A stretch of DNA of 64,000 nucleotides. It comes from Acaryochloris sp. CCMEE 5410 (GTDB lineage Bacteria > Cyanobacteriota > Cyanobacteriia > Thermosynechococcales > Thermosynechococcaceae). The stretch lies in assembly GCF_000238775.2 (NCBI RefSeq), contig NZ_AFEJ02000001.1:3472001-3536000 (forward strand), given 5' to 3'. Each line of letters opens with the position of its first letter. The first letter of the stretch is position 1. The notes beneath the pieces are model-generated. The model did no database searches. It was given only the letters and a program-made list of their open reading frames with translations, and had not been told where the DNA came from. Both the position numbers and the translations under genes were made by a program. Below, one piece after another: positions 1 through 64,000 of the stretch.

Positions 1-483
1 CAAAATTCTCGCAAATAATGTGCTTTTGGATTGGCATTCTCGAAACAGCGGTAGCCATTTGCTGCCAATCGTCAATAAAACCCGCTGCCCCTCTAGGTAT
101 TGCCCATGCACGAGTTGCGCAACGGTATCAACCTCCACGACCCAAGGATTAGCCGCTAAGTCATCAGCCCTAGAAGACCGCTCAAATCGTAAGTAAGGAA
201 TCTGAAGCTGAGTGGATACTTGTATGGCCAATTTCGAAATCTCTGTGGCATAGGGATGAGACGCATCCAAAATCGCGCCAATTTGTTGGTCTCGACAAAA
301 TGTTGGCCAGGTTTGATCAGTCAAAGCGCCTGTACAAACTCTTAAGCCCAATGACTGAAGATACAGATCCTGAGCCGAGTCAGTCAGGACTGTAATCACG
401 CCAGGGAGACCCGCACCATCTAATGCAGAAGCTAACTGAACACTTTCCGTTGTCCCTCCAACTAGCCAAATTCGAGCAGGCAT
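1..483 (-). CDS. cbiJ: Cobalt-precorrin-6A reductase CbiJ/CobK (partial, 3' end outside window)
   Basis: Translating the minus strand from the ATG at 483 gives 161 codons without a stop up to the window edge. The protein opens with a Rossmann-like strand and glycine turn (MPARIWLVGGTTESVQLA) and has the family motif ILDASHPYA near residue 85, both typical of precorrin-6A reductases. These enzymes reduce the corrin macrocycle with NAD(P)H during cobalamin synthesis in the cytoplasm. About 90 residues are expected to lie beyond base 1. Another cobalamin gene, cobB, is at 19.6 kb, so the pathway is dispersed here. The family call is firm; anaerobic (CbiJ) versus aerobic (CobK) naming is not decided by the sequence. 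Confidence 0.85.
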   Translation of the reverse strand, partial: MPARIWLVGGTTESVQLASALDGAGLPGVITVLTDSAQDLYLQSLGLRVCTGALTDQTWPTFCRDQQIGAILDASHPYATEISKLAIQVSTQLQIPYLRFERSSRADDLAANPWVVEVDTVAQLVHGQYLEGQRVLLTIGSKWLPLFRECQSKSTLFARIL

Positions 484-742
484 CTTCAGTCAATTGCGAG
501 TAATTAGCTTTAACATAAATGAACACTGAGTCTATGACCAGACAGCTAAATCAACACTTAAAGAAAAATGCTCTCTAACTAGACTTTTTTGGGCATCCTA
601 GGGATTAAGAACCAATTCGTTCTACCTCAAGGGGGGAAACCTAGCAATAGGTTGTGAGGTTGTCGATATCAACGCAGGTACCTAACCAAAAGGCACTGCT
701 GTTATAAGCCTTTTAACAACTCTCAATAGACTTGAGTACGAC

Positions 743-3448
743 TTGGTTGTGGAAATCAATCAGAAAAAACAGGCCCGACATTTACTCATTTTTGAGGACA
801 AAGAAGGATTAAGGTTGGTGCCTCTAGAGGCCTCCTCACACTCTTTGGGGCGTGATCCAACCAATTCCATAGTGCTGCATTCAAAAGCAGTTTCCCGTCA
901 GCATGCGTTATTACTGCGGGTGACCAGCTCTGATCCCAATAACTATGGCTTCTTACTGATTGATGGCGATTTACAAGGCCAACGCAGCACCAATGGCATT
1001 AAGGTCAATGGCGTTAAATGTCGGTCACGTCGCCTGCAAGATCAAGATCTGCTCACCTTTGGCAACCACATCAAAGCCCGATACATTGCCGTTGTTCCTC
1101 AATCTGATGCCGAATTTGAGGAATATTGTCGTACCGCCGATTATGAAGCCCTCTTCACCCCTCCTGCGTCTCAATCGACCGTCGTCCCCGAACAACCTTC
1201 AGCCCTAGAAGAGGAAGGTTTGGATGAGGCCCCTCTCATTCGACTGGCCTCTTTCCCCGAAATTTCTCCCAGCCCCATGCTGGAAATTAATCTCGAAGGA
1301 GAACTGACGTATCTCAATCCAGCCGCAGTCAGTGCCTTTCCAGAACTCCCTTTATTGGGAATGCAGCATCCAGCTTTAAACGGCCTCCTTAATTTCATCC
1401 ACACCTCTGATACCAACATTTTGGTCCGGGAAATTACTGTTGCCGACAAGATGTATGAGCAATCGATTCACTTTATTTCTGAGAGCGATCTAATTCGCTG
1501 CTGCGTCTTTGATATTACCGAGCGCAAGCTAGCCGAAGCTGAGCTCCGCAAACGCGATCGCTTACTACAGAGCGTGGCTCAAGCCACTACACATCTCCTA
1601 GAAAATGTTGGATACGACGCCATTGACACTGCTTTGGCAATTTTAGGTGAAGCAGCTGGAGTTGATCGCATTTGTATTTGCAAAAATCACACGCTACCGG
1701 ATACCGGCGAAAGCGGAACTAGCATGCGGTTTGAGTGGGTTCGCTCCTCCATTGAATCCGTGCGCCACCGCCCTCATAGACAAGAGCAAAGCTATCACTC
1801 CCCCCATCTCAGACGCTGGTATCACGCCTTAACCGACGAGGTCACCATTCGCAGCCTGGTTCAGGACTTGCCCGAAATCGAACAACAGGTCTTAGCCCAA
1901 GACAGTATTCTGTCGATTTTAGTGGTTCCCATTATTGTCAATCACCGATTTTGGGGATTTATTGAACTTCATAACTGCACCCGCGAATATCACTGGTCCC
2001 TGCAAGAAGAATCCATTCTATTTGCCATGTCAGCCAGTATTAGCGCGGCACTACAGCGGCAAGACAAAGAAGAAATTATCCGCCATCAAGCCTTTCATGA
2101 CGCCCTCACCGATCTGCCCAACCGTGTCCTCTTCAACGATCGGCTGAATATCGCCTTAGCTTCTGCCCAGCGCAACAATGGCAGCGTTGCCGTCATGTTT
2201 ATGGACTTAGACCGCTTCAAGTTGATCAACGATACCTTAGGACACTCCATCGGTGATGAGCTTCTTAAAGAAGTAGCCCTTCGTCTCCAGGATTGTTTGC
2301 GAGATGGAGACACGGTTGCCCGATGGGGTGGTGATGAATTTACGGTTCTCCTTCCCAAAATTGAGTCTGTCAACGACGCTATCAATACGGCCTATCGCAT
2401 TTTGGATGCACTCAAAGCGGCGTTTGTCATTCGCAGACATGAATTATTTGTCACCACCAGCATTGGCATTGCCATTTATCCCGAAGATGGTCAAGAAGCA
2501 GAAATCTTATTGCAAAATGCAGACGTTGCCCTATATCGCAGCAAAGAACAGGGTCGAGGCACATGCCAGCTATATAACCCCACGATGAATGCCAAAGAGC
2601 AATTCATTCTGGAAAACAGCTTGCGCCATGCCCTAGATCGCGATGAATTTATTTTGCACTATCAGCCTAAGGTCAATATCTGCACCGGCGAAATTGTCGG
2701 TCTAGAAGCCCTTGTGCGCTGGGAGCATCCAGAAATGGGTTTAGTCTCACCAGCCACCTTTATTCCCATCGCAGAAGAAACCGGCTTAATTGTTGAATTG
2801 GGAGAATGGGTGTTAAGAACCGCCTGTCAACAGGCCGTACTCTGGCACAAACTGGGATTAGCGCCTTTATCCGTTGCCATTAATCTATCCGCTCGCCAGT
2901 TCTATCAACCGAATTTAGTTGAAATTGTGGCCCAGGTCATAGAAAGTACCGGCCTCAATCCGCAACAACTCGAACTGGAAATTACAGAAACCATTGCGGT
3001 TAAAAATATGGAATTTGCGAAATCCATTCTCTGTAATTTGCAGGCCCTAGGGGTTCATATCGCCATGGATGACTTTGGCACCGGCTACTCTTCCCTCAAT
3101 TATCTGAAGCAGCTCCCTTTCAATACCCTCAAGATTGATCAGTCTTTTATTCAAGATTTAAAGCCCGCCTCTAAGGATGTGGAAATTATCAATGCAGTGA
3201 TTGCCTTAGGCAAAGGCCTCGACCTAAAAGTGGTGGCCGAAGGTGTGGATAATGAAGAACAGCTAGAACTCCTCAGATCCCTCAATTGTGAAATTGTTCA
3301 AGGTTATTTATTTAGCCGTCCCTTGAGCGTCGATAGTACAACGGATATCCTGCAAGCCAACTGGCTCCAACGGAACCAATCCCAATCTCTCTTGCGAACC
3401 CTAGTCTCTAGTCCAGAATTAAGTCAATCCACCTCTGTACAAACCTAG
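743..3448 (+). CDS. FHA-PAS-GAF-GGDEF-EAL cyclic di-GMP signalling protein
   Basis: A 901-residue multidomain protein without membrane segments. In order: FHA phosphothreonine-binding domain (about 15-115), PAS-like domain (170-265), GAF domain (275-440), diguanylate cyclase domain (450-610) with an intact GGDEF core (WGGDEF near residue 529), and a phosphodiesterase domain (630-880) with the EAL motif near 654 plus DDFGTGYSS and AEGVDNEEQ. Both catalytic cores look complete, so it could make or degrade cyclic di-GMP. The FHA domain suggests control by Ser/Thr phosphorylation. The start is uncertain: TTG at 743 and GTG at 749 are both in frame and neither has a clear ribosome site. It stands alone before rplS. 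Confidence 0.9.
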   Translation: MVVEINQKKQARHLLIFEDKEGLRLVPLEASSHSLGRDPTNSIVLHSKAVSRQHALLLRVTSSDPNNYGFLLIDGDLQGQRSTNGIKVNGVKCRSRRLQDQDLLTFGNHIKARYIAVVPQSDAEFEEYCRTADYEALFTPPASQSTVVPEQPSALEEEGLDEAPLIRLASFPEISPSPMLEINLEGELTYLNPAAVSAFPELPLLGMQHPALNGLLNFIHTSDTNILVREITVADKMYEQSIHFISESDLIRCCVFDITERKLAEAELRKRDRLLQSVAQATTHLLENVGYDAIDTALAILGEAAGVDRICICKNHTLPDTGESGTSMRFEWVRSSIESVRHRPHRQEQSYHSPHLRRWYHALTDEVTIRSLVQDLPEIEQQVLAQDSILSILVVPIIVNHRFWGFIELHNCTREYHWSLQEESILFAMSASISAALQRQDKEEIIRHQAFHDALTDLPNRVLFNDRLNIALASAQRNNGSVAVMFMDLDRFKLINDTLGHSIGDELLKEVALRLQDCLRDGDTVARWGGDEFTVLLPKIESVNDAINTAYRILDALKAAFVIRRHELFVTTSIGIAIYPEDGQEAEILLQNADVALYRSKEQGRGTCQLYNPTMNAKEQFILENSLRHALDRDEFILHYQPKVNICTGEIVGLEALVRWEHPEMGLVSPATFIPIAEETGLIVELGEWVLRTACQQAVLWHKLGLAPLSVAINLSARQFYQPNLVEIVAQVIESTGLNPQQLELEITETIAVKNMEFAKSILCNLQALGVHIAMDDFGTGYSSLNYLKQLPFNTLKIDQSFIQDLKPASKDVEIINAVIALGKGLDLKVVAEGVDNEEQLELLRSLNCEIVQGYLFSRPLSVDSTTDILQANWLQRNQSQSLLRTLVSSPELSQSTSVQT

Positions 3449-3562
3449 ACTCATTTCATCCTGAGCTCACCTTCACTCTTGATTTCAAAAGCCATCATGA
3501 ATGATGGACGATTGGTAAGGAAATATAGTATCCTTAGATCTTGTGACTTTTTGTGAAAAATT

Positions 3563-3925
3563 ATGCACGCTGAGGAGATCATTCGCTCAATTGAAGCGGA
3601 GCATTTCAAAGAAACATTACCAACAATCTATGTTGGCGATACTGTCCGAGTCGGAGTTCAAATCCGAGAAGGCAATAAAGAGCGCACCCAGCCTTATGAA
3701 GGGACTGTCATTGCTAAGCGTCATGGTGGAATCAATGAGACCATCACCGTTCGGCGGATTTTCCAAGGTGTCGGTGTAGAACGGGTTTTTCTGATTCACT
3801 CTCCTCGCATCACCAATATTAAGGTGGTTCGCCGAGGTAAAGTGCGCCGAGCGAAGCTGTATTACTTACGCGATCGCGTCGGCAAGGCAACTCGTGTCAA
3901 GCAACGGTTTGATCGAGAGCTGTAG
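3563..3925 (+). CDS. rplS: Ribosomal protein bL19
   Basis: 120 residues, the usual length for bL19, beginning [15 protein letters not shown] and containing the conserved [14 protein letters not shown] and RNKE-type RNA-binding stretch followed by [19 protein letters not shown]. It binds 23S rRNA at the interface of the large and small subunits. The ATG at 3563 is the only start that gives the family N terminus; an overlapping frame beginning at 3543 is a shadow. A small inverted repeat (CCATCA-TGAA-TGATGG, 3492-3507) lies in the upstream gap. It precedes tRNA-Trp and the secE-nusG-rpl cluster on the same strand. Confidence 0.97.
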
Positions 3926-4060
3926 AGAGAGTTTGGTGTGGTTCGCCCATTATCCAACCAGCCTCAATCATCTATCAGTGCTACCGTAGCAAGGTAAACT
4001 TGAGAAAGTAGAGAGGTCCTTGAGACCCTAAACCTACTCAGTCCATCTAGGTAGCCCTAT

Positions 4061-4133
4061 GCGCCTTTAGTTCAGTTGGTAGAACGCAGGTCTCCAAAAC
4101 CTGATGTCGGGGGTTCGAGTCCTCCAGGGCGCG
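4061..4133 (+). tRNA. trnW: tRNA-Trp (anticodon CCA)
   Basis: 73 nt fold into a cloverleaf. The acceptor stem GCGCCTT pairs with AGGGCGC with one G-T pair. The D arm contains AGTTCAGTTGGT, the anticodon loop reads CTCCAAA with anticodon CCA, and the T arm has GGGTTCGAGTCC. The discriminator is G and CCA is not encoded. Its position just ahead of secE-nusG is the order known from many cyanobacteria. Confidence 0.96.
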
Positions 4134-4328
4134 CTCAATTCAGATCAGTTTAGATGGACTGTGTCATGGGCTGAGTCAACCAGATTGATTTTCAACTCAT
4201 GCCCTAGGTTTGCTTAAACGCAATTGCCTTATCTATAGCCAATTTAGTTGGCAAGCTCGATTTATAGTCGGTCGTGGGCAAGCTCGGGGTATAAATACCC
4301 AGCAGTTGGTATCCAAGGATTAGCAAAA

Positions 4329-4685
4329 GTGGCTAAAAGAAGAAAGAAAAAAAACAACGCAGCAAACAGTCAGCCGTCACCTCCATCCAACATTGATGCG
4401 ACGTCTGAGCCATTGGCTGCCACTACTGCTAGTGCTGGGGATTCTGCAGAAAGTCCTAGTCCTGCTCCAGAGCGAGCGGCTATAGCAGCCACTAGCTCCA
4501 ATGCCGCTAGCTCAACCGGTTTTTTTCAAGGCACAAAAGAAGAGCTCGAAAAAGTGGTATGGCCTGATCGGCAACAGCTGATTAGTGAGTCAATTGCAGT
4601 CTTTTTGATGGTTTCCCTCTCTGCCTTCATCTTTTCTTTCATCGATAACTTGTTTAGGTGGGTTTCCACACTCGTATTTGGATAA
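4329..4685 (+). CDS. secE: Preprotein translocase subunit SecE
   Basis: 118 residues from the GTG at 4329 (VAKRRKKKNN). A ribosome site AAGGA lies about 10 bases upstream, which favours this start over the in-frame TTG at 4248. The first 70 residues are a long low-complexity Ala/Ser/Pro tail rarely seen outside cyanobacteria. The C terminus is a canonical SecE: amphipathic segment TKEELEKVVWPDRQQL followed by one membrane helix (about 85-110). SecE clamps the two halves of SecY in the plasma and thylakoid membranes. It is followed directly by nusG. Confidence 0.93.
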   Translation: MAKRRKKKNNAANSQPSPPSNIDATSEPLAATTASAGDSAESPSPAPERAAIAATSSNAASSTGFFQGTKEELEKVVWPDRQQLISESIAVFLMVSLSAFIFSFIDNLFRWVSTLVFG

Positions 4686-4691
4686 GTGCCC

Positions 4692-5312
4692 ATGACTGAT
4701 GACCCCCTAAGTACCACTCCGGCTGTTAGTTCAGTCCCTGAAGGCCCCCTTGAGATCCGGCATTGGTATGCCGTTCAAGTGGCGTCTGGGTGTGAGAAAA
4801 AAGTCAAGCACAATCTTGAACAGCGTTTGCAAACACTAGATGTTGCAGACCGTATTGTTCAGATTGAAATTCCACAAACCCCGACTATTAAGGTTCGGAA
4901 AGATGGTAGCCGTCTAACAGGCGAAGAGAAAGTCTTCCCCGGCTATGTACTAGTCCGCATGATTTTAGATGACGAAACCTGGCAGGTGGTCAAAAACACC
5001 CCCAACGTCATCAACTTTGTCGGTGCCGAACAGCAACGCCGATACGGGCGTGGCCGCGGCCATGTTAAACCGATGCCCCTCAGCCCTTCAGAAGTCGAGC
5101 GGATTTTCCGCCAGGCTCAAGAGCAAGAGCCTGTGGTCAAAGTCGATATGTCTGTTGGCGATAAGATTCAAGTCCTCAATGGTCCATTTAAAGACTTTGA
5201 GGGTGAAGTAATTGAAGTTAGCCTTGAGCGTAACAAGCTCAAAGCGCTACTTTCGATTTTTGGGCGGGATACCCCCGTAGAATTGGAATTTAATCAGGTG
5301 CGAAAAGAGTAA
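4692..5312 (+). CDS. nusG: Transcription termination/antitermination factor NusG
   Basis: 206 residues from ATG 4692; a GTG at 4686, immediately after the secE stop, is an alternative. The N-terminal NGN domain starts at [15 protein letters not shown] and includes FPGYVLVRM; the C-terminal KOW domain contains [17 protein letters not shown]. NusG binds RNA polymerase near the active site, suppresses pausing and couples to ribosomal protein S10 or Rho. secE, nusG and rplK are spaced by fewer than 10 bases, indicating one transcript. Confidence 0.97.
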
Positions 5313-5319
5313 TTCATCC

Positions 5320-5745
5320 ATGGCAAAAAAAGTAGTAGCAATTATTAAATTGGCAATCGCAGCTGGCAAAGCCAACCCTGCTCCCCCCATTGGACCCGCC
5401 TTAGGACAACATGGTGTCAACATCATGATGTTCTGTAAGGAATACAACGCCAAAACGTCTGATCAAGCTGGTCTCGTCGTGCCGGTTGAGATTTCAGTTT
5501 ACGAAGACCGCAGTTTTACCTTTATTCTCAAAACGCCACCCGCTTCTGTCCTTATCAAGAAGGCTGCTGGCATTGAGAAGGGATCAGGAGAACCCAATGC
5601 AGTCCAAGTAGGGCAAATTACCAAGGCCCAACTGCAAGAAATTGCCCAGACTAAAATGCCTGACCTCAATGCCAATGACATTGAAGCAGCCATGAACATT
5701 GTGGCTGGAACGGCCCGCAACATGGGCGTTGCTGTCGTTGATTAA
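5320..5745 (+). CDS. rplK: Ribosomal protein uL11
   Basis: 141 residues, standard length. The N-terminal half carries the proline-rich motif [18 protein letters not shown], and the C-terminal rRNA-binding domain includes [15 protein letters not shown]. uL11 binds the GTPase-associated region of 23S rRNA and forms the stalk base with uL10 and bL12, which are encoded just downstream. It starts 8 bases after nusG and is likely co-transcribed with it. Confidence 0.98.
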
Positions 5746-5835
5746 GCCCAGTGATCAGGGTATGCTTTAAGACCCGTCTTTGTTCACCTATTTGGGGAAG
5801 AGGCCATGGCTTCGTTAGTACCCCAGGAGTAAATT

Positions 5836-6546
5836 ATGACTAAGAAAGTTTCTCGCCGGATGCGCGAGTTAAAACAGCAGGTTGAAGACCGTGCCTATGA
5901 ACCCCTAGAAGCACTAGAGCTGTTGTGCAAAACCGCCACAGCTAAGTTTCCAGAATCGGCTGAAGCGCACATTCGTCTTGGCATTGACCCCAAATATACC
6001 GATCAACAACTGCGGACAACGGTGGCCTTACCCAAAGGCACCGGTCAAGAAGTGCGTATTGCTGTAGTCGCCCGGGGTGAGAAAGTTAAAGAAGCGACAG
6101 ATGCCGGTGCTGATGTAGTGGGTTCAGAAGAGCTGATCACTGAAATTCAGCAAGGTCGGATGGATTTTGACCTGTTAATCGCCACTCCAGATATGATGCC
6201 TCAGGTGGCCAAAGTGGGTCGAATTCTGGGTCCTCGGGGTTTAATGCCGTCGCCAAAGGCAGGAACTGTAACGTTCGATCTGCCCCAAGCGATTGAAGAA
6301 TTCAAAGCGGGTAAACTTGAATTTCGAGCAGACCGCACTGGAATTGTGCACGTGATGTTTGGTAAGGCTAAATTCTCTGCGCAAGATCTATTAGAGAATC
6401 TGAAGGCCCTGCAAGACACCATCGATCGCAATCGTCCATCAGGTGCCAAGGGACGGTACTGGCGTAGTCTTTATGTGTCAGCCACCATGGGACCGTCTAT
6501 CGAAGTTAATATTTCGTCTCTACGAGACCTAAACCTATCTGACTAG
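5836..6546 (+). CDS. rplA: Ribosomal protein uL1
   Basis: 236 residues. Recognised by [17 protein letters not shown], the conserved [13 protein letters not shown] segment and the C-terminal [12 protein letters not shown]. uL1 forms the mobile L1 stalk that moves deacylated tRNA out of the E site. In many bacteria it represses the L11-L1 operon by binding its own mRNA, although no such site was identified here. A 90-base gap separates it from rplK, and a structured leader follows it before rplJ. Confidence 0.98.
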
Positions 6547-6589
6547 CTTGGAAACAGTCCAATTTTTTAGGATCTAGCCTTTGCATTAA

Positions 6590-6705
6590 TTCCTCATGCA
6601 ACTGAATAGCAAAGACCGTAGACGGTAGGGGCTCAACGCTTAATGGCCTACTGAGGTTTTGAATGATAGCTCTTAAAACGTTAAAGCGTTCTAAGTCAGC
6701 GTTAT
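6590..6705 (+). promoter_or_regulatory. Ribosomal protein L10 leader RNA
   Basis: The 253-base gap between rplA and rplJ contains a structured stretch: AGACCGTAGACGGTAGGGG near 6614-6632, then GCTTAATGGCCTACTGAGGT near 6639-6658. These resemble the L10(L12)4-binding leader found ahead of rplJL in most bacteria. The mature leader is bound by the L10 complex to limit rplJ-rplL expression. The boundaries are estimates and no covariance search was possible. Confidence 0.75.
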
Positions 6706-6706
6706 C

Positions 6707-6742
6707 AAAAGACCTTGGATCTACCTGTACCCAAGGTCTTTT
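6707..6742 (+). terminator. Attenuator hairpin of the L10 leader
   Basis: A perfect 12-bp stem (AAAAGACCTTGG / CCAAGGTCTTTT) with a 12-base loop, ending in four T and a further T-rich stretch. It lies between the leader and rplJ, where a transcription attenuator for rplJL is expected. Formation would terminate the transcript before rplJ. Confidence 0.85.
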
Positions 6743-6799
6743 GTTGTGGGGACCGACCAGTTTCGTTTTTATGTACCGATTAAGGAGGTGAACAGAAGA

Positions 6800-7330
6800 A
6801 TGGGTAGAACCCTAGAAGATAAAAAGCAAATTGTGGCAGGGCTGCAAGAAAACCTAAGCGATACTGTCATGACGATTGTCATTGACTATCAAGGATTAAC
6901 AGTGGCAGAAATTACGGAGCTGCGTAATAAGCTACGTCCTGCAGGTGCTCAGTGCAAAATCACCAAAAATACTTTGATGCGTCGAGCCATCAAAGGAGAT
7001 GAAAAGTGGGAGCCTTTATCAGACTGGTTATCCGATTCCTCTGCTTTTTTGCTGATTAAGGATGACTTAGGTGGCGCTATTAAGGCCTACCAAGCCTTTC
7101 AAAAAGCAACGAAGAAAACGGAGCTCCGGGGCGGCGTCATGGACGGTCAGCCCCTCTCTAAAGAGGATATCAAGGCCATCGGTGACCTCCCATCACAAGA
7201 AGTCTTGATGGCTCAAATTGCTGGTGCTATCAACTCTGTGACTGCCAAGGTTGCTGTGGGTATCAATGAGGTTCCCGCTTCACTGGCCCGAGCCTTACAA
7301 GCACATTCAGACTCTGATAAGGCTGCTTAG
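6800..7330 (+). CDS. rplJ: Ribosomal protein uL10
   Basis: 176 residues from ATG 6800, which has a near-perfect ribosome site AAGGAGGTG at 6782-6790. The frame is open further upstream, but that part runs through the attenuator hairpin, so 6800 is preferred. The N terminus (MGRTLEDKKQIVAGLQENL) and the motif CKITKNTLMRRAI are typical. uL10 anchors bL12 dimers to 23S rRNA as the ribosomal stalk, and with bL12 it represses its own synthesis through the leader upstream. Confidence 0.97.
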   Translation: MGRTLEDKKQIVAGLQENLSDTVMTIVIDYQGLTVAEITELRNKLRPAGAQCKITKNTLMRRAIKGDEKWEPLSDWLSDSSAFLLIKDDLGGAIKAYQAFQKATKKTELRGGVMDGQPLSKEDIKAIGDLPSQEVLMAQIAGAINSVTAKVAVGINEVPASLARALQAHSDSDKAA

Positions 7331-7375
7331 CCGCATTCTCCATCCAATCATTGAATACAAAAAAGGAAGTGACCC

Positions 7376-7762
7376 ATGTCTGCAACTGAAGAAATTCTAG
7401 AAAAGTTAAAATCCTTAACCCTTCTCGAGGCTGCTGATTTAGTCAAGCAAATTGAGGAAACCTTTGGTGTGAGTGCTGCTCCTGCCACAGGTATGATGAT
7501 GGCTGCCCCTGGTGCCACAGGAGGTGCCGCAGAGGAAGCCGAAGAGAAGACTGAATTTGATGTCGTCTTGGAAGAAGTGCCTTCAGACAAGAAGATTGCC
7601 GTTCTCAAGGTTGTCCGCACCTTGACTGGTTTAGGTCTGAAAGAAGCCAAAGAAATGGTGGAATCTACCCCCAAGTCCATCAAGGAAGGGGTTTCCAAAG
7701 AGGACGCCGAAGAAGCCAAAAAGAGCCTGGAAGATGCAGGTGGAAAGGCTTCTCTCAAGTAG
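7376..7762 (+). CDS. rplL: Ribosomal protein bL12 (L7/L12)
   Basis: 128 residues. It has an N-terminal dimerisation helix pair (about 1-35), an Ala/Gly/Glu hinge (35-60) and the conserved C-terminal domain with [27 protein letters not shown] and [11 protein letters not shown]. It recruits and stimulates translational GTPases. A ribosome site AAAGGAAGTG lies just upstream. It is the last gene of the block; the next gene is convergent. Confidence 0.98.
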
Positions 7763-7833
7763 TGCCTAGAGCTGCCGTTTAGCCGGTTACACCCGGCTGA
7801 ATCAGCTATATTCTCTACTTTCACATTAAAATC

Positions 7834-7870
7834 AAAGGCTTGTTGGGAAATCTTCTCTTAGCAAGCCTTT
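7834..7870. terminator. Candidate bidirectional terminator between rplL and the SepF-like gene
   Basis: A 9-bp perfect inverted repeat (AAAGGCTTG 7834-7842, CAAGCCTTT 7862-7870) with a 19-base loop lies between two convergent genes and includes the stop codon of the minus-strand gene. T-richness after the stem is modest on both strands, so the call is moderate. Confidence 0.5.
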
Positions 7871-8139
7871 AATTGTGTGATGATGTCGACGGTGGGAGGC
7901 GTAAACAGATAAAGTTGATGCCCCAGTTGTTGTTGATGTCCTGAGATCGCACACGTACTGCCAGAGGCAAAATCGGCAAATCGTTGAGCCAGTTCAGTCC
8001 CCAAGCTGGCAAAATTTAAGAGGATAACGGTTCCCGCTTTGAGGGCATCGACAGCCTGGGCGGTTTCGTCAAAGGTCTGGGGGGTAAGAACAGCAATTGT
8101 ATAATTGGATATCCCAGGAAGTGGCAGTAAGTTAGCCAT
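7858..8139 (-). CDS. Stand-alone SepF-domain protein
   Basis: 93 residues that cover only the SepF core: a strand (SNYTIAVLTPQTFDE), a helix plus strand (AVDALKAGTVILLNFASL), then LAQRFADFASGSTCAISGH and the final strand LYLFTPPTVDI. SepF polymerises and tethers FtsZ to the membrane. Cyanobacterial SepF (Cdv2) is normally near 190 residues, with an N-terminal amphipathic helix and a long linker, both missing here. This is therefore probably a short paralogue and not the main division protein. It is divergently arranged from the GNAT gene at 8196. Confidence 0.75.
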   Translation of the reverse strand: MANLLPLPGISNYTIAVLTPQTFDETAQAVDALKAGTVILLNFASLGTELAQRFADFASGSTCAISGHQQQLGHQLYLFTPPTVDIITQLKAC

Positions 8140-8195
8140 ACTTGCTCACCTGAATCCATTGATCGTTACCGTCTAAACTAGCGCAACTTGTCAAT

Positions 8196-8648
8196 ATGCA
8201 GAAGCCTTTACTGCCAAAAGATTGCCAATTGCGTCCTGCCATCGCTACAGATATTGGCTCTATTCGGCGATTAGTGTGGTCTGCCCGGCTAGATCCAACT
8301 CAGATCCGATGGTCTCAATTCTGGGTGATTGAACAACATCAAACTGTTATCGCTTGTGGACAACTGCGGGTCTTTCCAGATGCTCAAGAACTGGGTAGTT
8401 TAGTCGTGAAGCTCACCCATCAAGGTCAAGGGCTAGGCACTCTATTGGCTCAACACTTGATTGAACAGGCATCCCAACCCCTCTATCTTGAATGTCTAGG
8501 GCAACGATTATGCCAGTATTATCAGCGCATGGGGTTTCAGATTGTTGAATGGCAGGCGCTTCCTCAAGGATTGAAACGAAAATTTGGACTGTCTAGAATC
8601 GCTAAGACCTTATTCCGCGTTCCCGTCGAGTTTATGTACTACGCATAA
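8196..8648 (+). CDS. GNAT family N-acetyltransferase
   Basis: 150 residues with a GNAT fold: N-terminal LRPAIATDIGSIRRLV, a central strand ending in VIACGQLRVF, and the acetyl-CoA loop LVVKLTHQGQGLGTLLAQ near residues 70-87 (Q/R-x-x-G-x-G/A pattern as QGQGLG). The end of the fold shows QYYQRMGFQIV. The substrate cannot be predicted. The gene is divergent from the SepF-like gene with a 56-base gap, so the two may share a promoter region. Confidence 0.8.
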   Translation: MQKPLLPKDCQLRPAIATDIGSIRRLVWSARLDPTQIRWSQFWVIEQHQTVIACGQLRVFPDAQELGSLVVKLTHQGQGLGTLLAQHLIEQASQPLYLECLGQRLCQYYQRMGFQIVEWQALPQGLKRKFGLSRIAKTLFRVPVEFMYYA

Positions 8649-8722
8649 CTCCTCATTAACGGTGTAGAGGATCGTAATGAATACATCGCTAAAACGTCAC
8701 TAAAATCGATAGTTCTATCAAG

Positions 8723-9457
8723 CTAATGAACGAAATGCGGAAGTTCTGGCTGTGGGGAAGACAAATGGGATGATTTGCTCTCCACATCTACCGTTGGCGG
8801 TGACTGCTTTTCTACGGAAGGTTGAGGGGTAGGTAACACCACCGTCTGAGGGCTAGTCTGCCGACTGTCTGTATTCTGTAGACCTAAGGCGGCTAACTTC
8901 CGACAGCAAATCGCAAAGGCATCGGAAACACTGCCTGGATCCGTGGCAGACCAAGGTGAGACGGCGGAAGAAGAGGTCAGCAGTGAATCCTCTACAGCCA
9001 CGGTGGCATAGCCAAACGAAACCATTTGCCGAGGGGTAACTTTGGCATTTGGTACAAAGGTGTTGGAGTTATTTTTCAACACTGTTTTGTATTCACAAAT
9101 GCGGGCTTGCTGGCGACGAAGTTGCGATCGCAAGTCCTGACAAATCGATTGAAATTCCTGCAGCTTTTCCGCTTCCCGATGAGCATCACGCTCAGCATTC
9201 TCTAAATCTTGCTCAAGCTGTGCCTGATGGGATTCATGCCCCACTAGTTGCTCCGTTAGAGAATCGATCAAACTTTGCTGATATTGCAGCAGATTATGGG
9301 CTGTTTCTAATTCTTGCCGCAAGACTGCCACATCTTCTTCCCCCAACACCGTGTCGAAAGGCAATAGCTTATCCTGCCATCGATGGCGATTCAATTCAGA
9401 ACCTACAAGGGTTTTGAGCCTGGGAACAGAAGATGGAATGATGCTTTCGTCGTGCAT
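8723..9457 (-). CDS. Coiled-coil protein of unknown function
   Basis: 244 residues, family not recognised. Residues about 40-130 form a long charged coiled coil (leucine and glutamine heptads, LIDSLTEQLVGHESHQAQLEQ). The middle contains VTPRQMVSFGYATVAV and a short helical stretch with DAFAICCRKLAALGL. The last 50 residues are Pro/Ser/Thr rich and probably disordered. There is no signal peptide or membrane segment. It lies downstream of the FHA-ABC transporter on the same strand but is separated from it by 294 bases. Confidence 0.65.
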   Translation of the reverse strand: MHDESIIPSSVPRLKTLVGSELNRHRWQDKLLPFDTVLGEEDVAVLRQELETAHNLLQYQQSLIDSLTEQLVGHESHQAQLEQDLENAERDAHREAEKLQEFQSICQDLRSQLRRQQARICEYKTVLKNNSNTFVPNAKVTPRQMVSFGYATVAVEDSLLTSSSAVSPWSATDPGSVSDAFAICCRKLAALGLQNTDSRQTSPQTVVLPTPQPSVEKQSPPTVDVESKSSHLSSPQPELPHFVH

Positions 9458-9751
9458 GGGAGTGCCCTATGAATTGAGCTATGGTGGCGGTTGACTCAAA
9501 GCAAATCGTCTATGCGCGCTTTGAATCGCATAGCATTCCATATCTGCAGGCCTAGGATTAGAGAAAAATCTTTAAGCTAAAACTGAAGCCTAAAATTGAT
9601 AGCTGATCGAACGGTTCACAACCGACAGATGTAGAACGCGACTTTTTAAAGTTGTCAGTATGGGACCACCTCATATAAGATAGCTTCTTCTTCAAGGGAA
9701 GCAGAGCAATATCAGTGGTTTGAAACCTAAATTTACATATATTTATCAAAA

Positions 9752-12739
9752 TTAGATGACATCTTGACGATGTTGGATAAAAACCACCAGACTCAGCATT
9801 CCCACCATGATTAGTCCTAATTTCAGCCAATGTTTACCAACATTGACGGCAAATGCAGTGCCAGCCTTATCATGAAATCGCCCCACTAGGAGTTCTGCAG
9901 CTGCGATCGCAGTTCCGCGTTTTTCCCGCCAATCACTAAACTGATCTTGCCAAGTGTCCAATTGATCACGATAGTCCTTGACCTGGTCGTTATAATCTTC
10001 GATCTCATCTTCATAAGTCGACTGATTGTCAGCCGCTAATTTGGGCGGATCGCCTGGATCTTCCGGTTTAGCAGGCTGAGGCTGATCTACAGCTGGATCA
10101 TATTCTTGGCGTAGGGCAGGGAAAGTACATTGGGTAAATATTTGCGGTCCCAAACATTGGCATTTCTCTTTGCCCTCATCACTCAACTGTTCTCGCTCGT
10201 CTGTCGATAGCTGCCAGCAAGAATCCCCTGCAATATCCTTGCCCACCTCAGATAGGGTAATTAAACTTTCATAGGGCCAACGAGTAACCGTCAGCTGACT
10301 CAGGACTTGTCCTGGCGCACCCAGGGAATCCAGAGAGATAATGGCCCCAGAAAAAGTGATTTGAGGGAGTAAGAACAGAATCGTCAGCAAAGGTGCCACG
10401 CTCTGGTTAGGAGCTAAGGCAGAGACAAACAGACCCATCACCATACCCCCCAAGGTAGCCAAGAAAAGGGTGATATACATGCCTAGGAGGCCATGCCAGT
10501 CGATGGGCAAGTTCACGGCCAAAACCTTTGTCAGCAGGAAGATAGCGGCTTGGTACAGAGCTAACAGTAGGCTCAGCCAGACCTTGGAAAATACATAGGG
10601 CAAAATCTTGAGCCCAATCATCCGTTCGCGTCGATAGATCTCCCGTTCTTTGACGATCTCCCGCATCATCGCCAAGCTGCCAACCATCACAGCCGTCAAA
10701 ACCGTAATAAAGAGGAGCGTGAACACCTGCCCCGGATCACCCTTGGTGGCATCAAACATGGGGCGCTGCCACATCACGAAATCTAGCAGGCCCAAAATGG
10801 GGGCTAATGCCAGCATTAAAATCAAGCTAGCCCGATCTTGGCGCAGAATGGTCCAATTGCGCTGGGCCAAAATCGCAAACTGCCGCCAGCCTGAAATGGC
10901 GGTTGTTCGAGGCTGAGGGGGCTTAGATTTTGCTTTTTGGGGCGTGGTGGGAACGGATAAACTGGCCTGACGCTGAGTGATATAGGTCTGATAGAGGGTG
11001 GACTGGCGGTATTGCTGTTCCCAGATTTCTGGCGTTTGCTCTCCTTCTATTTTGAGGTAGATTTCATCAAAATCCTCTACTCCAAAATAAGTCAAGGCTT
11101 CAGCCGGGGGCCCAAAATAGGCAATCCGCCCTCCCTTCGCCAAAAACACAACGAGATCACAAACCATGACATTTTTGGTGGCATGGGTGATCAGAAGAAT
11201 GGTCCGCCCTTGATCCGCAAGCCGCCGCAGTAACCGCATCATCAAGGTTTCAGTACCCGGGTCTAGCCCCGAAGTGGCTTCATCCAAGAAAAATAAACTG
11301 GGTTGAGTTAATAGCTCCACCCCAATCGAGACTCGTTTGCGTTGACCACCACTTAAGGAGCGCACGCGCAGATGCTCCCGTTCCCGCAGCTCTAAATCTT
11401 GAAGCACAGATTGAATCTGCTGTTTACGCTCAGCTCGCGTTACATCAGCTGGAAGCCGCAGACGCGCTGCATAATCTAGGGCCTGGCTCACGGTCAGCTC
11501 CCGATGGATAATATCGTCTTGGGGAACATAGCCTAGCTCTGTGCGAAAGAGGTTGAAGTTCTTATATAAATCCTGGTCATTGACCAAGACCGAGCCACTC
11601 GTAGCAGGGCGAAGTCCATTTAAAGCATCAAGAAGGGTCGACTTGCCCGCTCCACTCACCCCCACGACTGCGACAAACTCCTGGGGCAAGATTGATAGGG
11701 AAATATCGTTTAAGAGAATATTTTTCTTGCTGGTCACCTTACTCAGGTGCACCGCATCGAGACGGAGATTGCCTGAATCATTCTGCTGAATCAGGGTTTC
11801 ATCAAAGTTAAAGACAAAGTGATAAGGGCCAATGCGAATCGTATCGCCTGGGCGGAGGGGTTGGGGATTACGGAGCTGGCGACCGTTCACGTAGGTTCCA
11901 TTCGATGAATGGAGGTCTTCGATCACCCAGGTGCCGCTTTTGAGGTCAATTTGGGCATGAAACCGGGAGACCACAGGATGATCAATCACGGTAGTATTAC
12001 GTGGATCGCGACCAAAGCTCAGACTTTTCAGTTCCCGCAAGACGAGGGTTTCGACCTGCTCAATGACATCCGTTTGCGGAATCACCTGATAGGTCAACGT
12101 CACCTGATCTTCAATGGAGAAAAAATCGCCATCTTGCAGCGCTTTCTCTTGAATTCGATCGCCCGCAAAGATGAGACCATGAAGACTGTCTAAATCTCGA
12201 ATGGTGTACGTCTCATTCTCCCAGTTCAATTGGGCATGGCGGTCAGACACCACAGGTAAGTCAATGACAATATCACACTGAGGATGTCGGCCCAGGGTCA
12301 AGGTTTCTTGGTTGAGGGGAAAGTCCTGGGTCCATTTAGAAGTGGTGACTTGCAAAACGCGATCGCAATGGGTTTGACTCACGACGGTTCCCGGTAAGGC
12401 TGACTCGCTAGCCAAGACACCCGTGCTGAAGGTTTCCCGAAAGTGAATCGCCGTATCGCCCATCTGAATTTCATCGCCAGGATGGAGTTTGAGCGGTTCT
12501 GGCGAGACAAGGGGCTTGTCGTTCACTCGGAGTGTGTCATGAGTACCCAACAACGTCAGGACATAATGATCGATTTGCCACACAATTTCTGCATGATGCG
12601 GCAAAATAGACGCCCCTTCTAAAACAAGGGAATTATCTGGATCAGACCCAATACTAAAGGTGGCTTGCGTTAACCGAAATTCTCGATGGTTCTCTTCGCC
12701 AGCAGTAATGACATGAAGCTGAGCAGATGCAGTAGGCAT
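9752..12739 (-). CDS. Triple-FHA ABC-2 type transporter (ATPase fused to permease)
   Basis: 995 residues. Three consecutive FHA domains occupy about 10-325: the first is degenerate, the second has RHPQCDIVID, and the third has the full set GRDPRN, SRFHAQ and SSNGTYVNG. A White-type ABC ATPase follows, with Walker A GVSGAGKST near 363, signature LSGGQRKRVS and Walker B LFFLDEATSGLDPG near 483. From about 650 on is an ABC-2 permease of roughly six helices. Between its last two helices sits an unusual insert of about 130 residues with four cysteines and a Glu/Asp/Gln-rich coiled coil. The FHA domains imply control by protein phosphorylation; the cargo is unknown. Confidence 0.92.
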   Translation of the reverse strand: MPTASAQLHVITAGEENHREFRLTQATFSIGSDPDNSLVLEGASILPHHAEIVWQIDHYVLTLLGTHDTLRVNDKPLVSPEPLKLHPGDEIQMGDTAIHFRETFSTGVLASESALPGTVVSQTHCDRVLQVTTSKWTQDFPLNQETLTLGRHPQCDIVIDLPVVSDRHAQLNWENETYTIRDLDSLHGLIFAGDRIQEKALQDGDFFSIEDQVTLTYQVIPQTDVIEQVETLVLRELKSLSFGRDPRNTTVIDHPVVSRFHAQIDLKSGTWVIEDLHSSNGTYVNGRQLRNPQPLRPGDTIRIGPYHFVFNFDETLIQQNDSGNLRLDAVHLSKVTSKKNILLNDISLSILPQEFVAVVGVSGAGKSTLLDALNGLRPATSGSVLVNDQDLYKNFNLFRTELGYVPQDDIIHRELTVSQALDYAARLRLPADVTRAERKQQIQSVLQDLELREREHLRVRSLSGGQRKRVSIGVELLTQPSLFFLDEATSGLDPGTETLMMRLLRRLADQGRTILLITHATKNVMVCDLVVFLAKGGRIAYFGPPAEALTYFGVEDFDEIYLKIEGEQTPEIWEQQYRQSTLYQTYITQRQASLSVPTTPQKAKSKPPQPRTTAISGWRQFAILAQRNWTILRQDRASLILMLALAPILGLLDFVMWQRPMFDATKGDPGQVFTLLFITVLTAVMVGSLAMMREIVKEREIYRRERMIGLKILPYVFSKVWLSLLLALYQAAIFLLTKVLAVNLPIDWHGLLGMYITLFLATLGGMVMGLFVSALAPNQSVAPLLTILFLLPQITFSGAIISLDSLGAPGQVLSQLTVTRWPYESLITLSEVGKDIAGDSCWQLSTDEREQLSDEGKEKCQCLGPQIFTQCTFPALRQEYDPAVDQPQPAKPEDPGDPPKLAADNQSTYEDEIEDYNDQVKDYRDQLDTWQDQFSDWREKRGTAIAAAELLVGRFHDKAGTAFAVNVGKHWLKLGLIMVGMLSLVVFIQHRQDVI

Positions 12740-12941
12740 GATGGGACGAGGATAGGGGTGTTGTTAAGAGTTTAAAGGCCGTCATAGAAAAGCCTAGGCT
12801 ATTTTTCGCCTGAGATGGAGATCATCTTCACGACTGTTGGGAGTATCTAGGCTATAGTATTCGCCCTTCACGGATCACAGTCATAACATTGCAGGCAAGA
12901 CATGGTTTACAACGAAACGAGCAACTTCATGTTTCAGATGG

Positions 12942-13358
12942 TCAGAAAACGCCTTGCCCACCAAAGTCTTCCCAACCCTTGAAATCGATGAGCCAACCTG
13001 CCTCTTTGGCTTGTAGCATTACACTCCATTCGCCATCATGACTAATCGGCTGCTCAGGGAGTTGCAGTTCAAACCAATCGACATTAATGCAGAGGGGAAC
13101 ATTGGCATACCCGGATGCTATTTTTATTTCTTCAGTTCGTTGCAAAATACGGGGCCAAATATCTGGCCAACGCCCTCTAATTGCCGTGAAATTTGCTTGA
13201 ACAATTGTATTATCTGGATCATCAAATTGAACTCGAACTAGAATATGAGTCCCGTCAGGCAGCATGCCATTGAACTCGAAATTCCAACATTCGAAGCCGT
13301 CAATTCGTAAAATATGCCCCCAGAACTGATGTTGTCTTGTTTCTAGGATGTTGCTCAT
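12942..13358 (-). CDS. Conserved hypothetical protein
   Basis: 138 residues from ATG 13358 (a GTG one codon upstream is also possible). Family not recognised. The sequence is rich in Trp (GRWPDIWPRI, INVDWFELQL, GWLIDFKGWEDFGG) and looks like a compact mixed alpha/beta cytoplasmic protein without signal or membrane segments. It stands alone, convergent to nothing close, between the ABC transporter and fbp. Confidence 0.6.
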   Translation of the reverse strand: MSNILETRQHQFWGHILRIDGFECWNFEFNGMLPDGTHILVRVQFDDPDNTIVQANFTAIRGRWPDIWPRILQRTEEIKIASGYANVPLCINVDWFELQLPEQPISHDGEWSVMLQAKEAGWLIDFKGWEDFGGQGVF

Positions 13359-13595
13359 CACCAGTGTCAGAATTATAGTGGACTCAAGCTATATCTATGA
13401 TTGGGTCAGCCTTAACTTCTCTGGTCCATATCCCCAAGAAATGAATGGAAGCATGGCTGAAGTCGCAGAATATAAAGGTATTCTGTAGTTCACCTAAAGA
13501 CTCAGGCCATTTTCAGAATGCCTTCTTAAGATGGGAGGTATCAAGACAGAGCCACCCGCAACAGGGCCGTCTGTCACCCATTATGGGAACCTCAA

Positions 13596-14669
13596 ATGAA
13601 TAGTTCTGACAGCACTTCCCTTGAACTAAGTTACGATTTTGCGCTTGACCGGGACTGCACGACCTTGTCTCGTCATGTTCTAGAACATCTCCAAAGTTTT
13701 GGCCCAGAAGCCCAAGATATGAGTGCTCTGATGACTCGAATTGGGTTGGCCGGAAAACTGATTGCTCGCCGCCTCAGTCGAGCGGGGTTGGTGGAAGGCG
13801 CTTTAGGCTTCACTGGTGACATCAATGTCCAGGGCGAAGAAGTCAAAAAAATGGACATCTATGCCAATGAGGTGTTTATTGCCGCCTTTAAGCAGAGTGG
13901 TCTGGTATGTCGGCTCGCCTCTGAAGAAATGGAGAAGCCTTACTACATCCCTGAAAACTGCCCCATTGGTCGGTATACCCTGCTATATGACCCCATTGAT
14001 GGGTCTTCCAACGTGGATGTGAACTTGAACGTTGGCTCTATTTTTTCGATTCGCCAGCAAGTCGGTAACGATCCCGACCATACGGGTCAGGATCTCTTAC
14101 AAGATGGCCATCAGCAAATTGCCGCAGGCTATATTCTATACGGTCCCAGTACCGTCTTGGTGTATTCCATTGGCAAAGGGGTCCATGTTTTTATTCTCGA
14201 TCCGAGCCTGGGAGAATTTATTCTGGCTGCTGAAAACCTGACGATCCCTAAACATGGTCCAGTCTATAGCGTCAATGAGGGTAACTTCTGGCAATGGGAA
14301 GATGCCCTCCGAGACTTTACTCGCTATGTTCATCGCCATGAAGGCCATACGGCCCGCTACAGCGGAGCTTTGGTAGGAGATTTCCATCGCATCTTATTTC
14401 AAGGGGGTGTGTTTATCTACCCCGGAACCCTGAAAAATCCTGATGGTAAGCTGCGACTGCTCTATGAATCGGCACCCTTGGCGTATTTGATGGAACAAGC
14501 GGGCGGACGAGCGAGTATTGGCCAATCCGCATTGCTTGATGTTGTTCCTGATCATCTCCATGCCCGCACACCTTTGATTATTGGCAGCACAGAGGATGTA
14601 GCCTTAGTTGAATCTTTTATTGAAGACAGAGAAAGACAGGCGGAAGAAGAACTTGCGCTGAAGTCCTAA
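13596..14669 (+). CDS. fbp: Fructose-1,6-bisphosphatase, class I
   Basis: 357 residues. Class I motifs are complete: [22 protein letters not shown] (metal-binding Glu), the core [15 protein letters not shown], and the late [18 protein letters not shown]. It hydrolyses fructose-1,6-bisphosphate to fructose-6-phosphate in gluconeogenesis and the Calvin cycle. Cyanobacteria usually carry a separate class II FBPase/SBPase for the Calvin cycle, so this one is probably the FBP-specific enzyme. It is the first gene of the fbp-tal-zwf-opcA cluster; tal follows after 44 bases. Confidence 0.97.
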
Positions 14670-14713
14670 CGGCAGAACCTGCCCTTATTACTCGATCGAT
14701 TACGGAGTTTCCT

Positions 14714-15859
14714 ATGACAAACCATCTCCTCGAAATCAGCACCTTTGGTCAAAGCATTTGGATGGACAATCTCAGCCGCGATTTAATTGAATCGGGAGAG
14801 CTGAAGCAGATGACCCAAGATCAAGGCATTCGCGGGATCACCTCTAATCCGGCTATTTTTGAAAAGGCGATTTCAGGCAATGCCACCTATGATGCCGACA
14901 TCGAAGCCGGGATCAAAGCGGGCAAGTCGGTTCTGGATATCTATGAGTCTTTGACCTTTGATGATATTCGCAATGCCTGCGATATTTTCAAGCCTATTTA
15001 TGACCAAACCCAAGGTCTAGATGGCTATGTCAGCATCGAAGTTCCGCCGAATATTGCCAACGATACTCAAGCCACGATTGAGCAAGCTCGCCGGTATCAC
15101 CGGGAGATCGGTCGTGACAACGTCATGATCAAAATTCCGGGGACACCCGCCGGATTACCTGCAGTGGAGCAGGTGATTGCCGATGGCATTAATGTGAATG
15201 TCACCTTGCTGTTCTCAGTCCAAAGCTATATTGATACGGCCTGGGCCTATATTCGCGGTTTAGAAGCACGCGCTGCAAAGGGTGAGGATATTAGCCAGAT
15301 CGCGTCTGTCGCCAGCTTCTTTCTCAGCCGGATTGACTCTAAAATCGATGGGTTGGTCGATGCCAAGCTCAAGGCTCTTAGCCCGGATCAGTCTCATCTG
15401 GCGACCCAAATTGCTCAGGTAAAAGGCAAAGTTGCGATCGCAAATGCCAAGATCGCGTATCAAGAATACAAAAAGATCATTCAAACCGACCGTTGGAAAG
15501 CCTTATCAGCCCAAGGGGCCAATATTCAACGCCTCCTGTGGGCCAGCACCAGCACCAAAAATCCAGAATACAGCGACGTCATGTATGTAGACGAGCTGGT
15601 CGGGCCTGATACCGTCAACACCTTGCCTCCCAATACGATTCAAGCCTGTGCCGATCACTGCGATGTTGACAATCGGGTGGAGCAGGATATGGAGAATGCC
15701 TATGAGACAATCTCAAACCTCTCCAACCCTGCCATCCATATCGACCTCGACCAAGTGATGAATGAATTGTTAGCGGAAGGCATTGATAAATTTGTGCAGC
15801 CCTTCAGTTCATTACTGAATTCCTTAGAAGAAAAGGTCAAGCAGTTGACCACCGTTTAG
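14714..15859 (+). CDS. tal: Transaldolase
   Basis: 381 residues, the longer transaldolase subfamily found with zwf-opcA. It shows FGQSIWMDNLSRDLI, GITSNPAIFEKAI, the Schiff-base region NVMIKIPGTPAGL with the reactive Lys, and VNVTLLFSVQSY. It transfers a dihydroxyacetone unit between sedoheptulose-7-phosphate and glyceraldehyde-3-phosphate in the non-oxidative pentose phosphate pathway. It sits between fbp and zwf on one strand with short gaps. Confidence 0.97.
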   Translation: MTNHLLEISTFGQSIWMDNLSRDLIESGELKQMTQDQGIRGITSNPAIFEKAISGNATYDADIEAGIKAGKSVLDIYESLTFDDIRNACDIFKPIYDQTQGLDGYVSIEVPPNIANDTQATIEQARRYHREIGRDNVMIKIPGTPAGLPAVEQVIADGINVNVTLLFSVQSYIDTAWAYIRGLEARAAKGEDISQIASVASFFLSRIDSKIDGLVDAKLKALSPDQSHLATQIAQVKGKVAIANAKIAYQEYKKIIQTDRWKALSAQGANIQRLLWASTSTKNPEYSDVMYVDELVGPDTVNTLPPNTIQACADHCDVDNRVEQDMENAYETISNLSNPAIHIDLDQVMNELLAEGIDKFVQPFSSLLNSLEEKVKQLTTV

Positions 15860-15980
15860 GCCAGACGACTCGCCCTTAGCCTAGGGGATTGGGCGTTACC
15901 CAAACGTCGAAGTGCGCTAGTGCAAAGGGCTGACTTTCACCGCTTCCAAGTTCACCTATTTCCCTTTGTTTGCCCAGCCT

Positions 15981-17510
15981 ATGGTTACGCTTGCTGAAAA
16001 TCCGCTCCGCGTCGGTCTACGCCAAGAACGCACGCCAGAGCCTCTGATTATGGTGATCTTTGGCGCCTCAGGCGACCTCACCCAACGGAAACTGGTCCCT
16101 GCCCTCTACCATCTCAAACAACAGCGCCGCCTGCCAGCGGAACTAACCATCGTCGGTGTTGCCCGACGGGAGTGGAGTGATGATTACTTCCGGCAACAGA
16201 TGCGCGAAGGCATCGAAGAATTTTCGGATGGGATTCAGTCGGAAGAGGTCTGGAATAGCTTTGCCGAAGGGTTATTTTATTGCCCTGGCAATATGGACGA
16301 TCCCCAAGCCTATCAAAAGCTGAAAGCTCGTTTAGAAGAACTGGATGGCCGTCGCGGCACCATGGGCAACCGGGTGTTTTATCTGGCCGTCTCTCCCAAG
16401 TTTTTTGCCGAAGCGATTCAACAACTGGGAGCCGCCCAGATGTTGGCGGATCCTGTTAAAACACGGCTAGTGATTGAAAAACCCTTTGGTCGGGATTTGG
16501 GATCCGCCCAGTCCCTTAACAAGGTTGTACAGGAAGTCTGCGCCGAAAACCAGGTCTATCGCATTGACCATTACCTGGGTAAGGAAACCGTTCAGAACTT
16601 GCTGATCTTTCGGTTTGCCAACGCCATTTTCGAACCCTTATGGAATCGACAGTTTGTTGACCATGTTCAAATTACCGTGGCGGAAACCGTGGGGGTAGAA
16701 GAGCGAGCAGGCTATTACGAAACCTCCGGTGCCCTGCGGGATATGGTCCAAAACCATATTATGCAGCTGCTTTGCCTAACGGCGATGGAACCCCCTAACT
16801 CTCTGGATGCTGATGCAATTCGCACGGAGAAAGTCAAAGTGGTCCAAGCCATGCGCTTGGCCGATATCCATAACCTTGAAAACTCAGCCATTCGCGGCCA
16901 ATATACCCAAGGCTGGATGAAAGGCGAGCAGGTGCCTGGCTATCACCAAGAACCTGGTGTGAGTCCTAAGTCCACAACGCCCACCTATGTAGCCTTGAAG
17001 CTGCTGATTGACAACTGGCGCTGGCAAGGGGTGCCTTTTTATCTGCGCACTGGCAAACGGTTGCCCAAAAAGGTGTCAGAAATTTCTATCCACTTTCGCC
17101 AAGTGCCATTTTTAATCTTTCAATCCGCTGCCCAGCAGGCAAATCCCAATGTATTAGCCATGCGTATTCAGCCTAATGAGGGAATCTCCCTACGATTTGA
17201 AGCCAAAATGCCAGGGCCAGACCTACGGACTCGTTCTGTGGATATGAACTTTAGCTATGGTTCCTTTTTTGGCCAGTCTACGGGGGATGCCTATGATCGC
17301 TTACTCTTAGACGCCATGCTCGGCGATCAAACCCTGTTTACCCGTGGGGATGAAGTCGAAGAGTCTTGGCGGGTGTTAACGCCTGCCTTAACGGCTTGGG
17401 AAGAGCCTACCGATCCTGCCCTAGTACCCACTTATGAGGCTGGGACTTGGGAACCGGAAGCTGCTGAGCTATTGCTTAACCGCGATGGTCGGCGCTGGCG
17501 ACGACTCTAG
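15981..17510 (+). CDS. zwf: Glucose-6-phosphate 1-dehydrogenase
   Basis: 509 residues from ATG 15981, the usual cyanobacterial length; an in-frame TTG at 15966 would add five residues. The NADP-binding motif is [14 protein letters not shown], the active-site peptide is [14 protein letters not shown] with the catalytic His-Asp region, and [16 protein letters not shown] matches the substrate site. It oxidises glucose-6-phosphate to 6-phosphogluconolactone, giving NADPH in the dark. The following gene, opcA, encodes its allosteric activator. Confidence 0.97.
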
Positions 17511-17553
17511 ACCTTTGAATATGCGCACTTAAGTTCTCCATTTTCTTCGCCCT

Positions 17554-18906
17554 ATGACTACAAAATCTGCTCCCATCGTCTCTTTGCAAGCCCCAAAAGA
17601 CGTTTCGCTCAATGATATTAATGCTGAATTAAGCAAAATTTGGACCAGCTACAATTCTTCAGGCAATGGCGGCATGTTCCCCACGGCGACTCGGGCCGCC
17701 ACTTTTAGCTTGGTTGTCTATGAACCGGAAGAAACTCAGCAGCTTTTGGCCGCATTAGGGTTCTACACTGGCCCGGTAGACGGCATTTATGGTCCACGGA
17801 TGGAAGCCGCCTTGCGATCAGCCCAAACAAAGTTTGGATTAGCAGAAACCGGCAAGCCAAATTCTGAAACCCTGGCTAAACTACGCCAGGCTATGACCGA
17901 GCAGCAGATCAGTCAGACTCAGGATGATGGCTATGTTTTGGATGCTGGGGGAGCGGGTATTGCGGATGCGATCGCAAGCCAAAGTCCTTGTCGAGTCATT
18001 TCCCTATTCCCCATGGGTGGAGAAGACGAAGGAGTATCCGCCCAGCTGTCCGCCTACTGTCCGGTCAAAAAGCAGAATCGCAGCTCTCTGATTTGCTGTG
18101 AGTATATTTCTCTTAAAGGCACAGAAGTGGCCCTAGATCGCGTAGGAGGTCTGGTTCAGTCTTTAATGATCGGTGGACTTCCCAAATTTTTGTGGTGGAA
18201 AGCCGTGCCCGCCGCCAATATGGAGCTGTTTCAGCGGTTAGCCACATCAAGTACGGCTGTGATTGTTGATTCCAGCCAATATCAAGAGGCTCAATCAGAA
18301 CTGATTAATCTGCAAGCATTAATGTCTCAAGGGACCAATATTGTTGACCTCAACTGGCGGCGGTTAGCGGCTTGGCAAGAACTAACCGCCGAAGCCTTTG
18401 ATCCCCCTGCTAGACGAGCAGCGCTCGGTGAAGTCGATCGCGTCACCTTAGATTATGAGAAAGGTAATCCTGCCCAAGCGCTGATGTTTTTAGGTTGGTT
18501 AGCAAGTCGCCTGCAATGGCAACCGGTTGCCTTCACGTCGGAAGGCGGCGACTATGATCTCAAGCGAATTCAATTCGTCAATTCAGAGCAGCGCACGATT
18601 CAAGCAGAATTGGCAGCGATACCGACCCAACCTGGAGAAGTAGCCGGAGACTTGATTGATTTAAAACTGGCGTCTACCAATTTACAGGCCGATTGTTGTA
18701 CGGTTCTGTGCTCTGAGACCCGAGGCTGCATGCGCATGGAAGCTGGGGGCGGAGCCCAATCCTGCCGCATTCAGCATGTCACACCTTTACAAGATCAATC
18801 TTCTGAGACTTTGCTCAGCCAGCAATTACAGCGCTGGGACCAAGACGTTCTATATTCAGAAAGTCTTGCCGTAACAGCACAGATGATCAAGCTTGCATCG
18901 AGCTAA
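17554..18906 (+). CDS. opcA: Glucose-6-phosphate dehydrogenase assembly protein OpcA
   Basis: 450 residues. OpcA is a redox-sensitive activator of G6PDH and follows zwf in cyanobacteria, as here (43-base gap). An N-terminal peptidoglycan-binding-like repeat (about 50-110, YTGPVDGIYGPRMEAAL) precedes the OpcA body with GGLPKFLWWKAVPA and DLNWRRLAAWQELTAE. Paired cysteines near the C terminus (ADCCTVLCSETRGCMRM) are candidates for thioredoxin control. The peptidoglycan-like fold in a cytosolic protein is a known oddity of cyanobacterial OpcA and is presumably not used for wall binding. Confidence 0.95.
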   Translation: MTTKSAPIVSLQAPKDVSLNDINAELSKIWTSYNSSGNGGMFPTATRAATFSLVVYEPEETQQLLAALGFYTGPVDGIYGPRMEAALRSAQTKFGLAETGKPNSETLAKLRQAMTEQQISQTQDDGYVLDAGGAGIADAIASQSPCRVISLFPMGGEDEGVSAQLSAYCPVKKQNRSSLICCEYISLKGTEVALDRVGGLVQSLMIGGLPKFLWWKAVPAANMELFQRLATSSTAVIVDSSQYQEAQSELINLQALMSQGTNIVDLNWRRLAAWQELTAEAFDPPARRAALGEVDRVTLDYEKGNPAQALMFLGWLASRLQWQPVAFTSEGGDYDLKRIQFVNSEQRTIQAELAAIPTQPGEVAGDLIDLKLASTNLQADCCTVLCSETRGCMRMEAGGGAQSCRIQHVTPLQDQSSETLLSQQLQRWDQDVLYSESLAVTAQMIKLASS

Positions 18907-18959
18907 CCCTCTCTCAAGGATCTCATCCAACACTGCTAAGAACACTTCTTAACCCAACA

Positions 18960-19262
18960 TCATGCTGTTAAGGGGTAAAGCTGAGCCATCCACATATCTG
19001 CTGGATCACTGTAATACTCAATTTCATCAACCTGAAATTTGAGGGGTCCGTCGGGACTGGCAATCTCAATGTAATCGCCTGGACGAACCGCAGGACTTTG
19101 AGCCGTCATATAGCTCACTGACGTATCGGCACTCGTTTCGAGAAAAAATTCGGTTCCTAGCTGCCCCTGATGGTATCGGTGAGTTCTGTGCCTGAATGCT
19201 GGCCGTTTTTGATCAACAAACCATTGGCCGAGTTGCCCATCCGGATAAATGGATATTCCCAT
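18960..19262 (-). CDS. Conserved hypothetical protein (about 100 residues)
   Basis: 100 residues, family not recognised. The sequence is strand-rich with a patterned C terminus (PGDYIEIASPDGPLKFQVDEIEYYSDPADMW split over two predicted strands) that suggests a small beta-barrel. There is no signal peptide. It is convergent with opcA, 53 bases beyond its stop. A longer overlapping frame at 19157-19357 is judged a shadow. Confidence 0.55.
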   Translation of the reverse strand: MGISIYPDGQLGQWFVDQKRPAFRHRTHRYHQGQLGTEFFLETSADTSVSYMTAQSPAVRPGDYIEIASPDGPLKFQVDEIEYYSDPADMWMAQLYPLTA

Positions 19263-19577
19263 AGTTCCCCCATTGGAAATAAATGCCTACGTAACGATGG
19301 CTCCCAGGGAATTGCCAATGACCAGAAACGGAGCCTTAACAGTGATAAAAATTTCAAACTCTAAGCTTGACAATAGTCGGTTGACTCAGGGGCCAAAACC
19401 GTAGGATTACTGAACTCTTGATTCGGTCTCAGAATTAATCAACCGTAAAACTACGGATATTCAACGGAGAACTCGATGATGAGTGGTGTTGAGAGAGTTC
19501 ACTTTCAGAGCAAAGATGTTGTACGCTGGCACAGCATCTTTGCAGATGCAGCGTAACCGTTTTGAAGAGGACCCTGA
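19263..19577 (+). other. Intergenic region upstream of cobB
   Basis: 315 bases without a convincing gene. The only structure seen is an inverted repeat at 19510-19543 (described separately). No riboswitch consensus for cobalamin was recognised by eye. Confidence 0.5.
19510..19543 (+). promoter_or_regulatory. Hairpin ahead of cobB
   Basis: GCAAAGATG pairs perfectly with CATCTTTGC, and the stem extends inward by four more pairs including one G-T, leaving an 8-base loop. It ends 34 bases before the cobB start. No T-run follows, so it is not a standard terminator. A role in cobB mRNA is possible but unproven. Confidence 0.45.
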
Positions 19578-20972
19578 ATGTCACTAGTGATTGCAGCCGA
19601 TCGAAGTGGTGTGGGCAAAACCACTGTGACCGCTGCCATCCTAGCGAGCTTGCAAGCTCGACCAGGTGTCGTGCAATCCTTCAAAGTTGGACCAGACTAT
19701 ATTGATCCGATGTTTCACACGGTAGTCACCCAGCGACCTTGCCGAAATTTAGATCCCATTCTCACGTCTGAACCCTATACCCAGCAAATTTTTCACACCC
19801 ATACCCAGCAGGCCAACTATGCCCTAATTGAAGGGGTGATGGGCTTATTTGATGGCGCTATTGGGCAACAAGGGAGAGGCAGCACCGCGCATATTGCCCG
19901 GCTTTTAGAGGTACCCATCGCTCTCGTTTTAGACTGTAGTCGTTTATCAGACTCTATCGCCGCCCTAGTCCATGGCTACCGATCCTTTGATCCACACCTC
20001 CAGATTGCCGGATTGATCCTCAATCGGGTAGGTAGCGATCGCCACCTTCAAAGTTTAAAGTCAGCATTACAGCCTCTTTCCATTAAAATTTTGGGTGTCT
20101 TGCAGCGACAGCCGTCCATCCATATTCCCGATCGTCACTTAGGTTTAGTCCCTATCAACGAATTAGAGGGGGCTGACGGGCTGTTACAGCAGTTAGCAGC
20201 CGTAGGGAATCGTTGTTTTGACTGGTCAGCTTTATTGCCTTTATTAGCTACAACCCAAGCCACTTCAACACCTCCAGCAACGCCTGTTCGGCCTCAAATC
20301 CATGCTTTAACCTCTCCTACACCGTCTAGCAATATCCGCATTGCGATCGCAAAAGACGTCGCCTTTAGTTTTTACTATGCCGACAATCTCGATCAGCTCC
20401 GGCAGCTCGGTGCAGAGCTGGTATTTTGGAGCCCGATTCACGATCAAGCCTTACCCGACCCTATCCACGGACTCTATCTCGGTGGTGGCTTTCCTGAAAT
20501 GTTTGCCGTTGAATTATCTGAAAATGTCGCCGTTCGGCAGGATCTTAAAACCGCGATTCAAGCTGGGTTACCCACCTATGCCGAATGTGGCGGGCTGATG
20601 TATTTGTGTGAATCCTTGCAAACCTTGCAGGGAAAAAGGTTTCCGATGGTGGGCATACTGCCAGCAAACGTCAAGATGGCGAAGCGATTAACGCTGGGGT
20701 ATCGATGTGCGATCGCAACCCAAAACACTCCCCTACTCACGGCAGGAACGACGGTTTGGGGCCATGAATTTCACCACTCCGAACTGGATCAGGACGGAGA
20801 TAACCCCACGTATACGTTCTCACGACAGACCGTTGCTCACCCCTCAAAGATTTCAGAAGGCTGGCATCGGTATAACGTTCACGCCTCGTACCTACATCTT
20901 CACTGGGGAAACCAGCCTGAGATACCGAAACGTTTTATCCAACAATGCCGAGACTTTAAAGCAACCCGCTGA
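19578..20972 (+). CDS. cobB: Cobyrinate a,c-diamide synthase
   Basis: 464 residues. The N-terminal synthetase domain opens with the P-loop RSGVGKTTVTAAIL and contains KVGPDYIDPMFH. The C-terminal class I glutamine amidotransferase domain carries GLYLGGGFPEMFA, the nucleophile in ECGGLMYLCE and the His of HEFHHSEL. It amidates the a and c side chains of cobyrinate using glutamine and ATP. Also called CbiA. It is single in its neighbourhood and convergent with the sigma-like gene, whose stop is 4 bases away. Confidence 0.96.
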   Translation: MSLVIAADRSGVGKTTVTAAILASLQARPGVVQSFKVGPDYIDPMFHTVVTQRPCRNLDPILTSEPYTQQIFHTHTQQANYALIEGVMGLFDGAIGQQGRGSTAHIARLLEVPIALVLDCSRLSDSIAALVHGYRSFDPHLQIAGLILNRVGSDRHLQSLKSALQPLSIKILGVLQRQPSIHIPDRHLGLVPINELEGADGLLQQLAAVGNRCFDWSALLPLLATTQATSTPPATPVRPQIHALTSPTPSSNIRIAIAKDVAFSFYYADNLDQLRQLGAELVFWSPIHDQALPDPIHGLYLGGGFPEMFAVELSENVAVRQDLKTAIQAGLPTYAECGGLMYLCESLQTLQGKRFPMVGILPANVKMAKRLTLGYRCAIATQNTPLLTAGTTVWGHEFHHSELDQDGDNPTYTFSRQTVAHPSKISEGWHRYNVHASYLHLHWGNQPEIPKRFIQQCRDFKATR

Positions 20973-20976
20973 AGCT

Positions 20977-21600
20977 CTAGCAGGCTTTTGGTCTCGCCAA
21001 TGCATTCTTAGACATGGCACAACGTCGCAACCGCGGCAAACATTCTTGTTGATAAAAACCGCTGATCACCGGCACCGAAAGTCCTAAATCAGCTGCAATC
21101 TCTTCCCAACTTTGCTCAGGCGGTAAACGCCTCTCAATCAAGGTTTGGCAATTAGCAGCCGGATAATTGGCCAGATGAGTTGCCCTTAACTCGCCCTTAA
21201 TGTCACTTTTAACCCATTCGTAGATCTGCATAGTTAAGGACGACACGACTTTCATTGAGTCTTTCCCGGAGGAAAAATCTTCTCGATCCAGCCGATTTAA
21301 GTCTTGAGCTGCCTGCAAACGCCGGAGCTGCTGTTGCAAATCTCGATTAAAAGATTGGATGAGCTGGGACCACTCTCCATACGCTTGAACATCCAAGCTC
21401 GATGTATTGAAATCTTGACAGAATTGGCTCAAAGTTTGCTGCAATGCCTGGTCATACAAAGGACTATCGTCTGACCAAAGCTGATCAGACTGAGTCAGAA
21501 CAGACAGTATTCGTGTTAAGTAAATTTGGCGTTCTTTATCTTCTAGATAGCTTTGAAAAGCTTTTGTTATCCATTGATTAACAAGATGATTGGGTATCAT
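20977..21600 (-). CDS. Sigma-factor-like regulator, paralogue of the 59.5-kb gene
   Basis: 207 residues. The C terminus (about 145-195) reads RRLPPEQSWEEIAADL then SGFYQQECLPRLR, a helix-turn-helix resembling sigma region 4. The same blocks occur in the protein at 59472 (RRLPPEQGWEKVSEEF, SSFYQRQCMPRLR). The two also share DALQQT and GELR followed by CQ-L. The central part is coiled-coil-like and differs from the paralogue, so it may have lost a region 2-like core interaction. Sigma activity is inference. Unlike the paralogue, it has no DUF1822 or CHAT neighbours. Confidence 0.7.
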   Translation of the reverse strand: MIPNHLVNQWITKAFQSYLEDKERQIYLTRILSVLTQSDQLWSDDSPLYDQALQQTLSQFCQDFNTSSLDVQAYGEWSQLIQSFNRDLQQQLRRLQAAQDLNRLDREDFSSGKDSMKVVSSLTMQIYEWVKSDIKGELRATHLANYPAANCQTLIERRLPPEQSWEEIAADLGLSVPVISGFYQQECLPRLRRCAMSKNALARPKAC

Positions 21601-21823
21601 TTTTCATTATTGAAGAAATAGAGATAAGCATAAATATCTATATTCCACTCAATAAAATAATTTAGTGACCTTGTCAGTATCCAAAGGTGACAAAAAGTGA
21701 CCTCATTCGTCGTCAGCCTGTTAAGAATTATGTTGTTTTATCCTGCCAAAACTGCTCTAGTTGACATAAGATATGTCTCCAGAACACTCCAGAGAAACAT
21801 CCCAAGCCATACCAGTGTCTAAG

Positions 21824-22450
21824 CTATTGACTTAGCCACGCAATAGCTTCTCGAATCCAGGCTTCAGTATCTGAATTTTTGGCCAACGCTGTATTTTGCC
21901 CTACGGCCTGTAACGCCCGCATCACTTCTTGGCTGGTATACCCCAAAGCCAAGAGCGTCATCTCCACATCTTCTTGCACACTATCAATCGGCCCGGCACT
22001 AGGTAAAGTTTTTAAACCGGCCTGATCACGCCATTCGGCCAACTTTGACCGCAGCTCTAAGGCAATACGTTCAGCCGTCTTAGCTCCCACACCAGGGGTC
22101 TTAGCCAACATCTTCGTGTTGCTATTCACAATAGCTTGCACCAGATCCTGTAATCCCAAAGTATCGATTAAGGCCAATGCCAACTGGGGACCAATTCCAC
22201 TCACTGCAATCAGTTGGCGAAACAGATCGCGCTCCGCTACAACCCCAAAGCCAAACAATACCATTTGATCTTCACGGACTTGCAAATGAGTAAACACCCG
22301 CATCAATTCCTGGTCTGGGGGCAAATGTTGGCGGATACGACCGGGAACATAGAGGTCATATCCGACCTGGTTCACATCCAAAGTCAACAAGGTTCGATGG
22401 GTACTGGTTTGCTGAAGACTAACGACATATCCCTGCAGAAAACCAATCAT
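21824..22450 (-). CDS. ruvA: Holliday junction branch migration protein RuvA
   Basis: 208 residues. N-terminal OB fold (MIGFLQGYVVSL, VGYDLYVP), two helix-hairpin-helix motifs (GIGPQLALALIDTL and TPGVGAKTAERIALEL) and the C-terminal RuvB-binding domain (ALGYTSQEVMRAL). RuvA tetramers bind Holliday junctions and load RuvB. The start codon overlaps the stop of the upstream phosphatase gene by 4 bases (ATGA), so the two are translationally linked. Confidence 0.97.
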   Translation of the reverse strand: MIGFLQGYVVSLQQTSTHRTLLTLDVNQVGYDLYVPGRIRQHLPPDQELMRVFTHLQVREDQMVLFGFGVVAERDLFRQLIAVSGIGPQLALALIDTLGLQDLVQAIVNSNTKMLAKTPGVGAKTAERIALELRSKLAEWRDQAGLKTLPSAGPIDSVQEDVEMTLLALGYTSQEVMRALQAVGQNTALAKNSDTEAWIREAIAWLSQ

Positions 22451-23196
22451 TGGACATAACTAAAATGACGGAGCCCTTCTAAAATACCGCCCGCACAATT
22501 CGCTTTAGCAAGGTATATATCATCCTGATTATGTTCTTGATACCATTGCAGCAGCTCGGAGCGAGCATTCCCCACAATAATGCCTCGTTCTGGCCCCGTA
22601 CTAAATAAAGCCTGATCATTGCCCGAATCACCACAGGCCACGGTTTGCTCGGCAGAAATGCCAAATTGCCCCCGCAGGTATTGCATGGCTTGTCCTTTAT
22701 CTCCATGGAGCGGCAGGATATCGAGGTCTTTGCCGCCACTATACACAAGCTTGACATCTAAGCCACGAATATGGAGGGCCACATCTAAACGCGGTAATAA
22801 ATCCGCAGCCAAGGTGGGTTCTAGAAAAAAGCTGACTTTATAGGGACCTTGGTCCGTCTCAGGCTGCAACACTAAATCATTAAAGTGGGCAGTAATCGAC
22901 AAGACATCTTGACGCTGCCATCCTTGATTGAGTTTTTCCGACCAATCTGGATCCGGAGTGGTGCTACCGCCATAGTAAATTTCGGTACCGACAGATGTCA
23001 CTAGGGCATCTGGAGCCAACATTGGCTCTTGGGACCGCAATTGATTGAATGAGGTGAGGGAACGTCCTGTGGAATAGACTAGCAACAGTCCTTGCTCTTG
23101 CCGGACTTGCATGAGGGTCTGGTTGAGCTGTTCGAGGGCGGATCGATCGCCAACGAGCGTATTGTCTAAATCAGTTATCAAGAGAAATTTCGCCAC
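22447..23196 (-). CDS. Sucrose-phosphate phosphatase family (HAD)
   Basis: 249 residues from a GTG start. HAD motifs: DLDNTLVGD (nucleophile Asp), YSTGRS, Lys in GDKGQAMQYL and ACGDSGNDQAL. This pattern and length match cyanobacterial sucrose-6-phosphate phosphatase, which dephosphorylates sucrose-6-phosphate for compatible-solute synthesis. No sucrose-phosphate synthase lies in this window. Glucosylglycerol- or mannosylglycerate-phosphate phosphatases share the fold, so the substrate is probable, not certain. It overlaps ruvA by 4 bases. Confidence 0.82.
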   Translation of the reverse strand: MAKFLLITDLDNTLVGDRSALEQLNQTLMQVRQEQGLLLVYSTGRSLTSFNQLRSQEPMLAPDALVTSVGTEIYYGGSTTPDPDWSEKLNQGWQRQDVLSITAHFNDLVLQPETDQGPYKVSFFLEPTLAADLLPRLDVALHIRGLDVKLVYSGGKDLDILPLHGDKGQAMQYLRGQFGISAEQTVACGDSGNDQALFSTGPERGIIVGNARSELLQWYQEHNQDDIYLAKANCAGGILEGLRHFSYVQ

Positions 23197-23253
23197 AATA
23201 GTTCCTAAAACGCTCCCTATGTTCAGTCTATTATTCTGAGAAAGCTTAACATA

Positions 23254-24531
23254 ATGAAATTTTTCCGTTGGCAGCGGTGGACCCGTTGGATCCCCAGCCT
23301 AGACCCACAGGTATGGATTTTAGCGGCAGGACGGTTGCTCTCACAAATGGGAACGGGCTTCACGCTGTATTTCTTGCAGATTTTCTTTGTGAATAAAGTC
23401 GGACTCACCGCCACCTCGGTCGGGTTTGCCATTGGAAGTGCCTCGATTTCAGGAATTGTGGGCAGGGTTTTAAGTGGATCGATGACGGATTCTCGATGGT
23501 GGGGACGACGGCGAACCTTATTGTTATCGTTGTTTATTTCTGCGATCGCAGCCGGTATCATCGCGATTGCCCAGTCCTTGGGGATGCTAGTCCTCGGGAA
23601 CATCATAATGGGATTCGGCGTGGGCCTCTATTGGCCCGCCACAGAAGCCATCATTGCAGACCTCAGCGAAGGCGTACAACGTCAAGAAGCCTTTACCATT
23701 ACTCGATTTGCCGACAACGCGGGCTTAGGATTAGGGGTCATCCTAGGGGGAAGCTGGATTGCCCTGACTCAGGCCTATCGAACCCTTTTTATGATTGATG
23801 CCATCTCCTTTGTCATCTTTTTGGGGGTCGTTTATTTCACCATTACTGAAACCTCCCATCCCCAAACCCGGGGAAATTATGGATGGCAAGGCTGGGTGGT
23901 GGCCCTTCAGGATCGACGATTACGCACCTATATTATTGCCAATATTCTCATAACCACCTATCTCTCCCAAATTCATAGCACCCTACCGTTATATTTCAAA
24001 AACTTTGCTCAGCAAGGCATGGGACTATCAGAAATCGTGATTACGGGATTATTCTCCTGGCATTTAGGGGCCAGTGTCGCTAGTCAACTGCCGGTTGCCC
24101 GCTTTCTGCGGCGATGGCCCTACCCTCAGGGGCTGATGGCCTCTGCGGGGTTCTGGGGTATCGGTTTTTTGTATATCGGGATAACTGGCTTCGTGGGTCA
24201 AGGCGTACTGATATGGGCCAGTTTGGGGTTGGGGATTCTTGCGATCGCAACCGTTGCCTATATGCCCATTGCATCCTCTTTGGTTGCGGATTTAGCCCCT
24301 ATCGAGAGTCGCGGGGTTTATCTGTCCATCAATTCTCTATGCTGGGCAGTGGGTTATTTTATTGGCCCCGCATTAGGGGGACTGGCCCTCGATCAAAACC
24401 AGCCATTCATCGATATTTATTGGGGATTGCTTACTCTCAGTATTGGTTTAGTCATCATCGTTTTGAAGCGTTTGAGTCATCTGATCAAGACATCACCCAC
24501 GGCAGCGTTGACATCCAGCAATGCACCTTGA
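23254..24531 (+). CDS. Major facilitator superfamily transporter
   Basis: 425 residues with about 12 membrane helices. The loop between helices 2 and 3 carries a motif A-like sequence GRVLSGSMTDSRWWGRRR, and the N-terminal half is a typical drug/metabolite MFS domain. Substrate unknown. The gene is divergent from the phosphatase gene with a 57-base gap. Confidence 0.88.
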   Translation: MKFFRWQRWTRWIPSLDPQVWILAAGRLLSQMGTGFTLYFLQIFFVNKVGLTATSVGFAIGSASISGIVGRVLSGSMTDSRWWGRRRTLLLSLFISAIAAGIIAIAQSLGMLVLGNIIMGFGVGLYWPATEAIIADLSEGVQRQEAFTITRFADNAGLGLGVILGGSWIALTQAYRTLFMIDAISFVIFLGVVYFTITETSHPQTRGNYGWQGWVVALQDRRLRTYIIANILITTYLSQIHSTLPLYFKNFAQQGMGLSEIVITGLFSWHLGASVASQLPVARFLRRWPYPQGLMASAGFWGIGFLYIGITGFVGQGVLIWASLGLGILAIATVAYMPIASSLVADLAPIESRGVYLSINSLCWAVGYFIGPALGGLALDQNQPFIDIYWGLLTLSIGLVIIVLKRLSHLIKTSPTAALTSSNAP

Positions 24532-24705
24532 CCGTATTCCGACCTGTCTGCACAAGTTAAGCCACAAGCAATGGCTGTTGAATGTTGAAAAACCGCTGAA
24601 CTTCAGTCTCGATACCTGAAATTTGCAAGATTACGCTCCCTTCAGCTTTTTTGTCAGACTATGGAAGAGTAATATTCTCTCAGCAGCCAAGATCACATCC
24701 TTGCT

Positions 24706-26304
24706 ATGACTCTCTGTATCGCCCCTCAATGTTCCAAGCCAGACAATTCTGACAACAGTGTATTTTGCCAAACCTGTGGGTCAGAATTGCTCCTAGAAGG
24801 TCGATATCGCGTCACTAAATTGATCGGCCAAGGTGGATTTGGCAAAACCTACGAAGTGCGTGAAGTCGTCAGAGCTACAGGCACCAGCAATAGCGGCATT
24901 CCTAAAGTGCTCAAAGTCTTAACCGATCAACAGCCCAAAGCCGTTGAACTCTTTACGCGCGAGGCACAAGTCCTCAGCCAGCTCCGCCATCCTGGAATTC
25001 CCCAGGTCGATACAGATGGTCACTTTATCTTCTGGCCACGAGACAGCCAAACTGCCCTGCACTGCTTGATCATGGAAAAAATCGAGGGGCTAGATCTCTG
25101 TGGTTATATGAAGCAGCGACAGTTTCGACCCATTAGCGAACAGCTGGCCCTGGAATGGCTGACACAAATCATGACCATTCTTAATGAAGTGCATTCCCAG
25201 CAGTTTTTCCATCGCGACATTAAACCCTCCAACATCATGCTGCGTCCAGATGGTCAACTGGTGCTGATTGACTTTGGTGCCGTCAGAGCGGTCACCCAAA
25301 CCTACATGGCCAAGCAAGGGGCTCAAGGGGTAACCGGCATTCATTCTATGGGGTTTACACCTCCAGAGCAGATGAATGGACAGGCTGTGATGCAGTCTGA
25401 CTTTTACGCCCTGGGCCGAACATGGGTCTATCTGCTAACCGGTAAAGAGCCCACGGATAGCAGTATCTACGATCCCTATAGCGACCAATGCCAATGGCGA
25501 GAATCAGCGACCCATATTTCACCCCCCTTCGCCAATTTAGTGGATGACTTGATGGCTCGATTACCCAAAGATCGGCCTGCCAATACCCAAATTATTTTGC
25601 AGCGCCTACGAACACTAGATCGAGAGTTCGAGCAATCTCGCCAGCAAACTGAAGTCAGCCAAGGGTCTAATCCACCCCCTTTTCCCCAGCCATCAGCCAC
25701 ACCCAGCTCTCCAGCTCAGCCGCCTCCTGTCCCTCCATCAACCGTGCCTCCTACAGATATTCAGGCACCACCTGAACCATTACCTGTCTATACACCGCCT
25801 CCATCTGCTCCTTTCTCCACCTCACAACCACCTGCAGGTGTACCGCCTACGGATATTCAGGCACCAGGGTATTCCACACCATCCCATCCCCCCAACCAAC
25901 CCAGTCAACCCCAACAAAGTCCACCACCGTTGCAATCTTCAGCTCATGAACTAGAAGAGGCCAATCGGCAGATCAAAACAGCCTGGATTGCAGGTATAGT
26001 TCTGGCTGTCCTAACTTTCTTGATAGGAATTTTGTCTGGCTCAGATACGTCTTTTTGGTTAATCGACGTTGTAATAAGCGCAGGTTTGACCTTCGGAATT
26101 TATAAAAAGGTGCGAGCTTGTGCCGTTTTGATGCTGATTTACTATATCTTAGGCAGACTCTTATGGGTGAGTGCTGCTCTTGAATCAGGGGAAGGAGTCA
26201 ATCCTGCAGCCATAGGGTTGGGAGGTGCATTTATTTACTTTTATGTTCAAGGTGTAAAAGGGACCTATACCCATCACAGATTGACAACAACCCAACAAAT
26301 CTGA
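24706..26304 (+). CDS. Membrane-anchored Ser/Thr protein kinase with zinc ribbon
   Basis: 532 residues. An N-terminal zinc-ribbon-like segment has two Cys pairs (CSKP, CQTC). The kinase domain (about 30-305) has the glycine loop GQGGFGKTYEV, catalytic HRDIKPSNIM near 168, DFGAV near 188 and the cyanobacterial FTPPEQ. A Pro-rich linker (310-405) contains the phrase PPTDIQAP twice. Four predicted membrane helices end the protein. It could phosphorylate targets read by the FHA proteins in this window, but no direct link is visible. Confidence 0.93.
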   Translation: MTLCIAPQCSKPDNSDNSVFCQTCGSELLLEGRYRVTKLIGQGGFGKTYEVREVVRATGTSNSGIPKVLKVLTDQQPKAVELFTREAQVLSQLRHPGIPQVDTDGHFIFWPRDSQTALHCLIMEKIEGLDLCGYMKQRQFRPISEQLALEWLTQIMTILNEVHSQQFFHRDIKPSNIMLRPDGQLVLIDFGAVRAVTQTYMAKQGAQGVTGIHSMGFTPPEQMNGQAVMQSDFYALGRTWVYLLTGKEPTDSSIYDPYSDQCQWRESATHISPPFANLVDDLMARLPKDRPANTQIILQRLRTLDREFEQSRQQTEVSQGSNPPPFPQPSATPSSPAQPPPVPPSTVPPTDIQAPPEPLPVYTPPPSAPFSTSQPPAGVPPTDIQAPGYSTPSHPPNQPSQPQQSPPPLQSSAHELEEANRQIKTAWIAGIVLAVLTFLIGILSGSDTSFWLIDVVISAGLTFGIYKKVRACAVLMLIYYILGRLLWVSAALESGEGVNPAAIGLGGAFIYFYVQGVKGTYTHHRLTTTQQI

Positions 26305-26323
26305 AAGGTCGATAGTCCAAAGA

Positions 26324-27226
26324 TCATCTGGTCGCAATCCAGTTGCTCACTATCTGGTTCACTTGATGCGGATCTTCATCCTGAGGACAGTGCCCCACCC
26401 CATCCAGCACAATAAAATCTTCAACCCTTGAGAACTGAGTTAACTCGCGCGCTAGGTCTACGGGTTCCCAAGGATCATCAGCCCCCCAGATACACAATAC
26501 GGGGCAAGCAATTTCAGCCAATAAATCTTCGGGCAGCGGTCCCTGGGCATAATTAATAAAGGCCAAAAACACATCGGCTGCCCCTGGATCTAAAGCAGGC
26601 TGAATTAGCAAATCCACCAGTTCATCGGTCACAGCCTCCGTTCTACCATAGGCTTGCTCTAAAATCTGGCGCACTGTCTTCGGGCGGGCCAACCGATGAA
26701 AAAAGAAATGGCCAATGGACTTCACTGAGAGAACAGATTGAAACAGAGGCGCTGAGAACTTTCGGTACCAGGGCAGACCTGCCCGTTTGCGATCGTGCAG
26801 CAACCGTAACGAGCAGTCCAGCATCACTACGCTGGTCGTGAGTTGAGGGGCTAATACGGCTGCCTGTAAGGCCACAATACTGCCAATCGAATTACCCACC
26901 AGGCATGCAGCTTCACCCACAACCTCCTGGCAAAAATCAACAATTTGTTGGCCCCAAGTCTCAAATTCATAAGCAATACTCTGACCGGGTACCAGAGTGC
27001 CCGGTGTTGGCTTCGATGATTGCCCAAAGCCAATTAGATCTACAGCATAAACGCGATGGTTTTGAGCCAATTCAGCAATATTCTTACGCCAATGACCACT
27101 AGACGCCCCAAATCCATGAATGAGGATGACTGCTGGGCCGGTTGTCCCTGCATATTGATACCGAATTGAAAAACCTTGCCACTGCCAGTTAGCCGCTTGA
27201 GGTTGATTCGCCAGCGAAGTGACCAT
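26324..27226 (-). CDS. Alpha/beta hydrolase
   Basis: 300 residues from ATG 27226; an upstream in-frame ATG at 27295 would add a basic 23-residue stretch that family members lack. It shows the oxyanion motif HGFGASSGHW, nucleophile VGNSIGSIVAL, acid GADDPWEP and His in DGVGHCPQDEDP, so the catalytic triad is complete. Similar to cyanobacterial hydrolases of the chlorophyll-dephytylase/haloalkane-dehalogenase-like group, but the substrate is not determined. Confidence 0.88.
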   Translation of the reverse strand: MVTSLANQPQAANWQWQGFSIRYQYAGTTGPAVILIHGFGASSGHWRKNIAELAQNHRVYAVDLIGFGQSSKPTPGTLVPGQSIAYEFETWGQQIVDFCQEVVGEAACLVGNSIGSIVALQAAVLAPQLTTSVVMLDCSLRLLHDRKRAGLPWYRKFSAPLFQSVLSVKSIGHFFFHRLARPKTVRQILEQAYGRTEAVTDELVDLLIQPALDPGAADVFLAFINYAQGPLPEDLLAEIACPVLCIWGADDPWEPVDLARELTQFSRVEDFIVLDGVGHCPQDEDPHQVNQIVSNWIATR

Positions 27227-27309
27227 ATTTGTTGCTCGATGCTTCTCAAATAATTTTAAACATTTGCTAGGATAGCGGGTGAAGTTTTCACCCATTCCTA
27301 TAGACCACC

Positions 27310-27537
27310 ATGAGAATGAAATCTTGGGAGTCTCCCCGCCGCGGTCGGCGACGTAATGACAAATCTAAACGGTCTGCCGCCCGCCTCAGACAACTGAAAA
27401 AACAACGCAAACAACTCCGTAAACGACTCCAAAACAACAAGCCAGCTAAAACCCCCTCAGGTATAACACCTGAGGGGGTTTTAGTAGAGATCCGGTTTAA
27501 TCCAGATCTGGAAAATTCCCAAAAGCAAGCGGTGTAG
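27310..27537 (+). CDS. Small highly basic protein; reading frame runs through a terminator
   Basis: 75 residues. The first 45 are almost entirely Arg/Lys/Gln/Ser (RRGRRRNDKSKRS, KKQRKQLRKRL), like a nucleic-acid-binding tail. The rest is encoded by a 17-bp perfect hairpin (27446-27484) and by the start of the psbA terminator, where the TAG at 27535 lies. If the hairpin terminates transcription, the message would lack its stop codon. The gene may be genuine with an odd 3' end, or spurious. No family recognised. Confidence 0.4.
   Translation: MRMKSWESPRRGRRRNDKSKRSAARLRQLKKQRKQLRKRLQNNKPAKTPSGITPEGVLVEIRFNPDLENSQKQAV
27446..27484. terminator. Strong bidirectional terminator hairpin
   Basis: A 17-bp perfect inverted repeat (CTAAAACCCCCTCAGGT / ACCTGAGGGGGTTTTAG) with loop ATAAC. 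GC-rich core, A-run before and T-run after on both strands: the form of a bidirectional intrinsic terminator. It separates the region around 27.3 kb from psbA. Confidence 0.85.
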
Positions 27538-27557
27538 CCCCGAAGGTTACACCGCTT
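27527..27557 (-). terminator. psbA terminator
   Basis: A 13-bp stem (AAGCGGTGTAGCC / GGTTACACCGCTT, one G-T pair) with a 5-base loop, 37 bases after the psbA stop. Read on the minus strand it is followed by GCTTTTGG, giving a short T-run. Confidence 0.8.
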
Positions 27558-27593
27558 ACAAATTAGCCTAAATGATTAGGAACTCTAACCAAA

Positions 27594-28676
27594 TTAGCCG
27601 TTGATGACAGGAGCAGTAAGCGCAACAGGAGCAGACTCACCAGCAGCCAAGTCTAAGGGGAAGTTATGAGCGTTACGCTCGTGCATAACTTCGAAACCCA
27701 AGTTGGCGCGGTTTAATACGTCAGCCCATGTGTTCACAACGTTACCTTGTGAATCAACGATGGAGTGGTTGAAGTTGAAACCATTCAAGTTGAAGGCCAT
27801 GGTGCTGATGCCCATTGCAGTCAACCAGATGCAGACAACGGGCCAGGCACCCAAGAAGAAGTGCAAGGAACGGCTGTTGCTGAAAGATGCATATTGGAAG
27901 ATCAAACGACCGAAGTAGCCGTGGGCTGCAACGATGTTGTAGGTCTCTTCCTCTTGGCCGAACTTGTAACCGTAGTTGGCGGACTCACCTTCGGTGGTCT
28001 CACGAACTAGGGTGGAGCTAACCAAGGAACCGTGCATGGCGGCGAATAAGGAACCACCCAATACACCAGCTACTCCAAACATGTGGAAGGGGTGCATCAA
28101 GATGTTGTGCTCAGCTTGGAACACGAACATGAAGTTGAAGGTTCCGCTGATGCCTAGAGGCATTCCGTCGGAGAAGCTGCCCTGACCTAGAGGATAGATC
28201 AAGAAGACAGAGTAGGTAGCGGCCAAAGGTGCTGAGTAGGCTACGCAAATCCAAGGACGCATCCCTAGACGGTAGCTGTACTCCCACTGACGACCGAGGT
28301 AGCAAATACAACCAATCATGTAATGGAAGATGATTAGCTGGTAAGGGCCACCGTTGTACAACCACTCGTCAAGAGAAGCTGCTTCCCAGATGGGATACAG
28401 GTGTAGGCCAATGGCGTTGGAGGAAGGAACAACTGCACCAGTGATGATGTTGTTGCCATAAAGTAGTGAACCAGCGACGGGCTCACGGATTCCATCGATG
28501 TCGACGGGAGGGGCGCCGATGAAGGCGATTACGAAACAGGTTACAGCGGTGAGAAGTGTAGGAATCATCAATACGCCGAACCAACCGATGTATAAACGGT
28601 TGTTGGTGCTGGTGATGAAGCTACAGAATCTTTCCCATGCGCTGGCGCTTTCGCGTCTTTGCAAGACTGTTGTCAT
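27594..28676 (-). CDS. psbA: Photosystem II D1 protein
   Basis: 360 residues, five membrane helices. All key residues are present: Tyr161, Asp170, Glu189, His190, His198 and the C-terminal processing region ending in [13 protein letters not shown]. Residue 130 is Gln, the low-light (D1:1-like) form; high-light copies usually have Glu130. D1 binds P680, the Mn4CaO5 cluster and QB. It has a textbook promoter (28743-28771) and terminator. Cyanobacteria usually have several psbA copies, only one of which is here. Confidence 0.99.
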
Positions 28677-28742
28677 GGTTATGATTGCTGTTAACTAACA
28701 TTAACTACGGAACAAAACTTAAAAGTTATGTCCACGTTACTA

Positions 28743-28771
28743 ATGATAATGATTTTATTTTTTTTTGTAAA
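28743..28771 (-). promoter_or_regulatory. psbA promoter
   Basis: On the minus strand TTTACA (28771-28766), a 17-base spacer of almost only A/T, and TATCAT (28748-28743). This matches the sigma-70-type -35/-10 arrangement of cyanobacterial psbA. The predicted 5' leader is about 60 bases. No Shine-Dalgarno sequence was seen before the ATG. Confidence 0.8.
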
Positions 28772-28930
28772 CTTGGATTCAGTTTTTTTGAAGTGACTGT
28801 CCAATCTATAGGGGTCTAATGATTAACAGATAAGGGATTCAGAGATTCTAATGAGGTTAAATCATTATTTTTCTGCGCGTTAATTGAGGTCTCAATCCTT
28901 TACAACTGTATCAATTCTGAGAGCCCAAAC

Positions 28931-29341
28931 TTAACCTGCAAATTTGTGAATTACAACTGCAGCGGCAAACCCGAGGCCAAAGTATCGAATAAATTGCCAG
29001 AACGGCTCTTTCAAATCATGCCACTTCCAGAGTTGGCTTTCAAGGGTCATGCCGAGGGTCTGAATCTGATCTTGAATTTGCTCTAGCTCTGTTTGCAAAG
29101 CTGCTAGATCTTGCTCTGTTTGCGCTTTGGCGGACCTATCCGTCTGAACAGCGGCTAGCTTTTTTTCCAATTGAGCTTTTTCAGCCTGGGCCGTTGTGAT
29201 CTCAAGATAACGATCTCTAATTTGTTGAAGCGTATTTTCAGCCTCAGTTAAGGCTGCAGGGAATTCTGTATCGAAGTTTGTAGCAGTCTGCTCTGACTGT
29301 CCTGCCATATTCTCTAGAGTTGGTTGTTCCGATGATTCCAT
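28931..29341 (-). CDS. Coiled-coil protein with C-terminal membrane anchor
   Basis: 136 residues, family not recognised. Residues about 30-105 form a continuous coiled coil (LEKKLAAVQTDRSAKAQ, TELEQIQDQIQTL). A single hydrophobic helix (FGLGFAAAVVIHKF) ends the chain, so it is probably a tail-anchored membrane protein with a cytoplasmic coil. It lies upstream of, and divergent from, recJ. Confidence 0.7.
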   Translation of the reverse strand: MESSEQPTLENMAGQSEQTATNFDTEFPAALTEAENTLQQIRDRYLEITTAQAEKAQLEKKLAAVQTDRSAKAQTEQDLAALQTELEQIQDQIQTLGMTLESQLWKWHDLKEPFWQFIRYFGLGFAAAVVIHKFAG

Positions 29342-29405
29342 TCTGGTTCGTCAAATTTAGGGATTATTAATTTATTGATCTCGAATCAGGGGGTGGAGCC
29401 CCACT

Positions 29406-31832
29406 ATGACCGATGGTGGAAGTGGTCTAACGCAATTTTTCCCTGTGCCTAAACCATCTTTTCCACAGCAACGTTGGCAAATTGCTGATCCAGAGCGCAC
29501 TCTAGTAGACAAGATTGCGATCGCAACCCGATTATCTCCTCTTTTGGCCGCAGTATTAGCCAACCAAGGGATAGGGTCTGTCGAAGCCGCTCAACAGTTT
29601 TTGGCACCAGAGTCCCAGAGCTTACCCTCTCCTCTTGAAGCATTCCCGGATTTGGCTGCTAGCTTAACGTTGTTACAAGATGCGATCGCATCTCGACACA
29701 AAATTGCCATCTGTGGCGACTATGATGCGGACGGTATGACCAGCACGGCTCTACTCCTGCGCGTCCTAAAGGCGCTGAATGCTGACGTAGACTATGCGAT
29801 ACCGAGCCGCATGCAGGAAGGCTACGGCATTAACCAACGGATCGTCGAGGAATTTGCGGCAGATAACGTGAAGCTGGTGTTAACCGTAGATAACGGTATT
29901 GCCGCCTATGACCCTATTGTGAGAGCCCGTGAGCTGGGATTAGCCGTCATCGTTACAGATCACCATGATCTGCCGCCTCAGCTCCCCCCAGCCAACGCCA
30001 TTCTCAATCCCAAATTAGTGCCAGAAGACTCCCCTTATCGAGGGTTAGCCGGGGTGGGGGTTGCTTATGTCTTAGCCACCCTACTCGCCCAAGAGCAGGG
30101 TAATACCACCCTGATTACCCCCCTACTAGAACTGTTTACCCTGGGAACCATTGCTGACTTGGCTCCCTTAGTGGGGGTCAATCGCCGCTGGCTACAGCGA
30201 GGTTTAGCCCTATTGCCCCACTCTCGATTAGCGGGGGTACAGTCTTTGATGCAAGTGTCAGGCTGTGTCTCTGCCGATCAAGCTCTCAAACCGGATGCCA
30301 TTGGCTTTCGCCTCGGTCCCCGCATCAATGCCGTGGGCCGGATTGCCGATCCACAAACGGTCATTGAGCTATTAACCACCGATGATCCAGGCATCGCCTT
30401 TGCCCGAGCCATGCAGTGTGAACAGGCCAACCAGCATCGGCGTCAGCTCTGTTCCGATATTGAAATAGAGGCGATCGAATTAGTGGAAACCTTAGTCCGA
30501 CAGGGGAAAGCGCCGTGGCAGCCGGAAGGCGATTGGGTGATTGTGCTGGTTCATCCGGGTTGGCATCATGGCGTGATTGGGATTGTGGCCTCTCGACTAG
30601 TGGAACGCTACGGACTCCCGGTTTTTATTGCCACCTATGAAGCAGAAGACCATACCCATATCCGTGGATCAGCCCGAGGGATTCCTGAATTTGATGTGTT
30701 TGCAGCCCTACAGGCCTGTGATGATGTCTTAGGTCGCTATGGGGGCCACCGAGCAGCAGGTGGATTTTCTTTAGCAACTGACCAGTTGGAGAAGATGCGA
30801 TCGCACCTGCGTACCTACGCCCACCAAACCTTACAGATCGATCAGCTCAAGCCCTTGGTAACGGTCGATGCCCAAGCCAGCTTCACTCAAATCGATTGGG
30901 ATCTTTACGAGCAAATTAATCAGCTGCATCCCTGCGGTATTGGCAATCCAGAACCGATTTTTTGGACCGCCAATGTTGAAGTGGTAGAGCAGCGACCCGT
31001 GGGCAAAGACAAAAGCCATTTAAAGCTCACCCTAGCTCACTCCGAATCAGACGATCAGCCGCATTTGATTAAAGGGATGGCATGGCGGTGGGGCACCTAT
31101 TATCCTTTACCCCAGCGGATCGACGTTGCCTATCGCCTTCGAGAAAATACTTGGAACCAGCAAACCAATCTGGAGCTGGAAATTTTAGGGATTCGGGAAC
31201 CGGTTGTAGACTCACCCCACTCAACGTCTCGTACACCGATTGTGGTTGCCCAAGCCGATAAAGGGGCACCCGTTGTTCGCCAGCAAGTAGCCTTACACTG
31301 TCCAGAACCCGACGTATCACCCACACTACTACAAGCCATAGAGTGGTCGAGCTTGGGGGATTGGCCTCAAGTTCTACAAGGCATTAGCGGTCATATCCTC
31401 ATGTACGGTTATCAGCGTCCCTATGTATCGACGACAACCCTGCCCGGAACGGTGGAATACGACCGACCTAGCCGTCCCTGTGACTGTCTAATTCTATGGT
31501 CTTTGCCGCCTTCATGGACCCATTTACGCTGGTTGTTAGCCTTGGCTCGGCCCCAGCAAATTTATATTCGCAACCATAGTCCAGCAATTTTGCCAGCAGA
31601 GGAATTAAAGGCAAAACTAAAGTTTGAAATAGCAAAAAACGGTGACGAACCCCTTAATCTGCTGAATTTAGGCCAGCAATGGTGGGTTGCACCGAGTACG
31701 ATTGTTTCTGCTTTTAGAGAAATAGGTTACCCCTGCTCTGATTTCCCAGAGACGGGTGTGTTAGAGCAGGAGTTAAAACGCTTGCAACGTTGGTATCATT
31801 GTTCAGCCAATCGATTGGCAGGGTTAACCTAG
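29406..31832 (+). CDS. recJ: Single-stranded-DNA-specific exonuclease RecJ
   Basis: 808 residues. The DHH phosphoesterase domain has GDYDADGMTSTALL and VTDHHDLPP; the DHHA1 domain has RYGGHRAAGGFS; an OB fold follows. A cyanobacterial C-terminal extension of about 200 residues contains LILWSLPPSWTHLRWL. RecJ degrades single-stranded DNA 5' to 3' with Mg or Mn in recombination and repair. Its last four bases overlap psb30 on the other strand. Confidence 0.96.
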   Translation: MTDGGSGLTQFFPVPKPSFPQQRWQIADPERTLVDKIAIATRLSPLLAAVLANQGIGSVEAAQQFLAPESQSLPSPLEAFPDLAASLTLLQDAIASRHKIAICGDYDADGMTSTALLLRVLKALNADVDYAIPSRMQEGYGINQRIVEEFAADNVKLVLTVDNGIAAYDPIVRARELGLAVIVTDHHDLPPQLPPANAILNPKLVPEDSPYRGLAGVGVAYVLATLLAQEQGNTTLITPLLELFTLGTIADLAPLVGVNRRWLQRGLALLPHSRLAGVQSLMQVSGCVSADQALKPDAIGFRLGPRINAVGRIADPQTVIELLTTDDPGIAFARAMQCEQANQHRRQLCSDIEIEAIELVETLVRQGKAPWQPEGDWVIVLVHPGWHHGVIGIVASRLVERYGLPVFIATYEAEDHTHIRGSARGIPEFDVFAALQACDDVLGRYGGHRAAGGFSLATDQLEKMRSHLRTYAHQTLQIDQLKPLVTVDAQASFTQIDWDLYEQINQLHPCGIGNPEPIFWTANVEVVEQRPVGKDKSHLKLTLAHSESDDQPHLIKGMAWRWGTYYPLPQRIDVAYRLRENTWNQQTNLELEILGIREPVVDSPHSTSRTPIVVAQADKGAPVVRQQVALHCPEPDVSPTLLQAIEWSSLGDWPQVLQGISGHILMYGYQRPYVSTTTLPGTVEYDRPSRPCDCLILWSLPPSWTHLRWLLALARPQQIYIRNHSPAILPAEELKAKLKFEIAKNGDEPLNLLNLGQQWWVAPSTIVSAFREIGYPCSDFPETGVLEQELKRLQRWYHCSANRLAGLT

Positions 31833-31948
31833 GTTGCGTTACTCCGAAGAGCAACCAATAGTACGACAACTGGGCCAGCAATGACGACAGCGCCAAGCAT
31901 AGTTAGTTGAAGCACAACTTGTAAATTAAGTGCAGCTAGTAAGTCCAT
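31829..31948 (-). CDS. psb30: Photosystem II protein Psb30 (Ycf12)
   Basis: A 39-residue membrane peptide that reads MDLLAALNLQVVLQLTM then a hydrophobic helix with AGPVVVLLVALR. This fits the Psb30/Ycf12 pattern of QLTM, AGP and a basic residue after the helix. A ribosome site GGAGGAAGG directly precedes the ATG. Psb30 sits at the edge of the PSII core near cytochrome b559 and stabilises it. The stop overlaps the recJ stop on the opposite strand, and the gene is short enough to be missed by automated calling. Confidence 0.88.
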   Translation of the reverse strand: MDLLAALNLQVVLQLTMLGAVVIAGPVVVLLVALRSNAT

Positions 31949-32134
31949 CCTTCCTCCCAGATTAACTCAAGTATTGCGAGCGAACGCGCCCTCTATTCTA
32001 CCTGGTTACGGGATCGCTTGCGAGGGGGATTTTGATAGGATTATCTTATTAGCTCTGATCAGGGTGAAAATTGTTAGCGATTCAATCCCGATCCTGCAAT
32101 TGATATCAGCCGTTTAGGATAAGGTCGCCAAGGT

Positions 32135-32485
32135 ATGGCAAATTGGTGTTGCATCGAGCAATGTGGGGCCTGTTGCCATCTCGATCCAGCGGAGCGCCCT
32201 GATGTTCAAGAGTATTTAACCCCAGAAGAATGGGAGCATTACCTCAGCTTGGTAGGTTCCAATGGCTGGTGCATTCATTTCGATGCAGATCATCGGCGAT
32301 GCAAAATCTATGCCGATCGACCTCAGTTTTGTCAAGTCAAGCCAGAGGTCTTTCAGCGCATGTACGGTGTGGCTCCTGAAGATTTGAATGATTTTGCGAT
32401 CGCATGTTGTCGCCAACAAATCGATGCCGTATACGGTGACCGCAGCTTAGAAAGCCTCCGGTTTGAACGAGAGATCGGTTTCTAA
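32135..32485 (+). CDS. YkgJ-family cysteine cluster protein
   Basis: 116 residues with the cysteine pattern of the YkgJ/Fe-S or zinc cluster family: CCIEQCGACC at the N terminus, then a Cys in GWCIHF, CKIYADRPQFC and a final CC. Such proteins are thought to bind zinc or an iron-sulfur cluster; the function is not established. It precedes the UPF0016 pair by 19 bases and may be co-transcribed with it. Confidence 0.82.
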   Translation: MANWCCIEQCGACCHLDPAERPDVQEYLTPEEWEHYLSLVGSNGWCIHFDADHRRCKIYADRPQFCQVKPEVFQRMYGVAPEDLNDFAIACCRQQIDAVYGDRSLESLRFEREIGF

Positions 32486-32503
32486 CTCCCTCCTCCAGGC
32501 ATA

Positions 32504-32920
32504 ATGGGGCTAGTCAACTGCGATGTGAAAGCAGTTTCAGATCCATTTTTGTTTAGGCTTACCGTGAGTGATACCAATCCAGTCTCTGCCAATCTTCAAG
32601 CTGCCACCCCCAACAACAATCAACCTCCCACCCCCACGAAAGGATTTAGCAAGGAATTTGGGTTAGCTTTTGTCACGGTATTCCTGGCAGAGTTAGGGGA
32701 TAAAACTCAATTAAGCACCCTCTTGATGACCGCAGAGTCCCAATCGCCCTGGATTATTTTTTTGGGTGCGGCGGCGGCCTTGATCACAACCAGCCTGTTC
32801 GGGGTAATCATTGGCCAGTGGCTCGCTCGTCGGGTGTCGGCAGAGACACTTAATACCGCGACAGGCGCAAGTTTATTGTTCATTGCGGTCTTGCTGATTT
32901 GGGATACGGTACACCTCTAG
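32504..32920 (+). CDS. UPF0016/GDT1 half-transporter, first partner (Hmx1-like)
   Basis: 138 residues as read from ATG 32504; a GTG at 32564 would give 118 and start just before a Pro/Asn/Thr stretch. It has three membrane helices and one copy of the family motif, ELGDKTQ. UPF0016 proteins (plant PAM71, yeast Gdt1, cyanobacterial Mnx) exchange Mn or Ca for protons and normally carry two such motifs in one chain. Here the two halves are separate neighbouring genes, as described for Hmx1/Hmx2 of Nostoc. Mn export is the likely role, relevant to photosystem II. Confidence 0.85.
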   Translation: MGLVNCDVKAVSDPFLFRLTVSDTNPVSANLQAATPNNNQPPTPTKGFSKEFGLAFVTVFLAELGDKTQLSTLLMTAESQSPWIIFLGAAAALITTSLFGVIIGQWLARRVSAETLNTATGASLLFIAVLLIWDTVHL

Positions 32921-32939
32921 AACTCAGGAGCCAGAGCAC

Positions 32940-33227
32940 ATGGATTGGAAGTTATTAGGGATCACGTTTATCATCGTCTTTCTAGCAGAACTGGGAGATA
33001 AAAGTCAGTTGGCCGCCATCACCCTCAGCGGCAATTGCCAACATCCTCGGGCCATTTTTCTCGGAACCTCTTCTGCACTGATTTTTGCCAGTTTGTTGGG
33101 GGTTTTGCTGGGAGAAGGCGTGGGACAGTTATTGCCTACACAACTGATGAAGGCCATAGCAGCCATTGGGTTTGCACTTTTGGGTATCTCTTTCCTCTGG
33201 GCTCCTGCGGAAGCTGATGTGGAGTGA
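32940..33227 (+). CDS. UPF0016/GDT1 half-transporter, second partner (Hmx2-like)
   Basis: 95 residues, three membrane helices with the motif ELGDKSQ at residues 16-22. It begins 19 bases after the first half and has the ribosome site CAGGAG. Together the two supply the two ExGDKT/S helices of a full UPF0016 transporter, so a heterodimer is expected. Mn/Ca transport is inferred from the family. Confidence 0.88.
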   Translation: MDWKLLGITFIIVFLAELGDKSQLAAITLSGNCQHPRAIFLGTSSALIFASLLGVLLGEGVGQLLPTQLMKAIAAIGFALLGISFLWAPAEADVE

Positions 33228-33355
33228 TCCAATCCTCCGGGTCTCGACAGCAAATATTAATATTGAAATAGCTAGTCTGACTGGCATTAGCAGATGGCTG
33301 ACAAGACTACATCAGGTCTTTTGATCCAAAGCACATTCATAGGTTCTTCACCCCT

Positions 33356-33889
33356 ATGGCCGCATCCAAAATCAACCTCACCACACTTAAGAAACATCTC
33401 CAACAAGCCTCGAAAGAAGACCTGATTGAGGAAATTAGTGAGTTGTTTAAAACCTTTCCAGCAGTCAAGGAATATTACCAACTCAAACTCAATCCAGAAA
33501 CTGAACAGTATGTCGGGGAAAGCTATAAGCAAAAAATTGAAAACGAGTTTTTCCCTGCGCGGGGCTTTGGTAAAGCCCGACTTTCGGTGGCCCGCAAAGC
33601 GGTGAATGATTACAAGAAAGTCTGCCGTGATCCTGCGGCATTAGTAGACATGATGCTGTTCTACGTTGAGCAGGGGGTTAAATTTACCGATGACTACGGC
33701 GATATTGATGAGCCCTTTTATAACAGCATGGAGAGCATGTTTGAGTCAGCCACGAAAGCCATTGCTAAATATGGTTTGCATGGTGTGGCAGAACGCCGAT
33801 GTCGCAATATCGTACAAAATACTTCACACATGGGTTGGGGGTTTCACGACACGCTCCTGGAAATTTATCAGGAAACTTTCGGTAAGTAA
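33356..33889 (+). CDS. Conserved protein, DUF6155-like
   Basis: 177 residues, mostly helical. The N terminus (LTTLKKHLQQASKEDLIEEI) and KARLSVARKAVNDYKKVC resemble a DUF6155 family I recall from diverse bacteria; function unknown. The family name is from memory. No membrane segment. It is convergent with the DUF1830 gene. Confidence 0.65.
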   Translation: MAASKINLTTLKKHLQQASKEDLIEEISELFKTFPAVKEYYQLKLNPETEQYVGESYKQKIENEFFPARGFGKARLSVARKAVNDYKKVCRDPAALVDMMLFYVEQGVKFTDDYGDIDEPFYNSMESMFESATKAIAKYGLHGVAERRCRNIVQNTSHMGWGFHDTLLEIYQETFGK

Positions 33890-33933
33890 GCACCTAAGAG
33901 CGATGCATCGATTATATTTGCGGGTGCTAAATC

Positions 33934-34173
33934 CTAGGCCGTTTGATCCAAGCATTCTTCTGTGGTGTCTACTTGCAGCAGCTCGCAGGCAATTTTATCA
34001 ACCAGTAAGGCTGTCGAGAACTCACTAGAATAGATCTCTAAAACGGCCTGAGTATGACATTCAAATAGAATTCGCTGCTGCTGAAAAACCACCTTTTCAA
34101 AATACCAATTCTGAATATTGGAAATACGAATAATTTCCAGAAAAGGAGTTTGGTTGACATAGCTACACAGCAT
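33934..34173 (-). CDS. DUF1830 family protein
   Basis: 79 residues matching the small cyanobacterial DUF1830 pattern: MLCSYVNQT at the start, IRISNIQNWYFEKVVF and a late CELLQVDT. Members are usually 70-90 residues and of unknown function. It is a single gene with no close partner on its strand. Confidence 0.78.
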   Translation of the reverse strand: MLCSYVNQTPFLEIIRISNIQNWYFEKVVFQQQRILFECHTQAVLEIYSSEFSTALLVDKIACELLQVDTTEECLDQTA

Positions 34174-34383
34174 TGAATCAACAGCCTTACTTTAAGTAGA
34201 TTTGAACGACTATCGAGATAAGCGCTAGGGAATCATTCCTCAACGATTCAGCATCAGCAAAAGTAAGTCTATGGAAAGTAGGGCAGGCTAGCACCTCTTA
34301 TGCCAGCCTTGTTTGCAGGCAGACTTTGATACGGCCAGCGAGTTGCCTGAGTGTTTGTCATTTTTAAGCCCCCCACACCTCAA

Positions 34384-34734
34384 TTAACCGCTAAAGGTAT
34401 TTTTGTAGATTCCTTTAAGCTGCTCGTAATCTTGATTGAAGCCTGATTTTCGAAGAACGGCTAATCGTTTTTCTAGCGCCACCCTGGCATTATCTCGGCT
34501 GATGTTATTTATCTCTAGGCCAGCATTGGATGCAGTCACCAGAAAAAAGAGCCTTTTGGCATATAGACTCGCGTATAGAGCACTCTGCATATCAATAATG
34601 CATAGATTAACGAGCAGTCCAAAGACTGGATGCGATAAATAGGTCTCGCTAACAGCAGAGCTCGTCTTTCCAGGAGTCTCTTTTTGAGAACGCTCTCGAC
34701 TCAAATCATTTAAATGGTCCGAATAGCTAGACAT
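34384..34734 (-). CDS. Conserved hypothetical protein
   Basis: 116 residues, family not recognised. The Ser/Arg/Lys-rich N terminus (about 1-30) is probably disordered. The rest is helical with an apolar centre (FGLLVNLCIIDMQSALY, RLFFLVTASNAGL) and a basic tail. It resembles a soluble all-helical regulator more than a membrane protein. It lies in the accessory patch next to the nuclease gene. Confidence 0.55.
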   Translation of the reverse strand: MSSYSDHLNDLSRERSQKETPGKTSSAVSETYLSHPVFGLLVNLCIIDMQSALYASLYAKRLFFLVTASNAGLEINNISRDNARVALEKRLAVLRKSGFNQDYEQLKGIYKNTFSG

Positions 34735-34958
34735 GACGGTGTACCTAATCAGAGGTAAATGCCTAAGGCTTTTGGCCCATTGACACTGTGTACGTTGAGA
34801 TCGAGAAGTTCAAAAGTTCGATCCACACCTTTAGTGTGGTGGCATATTAAGACACTGTCCCCCAGACTTTTGCATCCAAAGTTACGGATATTGGATGAGC
34901 AACATCAGAAAAATAATGATACCGTGACAAACTCACTCTAGCTCCAAGAGAGCTGCGC

Positions 34959-35834
34959 TTAACTAACGGCCTGGTAAGGGCAGAATCCTTGCTTGCCAAA
35001 CCCACAATAAGATTCAAAGCGTTTGTTCTGCCCTAGACGTTGCTCAATCCACTCACCTTTTTGGTGGGCTGACATCCAGTCTTGAGCAGCAGCTTCCGAA
35101 TCACACACCTTAAGCGCAGATTTACGACCTTTTTTCATCACGGCATAGGTTGTGGGGGTGGCCCAGCGCTCTTCGGGTGAACACATCGGAGGGGGCGTAT
35201 CACCTTGTGCTGCTTTGTGAAGCTGGATGCGATCGCAAACATATTCCATCACCTCAGCTTCAGACCATAAGGGCACCTCAATCACCTCTACAGGCTTCAG
35301 ACCATCCCGCTCATGGCGTGGACCCCAGTCTCGAAGTAGAGCCACAATTTGCAGCTTCTGGATTTTAGGAAAATGGGGAATACCGGATCCTTCAACTGCA
35401 TTTTCTAACAAGAACCGATAAACATTGAGCTGTCGATCCCATTCCACCTTGCCCTCAGTCTTAGCCGACTTCACGGTCCAGGAACTGGTGAATTTATAAT
35501 CCTGTAGCAGGCCATCAGCAGTCACCACCAAATCTATATGGCCGGAAACTCGAAAGCCCTCCACCTCAGCAATGGCCTCCGTTTCCACATGCTCTCCGTC
35601 AACTGCAAACTCTTCCAAGATCGAATGCATTAAGGTGCCATACAGAGGCCACAGCCGTTCAGAAACGTCTTCTTCAAGCTGATTACTGTATTGTCGTCGC
35701 AACCAAGCAATAAGTGGGGCATCAATCAACTGGGTACAAGATAGATCTGCCTTCCCGACGGAATGATGAGCATTTTGCCATTCCACAGCCCGATACAAAG
35801 GCATGGGCAAATTCAGCTTGTTGGTGAGTTTCAT
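34959..35834 (-). CDS. PD-(D/E)XK nuclease, RecB/Cas4-like
   Basis: 291 residues. Core motifs: His/Glu in GTLMHSILEEF, Asp in VSGHIDLVV, the DxK of LLQDYKFTS and the downstream QLNVYRFLL (motif QxxxY). The C terminus has Cys pairs (YCGFGKQGFCPY), as in RecB-family nucleases with an iron-sulfur cluster, but only two Cys are obvious there. Phages and plasmids carry similar stand-alone nucleases. It borders the IS element and starts 43 bases from its target duplication. Confidence 0.75.
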   Translation of the reverse strand: MKLTNKLNLPMPLYRAVEWQNAHHSVGKADLSCTQLIDAPLIAWLRRQYSNQLEEDVSERLWPLYGTLMHSILEEFAVDGEHVETEAIAEVEGFRVSGHIDLVVTADGLLQDYKFTSSWTVKSAKTEGKVEWDRQLNVYRFLLENAVEGSGIPHFPKIQKLQIVALLRDWGPRHERDGLKPVEVIEVPLWSEAEVMEYVCDRIQLHKAAQGDTPPPMCSPEERWATPTTYAVMKKGRKSALKVCDSEAAAQDWMSAHQKGEWIEQRLGQNKRFESYCGFGKQGFCPYQAVS

Positions 35835-35876
35835 TTAATAGGTATGGATAAGAATATTTAGGTGCATTATCGGCAA

Positions 35877-37200
35877 GATAGGACCCTGACTGCCTGACAG
35901 ATCTTTGTATTCCATAGCTCATAAAGCTTTGCACTGTAGAGAGCGGATACGAGAGAACCAGATTTTGTTGTAGTGTTTCTTTTGAGCTTTTTAGAGGCAA
36001 AACACGGTTGCGGATCCTTGGTGAATAAGGGGACTGGCATCAACAACTCCCGTCCTTTATGGACCACCCCCTTGAGCCACCGCAATCCAATCTTGAGATA
36101 GCTAATGCCTCTGTGCCAATGGGGATCAACCTGTTGGCGTAGCCCTTTAATATGAACAGCCATCCCTGAGCCGTGCTGTATAGCAGTGCCACAGCAGCAA
36201 TCAGGTACAGCCTCTCCAGAGCATCAGCACAGCGAATTTTCGACTCTTCAAGCTCAAACACACCAGATTTACTATCGAGGAATAATTCTTCCACCCGAAA
36301 CCTCAAGGCGTATTGCCACAAGGTTTGTAACGAGGGTGATTCATCTGTAATCACTGCCCATGGTTCTTTTACGCCTCGGATATTCGCCAGTACCAATTGC
36401 ACCGATAGAGGCCATCATCCCAAAGCCCGACATTACGGTAGAGGAGAGCTTCTCCTTTGGATGGCCATAACCTACGGACTTCTCTTGGACATTGACGGGG
36501 GCCATGGAGAAGGACATCACATGGGATACGCAGACAGTAATGCCAACGGCTCTGCTGTAACCAGCTCATCAGTTGATGGTTCGCGAACCCACGATCTGCT
36601 AACAACATGACATCTGGATGCTGCCGTAATAACCAACGGGCCTGACGCAATAGCGGTTGATATTCCTCAAAGCAACCGCCGCACTCTTGTGCTCTAATAC
36701 TTTCCATAACAACGGTACTGCTCTGCCACAGCAGACAACGGATACATGAATCATGCAGTATTCATTCCATAAACCGTGGTATCCATCGCTAGGTAAAGGC
36801 GATGGGTTCGCCAGTTCTTAAGCGCTAGAAGGACCAAAGGGACATACAGTTTGTGGACATCAATGAGCGGATTGCACAGAAAGCGTTGCCAGCGACGCTC
36901 GACACTTTGGGCTTTTTTGCTCGGCAGGGGACATAGGATTCCCAAGCAGATAAGCATAATCGTTCACTGCAGATTAAGGCGCTCACCATCCATCCCAGGG
37001 TCATGAGATGACGCAAATCTCGATAATGGCTGTGTTGACGTAAAAAGGAGAACAGTTGACGATAAATTTGGGTGGAGCCTGACATTTGAGTAACGCTGAT
37101 TTGTGCTTAAATCTAGCTTCACATGTCGCTCCACTCTTTTCTCAAAGACTATGAAAATAAAGGCTTTGAGATACTTCTGTCAGGCAGTCAGGATAGGACC
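35877..37200 (-). mobile_element. IS4-like insertion sequence with intact ends
   Basis: Left terminal repeat CTGACTGCCTGACAGA at 35886-35901 is matched by its perfect 16-bp inverse at 37176-37191. The 9-bp GATAGGACC flanks both ends (35877-35885 and 37192-37200) as a target-site duplication. The element itself is 1306 bp. Its transposase is broken, so only the ends are intact. No gene was interrupted. Confidence 0.92.
35900..37085 (-). pseudogene. Degenerate IS4-family transposase
   Basis: Read on the minus strand, parts of one transposase lie in several frames: a start at 37085 (QIYRQLFSFLRQHSHYRD), then KNWRTHRLYLAMDTTVYG (first catalytic Asp), LLADRGFANHQL (second Asp), YALRFRVEELFLDSKSG (Glu), then HWHRGISYLKIGLRWL. 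At least four frameshifts separate them (near 36940, 36720, 36390 and 36150), plus a disrupted C terminus. The order and the DDE residues indicate an IS4-type enzyme of about 390 residues. Confidence 0.88.
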
Positions 37201-37338
37201 ATTCTCCCCAAGGTAGAACACTGCCATATCTCCTCTAGGGAAGGGGATGTAAGCTAGACTTTTTATTGCTTGATTAGATCCTAGAAGGCTGAAACTCTGA
37301 TCGCATGTCCGATAACGCATCAGGATGGTAATCCACCG

Positions 37339-38148
37339 ATGAAAATTAGCGAATTGATTGAGTGGTTTGAAGGCTGGGCTAACCCCTCCTGGCAGGAGAA
37401 GTGGGATAACTGTGGTTGGCAGATTGAACCGGGCGTTTTGGATCAACCCGCTCGGGTACTAGTTTGTTTAACACCGACTTTAGCAGTGATGGAAGAAGCG
37501 ATCGCACTTCGGCAGCAGGGCAACCCTGTTAATTTGATTTTTGCCCACCATCCGTTGATTTTTGGCCCCCTGAAATCGGTGCAGAAAGGTGATGCCATTA
37601 GCGATATGGTCCGCCTCTCCATCACCCATCAAATTGGAGTTTACAGTGCCCACACTAATTTCGATCAGGTTACAGATGGTACGGCAGATGTGTTATCTCA
37701 GCTGTTAGAGCTACAGGATGCAGCGCCTGTGGAACCCACCCAAGATGGTCTCGGGTATGGTCGTGTGGGCAATCTTAAGCCTGCCCTGACCCTACAGCAG
37801 CTTCTAGCCAAGATTCAGTCTGCCCTAAACCCAGCCGATTTGCTGGTCTCACCCACCGCCGATCGCCAACAGGAAATTGAGCGGGTCGCGGTACTAGGCG
37901 GGTCTGGCGCGAGCTATATTTCAGCTGTGAGCCAAACAGGTGCCCAAGCTTATTTGACCTCGGACTGTAAGTTTCATCAGTTTCAAGAGAGTCGCGATCG
38001 CAACCTGATTCTGATTGATGCTGGGCACTATGCAACAGAACGGCCTGCCTGTGAACGCTTAGCCCAGAAATTTACCGACAAGGGAGTTGAATGGGCACAA
38101 CTAAGCCAATCAGACGAAGATTTCCGCAATTTTTGGGCTGCCCACTAG
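37339..38148 (+). CDS. Nif3-like dinuclear metal-centre protein
   Basis: 269 residues. Metal ligands of the NIF3 family are present: FAHHPLIF, SAHTNFD and the late DAGHYATE. Members form hexameric rings with a dinuclear centre; some act as GTP cyclohydrolase I type 2, others have no known activity. It starts 148 bases past the IS target duplication. The small membrane gene at 38182 follows. Confidence 0.92.
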   Translation: MKISELIEWFEGWANPSWQEKWDNCGWQIEPGVLDQPARVLVCLTPTLAVMEEAIALRQQGNPVNLIFAHHPLIFGPLKSVQKGDAISDMVRLSITHQIGVYSAHTNFDQVTDGTADVLSQLLELQDAAPVEPTQDGLGYGRVGNLKPALTLQQLLAKIQSALNPADLLVSPTADRQQEIERVAVLGGSGASYISAVSQTGAQAYLTSDCKFHQFQESRDRNLILIDAGHYATERPACERLAQKFTDKGVEWAQLSQSDEDFRNFWAAH

Positions 38149-38181
38149 AAAGACCAACAATGCAACTGCCACAGTTTTGAG

Positions 38182-38637
38182 ATGAAACAGGTTTGCCAAA
38201 TTTATAGGCAACTCTCTACAAAACTCACCAACAGTATTGAGATAGTCGGTATCGTCATTGGGCTGTTGATGATGGTGATACTGGCAAACATAGCTGCAGA
38301 TGGTTCGGTATTGGCCTTGATCATTTTTACTCTCGTTACCCTGGCCCTTATCAGCGCTCAGCCTCTCCAGCAATGGCAGCAGCGTCGCCACACCAAGCAG
38401 CAGTTCCAGCTTCGTCAGCAAAGAGTAGATCAGCTACTAGCAGGACGGTCCCGAGCAGACATTTTGAAGACTTCACCCTTCAGTTATGGTCGTTGGCCCG
38501 ATGGTGATGACAATTATATGATTGATGATCGGAGGCTAGGTAAGATTATTCACCAAGTCTGGAGTCCAGAAGAAGCAGAGTTATGGATCTTAGAGCAAAC
38601 GTTACATGAAGAGGAAAACGGCGACGAAAGAGAATAA
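38182..38637 (+). CDS. Small membrane protein of unknown function
   Basis: 151 residues with two adjacent membrane helices near the N terminus (IVGIVIGLLMMVILANI and VLALIIFTLVTLALI). A basic coiled segment (RRHTKQQFQLRQQRV) and an acidic C terminus follow. Family not recognised. It follows the Nif3-like gene by 33 bases and is probably co-transcribed with it. Confidence 0.6.
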   Translation: MKQVCQIYRQLSTKLTNSIEIVGIVIGLLMMVILANIAADGSVLALIIFTLVTLALISAQPLQQWQQRRHTKQQFQLRQQRVDQLLAGRSRADILKTSPFSYGRWPDGDDNYMIDDRRLGKIIHQVWSPEEAELWILEQTLHEEENGDERE

Positions 38638-38778
38638 GCACACCACGCCTATACAGTTGATCCAACGTTGCTAACACCAACCTTGATGGATTCAACCTTA
38701 GTTCCATCAATTGAGATATCACGGCCATACCGTTATCAGAAATAGGCTAAATCGACCTTACCCATACATTCAATTTTG

Positions 38779-38808
38779 TTGACCCCGCTTCTGAGCTAAG
38801 CTAGTAAT
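38779..38808 (+). promoter_or_regulatory. Candidate hisD promoter
   Basis: TTGACC, a 17-base spacer and TAGTAAT, about 60 bases ahead of hisD. The -35 element is near consensus and the -10 matches four of six positions. Confidence 0.5.
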
Positions 38809-38869
38809 GCTTATACACCGCTCGACGACATGTATCGGTCGTCGATTATTGATTTAAAGGAGACAGCAC

Positions 38870-40177
38870 GTGGTCAGGATTCTCCGGTTGTCAGAAATGA
38901 CATCTGAAGAACTCGCTTCCATCAAACGACGGGCCGAGTTAGATATTGAACAGGCGCTAGCTGTCGCCAAAGAAGTCATTGACGAGATTCGCGCTGACGG
39001 TGATCAGGGTGTGATCAAATACGTGCGCAAATTTGATTTTCCCGGTGCCACTGCCGAAAATCTGAAAGTGACCGAAGCCGAATTTGCCACTGCCCGCGAG
39101 CAAGTCGAGTCTGAAATCAAAGCCGCGATTGAGCAAGCCTATCGCAACATCAAAGAAGTGCACGAACGGCAAATGCCAGAAGAAGTGCAGCTTGCCGAAA
39201 TCGATGGCGGCGTCTTTGCTGGGGAGAAAGTCACCCCCATTGCCAGCGCTGGACTATACGTGCCTCGGGGTAAAGGCTCCTTCCCTTCTGTCATGCTGAT
39301 GCTCAGTGTGCCTGCGGTGGTAGCCGGGGTAGAGAAAATTGTTGTTTGTACTCCACCCGACAAAAACGGCACCGTAGAACCTGCTTCTCTGGTTGCTGCT
39401 GAATTAGCAGGTGTAAAAGACGTTTATAAGTTAGGTGGCATCCAAGCGATCGCAGGGATGGCGATTGGCACGGAGACCGTTCCTAAAGTCGATAAAATTA
39501 CTGGACCTTGCAACGTCTATGGCTCCGCCGCTAAGCGGCTGCTCTACGGTACCGTTGATGTCGGCTTACCCGCTGGCCCTAGTGAATCCATTATTCTCAC
39601 CGATGAAACCACCGATCCTCGGATTGCTGCCCTAGATCTTTTAGTAGAAGCAGAGCATGGACCTGATTCCGCGGGCTTACTAGTCACCCACAGCGAAGAC
39701 CTTGCCAAAGCTGCCTCCAAACATGCCGACGATTATATGGAGCAGCTACCGGACTGGCGCAAGGAGTTTTGTCAAAAGGGTCTGTCTTCCTATGGCGGCA
39801 TTATTCTTACCTCCAGCCTGGAAGAATCCATCGACTTCCTGAATGAGTATGCACCTGAGCATTTGGAAGTCCTCGTCCAAGACCCCCTCAGCGTTCTCGG
39901 CAAAATCAAGAATGCTGGTGAAATTTTGCTTGGTCCTTATACGCCGATTCCAACCGCCAACTACTGCATTGGTGTGAACGCGATTCTGCCGACGGGCGGC
40001 TTTGCTCGTTCCTACTCGGCGGTGTCGGTATACGACTTCCTCAAGCGCACCGGGATTGGTTATTTAACCCAGGAAGGCTTTGCTCGCTTAGGTCATACGG
40101 CTCAGACATTGGCAGAGCATGAAGACTTCCCGGCCCATGCCATGGCCATTCGTGAGCGCAAGAACCTGCTTCCGTAA
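38870..40177 (+). CDS. hisD: Histidinol dehydrogenase
   Basis: 435 residues from a GTG start with ribosome site AAAGGAGAC. Conserved motifs: GPCNVYGSAAKRLLYG, VGLPAGPSESIIL, EAEHGPDS and EYAPEHLEVL. The zinc enzyme oxidises L-histidinol to histidine in two NAD-dependent steps, the last steps of histidine synthesis. As is usual in cyanobacteria, it is not in a his operon. A phosphotransferase-like gene follows after 20 bases. Confidence 0.97.
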   Translation: MVRILRLSEMTSEELASIKRRAELDIEQALAVAKEVIDEIRADGDQGVIKYVRKFDFPGATAENLKVTEAEFATAREQVESEIKAAIEQAYRNIKEVHERQMPEEVQLAEIDGGVFAGEKVTPIASAGLYVPRGKGSFPSVMLMLSVPAVVAGVEKIVVCTPPDKNGTVEPASLVAAELAGVKDVYKLGGIQAIAGMAIGTETVPKVDKITGPCNVYGSAAKRLLYGTVDVGLPAGPSESIILTDETTDPRIAALDLLVEAEHGPDSAGLLVTHSEDLAKAASKHADDYMEQLPDWRKEFCQKGLSSYGGIILTSSLEESIDFLNEYAPEHLEVLVQDPLSVLGKIKNAGEILLGPYTPIPTANYCIGVNAILPTGGFARSYSAVSVYDFLKRTGIGYLTQEGFARLGHTAQTLAEHEDFPAHAMAIRERKNLLP

Positions 40178-40197
40178 GGGGCATACCGAGGGTTACC

Positions 40198-41421
40198 GTG
40201 TCCGATCAACTCCTGTATCAGATTCAGACGTTACAGTTTTCTGATCAGGCAGCGGCGAATGCCCTGCTGAAGGACTTCGTCAATGACAATTTTCCCTTCA
40301 ATGTGGAGCAAGTACAGGTGCGGCCCTCAGCGGTCTCCCTTAACTCCATTAATGGGTTCCTGCATACCGTAGAAGGGGACAAGCTGTTTTTCAAGACTCA
40401 CGTTGAACCCCAAAGCCTGATTCATGAGTACTACAACTCTACGATTATGGCGGAGGCGGGTTACCCGATTATTCAGCCGATTTTTAGCTCGACGGAATGG
40501 GGTAAACAACTGCTGGTCTATGAGTTTTTTGAATTCCCTTCTCTATTTGACGTAGCTCGTCAGATTGAAACGGGACAGCGAGGTGGGGCTGACCGGATTG
40601 TGGCCCTGCAAGAACAAGCCGACCAAGCCCTGTGGAACATTTATCAGCAAACCCTGGAACCCTTATCCGCTGAAGACCATGCTGATGTGCCGATCCATCA
40701 ACTCTTTATCCATCGCCTGGTTGGGGGACGCTATCACGAGTTTTATGCAGGCAAAGAAGTCAAGCTACCGGGGCAAACCCTCAATTTTGATCGGCTGGCT
40801 CAACTGACTTGGCAGATTAATGGCATCACTTACCAAGACACCCTAGCAGACATTATCCAAACGGCTAGTCAAAAACTAGAGCCGACCGCGACCCCCTCTG
40901 TTGTCGGTCATGGGGATGCCCATAACGGCAATGTGTTTGTGGATGAAGCTACAGAAACCCTTATTTACTTTGATCCGGCCTTTGCAGGGCGGCATTCCCC
41001 CTTTTTAGATCTAACGAAGCCCATATTCCACAACGTATTTGCGATTTGGCTATATTTTCCCCAAGAGATAGCTCAAGACCTATCTATTAATGTGGAGATT
41101 TCAGCAGATCGCATCCACGTGGATCATGATTTTCAACCGTCAGCCATACGCCTAGAATTCCTGCAATCAAAGATTAAGCATGTCCTTCAACCTTTGATTG
41201 ACCATCTCAAAGCTGCAGGACAACTCCCAGATACCTGGCGGCAAGAACTCAAGCTAGCGCTTTTTTGCTGTCCCTTTTTAACCATGAATCTCTGTGATAC
41301 CCAGCGTTTCCCTCCTGAAATTACGCTACTAGGGTTATCTCTAGCGGTTGAAATGGGCAGTACATGCACCTCCCAGGACCAAAGCATTTTGGATGCGGCC
41401 CTAGACCAACTGAGCGCCTGA
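40198..41421 (+). CDS. Aminoglycoside-phosphotransferase-like kinase
   Basis: 407 residues from GTG 40198. Kinase-fold features: Lys in KLFFKTHVEP, an acidic hinge YEFFEFPSLF, the catalytic loop VVGHGDAHNGNVFV (Asp and Asn present) and the metal Asp in YFDPAFAGRHSP. The APH family phosphorylates small molecules; the substrate here is unknown. It is followed within 16 bases by a RimJ-type acetyltransferase, and the two probably form a unit. Confidence 0.82.
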   Translation: MSDQLLYQIQTLQFSDQAAANALLKDFVNDNFPFNVEQVQVRPSAVSLNSINGFLHTVEGDKLFFKTHVEPQSLIHEYYNSTIMAEAGYPIIQPIFSSTEWGKQLLVYEFFEFPSLFDVARQIETGQRGGADRIVALQEQADQALWNIYQQTLEPLSAEDHADVPIHQLFIHRLVGGRYHEFYAGKEVKLPGQTLNFDRLAQLTWQINGITYQDTLADIIQTASQKLEPTATPSVVGHGDAHNGNVFVDEATETLIYFDPAFAGRHSPFLDLTKPIFHNVFAIWLYFPQEIAQDLSINVEISADRIHVDHDFQPSAIRLEFLQSKIKHVLQPLIDHLKAAGQLPDTWRQELKLALFCCPFLTMNLCDTQRFPPEITLLGLSLAVEMGSTCTSQDQSILDAALDQLSA

Positions 41422-41436
41422 GCGAGACTTCAAGGT

Positions 41437-42018
41437 GTGCCGTCCATGTGGAATTCAACTACGCCGACGTTTCCTAAATTGCAGTGTAAGCGCGGCATTC
41501 TGCGAATGGCGACAGAGGATGATATCGATGCTATTCTCAGATATTTCATCGTTAATCGTGATCATTTAGAACCCTTTGAGCCGATCAAACCCGTGGAGTT
41601 TTATACACCGGAGTTTTGGCGAGTCTTGATTTGCGATCGCAACCAAGCATTTCTCAACGACCAAGGTATCAAATTCTTCCTCTTCGATCAGCACCATCCC
41701 CAACAGATTATTGCAGCGATCAACTTCTCGAATGTCGTTCGAGGCGCTTTTCAGTCCTGCACCCTAGGGTTTAGTATTTCCGCCCAGTATCAAGGGCAAG
41801 GCTATATGACCGAGTCGATACCTGTTGCTATTTCATACCTATTCTCTGACTTCAGCTTTCATCGAATTATGGCAGCCTATATGCCCCATAACCAACGTAG
41901 CGGCAGACTTCTCCGACGATTAGGCTTTCAAATGGAAGGGTATGCCTCTAGATATCTCTGTATTAACGGAATCTGGCAAGACCACATACTCACCAGCCTC
42001 ATTAAAACTAATGTTTAG
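41437..42018 (+). CDS. RimJ/RimL-type GNAT acetyltransferase
   Basis: 193 residues from GTG 41437, or 190 from ATG 41446. The GNAT acetyl-CoA site is FSISAQYQGQGYMTESI (Q-G-Q-G-Y), and the end of the fold has RLLRRLGFQMEGYASRYLCI, as in ribosomal-protein alanine N-acetyltransferases. The target cannot be inferred. A terminator follows at 42100. Confidence 0.85.
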   Translation: MPSMWNSTTPTFPKLQCKRGILRMATEDDIDAILRYFIVNRDHLEPFEPIKPVEFYTPEFWRVLICDRNQAFLNDQGIKFFLFDQHHPQQIIAAINFSNVVRGAFQSCTLGFSISAQYQGQGYMTESIPVAISYLFSDFSFHRIMAAYMPHNQRSGRLLRRLGFQMEGYASRYLCINGIWQDHILTSLIKTNV

Positions 42019-42099
42019 ATTTTATTTAGATATACCCATCACCAAATCGAAAAAGACTTGGGCACAATAGGGGTAGCTATTGTCATGGAAGTTCGACGG

Positions 42100-42121
42100 G
42101 GGGCGCAAGCCCCTTTTTTTT
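42100..42121 (+). terminator. Intrinsic terminator
   Basis: GGGGC-GCAA-GCCCC stem with a GNRA tetraloop, followed by eight T. It ends the hisD/kinase/acetyltransferase transcript. Confidence 0.9.
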
Positions 42122-42437
42122 AGAGAATGAAACAAAAAAACAACAACTTAAAATCTTGTAAATTGTTTCAAATCTTCCACTTCTTTACAACAATTTTTAT
42201 TCTTTTGATAACTTAAAATACCTTTAACTATTTCTCACTGAATTGAGAGATAAAGCTTTGCAAAATCTGAGTATCTTTTCTATCGCACTGCTACGAACGC
42301 GATAGAAGCGGCAGTCAAGAACTTTAATCCCCAAAGATCTCAAAATTCAAAAAATAATCATTTAATATTTTCTACAGAGATGTGTTTGTTTCTGTAGAAA
42401 ATAGGGCATGATGTAATCAATTAGTCTCCAAATAAAA
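42122..42437. other. AT-rich gene-free stretch
   Basis: About 300 bases of AT-rich sequence with oligo-A and oligo-T tracts and no supported gene. It separates the acetyltransferase terminator from the two hairpins at 42.45 kb. Confidence 0.5.
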
Positions 42438-42460
42438 ACCCAGCACGGGGGGTGCTGGGT
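42438..42460 (-). terminator. Hairpin with T-run on the minus strand
   Basis: A perfect 9-bp stem (ACCCAGCAC / GTGCTGGGT) with a five-G loop. Read on the minus strand it is followed by TTTTTATTT, a convincing terminator. No minus-strand gene is recognised before it, so it may instead be the 5' stem of a plus-strand small RNA. Confidence 0.55.
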
Positions 42461-42478
42461 CGATATGGGAGGTATTGG

Positions 42479-42520
42479 AACCCTCTGGATGAGTGAATGC
42501 ATCGCATCCGAGGGTTTTTT
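42479..42520 (+). terminator. Plus-strand terminator (possible sRNA end)
   Basis: AACCCTC and GGATG pair with CATCC and GAGGGTT (12 bp with a one-base bulge) around a 13-base loop, followed by a T-run of six. It could end a small RNA beginning near 42.42 kb, as no protein gene precedes it within 450 bases. Confidence 0.65.
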
Positions 42521-42775
42521 ATGGCATGAATTAACTAGTTGTTTACACTCTAACCATTCTTCCAAATCCACACCTGAGAAGAACTACGGAATTATTATTT
42601 CTCTTGCTATAAAACCTCCAGTAAATACACCCACATCTATGTTCCCTCTATAGACGCTATAGAATGGAAGCCATCACACCACTAATAGAAATAGAAACCG
42701 AGCTAGATATTTTTATTCGCAACACCTTTGGCTCGCTGAAATGAATCCATTCATAGTTTCTATAGGAGAGCAGAT

Positions 42776-44152
42776 ATGGAAACTCAAATCGGTTCCAATC
42801 CAAGCAACTTAGATTTTCAATTCAATTTTTGGCAACAGTGGTATCCTGTCGCTCCCTTAGAAGATTTAGATCCGCAGCGTCCCACTCCCATCACGTTATT
42901 AGGGCAGCATTTTGTCATTTGGCAACCTAAAGATTCTGACCAATATCTGGTGTTCCAAGATCTGTGCCCCCACCGCTTAGCTCCCCTGAGTGAAGGTCGC
43001 ATTGACGAGCAAACGGGGCAGCTCATGTGTAGCTATCACGGTTGGCAATTTGACCAACAGGGTCTTTGCACCCACATTCCTCAAGCTGAAGCCATTACCC
43101 CTCAACAATCACAGCTATACTGCGTCACTTCTGTTCCCACACAATCACAAAGTGGGCTGTTGTGGGTCTGGCCAGATCCAGACACCCAAGATATTGCTGC
43201 GACTCAACCGTTGCCTCTCTCTCCCTTCGTTAATGCTGACCAAAACTTTGTCTGGTCTTCTGTCATGAGGGATTTGGCCTATGATTGGCAGACATTAGTC
43301 GAAAACGTCTCTGACCCGAGTCACGTGCCCTTTGCCCATCACGGTGTCCAAGGCAATCGCAACCAAGCTGCTCCTATTCCTATGGAGGTTCTGACCTCCA
43401 CCCCAGAATTAATTGAAGTCCAGACCACAGGGAAGTTCTCTACCAACATTACCTTTCAACCTCCCTGCCGAGTGGAGTATCAATTTTCTATCGGCGATGG
43501 GAAACAAGCGACCATGGTCACCTACTGTATTCCCATTGCTCCAGGTCGATCTCGCATCGTAGCCTTGTTTGCACGAAATTTTGCCACAGGTTTAATGAAA
43601 GTGATTCCTCGCTGGGTAGAGCATATGAAAAACCGCAATCCAGTGCTGGATGGTGACATGATTTTGTTACGCTCCCAAGAAAAACAGCTGCTTCAGCACA
43701 CCCAAACCCAAAGTTGGCAAACCATCTACAAACTCCCCACCAGTGCGGATCGTCTCGTGATTGAATATCGGCGATGGTTCGAAAAGTATAGTCATGGACA
43801 AATTCCTTGGGGATCTGCCCATCAGCAGATCCCCGTTGCTTCCAACAACTATGACTATTTACAGCCCCAAGGGGAGCAGCGACCTCAGCTTCTGGATCGA
43901 TATCATCAACACACCTTGATCTGTAGTAGCTGCCGAGGAGCATTGAGCAGAATCAAGCTATTGCAAAAGATGTTGGTCGCTGTCTTTGCAATCGCCATCA
44001 GTGGAGCTGCAATTTTGCCCGACGATTTAAGAGCAACGTGGGGAATTCCTTTAGTGATTACAGCCCTTCTAGGATTAGGGGGTTGCTACTGGTTGAAATA
44101 TTGGCTGGAACCCAAATTTTATTTTGTTGACTATATTCATGCTGATCACTGA
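42776..44152 (+). CDS. PaO-like Rieske oxygenase
   Basis: 458 residues. The Rieske centre is CPHRLAPLSEGR with CSYHGWQF (about 62-88). The non-heme iron site is in LVENVSDPSHVPFAHHG (Asp, two His). Near the C terminus is the redox Cys pair CSSC typical of the PaO/Tic55/Ptc52 clade, followed by two membrane helices. Plant PaO opens the pheophorbide a ring, and CAO makes chlorophyll b. This is a membrane-bound oxygenase acting on a tetrapyrrole or another ring compound; substrate unknown. Ribosome site AGGAGAG. Confidence 0.9.
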   Translation: METQIGSNPSNLDFQFNFWQQWYPVAPLEDLDPQRPTPITLLGQHFVIWQPKDSDQYLVFQDLCPHRLAPLSEGRIDEQTGQLMCSYHGWQFDQQGLCTHIPQAEAITPQQSQLYCVTSVPTQSQSGLLWVWPDPDTQDIAATQPLPLSPFVNADQNFVWSSVMRDLAYDWQTLVENVSDPSHVPFAHHGVQGNRNQAAPIPMEVLTSTPELIEVQTTGKFSTNITFQPPCRVEYQFSIGDGKQATMVTYCIPIAPGRSRIVALFARNFATGLMKVIPRWVEHMKNRNPVLDGDMILLRSQEKQLLQHTQTQSWQTIYKLPTSADRLVIEYRRWFEKYSHGQIPWGSAHQQIPVASNNYDYLQPQGEQRPQLLDRYHQHTLICSSCRGALSRIKLLQKMLVAVFAIAISGAAILPDDLRATWGIPLVITALLGLGGCYWLKYWLEPKFYFVDYIHADH

Positions 44153-44800
44153 GCAGTCAGGATATCGATACAGCCCTTAACAATCGACATGATTGCTGTG
44201 ATTCAAGCTCAAGGTATTTGATCAAGCGTTATAGCTGGATAATCATCATCTGTAGCAAGAAGGCTATGCTTCACTCCCAGACTCAACAGGTGGGTTTCAA
44301 GGTTAATCCATCAAGCATCGCTGGAGATAATAGTTAGTACCACAATAATTTGTAGAAAATAAAAATCTACATGGTTATTTTATGAATTTTTGTTACTTTA
44401 TATAAAATATTTCTCGCACCTGAAATGAATTCCTAATTCGTCAGTCTCTTGACCAGAGTAGCGATCTAAACTAGCGATCTTAAAAATCTTCCAAACCCTT
44501 CGTAGGAAATGCATTACAAGATATTTCAAGTTTTACATAAACGATCCAAACAAGGTGTCTATCGGGGATAGAGCGTAGAGTATTACAACTGCGATCGCAT
44601 CTACAGCCTCATCATCACAACGGGGATCAAAATCAACACAATCCTTGTTCTGCATAGCTTTCAAGAATCAACCTTGTTTTTGTTACCCATATGTAAAGAA
44701 CTGTATTGAGTCCTGGCTATGTAAACCATGAGTATTAAGTATTTTTTCTTAGCCTGTTTGGGCCTAGCGGGAGGATATACTTCTAGAACAGAAACGCTTG
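44153..44800. other. Gene-free region between the Rieske gene and DUF4079
   Basis: About 650 bases without a supported gene. An open frame at 44728-44946 lacks family features and overlaps the next gene's start. The 3' half is AT-rich. No tRNA, hairpin terminator or clear promoter was recognised. Confidence 0.5.
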
Positions 44801-45262
44801 ATGTTGTTGAGGTCGCGTATGGATTCGCCCCCTCCTATGTTGTTTGCGTCGATCACAGCCTTTTCTATGACGCTAGCTGTGTTCCTTTACATAGGACTTG
44901 GTGTACTAGGGATTGCCCTACGAAGATTGCGACTCCGTCACGGTGAAGCTTCTTGGGGATGGTTACGTTATATCCACTATGGTTTGGGTATTACGCTAGT
45001 ACTAACCATTTTAGAATTAATGACCATCGGTATTTTAGGTGCCTCCACTTATGAAGGGACCTCCGGTCATTCATCTCATTTGCCTGCTGGCCTATTGGTG
45101 GCCGGTTTAACCCTGGCTTCTGCTTGGGCAGCCAGTCGTGTTCATCCCAAACGCCCTTGGGCTCGTCCACTCCACGTCAGCATTAACGGCATGCTTTTTC
45201 TAGCCTTAACCGCTGTGTCTTGGACAGGCTGGTCAGTACTACAAAATTATCTGCCCCAGTAA
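44801..45262 (+). CDS. DUF4079 membrane protein
   Basis: 153 residues from ATG 44801, or 147 from ATG 44819, which has GAGG placed better as a ribosome site. Four predicted membrane helices carry conserved GWLRYIHYGLGI and SRVHPKRPWARPLHVSINGML, both typical of the DUF4079 family in cyanobacteria and plants, with His residues that may bind heme. Function not established. Confidence 0.8.
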   Translation: MLLRSRMDSPPPMLFASITAFSMTLAVFLYIGLGVLGIALRRLRLRHGEASWGWLRYIHYGLGITLVLTILELMTIGILGASTYEGTSGHSSHLPAGLLVAGLTLASAWAASRVHPKRPWARPLHVSINGMLFLALTAVSWTGWSVLQNYLPQ

Positions 45263-45320
45263 CGCCTAATCAATATTCAACTTACAAGTACGTGGCGTTT
45301 GCTACGTACTCTGTTGTCTT

Positions 45321-45752
45321 ATGCAAAAACTCAGTGGCCGCTGTCTCTGCGAAGGAATCGCTTATGAGATTTCAGGCGAGCTAGGTCCCATCTTTAACTG
45401 CCATTGCTCAAAATGCCGTCGCTGGCATGGGGCTGCTTTTCGCACCCGAGCCACTATCAATGCCCAGCAATTTCGGTGGACTAGGGGTGAAGAGCTGCTG
45501 TCTCGTTACCATTCGTCTGAGTTTGTCGTGAAGCATTTTTGCTCTGTCTGTGGCTCCAATCTGATCAGCACCTATGACAATGACCCTGATAAAATCGGCG
45601 TTCCTTTAGGGGGACTAGATCAAGCGCCCCACAATACCCCAGAGGGCCATATTTATGTGGGGTCCAAATCACCTTGGTTCACCATTACAGATGACCTCCC
45701 CCAGCACGATACCTGGCCAGGTAGCCATGCCAAAGTTCGCGAGACCCGCTAA
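45321..45752 (+). CDS. GFA-family zinc protein (glutathione-dependent formaldehyde-activating-like)
   Basis: 143 residues with the Gfa/CENP-V cysteine set: GRCLCEGIAYEI, FNCHCSKCRRWHGAAF and the late FCSVCGSN. These Cys bind two zinc ions. The founding member was described as catalysing formation of S-hydroxymethylglutathione, but most relatives have no confirmed activity. Confidence 0.85.
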   Translation: MQKLSGRCLCEGIAYEISGELGPIFNCHCSKCRRWHGAAFRTRATINAQQFRWTRGEELLSRYHSSEFVVKHFCSVCGSNLISTYDNDPDKIGVPLGGLDQAPHNTPEGHIYVGSKSPWFTITDDLPQHDTWPGSHAKVRETR

Positions 45753-45755
45753 ACA

Positions 45756-46388
45756 CTATGCAGTCGGTTCAGTCCCTTGCCAGCGCTGCAGAGGGACACA
45801 ATCGATTCCGAGCTGATCTAAAGCCCGAGCAACCACAAAGTCTGCCAAATCTTCGATGGTTTGGGGGTTATGGTACCAGGCAGGAATCGCAGGTACAATC
45901 CGGGCTCCAGCCTCAGCTAAGGTGGTCAAATTCCGCAGGTGAATCAGGCTAAAAGGAGTTTCTCTAGGCACGATTACTAAAGGTCGTCGTTCCTTCAGGT
46001 GAACATCAGCTGTTCGCTCTAATAGGCTAGAACTGAGACCCGCAGCAATTTTAGCCACTGTACTCATACTGCAAGGAATCACCAGCATCCCTAAAGTACG
46101 AAAGGAACCGCTGGCAATGCCTGCACCAACGTTAGTCGCAGCATGGCAAGTTAATTTCCCACCCCATTCATCGGCTTGCTGACGCCAAAATTGCTCTTGC
46201 TTAACAGGATCAGCGGGCATCCGAATATTTTGTTCGGCTTGCCAAACCTGAAAAGTGGCCTTAGACGCCACCAGCTCTATCGAATAATTTGCTCGCAGCA
46301 AGAACTTAATGGTGCGCACGGCATAGAGTAATCCGGATGCACCAGACACGCCGATAGTAACGGGTAAAGGTGAGTTAGAGTGAGACAC
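45756..46388 (-). CDS. Flavin prenyltransferase UbiX family
   Basis: 210 residues from a GTG start. The flavin-binding motif GVSGASGLLYAVR and the conserved core PCSMSTVAKIAAGLSSSL, RPLVIVPRETPFS and MLVIPC match UbiX. UbiX prenylates FMN to make the cofactor of UbiD decarboxylases. In cyanobacteria it probably serves plastoquinone synthesis. Convergent with the GFA gene, whose stop is 4 bases away. Confidence 0.93.
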   Translation of the reverse strand: MSHSNSPLPVTIGVSGASGLLYAVRTIKFLLRANYSIELVASKATFQVWQAEQNIRMPADPVKQEQFWRQQADEWGGKLTCHAATNVGAGIASGSFRTLGMLVIPCSMSTVAKIAAGLSSSLLERTADVHLKERRPLVIVPRETPFSLIHLRNLTTLAEAGARIVPAIPAWYHNPQTIEDLADFVVARALDQLGIDCVPLQRWQGTEPTA

Positions 46389-46586
46389 AAGCGTAGGCCA
46401 TAAAAGAGGGGTATTTCGCCTCAGCGGAACGTTCTATTATAACGTTGTACCTCTGTATTCCTCACAGAGAGAGCGATCCCCAACTGAGGCATTATCTCTA
46501 TAGTGCTTGCAGAATCAGTGCCATCAGAAAACAAGAGGGCAGCGCAATCTCTCCAGAAACATCAGTTTGACACCAAGGAACCCTGA

Positions 46587-47066
46587 TTGAATCGAACTTT
46601 CTTTTCATCCAAAGGTTTTACACTGCTCTGTTGGGCAGTGTGGATGGGGGTCATGGTCCAATTTTCCACTCAGCGATGGGGCGGCGAGCAGACCCAATCC
46701 ATTCTGACAACCCTCTTAGATTGGAGTGTTCCAGCCCTGCTCAATACCCTCAGCCCAGAGCAGCTACACACCCTGAACTTTATCGTTCGGAAGGGGGCGC
46801 ACCTAACGGAATATGCCATTCTCACCACTCTTTGCTTCACAATGGGGACATGGGGGTTCCAAAAACCTTGGCAATCCGTATTACCTTTTGCAGTTCTGGG
46901 TTCAGCCATCTTTGCGGTCACCGATGAGTTTCATCAGAGTTTTGTCCCCAATCGCGGTGCATCTCCGGTCGATGTGATGATCGATATTACGGGTGCCTTG
47001 ATGGCAGTGGGCTTGATCAGTATTTGGAAAACCCGATTTCAGCCGGAGACGGAACAAGATCGATGA
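46587..47066 (+). CDS. VanZ-family membrane protein
   Basis: 159 residues from TTG 46587, which has AAGGAA 8 bases upstream; no ATG gives a family N terminus. About four membrane helices and the VanZ signature VRKGAHLTEYAIL and TDEFHQSFVPNRGAS are visible. VanZ in enterococci gives low teicoplanin resistance; the general role is unknown. Its stop overlaps the start of the VOC gene by 4 bases (ATGA). Confidence 0.85.
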   Translation: MNRTFFSSKGFTLLCWAVWMGVMVQFSTQRWGGEQTQSILTTLLDWSVPALLNTLSPEQLHTLNFIVRKGAHLTEYAILTTLCFTMGTWGFQKPWQSVLPFAVLGSAIFAVTDEFHQSFVPNRGASPVDVMIDITGALMAVGLISIWKTRFQPETEQDR

Positions 47067-47461
47067 CGGTAACTCAGTTTTTACATGCAGCCTTGCTCGT
47101 GCAAGATTTAGAGCGTTCTCGGCAGTTTTATGGCGAGGTGCTGGGATTAACGGAATGTCCTCGTCCCTTTGATTTTCCAGGGGCTTGGTACCAAATCGGT
47201 CCTCAACAGCTTCATATCATGGTGTCTCCTGAGTATTCCGCCAGACAAGCCGATCCAGAACGATGGGGACGTAATCGCCATGTGGCTTTGGCGGTGTCTA
47301 ATCTAGAGGACTGTCAAACCCAGCTCAAAGCAGCTGGCGTCACCTACCAGTTAAGCCACTCAGGCCGAGCTGCATTATTTGTACACGATCCAGATGGCAA
47401 CATTATTGAGCTAAGCCAAGTCGATGCCCCACCTAGCCAGAATTGCTCTGTATCCCTTTAA
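47063..47461 (+). CDS. VOC (glyoxalase/bleomycin-resistance) family protein
   Basis: 132 residues from ATG 47063, which overlaps the VanZ gene's stop. Paired beta-alpha-beta modules: FLHAALLVQDLERSRQFYGEVLGL and HVALAVSNLEDCQTQL, ending in FVHDPDGNIIELSQ (metal Glu). VOC proteins include glyoxalases and dioxygenases; the reaction here is unknown. It is translationally coupled to its upstream neighbour and overlaps the MOSC gene by 38 bases. Confidence 0.88.
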   Translation: MTVTQFLHAALLVQDLERSRQFYGEVLGLTECPRPFDFPGAWYQIGPQQLHIMVSPEYSARQADPERWGRNRHVALAVSNLEDCQTQLKAAGVTYQLSHSGRAALFVHDPDGNIIELSQVDAPPSQNCSVSL

Positions 47462-48227
47462 GTCTTTAGATGGCGTTATGGTCCAATCCGCCAATATTTT
47501 GGCGAGCGGTGCCCTGGAGCATGACCGGGAATATGCTTGCTTTGATCGCCAGGGAAAAGTGGTGAATGGTAAACGATTTGCCCAGATTCATCAGTTGCGA
47601 TCGCAATGCTCCAACGACTACCAAACCTTAACCCTACAAGCGCCCCACACCGAACCTCAAACCTTCCATATCGAGCAAGAACGCAGCGATTTAGAAGCAT
47701 GGCTGAGTGACTTCTTTCAGTTTGATATCCAGGTTCAACAAAATTCAGCATTAGGCTTTCCCGACGATACCGACTCCCCCGGCCCCACCCTAATTAGCAC
47801 AGCCACCCTAGAAGCAGTTGCCGCTTGGTACCCCGATTTGACGGTTACAGAGCTGCGCCGACGCCTACGCACCAACTTAGAGATAGGCGGTGTACCCGCC
47901 TTTTGGGAAGATCAGCTTTTTGCCGATGCCAAGCATCTTGTGCAATTTCAAATTGGGTCCGTGGTTCTAGAAGGCGTTAATCCCTGCCAACGATGCATCG
48001 TCCCCACCCGTGATTCCCAATCGGGTGTCGCTACTCCCAAATTCCAAAAAACGTTTCTCCACAATCGCAAGCAGACATTACCAGACTGGGTTAATCTCGC
48101 ACGCTTCAATCATTTCTACCGTTTGGCGGTAAATACGCGCATTCCCAAGGATCAAGATTCTGTCTTAACTCAAGGAGATATCATTCGCATCAACGGTATT
48201 GTTAGCAATACTGAGCTAACACCGTGA
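47424..48227 (+). CDS. MOSC-domain protein
   Basis: 267 residues. The N-terminal MOSC_N barrel opens with ALYPFKSLDGVMV. The C-terminal MOSC domain carries LRRRLRTNLEIGG and the conserved Cys in NPCQRCIVPTRD, the molybdenum ligand in related mARC proteins. It probably binds molybdenum cofactor and may reduce N-hydroxylated compounds. The start lies inside the VOC gene, suggesting one transcript VanZ-VOC-MOSC. Confidence 0.9.
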   Translation: MPHLARIALYPFKSLDGVMVQSANILASGALEHDREYACFDRQGKVVNGKRFAQIHQLRSQCSNDYQTLTLQAPHTEPQTFHIEQERSDLEAWLSDFFQFDIQVQQNSALGFPDDTDSPGPTLISTATLEAVAAWYPDLTVTELRRRLRTNLEIGGVPAFWEDQLFADAKHLVQFQIGSVVLEGVNPCQRCIVPTRDSQSGVATPKFQKTFLHNRKQTLPDWVNLARFNHFYRLAVNTRIPKDQDSVLTQGDIIRINGIVSNTELTP

Positions 48228-48229
48228 GC

Positions 48230-48808
48230 TTAAGTCTTTAGCCGTCGAACTACCAACCAATCGAACAGATCACCAACTGTCACGCTAATCTCCTTGGCAA
48301 AACTCGGCGCAGGTAATACTTGCTGCGGCTGATCAAACACCTTGACTTGCTCAGGGGGTAAATACACCAAAACCGTCTGCTCCTCTGGATCAATCAGCCA
48401 ACCCATCTGAGAGCCATGCTGGAGACAATGCAGAATATTTTTAGTGACCCGAGTTTGATTTTGGTCAGGCGATAAAATTTCTATGGTCCAATCTGGCGCA
48501 TCAGTAAATGTATCAGCAATCTCTCCGTTGTCATCACAGGGCAACCGTTCCCAGACAAAAACTGCAATATCTGGCACCGTTGAACGTCCACCAAATGTAC
48601 AGCGAAGTTCGGAAAACGCCCAAGCCACCTGAACCGACTGCAACGCAGAATTAATGGTAGTAGAAAGTTGCGTTTGCAATACGCTGTGTTTGCCTTGAGG
48701 CATGGGCTTTTGAAAAATTCGGCCGTTGATATACTCACTTGCAGGCTGTGTCTCTGACAATTGCAGAAAGTCTTTCAAGGTAAGGGCTGGAGTTAAAGTT
48801 TGTGCCAT
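48230..48808 (-). CDS. Uma2-family (DUF820) putative restriction-like endonuclease
   Basis: 192 residues from ATG 48808. The PD-(D/E)XK-like core is seen in STVPDIAVFVW and WTIEILSPDQNQTRV, with a late VLVYLPPEQVKVF. Uma2 proteins are very numerous in cyanobacteria and their role is unknown. No paired methylase or toxin-antitoxin partner lies alongside. Confidence 0.85.
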   Translation of the reverse strand: MAQTLTPALTLKDFLQLSETQPASEYINGRIFQKPMPQGKHSVLQTQLSTTINSALQSVQVAWAFSELRCTFGGRSTVPDIAVFVWERLPCDDNGEIADTFTDAPDWTIEILSPDQNQTRVTKNILHCLQHGSQMGWLIDPEEQTVLVYLPPEQVKVFDQPQQVLPAPSFAKEISVTVGDLFDWLVVRRLKT

Positions 48809-48940
48809 ACAAATACCCTGCAATATAACCAGGTCAGCATCTCACAATAATTTGGGAAGTATTGCTGTTAGGATGTGGCTCTATCTTAGACTAGTGACGT
48901 TTTGACATTTGTTGACCCTCTACCTTGGTTAAACCTTTAA

Positions 48941-49528
48941 CTACAACCTGCATATGTCAGCGTCCAGTCTACGCATAGCCTCATATTCTGTGACTAAGCT
49001 CTTGTGCCCAGCTTTACCGTAGATCTGAATAACGGAATCGCGAAAATCTTCCGGATTTGCACCGTATATCACACCAAGTGTCAGGTCAGTTTCATACTGA
49101 GTAATTACAGACTTAAGTTGCTCAAAACAACTATTTCGCAGTAGAAGATCATCGCCATTATGTATGTCCAAATATCTTTGTACCGCTGCGTTACCGCCAA
49201 AATCTCCATAGTGCCAACCATCATCAGGATTGGCCCACTTCAACCAGGTTCGTATCGCCTCTTCATCGGACATTTTTTGCACTCCCTGATAGCGATACCC
49301 CAACTCAATGTAATTCTCGACCGTTTTTGCCAACGAGTCAGAAGTTGCTATTGCATAACCCAGGTAGTTGCACTGCTGTCCCAGAAGTAGCGCAAAAGCG
49401 TACGGTCTTTCATGGCAGTAGGTGAGTTCTGTCTTACATAGCTCATCAACGATTATTGAGGCAATCATCTTGGTGTGGGGCAAAACTATTTTTTCGACAC
49501 CTGACATCTGACAAGGCTTAAACGACAT
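48941..49528 (-). CDS. DUF4303-like protein
   Basis: 195 residues, helical and acidic, with YAFALLLGQQCNYLGYAIATS near residue 42 and DDGWHYGDFGG. The first phrase resembles DUF4303, a family often listed with SMI1-like immunity proteins. The family name is from memory and no toxin gene is adjacent, so an immunity role is only speculation. Confidence 0.55.
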   Translation of the reverse strand: MSFKPCQMSGVEKIVLPHTKMIASIIVDELCKTELTYCHERPYAFALLLGQQCNYLGYAIATSDSLAKTVENYIELGYRYQGVQKMSDEEAIRTWLKWANPDDGWHYGDFGGNAAVQRYLDIHNGDDLLLRNSCFEQLKSVITQYETDLTLGVIYGANPEDFRDSVIQIYGKAGHKSLVTEYEAMRRLDADICRL

Positions 49529-49723
49529 TAATGAAGATCAGACTTGATTAATACAATCAAACGACTGTATTTTAGGTTTTTAGCCTTAATTCTGGTCAAT
49601 TTTAATTTAATTCTGAATTTAAAGCAGTGGTTAAGCTTACAAGACAATTACGTCGTCATGCTGATTCAAGGAAGTAGCGGTATACACCAGCCGATAAAGA
49701 CTAGTAACGTAATTCAGATCTGA

Positions 49724-52339
<2,616 letters not shown>

Positions 52340-52362
52340 CGCAGATCTTACCCAAATCTCAT

Positions 52363-52848
52363 CTATGAATCTGAGGTCAATAGTGCGACCGCATAGGAGC
52401 AAATACCCTGCTCTTGTCCTACAGGTCCGAGCTTCTCATTGGTGGTGGCTTTTATACCTATTAATTCCGGGTTGAGATTTAAGACTTGGCTAATGCGATC
52501 GCGCATCGCTTCAATATGAGGTTTGAGCTTGGGCCGCTCTGCTACCACCACCGAGTCAATATTCCCAATCTGCCAGCCTCGATCCAGAATCAACTGGTGA
52601 ACTTTCTCCAATAACTTCAAACTATCGGCTCCTGCCCATTTTGGATCAGTCGGTGGAAAATAATGACCAATATCGCCTAAACTCAAAGCGCCTAATAGGG
52701 CATCCATAATCGCATGGGTCAACACATCTGCATCACTATGGCCTTTCAATCCTAGAGAATGCTCGATTTGAACCCCCCCAAGAATCAATGGGCGACCTTC
52801 AACCAGTTGATGGATATCGTAACCATTACCAATACGGATGGATGTCAT
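52363..52848 (-). CDS. ispF: 2-C-methyl-D-erythritol 2,4-cyclodiphosphate synthase
   Basis: 161 residues, normal length. Metal ligands YDIHQL (Asp and His) and [19 protein letters not shown] are followed by [10 protein letters not shown] and the late [16 protein letters not shown]. It cyclises CDP-methylerythritol phosphate in the MEP isoprenoid pathway, which supplies carotenoids and chlorophyll phytol. The ROK gene follows on the same strand. Confidence 0.97.
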
Positions 52849-53131
52849 AGTTTTACTACAGGGATCAATTGAAAAACGGCTCAGTGCTCTCGTACCATAC
52901 TATGACGGTACCTCTCTATTTACAGCAATAGTCGTTAGGCTGCTAAGACACCATTGGTTGAGAGCAGCGCCATCGATGATCCACATCCTGTCAGCGTTAC
53001 ACTAGCAGCCACCCTTGAAGATTGGAACAGGTTCCCGGCGGCACCGTCTAAACAGTCAATGCTTTATGCCCAAGAAGCATACCCATTCAGTTCCCCTACA
53101 GTTACTGTTATTGTTTTCCAAATCACAACTT

Positions 53132-53632
53132 ATGAAAAAATTTCTACTGTTTTCATCCGTACTTCTAGCCCCCTTAGCGATAACTCCTGCACTGAGTGCT
53201 CAGGAAACCGTTGAGTCCCCCCGCTATTCCCAACCACTAGTCATCGCACAAGATGCAGTGAAAGCCGACCCTTTCTTTTTAACCCGAGCCAAAAATTTGG
53301 CTCGGCAAGCAGCCGAGCGAGAAAATGGTGGCCTCAGTCAGTATCGGGCTGAAACGTCGATGTATGGCCCGGCCATCGACTCCCCTCACGTCGAGAATGA
53401 GGATGGCAGTGTCACTTTCTCTTTTAAAGGAGGTGCTCCTGGATTTGTGTCCCCCACGTTAGAGACAGTAGCCACCGTGTCTCCTGCAGGCATCGTGACG
53501 ATCGGTTACAACGGTCCCATTCGTCCCGCCGCCGCTCAGCCCCCTCAACCCGAACCTACCCCTGCAGCCACAGATCCTATTCCGCAGGTACCCTCTCAAA
53601 TTATTGACCAGATCAAAGATTTAGTTGAATAG
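53132..53632 (+). CDS. Secreted protein with one repeat-domain copy
   Basis: 166 residues from ATG 53132 with a signal peptide (KKFLLFSSVLLAPLAITPALSAQ). One copy of a domain of about 85 residues follows, framed by ADPFFLTRAKNLARQAAE, NGGLSQYRAE, MYGPAID, GSVTFSFKGGAPGF and YNGPIRPA. The remaining 30 residues are Pro-rich. The same domain occurs twice in the next gene. No function can be assigned; it is probably periplasmic or extracellular. Confidence 0.8.
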   Translation: MKKFLLFSSVLLAPLAITPALSAQETVESPRYSQPLVIAQDAVKADPFFLTRAKNLARQAAERENGGLSQYRAETSMYGPAIDSPHVENEDGSVTFSFKGGAPGFVSPTLETVATVSPAGIVTIGYNGPIRPAAAQPPQPEPTPAATDPIPQVPSQIIDQIKDLVE

Positions 53633-53796
53633 CCACCCAACGAATCTGGCAGGAAAAATCAGTAGTAAGCCTAATTACTGCTATCCGTCGTCTGCACTTA
53701 TCCAACACAGATAGGCATCCTAACGATAGCCTATAGATGTTTTGTGCCTCTACTATGGGCAGATGGTTTTGTTTATCTCTCTTTAGGGTTGTGTCT

Positions 53797-54780
53797 ATGC
53801 GCCAGTTTGTTGCTTTCTCGCAGGTTTTGTTACTTCCCATGTGTTTGGGGATTGGGCAGGTATCAGTCCATGCCCAATCCTCCCCATCCATCACACCTCC
53901 TCCTAAAGCCGCAGATCCCTTTTTCCTAACCCGGGCCAAGAACCTGGCAAGACAAGCCGCCGAACGTCAGAATGGCGGACTCAGACTCTATCGTGCAGAA
54001 GCTGCCATGTATGGACCTGCCATAGATGCCCCCAGTAGACAGAATTCTGACGGTAGCGTCACCTTCACCTTCAAAGGTGGAGCCCCGGGATTCGTCACAC
54101 CTACCGTAGAAACTATCGCCACCGTGACCCCCCAGGGACAGGTCAGCCTTCAATACAACGGTCCTTTACGATCCGCAGCCCTTGCCCAGGTCAAACCCAC
54201 TCCATCCCAGACTCAAATACCAACACAGCCCCCAACCACATTAACCAATTCATTAGAAAAGCCTGTTTTAATCCCCAGCTCTCAACCCTTACTGCCCAAG
54301 TCTCCTCCATCATTAACCCCTACCCTTCAACCCAAAGCACCACAAACACGTCTTCCCACCTCTGAACTACCGCCCCTGCAACCAGCACCAACAATCACCC
54401 CAACGCAACCATTGCCACCTCTCGCAACACAGCCAACGCCTGCTATTACCCCTCAGAGTACTCCCAGTCGCCCCGCTCAGACCTCATCTACATCCCTCCC
54501 AAATAATAGTATTGCGGCTGATTTCTTTCTCTCTCGCGCCAAAAACTTAGCTCGGCAAGCTGCGATTAACGCAAACGGTGGTTTAGCTCAGTATCGACCT
54601 GAACCTTCCATGTTCGGTCCTGCTGCTGGCACACCACATCAAAAAAATCCAGATGGCAGTATTACCTTTAGATTCCAAGGTGGAGCCCCTGGGTATCGCA
54701 ATCCCACCACAGAATCCGTAGTCACCGTGACCCAAAATAGCATTGTCACCGTGACTTACAATGGCCCCATCCGACCATAA
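53797..54780 (+). CDS. Secreted protein with two repeat-domain copies
   Basis: 327 residues from ATG 53797 with a signal peptide (MRQFVAFSQVLLLPMCLG). Two copies of the domain of the gene at 53132 lie at about 28-120 and 235-327 and share ADPFFLTRAKNLARQAAE or a close variant, MYGPA or MFGPA, KGGAPGF and YNGP. Between them is a Pro/Thr/Gln-rich linker of about 110 residues. Tandem duplication of the gene, and of the domain inside it, is likely. Function unknown. Confidence 0.82.
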   Translation: MRQFVAFSQVLLLPMCLGIGQVSVHAQSSPSITPPPKAADPFFLTRAKNLARQAAERQNGGLRLYRAEAAMYGPAIDAPSRQNSDGSVTFTFKGGAPGFVTPTVETIATVTPQGQVSLQYNGPLRSAALAQVKPTPSQTQIPTQPPTTLTNSLEKPVLIPSSQPLLPKSPPSLTPTLQPKAPQTRLPTSELPPLQPAPTITPTQPLPPLATQPTPAITPQSTPSRPAQTSSTSLPNNSIAADFFLSRAKNLARQAAINANGGLAQYRPEPSMFGPAAGTPHQKNPDGSITFRFQGGAPGYRNPTTESVVTVTQNSIVTVTYNGPIRP

Positions 54781-54920
54781 CAGCAGTTAAGTGAATACTG
54801 CCCTGCTGACAAACCCATGGCAAGCAGCTTCACAAACCATAAACCATAGAGTAAGTTCCTCTAGTAAATGGGTAAACTAAGACATATCAGACAAAAAATT
54901 AATTGTTAAGGACAAGTAGC

Positions 54921-55367
54921 ATGGGTTTGAGCTTCAAGCACTGGAGTGGGGGTATAGCACTAGCCACCTTGATTCTGACTGGAAATGGCGTTGCACTAGC
55001 TCAAGAAGTTGATCCGCTCGATCAGCCATTACGTCAACCCACCATCTCGGAAACACTCGATCGGGAATCCAACCTCGATAGTTACTGGGAAGATGAGTCC
55101 TTAGGGGGGGATGCTAATTTTCTCTTTAGCGTTGAGACGCCTGAAGGAGTTATCAAAAATGCTGCTGAGCGTATTGAAGTGATCTACAAAGATCTACTCC
55201 AGCAGCAAGATGATGATTTTCCCACGGTTCGTACCCGCGATTTGGCGAATCCTTACGCAACCTCATTGTTAGAACTGCAAAGTCTATCAGGCATTGGTAA
55301 CTCTGAATCCGAGCCTGCTCCTCAATATATTCCTCCTGTAGCGCCTGCTGTTCCTGCTCTTTGGTAA
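54921..55367 (+). CDS. Secreted hypothetical protein
   Basis: 148 residues from ATG 54921 (a TTG at 54903 is in frame). A signal-like N terminus (GIALATLILTGNGVALAQ) is followed by an acidic, partly disordered chain ending in a Pro-rich tail (YIPPVAPAVPALW). Family not recognised. It lies close to the two repeat-domain genes and may belong with them. Confidence 0.65.
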   Translation: MGLSFKHWSGGIALATLILTGNGVALAQEVDPLDQPLRQPTISETLDRESNLDSYWEDESLGGDANFLFSVETPEGVIKNAAERIEVIYKDLLQQQDDDFPTVRTRDLANPYATSLLELQSLSGIGNSESEPAPQYIPPVAPAVPALW

Positions 55368-55402
55368 CCAATAGAGCTTAACAAAATCATCAAATCCAGA
55401 AC

Positions 55403-55446
55403 AGCGAAAGCGCCCAACTGTATTTCACACGTTGGGCGCTTTCGCT
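55403..55446. terminator. Terminator hairpin between the secreted protein and tRNA-Met
   Basis: A perfect 16-bp stem (AGCGAAAGCGCCCAAC / GTTGGGCGCTTTCGCT) with a 12-base loop between convergent units. No T-run follows on either strand, but the stem is long and GC-rich. Confidence 0.65.
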
Positions 55447-55457
55447 ATTGAAGTCTA

Positions 55458-55530
55458 TCCAGGGTGCAGGAGTTGAACCTGCCTAAGGCGAATTATGAGT
55501 TCGCTGCCTCAACCGCTCGGCCAACCCTGG
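55458..55530 (-). tRNA. trnM: tRNA-Met (anticodon CAT; elongator Met or Ile2)
   Basis: 73 nt on the minus strand fold as a cloverleaf. Acceptor CCAGGGT pairs with ACCCTGG, the anticodon stem GCGAA / TTCGC holds CTCATAA with anticodon CAT, the variable loop is short, and the T arm is GCAGG-TTCAACT-CCTGC. CCA is not encoded. It has a D arm unlike the initiator. Whether it is elongator Met or lysidine-modified Ile-CAU is not decided. Confidence 0.9.
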
Positions 55531-55766
55531 CAAAAAAGCAGTTCTTACGCTGGGGATCTTACTGTGTAACGCAGTCGGTTAGTTAGCGTACTGTCAACCG
55601 CAGAATCTAGTAAAAATACCAGAATGACTATAGCACTATCCCCTAAGTTATATTATTACTGAATCTGGAAGTCATTTTTTATGCACGTCCTGGTATTGCG
55701 CCTAAATACAGAGTCTCAAGGCATCACTCAGCTCTGACATTTTTAACTTGATTCAAACGTGTAATC

Positions 55767-56492
55767 TTGGCTAAAGCGAATAAGTCCCCAACCAACAAAA
55801 CTCGAAATCGATTCAGGATTGATCCGTCTATCAAACGCACAGTATTACTGTTACTGCTGATGTTGATCGTCGGATCTATTTGCGGTACCGTCGGGTATGT
55901 ATTCGCCCGCCAATCATTAAAAGGCATTACACAACCTGCCACCAACCCATTCCTAAAAGAATCTGATGATTTGGATCGACGTCCTCGCCAAGGAGCCGAT
56001 TTTCTCAATGAGAAAGACCTCATTGCCAAAGTAAAGTCCCAAACCAGCGGTGCCAATATCGCCAAAGAGAAACAAAAAACAGCCCCTAAACCCAAGAAAC
56101 CCAAATCTTCTGACAGCAAAGAAGATAAAAAGTCACAGCCAAAGTCTCTCCCCATCAAAGTTAACAATCAGGGCATGAACTTTGAAGTCAAGTCCTTATC
56201 GCGTGAAGATGATACGCTCTTGCTTAACGTTGCCTTACAGAACAGTAGCGATAAAACGATTCAGTTTGTCTATACTTTTTTAGATATCACCGACGAGCAA
56301 GGGCAAGCCTTATTCTCTGAGATTCGGGGGTTGCCAACTGAATTTAAGCCCAAAGGAGAAATATTCTTTGGCACAATCAAGATTTTAGATGTTCCGCCAG
56401 AAACAGTGGAAAAAATCTCGATTTCCTTGAACGACTATCCAGACCAAAAGGTCAAATTCGATATTCAAAATATCCCGGTCGCCGATGAGTAA
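55767..56492 (+). CDS. Membrane-anchored protein with C-terminal beta domain
   Basis: 241 residues from TTG 55767; no ATG is available near the membrane segment. A short basic N terminus, one membrane helix (VLLLLLMLIVGSICGTVGY), a Lys/Pro/Ser-rich linker, then a C-terminal beta-sandwich-like region (VALQNSSDKTIQFVYTFLDI, GEIFFGTIKIL). Family not recognised. It precedes the HlyC-family gene by 48 bases. Confidence 0.65.
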   Translation: MAKANKSPTNKTRNRFRIDPSIKRTVLLLLLMLIVGSICGTVGYVFARQSLKGITQPATNPFLKESDDLDRRPRQGADFLNEKDLIAKVKSQTSGANIAKEKQKTAPKPKKPKSSDSKEDKKSQPKSLPIKVNNQGMNFEVKSLSREDDTLLLNVALQNSSDKTIQFVYTFLDITDEQGQALFSEIRGLPTEFKPKGEIFFGTIKILDVPPETVEKISISLNDYPDQKVKFDIQNIPVADE

Positions 56493-56540
56493 GCACCGAT
56501 GTCACACATCTTATAGGGGGCTGGCAAAATTGCAGCTGGT

Positions 56541-58004
56541 ATGACTCCACTCCCACTGCTTTTCTACTGGGCCCAGCTCAGTCTTTCCCAGTTTTCGGAT
56601 CAAGTTCCAGTGCTGAGTGTGCCTGATATTGGATCACGGTTGTTAGCTATTGCAGCCTTGATTATCATTAATGGTTTTTTCGTTACGGCTGAGTTTTCAA
56701 TCGTTGCCGTTCGTCGCTCCCGCATTAATCAGCTCGTCCAAGAGGGGGATGCTCAAGCTAAGTTAGTGCAGAAACTCCAGCAGGATATTGCGCGGTTACT
56801 CTCAACAACTCAAATTGGGATTACCTTGTCTAGCTTAGCCCTCGGCTGGATAGGAGAACATACCGTAGCAGTGTTGATTATCTCGTGGTTACGGCAGAGT
56901 GCTCTCTCTGACTCCACTCAAGTCTTTATCGCCCATACCCTAGCGGTCCCTATCGCTTTTTTGGTCATTGCTTATCTGCAAATCGTTCTAGGAGAGTTAT
57001 GCCCCAAAGCGCTCGCTCTACTGTACTCCGAACAACTCGCTCGATTTTTAGGTCCGACTAGCCTAACGATCGCAAGGCTGTTTAACCCACTCATCTGGAT
57101 TCTCAACCAATCCACCCGATGCTTACTAGGACTGGTGGGTATTGAATATTCAGATCAAGATTGGTATCACCAAGTCACCCCGGAAGAGCTGCAGCTCATG
57201 ATTGCAACCTCTACAGAATCCACTGGCTTAGAAGCGGACGAAAGAGAGTTACTCACTAATGTCTTTGAATTTGCGGATGTCTTGGTGGAAGAAGTGATGA
57301 TCCCTCGCACGCGCATTGATGCGTTAGAAGAATCTGCAACCTTTCAAATGCTGCTAGAAGAAGTCGCTCGGTCTGGGCATAACTACTACCCTGTCATTGG
57401 TGAATCCTTGGACGATATTCGCGGCATTGTCCGATTCAAAGAGTTAGCGGTTGTTTTTGCCAAAGGAGACCTCCAAAATGACACTCCTATCAAAGCGTGG
57501 GTGCAAACAGCCTGGTTCGTTCCTGAAGGCACCTTAATCAATGAGGTGTTGCAGCTGATGCAGAAATATCACCTAGACATTGTCATGGTAAGGGAAGAAG
57601 AGGTCAATGGGACTGCCGGTTTGGTCACTCTGAATGATCTCGTCCATGAAATCATCGGAGGCGATGATGCAACTGGCAACGATGCTACACCTCCCATTCA
57701 AGAACTCGATAATCATACGTTCATCGTCCAAGCTCAAACCGACTTAGATGAAGTGAATGAGCAGTTAGGGATAGCGTTACCTATTGTGGATGATTATCAA
57801 ACCTTGGGAGGGTTTTTACTATTTCAGCTGCAAAAGCTCCCTCTCCCAGGAGAAGTGCACCACTTGTATGATTTAGAGTTCACTATCATCTCAACCGATG
57901 GTCCCCGTCTGGATCAGATCCAAATCCATCAGTTAGAGTTTGGCATTCGCCCAGATTTGCCTACCCATTTGGGTCATCAAACGGATAGCACTCCTAACCA
58001 TTAG
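56541..58004 (+). CDS. CNNM/HlyC-CorC family membrane protein
   Basis: 487 residues. N-terminal DUF21 domain of about four helices (GFFVTAEFSIVAVRRSRI, LGWIGEHTV, LGELCPKALALLY), a CBS pair (about 225-345, VMIPRTRIDAL) and a C-terminal CorC/HlyC domain (NHTFIVQAQTDLDEVNEQL). The family includes Mg/Co efflux proteins and is commonly mislabelled hemolysin. Ion transport or its regulation by nucleotide binding to the CBS pair is the likely role. Confidence 0.92.
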   Translation: MTPLPLLFYWAQLSLSQFSDQVPVLSVPDIGSRLLAIAALIIINGFFVTAEFSIVAVRRSRINQLVQEGDAQAKLVQKLQQDIARLLSTTQIGITLSSLALGWIGEHTVAVLIISWLRQSALSDSTQVFIAHTLAVPIAFLVIAYLQIVLGELCPKALALLYSEQLARFLGPTSLTIARLFNPLIWILNQSTRCLLGLVGIEYSDQDWYHQVTPEELQLMIATSTESTGLEADERELLTNVFEFADVLVEEVMIPRTRIDALEESATFQMLLEEVARSGHNYYPVIGESLDDIRGIVRFKELAVVFAKGDLQNDTPIKAWVQTAWFVPEGTLINEVLQLMQKYHLDIVMVREEEVNGTAGLVTLNDLVHEIIGGDDATGNDATPPIQELDNHTFIVQAQTDLDEVNEQLGIALPIVDDYQTLGGFLLFQLQKLPLPGEVHHLYDLEFTIISTDGPRLDQIQIHQLEFGIRPDLPTHLGHQTDSTPNH

Positions 58005-58125
58005 AGAAATATTAAAGCCTATCGCCCGATAATAATGGCTAGGAAAAAATGCTCGATAACGGTGTGTTTACAAGTCGTTATCGAGGACATGAATCTGTCT
58101 TGAATTAGGCCTTATAACGGTATGA

Positions 58126-58425
58126 CTAAGCGGTGCCAGTAAAGACCACTTCAGGAAAGCGCGCTTTTGCCTCAGTCAGAGGACGTCGCCGTCCTTCTTC
58201 TTGCCAATAGTTAATCACCTCTGTTGCTTTGTTGAGGATAGAGATACGCTCAACTTCATCAATCCAGGTTTTTTTCTCTAATTCAGTTTTGAGATTTTCC
58301 CAGGCGTCGTTTCGAGGCCAAAAGAAGTAAGAGGTTAGGGGACTACTCCCGTTGCCAACCACTTGATCCACTGCTAAGGCAACGTTTTCATCAAGCCAGA
58401 GCACTTTAAGAATAAACTTTGACAA
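58126..58425 (-). CDS. Ribosomal protein PSRP-3 (Ycf65)
   Basis: 99 residues from TTG 58425, chosen because AGGAGG lies 4 bases upstream and the chain then begins [18 protein letters not shown], the conserved N terminus; a longer frame from 58470 adds residues without homology. [19 protein letters not shown] and [15 protein letters not shown] are diagnostic. PSRP-3 is a cyanobacterial and plastid-specific 30S subunit protein. The gene is alone on its strand. Confidence 0.9.
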
Positions 58426-58529
58426 TCTGCCTCCTAAAACTGAAAAAAATTTATCACTACAGCCCCCCATTATAGTTGATAAATCTTCATCTTCATTAAA
58501 GACTTTATGATGAGCTTCCTAGATAAAAC

Positions 58530-59135
58530 TTAAGACCTTTCCAGTCCACCTGCTGGCATGCCGCCATGACTGCGTGGATCGTCTTGACTCCCCCTAACTG
58601 CAGGTTGAAAGATAGATGTTTGTCCCATGGCTTGCGACCTGGGCACGGTTTCTTCCGCCACTAGGGCCGCTAAATTATCTGCCAAAATCTGTCGGGGTTG
58701 CTGCCCCACTGAGCTAGCTAAGGCTTCACCATCGCCATCTAGAAAGACAAAATGCGGAATACCATCAACATCAAACTTCAGCACTTCAGGAAGCCACTTG
58801 CTGTTGTCAACGTTCAACATCACAAAATTCACTTGATCAGAAAATTCTTGTTTGAGGCTATGCATGTCGTCAGCCATGGCCTGGCAACTCGTGCACCAAT
58901 TCGCATAAAACTCCATCAAAGTTGGCTTTTGATTGGTTAAGGCGACTTCTAGAGGGGTTGAATCAGCGGCTAGGGTGGATAAAGAGGGTTGTTCAGTTTG
59001 CTGACGAGAGCCGAGAAAGAGAGCGATGCTGAGTGCGATCGCAACCATAGCAACCAAAAAATTTCTCAATCGTTGACTGGAGGTTGCTGCATTAACCTCA
59101 GGATCGGACGGCATATCTGATGGATCTAAAGTCAT
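58530..59135 (-). CDS. txlA: Thioredoxin-like protein TxlA
   Basis: 201 residues from ATG 59135. One membrane helix near residue 30 (FLVAMVAIALSIALFLG) tethers a thioredoxin domain with active site WCTSC (FYANWCTSCQAM) and the cis-Pro in GIPHFVFLD. This is the TxlA/HCF164 layout; HCF164 reduces targets in the thylakoid lumen for cytochrome b6f assembly. Reducing equivalents would come from CcdA. Divergent from the next module. Confidence 0.9.
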   Translation of the reverse strand: MTLDPSDMPSDPEVNAATSSQRLRNFLVAMVAIALSIALFLGSRQQTEQPSLSTLAADSTPLEVALTNQKPTLMEFYANWCTSCQAMADDMHSLKQEFSDQVNFVMLNVDNSKWLPEVLKFDVDGIPHFVFLDGDGEALASSVGQQPRQILADNLAALVAEETVPRSQAMGQTSIFQPAVRGSQDDPRSHGGMPAGGLERS

Positions 59136-59471
59136 GAGGTATCCAAAAACTTGACTAATCATTCCCATTCTCAGTTTAGTCATCCACCGGCTCAGTACAC
59201 ACATCTTTACCCCACAAAATTGCACCTTTGGCACTTTGGGCTACATTTCACTAGGTATCAGAGGTTGAGACGGATCGAATACATTTTTCCGTACCCTCGC
59301 CAGTGATTTACCTCACAACTACCCGTCTTCCAATCTTGTAATCTGCAAGGTAATTTCCACAGCAACCTTTTCATCAGTGTGAAATTGACAGTATCCACTC
59401 ACTGCAACAACTGCTCAAAACGTCTAGACACTCTCAGCCAACATTTATAAGGGGATTTAGGTGGGGGGCCT
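59136..59471. other. Divergent intergenic region of txlA and the sigma-like gene
   Basis: 336 bases without a gene. It should hold promoters for both units; no consensus elements were firm enough to call. The last bases contain AGGTGGGGGG just ahead of the next start. Confidence 0.45.
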
Positions 59472-60134
59472 ATGAAACTTAAAAATCAGCAGATGCTACC
59501 TCTCGACGAGCAACTCCGTCAACTGGTTATAGAAGCCCGCCAATACCCCTCTGGCCATTTGAAGCGCAAGCAATGTTTGACGCAGATTGTGAGGCTGATT
59601 GAGCAATCCCGTAAGCTCTGGCATGAGCATACGCCTTACTATGAAGATGCTTTACAGCAAACCTGGGTTTATTTTTGTCAAAATATTTGTGAAGCCGGTA
59701 CTGGGGAACAATATGATCCGGATCGGAGTAGCGTCATTACCTGGCTCAACCGATATCTGAAATGGCGATTACAAGACTTTCGGATTAACAAACAAAAGCA
59801 CCTCGCGAGATATACCTCTTCAGTACCTAGCGCCATTAACAAAAACCAAGATGCAACGGATAATCTCGCCGCTCCGCCCGATACTCCCCCTATTTTGGAA
59901 ACAACCCGTCATTGGGTGGAAACTGATCCCTCCGGCGAATTAAGAAGCGTTCATATCCAAAACCGACCAGATGTCACTTGCCAAGCTTTACTCTTAAGAC
60001 GTCTTCCACCAGAACAAGGCTGGGAGAAGGTTTCCGAAGAATTTAGCTTGCCAATTTCGACGTTGAGTAGTTTTTACCAACGACAATGTATGCCTCGCTT
60101 GCGTAATTTTGGGCAGTCACAAGGATATCTATAA
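59472..60134 (+). CDS. Sigma-factor-like protein of the DUF1822/CHAT module
   Basis: 220 residues. A helical N-terminal part contains YYEDALQQTWVYFC, SSVITWLNRYLKWRL and QDFRI, resembling sigma region 2 or an associated fold. The C-terminal RRLPPEQGWEKVSEEF with SSFYQRQCMPRLRNF resembles region 4. It is a paralogue of the gene at 20977. In other cyanobacteria I recall similar genes beside DUF1822 and CHAT-CHASE2 genes, which is the context here. Sigma activity is inference. The DUF1822 gene begins 23 bases downstream. Confidence 0.75.
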   Translation: MKLKNQQMLPLDEQLRQLVIEARQYPSGHLKRKQCLTQIVRLIEQSRKLWHEHTPYYEDALQQTWVYFCQNICEAGTGEQYDPDRSSVITWLNRYLKWRLQDFRINKQKHLARYTSSVPSAINKNQDATDNLAAPPDTPPILETTRHWVETDPSGELRSVHIQNRPDVTCQALLLRRLPPEQGWEKVSEEFSLPISTLSSFYQRQCMPRLRNFGQSQGYL

Positions 60135-60157
60135 TAGAAGTTCCTGATTTTGACTCC

Positions 60158-61129
60158 ATGCTTCCCTTGATGAGCGATTCGTTAGCCTTACCAATTACCC
60201 AAGCCGCAAGACAAACAGCCCAAGACTTTGGGCAGCAACAGTCCACACCCGAGAAATACCAGCAAGTCTATCTCAATACCTTAGCGGTCTTAGCTGTTAA
60301 AGAGTATCTGGCATTGATGGAAATTCCTTACAATCTGGAAGCTAGCGATAGCTGGAATCCCGTAGTACGATTATGTGCAGACGTTGCCGACCTCGTCGTT
60401 CCAGGCATGGGAAGTTTGGAATGTCGCCCGATTTTACCGGACACGCCCACTTGTCTGTTACCCCCTGAAGTTTGGTCAGATCGCATTGGTTATCTGGTTG
60501 TCATCATCGATGATCAGCAGCGGAGAGCCCGCATCCTAGGATTCACACCCACGGTTCAAGCCGGTCAAATTGCAATAGATCAATTACAGCCCCTCGAATC
60601 CTTATTAGCTCATATCAGTGAATTTATGTTGGTAGACACAAAATCACCGACATTCGTGCAGACCGATCTAGGCCAATGGCTACAAGGTATCTTTAATCAA
60701 AGTTGGCAAGTGGTTGAAGACCTCTTACAACCTTCTACCCTAGAGCCAGCCTTTCACTTTAGGAGTGCAGCCACAACATCAACTGTGGAGCTGGATGATG
60801 ATGCCGTCCAAATCAAACGGGCCAAATTAGTCAAGTTCAAAAATGATGCAGAAGAAATTCCTCTCGTCTTGATCATGAATCTTCTGCAAACTGAATCAGA
60901 TAGCCAGCGTATGCTCTGTGTTCAACTTCGACCTGCAGGTCAACATGCCTCATTACCCGCTAATTTAGTGCTTAGGGTACTGGATAACCAGCACAACACA
61001 TTTTTAGAAGCTCAATCGCGGCAAGCAGACAACTACTTACAGCTGGAATTCAGCGGATTACCAGGAGAACAGTTTCATCTCGATCTAGAGCAAGGAAACC
61101 ACATCCTCACAGAAACATTTATTATTTAA
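60158..61129 (+). CDS. DUF1822 family protein
   Basis: 323 residues from ATG 60158 (ATG 60170 also possible). The DUF1822 N-terminal block includes YLNTLAVLAVKEYLALM and SWNPVVRLCADVADLVV, then LPPEVWSDRIGYLVVIID. Function unknown. It lies between the sigma-like gene and the CHAT-cyclase gene, 53 bases from the latter, on one strand. Confidence 0.85.
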   Translation: MLPLMSDSLALPITQAARQTAQDFGQQQSTPEKYQQVYLNTLAVLAVKEYLALMEIPYNLEASDSWNPVVRLCADVADLVVPGMGSLECRPILPDTPTCLLPPEVWSDRIGYLVVIIDDQQRRARILGFTPTVQAGQIAIDQLQPLESLLAHISEFMLVDTKSPTFVQTDLGQWLQGIFNQSWQVVEDLLQPSTLEPAFHFRSAATTSTVELDDDAVQIKRAKLVKFKNDAEEIPLVLIMNLLQTESDSQRMLCVQLRPAGQHASLPANLVLRVLDNQHNTFLEAQSRQADNYLQLEFSGLPGEQFHLDLEQGNHILTETFII

Positions 61130-61182
61130 AATTTTTGCCCTGGCTGCATAGAAAGGAGATGCCTCTATAAAGAGAACAAGCC

Positions 61183-64000
61183 GTGGATAAATTAGTTGTA
61201 TTGCGCATGGGAGAAGGTAGCTTTACACAGGGTTTCCCTGTGACCCTTCAAGTTGGCCAAGAAAACGACAGACCCTCTACTGAAATTATCGGTTCTCTTC
61301 CTCCCAATCCTAATATTCCCGAATATTATCAAGGGTGGCAAACCGCTTATCTCAACTTGGGATTAACCACCCGCTTAGATGCTCCCACAGAACAATTAAC
61401 CAACATCGACTGGCAAGAACTCCAAGTCAACTGCGAACAGGCCGCCCAAACCCTTCATCATGCATTGGACCAATGGCTTCTAGCAGACACCTTTCGCCCC
61501 GTCCGCGATAAATGGCTAGAGCAACTGTCTCTCCAAGATCACATTCGCATTATTCTGCAAACGGATAATCCGCAGCTCCAGCGCTTACCTTGGCACCAGT
61601 GGGAACTTTTAAATCGCTACCCTTTTGCAGAACTGGTCTTGAGCGCTCCCACCTATGAAGGCATTCAACGCCAATCCAGCTCTACTGCTGGCATCAAGAT
61701 TCTTGCCATTTTGGGAAGTAGCCACGGTATCAATACTCAAGCAGATCAAAGGTTACTCAATCAGCTTCCTCACGCAAATGTGACTTTTCTCGTAGAACCA
61801 CAGCGGCAAGAACTCACAGATCAGCTCTGGGACCAAAACTGGGATATTTTATTTTTTGCAGGCCACAGCCATAGTTCCAATCCCTGTGACACGGGCCATA
61901 TTTGCCTCAATGCCCATGAAACACTAAACATCAAACAACTGAAGTATTCTTTGCAGCAAGCCATTAGCAAAGGGTTACAGCTTGCCATTTTCAATTCTTG
62001 TGATGGTTTAGGGCTCGCCCATCACCTGGCCGATCTCCATTTGCCAGCCATGGTGGTCATGCGCGAGCCTGTGCCTGACCAAGTGGCTCAGTATTTTCTC
62101 AAGTACTTCTTAACTGCTTTTTCTAAGGGCAAACCCTTTCATTTAGCCGTCCGCGAAGCCCGGGAACGACTCCATGACCTAGAGCCTCATTTTCCCTGTG
62201 CCACATGGTTGCCGATTATTTGCCAAAATCCAGCCGAACCGCCTCCAACATGGCAACAGCTCCATCAAAACGGTGGGGACGACTATTCTTTATGGCGCCA
62301 TGATAATGATGCGGCGGCTCAAATTGTCACCATTGTCTTCACTGATCTAGTCAGCTCTACTGCCATTAAACAGGCGATGCCTGGCCTGGATGTCACCACT
62401 CGGAACCAACAGTACTACGACACAATCCTCCAACCTCACCGCCAACGCGTCACTGATAGTTTAAAAACCTTTGGCGGTCGTCTGGTTAAAACCGAAGGGG
62501 ATGGCTTTTTGATGAGCTTTCCAGGAGCCATGCAGGCTGCGCAGTGGTCCATTGCCCTGCAACAGCACCATGAACAAGATCCCATTGAGACACCGTTTGG
62601 CCCCTTGCAGGTCAGGATTGGCATGCATACAGGCAGCCCCTTATTGAATGCTGAAGATCATGACTATATTGGTCAAGAAGTCGACTATGCCTATCGCATT
62701 TCTGACCTAGCTGAAGGTGGACAAATCTTACTATCAGAAGTCTCAGCGGTGTTACTGCGCAATGCTGGTCTAACAGATATTACCGTATATGACCATGACC
62801 ATTGCCCCCTCAAAGGCATCGGCTCTGTCCCTATTTTCGAAATTCTTTGGGATAATCGGCAACCGCGCCCACTGCGGGGGAGTAAACCATCCACAGTCTC
62901 TAACGCTCTCAATACAGATCAGCAGCCTGCGAACAAAACACTCTCTGAGCCCATTGCTATACCGCCAAACGATGCAGAACCGCCTCCTGAAAAAGTCTCT
63001 CTGTTTTCTAAAGTTCATCGTTTTTGTCGCCGTCCTCTATGGTCCGTTTTGCCCACCAGTCTGTGTTTGACGGCAGCCATGTTAGGTATGCGAGGACTAG
63101 GCTTGTTACAACCCATGGAGTTTTGGGCGTTTGATCAGTTACTACGCCTTAGACCTAACGAAGGACCAGATCCCAGGCTCCTAATTGTATTGGTCACGGA
63201 TAAAGATATTCAGGTCCAAGGAGATCAGGCCCGGCGCAGTTCTTTAAACGATCCAACTCTGACGCAACTTCTCACCAAATTAGACGAGGCCAAGCCAAAA
63301 GCCATTGGCCTAGACATTTACCGAGATTTTGCCGTTGATCCTAACTACCCCAAGCTAACGACCCAACTCAAAGACAATGAGCGCTTAGTGGTTCCTTGTA
63401 AAGGGAGTGACTCATCCGGTGATAGCGATCCAGTCGGCATCGCCCCTCCATCTGAAGTTAAAGCACCTAATCGCATCGGCTTTACAGATTTTATCGAAGA
63501 TGGAGATGGGGTGTTACGTCGACATATTCTTCATATGAACCATGAGCCCGCTTCTCCCTGTCGAGCGTCTTTTTCCTTCGGGGCTTTATTAGCCTTTCAC
63601 TACTTGGAACAGCAGTCAAAACAGGCGTTTTCATTAAAGTTTGCGGAACCCAATGGTCAACCTTTGCAATTGCAGGTTCAAACGGCTCAACCAGGCACTG
63701 ACGCGACTCGAACCACAATCTTTAAACAACTACAACCCCATGGCGGCTATCAAGGGATTAATGATGACCGCATGAAGGGCTTGCAATTACTGCTGAATTA
63801 TCGAGCATTGCAGAAACCGACCGACATCGCCAAAACGGTAACTTTGGAGCAAGTTCTAACAGGTCAAGTTAATGCCAATGCTATTAAGGACAAGGTTGTT
63901 TTAGTAGGGGTCCAATCTAGTGGTTCTGGAGATTTTTGGTCCACGCCCTATGGTGCCGGCCCCACGCAGAAAGTTGCCGGTGTCTTTGTCCAGGCCCATA
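61183..64000 (+). CDS. CHAT - class III nucleotide cyclase - CHASE2 fusion protein (partial)
   Basis: 939 residues to the window edge, open at the 3' end. GTG 61183 is the first start after an in-frame stop and gives the family N terminus MDKLVVLRMGEGSF. A CHAT caspase-like domain (about 150-360) has His228 (FFAGHSH) and Cys273 (FNSCDG). A class III adenylate/guanylate cyclase domain (385-555) has Asp388, Lys436, Asp440, Asp494 and Arg505, but Asp501 replaces the usual transition-state Asn. A membrane helix (about 625-645) and a CHASE2 sensor domain follow, the latter cut off at the edge. All three parts in one chain is unusual. Confidence 0.88.
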   Translation, partial: MDKLVVLRMGEGSFTQGFPVTLQVGQENDRPSTEIIGSLPPNPNIPEYYQGWQTAYLNLGLTTRLDAPTEQLTNIDWQELQVNCEQAAQTLHHALDQWLLADTFRPVRDKWLEQLSLQDHIRIILQTDNPQLQRLPWHQWELLNRYPFAELVLSAPTYEGIQRQSSSTAGIKILAILGSSHGINTQADQRLLNQLPHANVTFLVEPQRQELTDQLWDQNWDILFFAGHSHSSNPCDTGHICLNAHETLNIKQLKYSLQQAISKGLQLAIFNSCDGLGLAHHLADLHLPAMVVMREPVPDQVAQYFLKYFLTAFSKGKPFHLAVREARERLHDLEPHFPCATWLPIICQNPAEPPPTWQQLHQNGGDDYSLWRHDNDAAAQIVTIVFTDLVSSTAIKQAMPGLDVTTRNQQYYDTILQPHRQRVTDSLKTFGGRLVKTEGDGFLMSFPGAMQAAQWSIALQQHHEQDPIETPFGPLQVRIGMHTGSPLLNAEDHDYIGQEVDYAYRISDLAEGGQILLSEVSAVLLRNAGLTDITVYDHDHCPLKGIGSVPIFEILWDNRQPRPLRGSKPSTVSNALNTDQQPANKTLSEPIAIPPNDAEPPPEKVSLFSKVHRFCRRPLWSVLPTSLCLTAAMLGMRGLGLLQPMEFWAFDQLLRLRPNEGPDPRLLIVLVTDKDIQVQGDQARRSSLNDPTLTQLLTKLDEAKPKAIGLDIYRDFAVDPNYPKLTTQLKDNERLVVPCKGSDSSGDSDPVGIAPPSEVKAPNRIGFTDFIEDGDGVLRRHILHMNHEPASPCRASFSFGALLAFHYLEQQSKQAFSLKFAEPNGQPLQLQVQTAQPGTDATRTTIFKQLQPHGGYQGINDDRMKGLQLLLNYRALQKPTDIAKTVTLEQVLTGQVNANAIKDKVVLVGVQSSGSGDFWSTPYGAGPTQKVAGVFVQAH

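What the first reader, a model, noticed from the sequence alone, without database searches (positions are those of the whole stretch)
61183..64000. One polypeptide combines a CHAT protease-like domain, a class III cyclase and a CHASE2 sensor
The sequence directly shows a complete CHAT His/Cys dyad (His228, Cys273), then a near-complete class III cyclase (two metal Asp, Lys436, Asp494, Arg505) and a CHASE2 start after a membrane helix. CHAT-CHASE2 and CHASE2-cyclase pairings are known in cyanobacteria; the three together would link an extracytoplasmic signal, cyclic nucleotide synthesis and a caspase-like activity in one molecule. One catalytic Asn is replaced by Asp501, so turnover may be changed or lost. 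Whether the cyclase is active or acts as a sensor is open.
Basis: partly seen in the sequence, partly recalled or inferred. Interest (0 to 1): 0.78.

Follow-up and report, generated by a model that had tools for sequence, protein, structure and literature searches.

The report
Membrane receptor with protease and cyclase
One cyanobacterial membrane protein carries an outward-facing sensor, a caspase-like protease domain and a cyclic-nucleotide-making domain on a single chain, and related bacteria appear to have added, swapped or lost these parts like plug-in modules.

Summary
The gene ends 314 bases past the window and encodes 1043 aa in one frame: CHAT (104-334), class III cyclase (380-548), a weak first membrane helix, CHASE2 (630-976) and three C-terminal membrane helices. 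The architecture is intact in three other Acaryochloris genomes and in a distant Geitlerinema. The operon is [sigma-like]-DUF1822-CHAT-cyclase-CHASE2-DUF928; its CHAT-CHASE2 base is in print as EACC2-caspase systems (PMC8195603). The added part is the cyclase, a rare subfamily (2 of 386 sampled phylum genomes), N-terminal to CHASE2 in all 12 intact or contig-cut CHASE2-linked members read. Trees suggest that the triple was put together more than once or had a part exchanged, and that one Acaryochloris lost the cyclase at the same locus. The Asn-to-Asp change is shared by the subfamily and does not show loss of activity: the nearest solved cyclase, Ma1120, has Ala there and is active. Most likely this is an extracytoplasmic receptor with two cytosolic outputs, cAMP and CHAT proteolysis. 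No activity was tested. New variant of a known kind.

The parts
59472..60134 (+). 220-aa ORF in the place where several related CHAT operons carry a sigma-70-region-4 protein; sigma-like, unproven
   Evidence: ORF. No Pfam sigma hit of its own; profile match to the sigma-like ORFs of related operons not significant. The same family of ORFs lies directly upstream of 13 of the 25 DUF1822 ORFs examined.
60158..61129 (+). DUF1822 protein, 323 aa
   Evidence: Pfam PF08852, E 1.2e-69
61183..64000 (+). CHAT-cyclase-CHASE2 gene (GTG start); ends 314 bases beyond the window, 1043 aa in all
61183..61491 (+). N-terminal alpha+beta region (residues 1-103), possibly the EACC2-type constant domain
   Evidence: Secondary structure of the AlphaFold2 model of the 81% identical ortholog; EACC2 identity not tested
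61492..62184 (+). CHAT domain (residues 104-334), dyad His228 (codon 61864) and Cys273 (codon 61999)
   Evidence: Pfam PF12770, E 3.2e-14; residues; dyad columns invariant in the 8 CHAT sequences of A8
62320..62826 (+). Class III nucleotidyl cyclase domain (residues 380-548): Asp388, Asp440, Lys436, Asp494, Asp501, Arg505
   Evidence: Pfam PF00211, E 2e-9; residues; Ma1120 by sequence and, with the ortholog's model, by fold (Z 20.6)
62848..63027 (+). Variable linker between cyclase and first membrane helix (residues 556-615)
   Evidence: 24-40% identical and dN 0.55-1.05 in five species pairs; pLDDT under 50 for most of it in the ortholog model
63070..64000 (+). CHASE2 domain (residues 630-976), cut by the window end; three membrane helices follow, all beyond the window end
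   Evidence: Pfam PF05226, E 4e-61 on the complete protein; hydropathy

Best explanation
It is a membrane receptor of the published EACC2-caspase type into which a class III cyclase cassette is spliced. The C-terminal CHASE2 domain faces outward and probably senses a small molecule or the DUF928 protein encoded next to it. Pairing of CHASE2 domains brings two cyclase domains together to make cAMP (Lys436 and Asp494 predict ATP as substrate). The same change switches on the CHAT Cys-His site, whose most likely substrate is its operon partner DUF1822 and/or the loose linkers of the receptor itself, leading to a transcriptional output through the sigma-like partner. Shown here: domains, residues, conservation, operon and the distribution of the modules. 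Inferred: the direction of gains and losses (from trees), all activities, the ligand, the substrate and the coupling.
For: Complete domains; catalytic set kept. The cyclase is the most conserved part (76-92% identical, dN 0.05-0.15) while the linkers beside it run free, so it is under selection. Nearest solved relative Ma1120 is an active adenylyl cyclase with a non-Asn residue at the site. DUF928 lies directly downstream, same strand, of C-terminal CHASE2 with or without CHAT (triple 5 of 5 with room to tell, CHAT-CHASE2 9 of 14, cyclase-CHASE2 5 of 5 with room to tell), against 0 of 8 CHAT genes without CHASE2 and 0 of 20 other CHASE2 genes. DUF1822 goes with CHAT: directly upstream of 26 of 29 CHAT ORFs, of 0 of 6 cyclase-CHASE2 genes without CHAT, and of 0 of 20 other CHASE2 genes. 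Seven of 8 ORFs tested upstream of DUF1822 in related CHAT operons carry sigma-70 region 4, four of them over the cut-off. A CHAT protease that cleaves a sigma inhibitor is known: Csx29-Csx30-CASP-sigma (PMC10028731, abstract and section 7).
Against: No activity tested. The window's own sigma-like ORF has no significant sigma match, its model was unusable (pLDDT 46.5), and Geitlerinema L055 has neither DUF1822 nor a gene of this sigma-like family in the 4.9 kb held upstream. G002 lives without the cyclase at the same locus. The cyclase sits between poorly ordered linkers, which argues against rigid mechanical coupling to CHASE2. Asp501 could still lower turnover. Five of 14 CHAT-CHASE2 genes have no DUF928 directly downstream.
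Confidence: 0.42

Rival explanations
1. The cyclase domain is catalytically silent: it binds ATP or another nucleotide and gates the CHAT protease, so the receptor has one output only.
For: Asp at the transition-state Asn site in all 14 readable subfamily rows; cyclase domains fused to the vWA component of conflict systems are in several cases said to be inactive (PMC7159879, passage); some subfamily members also change the base-binding residues (L052 and L053 Lys to Asn; L060 Lys to Glu and Asp to Asn).
Against: Metal aspartates, Lys, Asp and Arg are kept in the six readable CHAT-cyclase-CHASE2 rows. Ma1120 is active with Ala at that site.
Confidence: 0.25
2. It is a defence or cell-suicide switch: the signal triggers CHAT self-cleavage that frees the cyclase from the membrane, as part of the conflict systems described for multicellular bacteria.
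For: Kaur et al. propose autopeptidase activation for EACC2-caspase proteins (PMC8195603, passage); caspase, trypsin and cyclase domains recur as starters in such systems (PMC7159879, passages); CHAT, a trypsin-like domain or nothing precedes this cyclase; the linkers are the fastest-evolving parts.
Against: No PADLOC defence model matches the four operon proteins (E <= 0.01); the gene lies at one syntenic locus in the three Acaryochloris genomes compared by eye (own, G001, G002); Acaryochloris is recalled to be unicellular.
Confidence: 0.22
3. The CHAT part is a structural or protein-binding domain without peptidase activity, and the receptor works as a membrane adenylyl cyclase.
For: No solved CHAT protein matches significantly (best 8tl0, E 0.21), so peptidase geometry is unverified; no substrate is known.
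Against: The His and Cys are invariant in the 8 diverse CHAT sequences aligned; [quoted passage not shown]
Confidence: 0.09
4. The fusion is an assembly or annotation artefact.
For: G001 carries the gene in three frames.
Against: Intact in four Acaryochloris genomes (own included) and one Geitlerinema; low dN in all three domains.
Confidence: 0.02

Closest known systems
EACC2-caspase systems with ECF sigma and DUF1822 (Kaur et al. 2021, PMC8195603, passages seen)
   Same: N-terminal alpha+beta region, caspase-like domain, variable C-terminal domain that may be CHASE2, DUF1822 neighbour, sigma-like neighbour in related operons
   Different: A nucleotide cyclase lies between caspase and CHASE2; no such EACC2 fusion is mentioned in the passages seen (figures are not held). 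DUF928 has no occurrence in that paper's text.
Gemmata massiliana TRADD-N protein (PMC8195603, passage)
   Same: A nucleotide cyclase and a caspase domain on one chain
   Different: Joined through FGS and TRADD-N domains with the caspase C-terminal; no CHASE2 or membrane receptor mentioned in the passage
Classical CHASE2-adenylyl cyclases
   Same: CHASE2 plus class III cyclase in one membrane protein
   Different: Order reversed (cyclase N-terminal here). CHASE2 parts separated by a 92/97 branch; cyclase far from theirs; different residue at the second base-binding site in the three rows printed; no DUF928 directly downstream (0 of 8).
Ma1120 (Mycobacterium avium) and Rv1900c/LipJ cyclases
   Same: Nearest solved cyclases by sequence (Ma1120 1.3e-18; LipJ 1.9e-10) and among the best by fold (Z 20.6; 19.4); Ma1120 also lacks the usual Asn
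   Different: Not fused to CHAT or CHASE2 (recalled for the full proteins); Ma1120 has Ala, not Asp, at the site
Csx29-Csx30-CASP-sigma (type III-E CRISPR; PMC10028731, abstract and section 7 seen)
   Same: CHAT protease encoded with a sigma factor and its partner
   Different: RNA-triggered. DUF1822 as sigma inhibitor or CHAT substrate is conjecture here.
HetF (cyanobacterial CHAT protein; PMC8406250, passages seen)
   Same: CHAT domain, weak match (5.1e-7)
   Different: Far below the HetF family cut-off (28.4 against 1200 bits); no cyclase domain mentioned in the passages seen

Membership tests
CHAT peptidase | CHAT profile match above cut-off | tested here: met
   53.5 bits, cut-off 24
CHAT peptidase | Catalytic His and Cys | tested here: met
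   His228, Cys273; both columns invariant in A8
CHAT peptidase | Proteolysis | not testable with these tools
   Needs an assay
Class III nucleotidyl cyclase | Profile match and fold | tested here: met
   37.8 bits, cut-off 21.9; Ma1120 5d0h Z 20.6, rmsd 2.5, 158 aligned, from the model of the ortholog L045
Class III nucleotidyl cyclase | Two metal Asp, base-binding Lys and Asp, Arg | tested here: met
Class III nucleotidyl cyclase | Transition-state Asn | tested here: not met
   Asp501 instead; not a strict requirement, since Ma1120 has Ala and is active
CHASE2 receptor | CHASE2 profile, one helix before and three after | tested here: met
   207.3 bits, cut-off 26.3; three C-terminal helices by hydropathy, first helix below the 1.5 threshold but helical in the ortholog model
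Classical CHASE2-adenylyl cyclase | CHASE2 N-terminal to the cyclase | tested here: not met
   Reverse order
EACC2-caspase system | Constant alpha+beta domain before the caspase | tested here: inconclusive
   alpha+beta secondary structure predicted; not compared with the EACC2 alignment
EACC2-caspase system | DUF1822 gene in the neighbourhood | tested here: met
EACC2-caspase system | ECF sigma factor gene in the neighbourhood | tested here: inconclusive
   ORF in the right place without significant sigma match; 7 of 8 ORFs tested in related operons carry sigma-70 region 4
Csx29-type sigma release | CHAT cleaves a sigma inhibitor | not testable with these tools
   Analogy only

The most novel reading that the evidence does not exclude
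A one-chain, two-output transmembrane receptor: one extracytoplasmic signal, read by CHASE2 with the DUF928 protein, starts both cAMP synthesis and CHAT cleavage of DUF1822, which frees a sigma-like factor. The cyclase is an exchangeable cassette that joined at least two CHAT receptor lineages and can be lost again at a fixed locus.
Probability: 0.2. Interest if true: 0.75.

Novelty: new variant of a known kind. Interest (0 to 1): 0.48.

Why it matters
In EACC1 conflict systems a cyclase is described as displacing the caspase (PMC7159879, passage); here both sit in tandem behind one outward sensor (a Gemmata protein with both domains, but no sensor mentioned, is already in print). Acaryochloris offers a natural experiment: close relatives with and without the cyclase at the same locus (own genome and G001 against G002). 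That makes it testable whether a second messenger feeds back on a bacterial caspase-like protease. It also gives DUF928 and DUF1822, two families of unknown function in Pfam, a likely partner each (CHASE2 and CHAT), and it gives a clean case of a class III cyclase subfamily with Asp at the transition-state position.

Tried and rejected
Assembly artefact: rejected (intact in several genomes). Rearranged classical CHASE2-cyclase: rejected on present trees (the tool warns of long branches meeting). Decayed cyclase: not supported, but a silent nucleotide-binding domain remains open.

Single origin of the triple: in the CHAT tree, holding all triple proteins plus G002 in one clade is rejected (p-AU 0.004, group set by architecture; the long rows L127 and L142 left out). 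The cyclase tree alone does not decide (p-AU 0.063). Independent joining is one reading; CHAT replacement in Geitlerinema is another.

Sigma identity of the window's ORF 59472-60134: Pfam on 9 family members gave sigma-70 region 4 for one member only, at E 0.12; the paralog gave SigZ at 0.049 in NCBIfam, under the cut-off; PDB gave SigW at E 1.6 behind unrelated hits; profile comparison gave probability 3.7%; its AlphaFold model was too poor to search.

CHAT against solved structures: nothing by single sequence, 8tl0 at E 0.21 by profile. The fold listings were filled by cyclases, so CHAT and CHASE2 folds were barely tested there.

Literature: CHASE2 + CHAT domain + cyanobacteria gave 0 papers; CHASE2 + adenylate cyclase + CHAT gave 0; CHASE2 + cyanobacteria + cyclase gave 7, of which only PMC8195603 was opened. 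DUF1822 gave 2, the other (PMC9679502) seen only in the listing. DUF928, EACC2 or 'CHASE2 caspase' gave 4, all but PMC8195603 seen only in the listing. No search was made for the trypsin-like variant by name; a passage of PMC7159879 reports cyclases often coupled to an N-terminal trypsin-like domain. The library holds no preprints and misses most subscription journals; figures are not held. One search returned only unrelated papers.

Limits of counts: one search kept 80 of 148 confirmed loci, and one of its two search patterns contains the Asp itself; L051, L054 and L060 do not match that pattern and still carry Asp. In one search at most 8 candidates per genome were scored. The 24 Thr among the 77 outside rows may reflect alignment shift. 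Synonymous sites are near saturation, so dN rather than dN/dS is used. The CHASE2 tree used 43 of 49 hits, short spans (under 330 residues) being dropped. Of the 20 other CHASE2 genes, 19 have an N-terminal CHASE2; L156 has it C-terminal, groups with the N-terminal ones in the tree, and has a DUF928 gene facing its 3' end on the other strand. Of the 12 DUF1822 ORFs without a sigma-like-family neighbour, upstream ORFs of 8 were tested; L125, L135, L136 and L143 were not. Alignment A7 was made and not used further. Members of one genus are not independent.
Full report
What is there. The ORF at 61183 begins with GTG and runs out of the window. The window is G000:C1:3472001-3536000 of an 8.09 Mb genome in 23 contigs. 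Reading on gives a stop after 1043 codons. Pfam finds CHAT 104-334, Guanylate_cyc 380-548 and CHASE2 630-976, each above its curated cut-off. Hydropathy shows three strong C-terminal helices (965-983, 989-1007, 1013-1031). The first helix, before CHASE2, scores below 1.5 but is helical in the model of the ortholog.

Where it sits. Upstream on the same strand are DUF1822 (60158-61129) and a 220-aa ORF (59472-60134); downstream, outside the window, is DUF928 (L003:5357-6205). The DUF928 protein has a signal-peptide-like start by eye; no predictor was run. The same genome has a second operon of this form on contig C7, with CHAT-CHASE2 of 794 aa and no cyclase.

Who else has it. In the order (29 genomes, own included) the cyclase subfamily is in 7: own, five of six other genomes of the genus, and one of another genus (G009); it is absent from G002. 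In a sample of 386 phylum genomes it is in 2 (E <= 1e-25), and in the order of G088 in 2 of 42 (E <= 1e-30). A scan of the named species genomes kept 80 of 148 confirmed loci. Twelve cyanobacterial loci and one planctomycete MAG (L053) are at least 50% identical; the rest of the 80 are at 39% or less. Record titles place the close relatives in Acaryochloris. Reading the 12 cyanobacterial frames: CHAT-cyclase-CHASE2 in five (L045-L047 and Geitlerinema L055 complete, L048 cut by a contig end), cyclase-CHASE2 without CHAT in five (L049-L052, L054), a trypsin-like N-terminus in one (L056, the same stretch as L044/G088), cyclase without CHASE2 in one (L060). With the window's own protein this makes 12 CHASE2-linked members, all with the cyclase N-terminal to CHASE2; broken G001 would be a thirteenth.

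Which neighbour goes with which domain. HMMs built from the session's loci were run over 57 loci and tallied (same strand, within 300 bases upstream or 500 downstream), with Pfam adding two divergent DUF1822 genes (L127, L142). DUF1822 is directly upstream of 26 of 29 CHAT ORFs (exceptions L055, L135, L137), of 0 of 6 cyclase-CHASE2 genes without CHAT, and of 0 of 20 other CHASE2 genes (8 CHASE2-cyclase, 12 with other or unread partners). DUF928 is directly downstream of 5 of 5 triple genes with room to tell, 9 of 14 CHAT-CHASE2, 5 of 5 cyclase-CHASE2 with room to tell, 0 of 8 CHAT genes without CHASE2 and 0 of the 20. The script's own rows also count fragments of G001 and L138; these are left out of the 6, 5 and 20 given here. 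Nineteen of the 20 have an N-terminal CHASE2; the exception L156 is told under Tried and rejected. So DUF928 tracks the C-terminal CHASE2 and DUF1822 tracks CHAT. Upstream of DUF1822, 13 of 25 ORFs have a neighbour of the window's sigma-like family; of the other 12, 8 upstream ORFs were tested and 7 carry sigma-70 region 4, four above the PF04545 cut-off. The window's own 220-aa ORF has no significant match, so it is called sigma-like only.

History. In the CHASE2 tree (43 rows) the CHAT-CHASE2 and cyclase-CHASE2 rows lie on the other side of a 92/97 branch (not starred) from the CHASE2-cyclase and other CHASE2 rows. In the cyclase tree the family (14 rows, 97/98) is far from the CHASE2-cyclases. 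Within Acaryochloris, G001 (cyclase present, gene broken) branches first in both the CHAT and the CHASE2 tree. G002 (cyclase absent) groups with cyclase-bearing G006 in the CHAT tree (97/90); in the CHASE2 tree, which has no G006 row, it lies between G001 and the rest. Loss in G002 is the simplest reading. Its neighbouring genes match those of the window by eye, and the gap in its alignment begins where the cyclase begins. The CHAT of Geitlerinema L055 groups with the cyclase-free paralogs L004 and L128 (100/98); holding all triple CHATs plus G002 together is rejected (p-AU 0.004). The cyclase tree alone does not decide (p-AU 0.063). The triple was therefore put together at least twice, or one half was exchanged.

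Is the cyclase alive? It is the slowest-evolving part of the protein: 76-92% identical and dN 0.05-0.15 in five species pairs, against dN 0.08-0.19 for CHAT and 0.13-0.23 for CHASE2, with 24-40% identity and dN 0.55-1.05 in the linker after it. Asp replaces the transition-state Asn in 14 of 14 readable family rows (the fifteenth, G001, is split there); in 77 outside rows the site is Asn 47, Thr 24, Asp 3, other 3. The nearest solved cyclase by sequence and by fold is Ma1120. The Ma1120 paper says it has Ala there, is an adenylyl cyclase, and that A164N drastically cut the activity (PMC4215837, passages). The fold comparison used the model of the 81% identical ortholog L045, mean pLDDT 65.7.

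How it probably works. CHASE2 outside, with DUF928, detects a signal; dimerisation brings two cyclase domains together, as class III cyclases need (recalled); the CHAT dyad is switched on. Kaur et al. propose for EACC2-caspase proteins an autopeptidase step and transcription through the sigma factor (PMC8195603, passage). Csx29 gives a tested precedent of a CHAT protease cutting a sigma inhibitor (PMC10028731, abstract and section 7). The short variable linker between CHAT and cyclase and the longer one before the membrane helix have low pLDDT. That fits self-cleavage or loose tethering better than a rigid signal helix. All of this paragraph but the two papers' own statements is inference.

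Novelty. CHAT-CHASE2 with DUF1822 and sigma is published. [quoted passage not shown] The cyclase between CHAT and CHASE2, and the reversed cyclase-CHASE2 order with DUF928, were not found in the searches named under Tried and rejected. Verdict: a real, conserved, rare new variant of a known kind. On checking, the Gemmata precedent lowered the interest score from 0.50 to 0.48; no other odds were changed.

Noticed in passing
L044:7008-9551: Scytolyngbya protein with a trypsin-like N-terminal domain (MarP-like, E 3.8e-7, below that family's cut-off) before the cyclase and CHASE2; the usual His and Ser motifs (recalled) appear replaced, so it looks like a pseudo-protease.
   Followed up: partly
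L004:7110-12396: Second operon of the same form on contig C7 of the same genome, without the cyclase.
   Followed up: yes
L036:4638-10235: In Acaryochloris G001 the gene is split over three frames (MAG); the cyclase pieces still show the family motif with Asp by eye.
   Followed up: partly
L053:958-3072: Planctomycete MAG (Fimbriiglobus) with the same cyclase subfamily followed by what reads by eye as a STAND-type ATPase.
   Followed up: no
L060:5926-6852: Argonema antarcticum has this cyclase as a 309-aa frame without CHASE2, with Glu and Asn at the two base-binding sites, suggesting another substrate or none.
   Followed up: no
L155:4129-5052 and L163:5044-5934: DUF928 genes lie divergently beside N-terminal-CHASE2 genes, a second hint that DUF928 is a CHASE2 partner.
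   Followed up: no
L156:5488-9623: A 998-aa protein with a C-terminal CHASE2 and no CHAT or cyclase match, tail to tail with a DUF928 gene; its N-terminal domain was not examined.
   Followed up: no
L057 and L058: Two Chloroflexi ATPase-cyclases that look alike differ at the transition-state site, one Asp and one Asn: a natural pair for testing that residue.
   Followed up: no
G000 (whole genome): 47 matches to sigma-70 region 4 in the own genome at E <= 0.1, one of them directly upstream of a DUF1822-CHAT-CHASE2 paralog (L126).
   Followed up: partly
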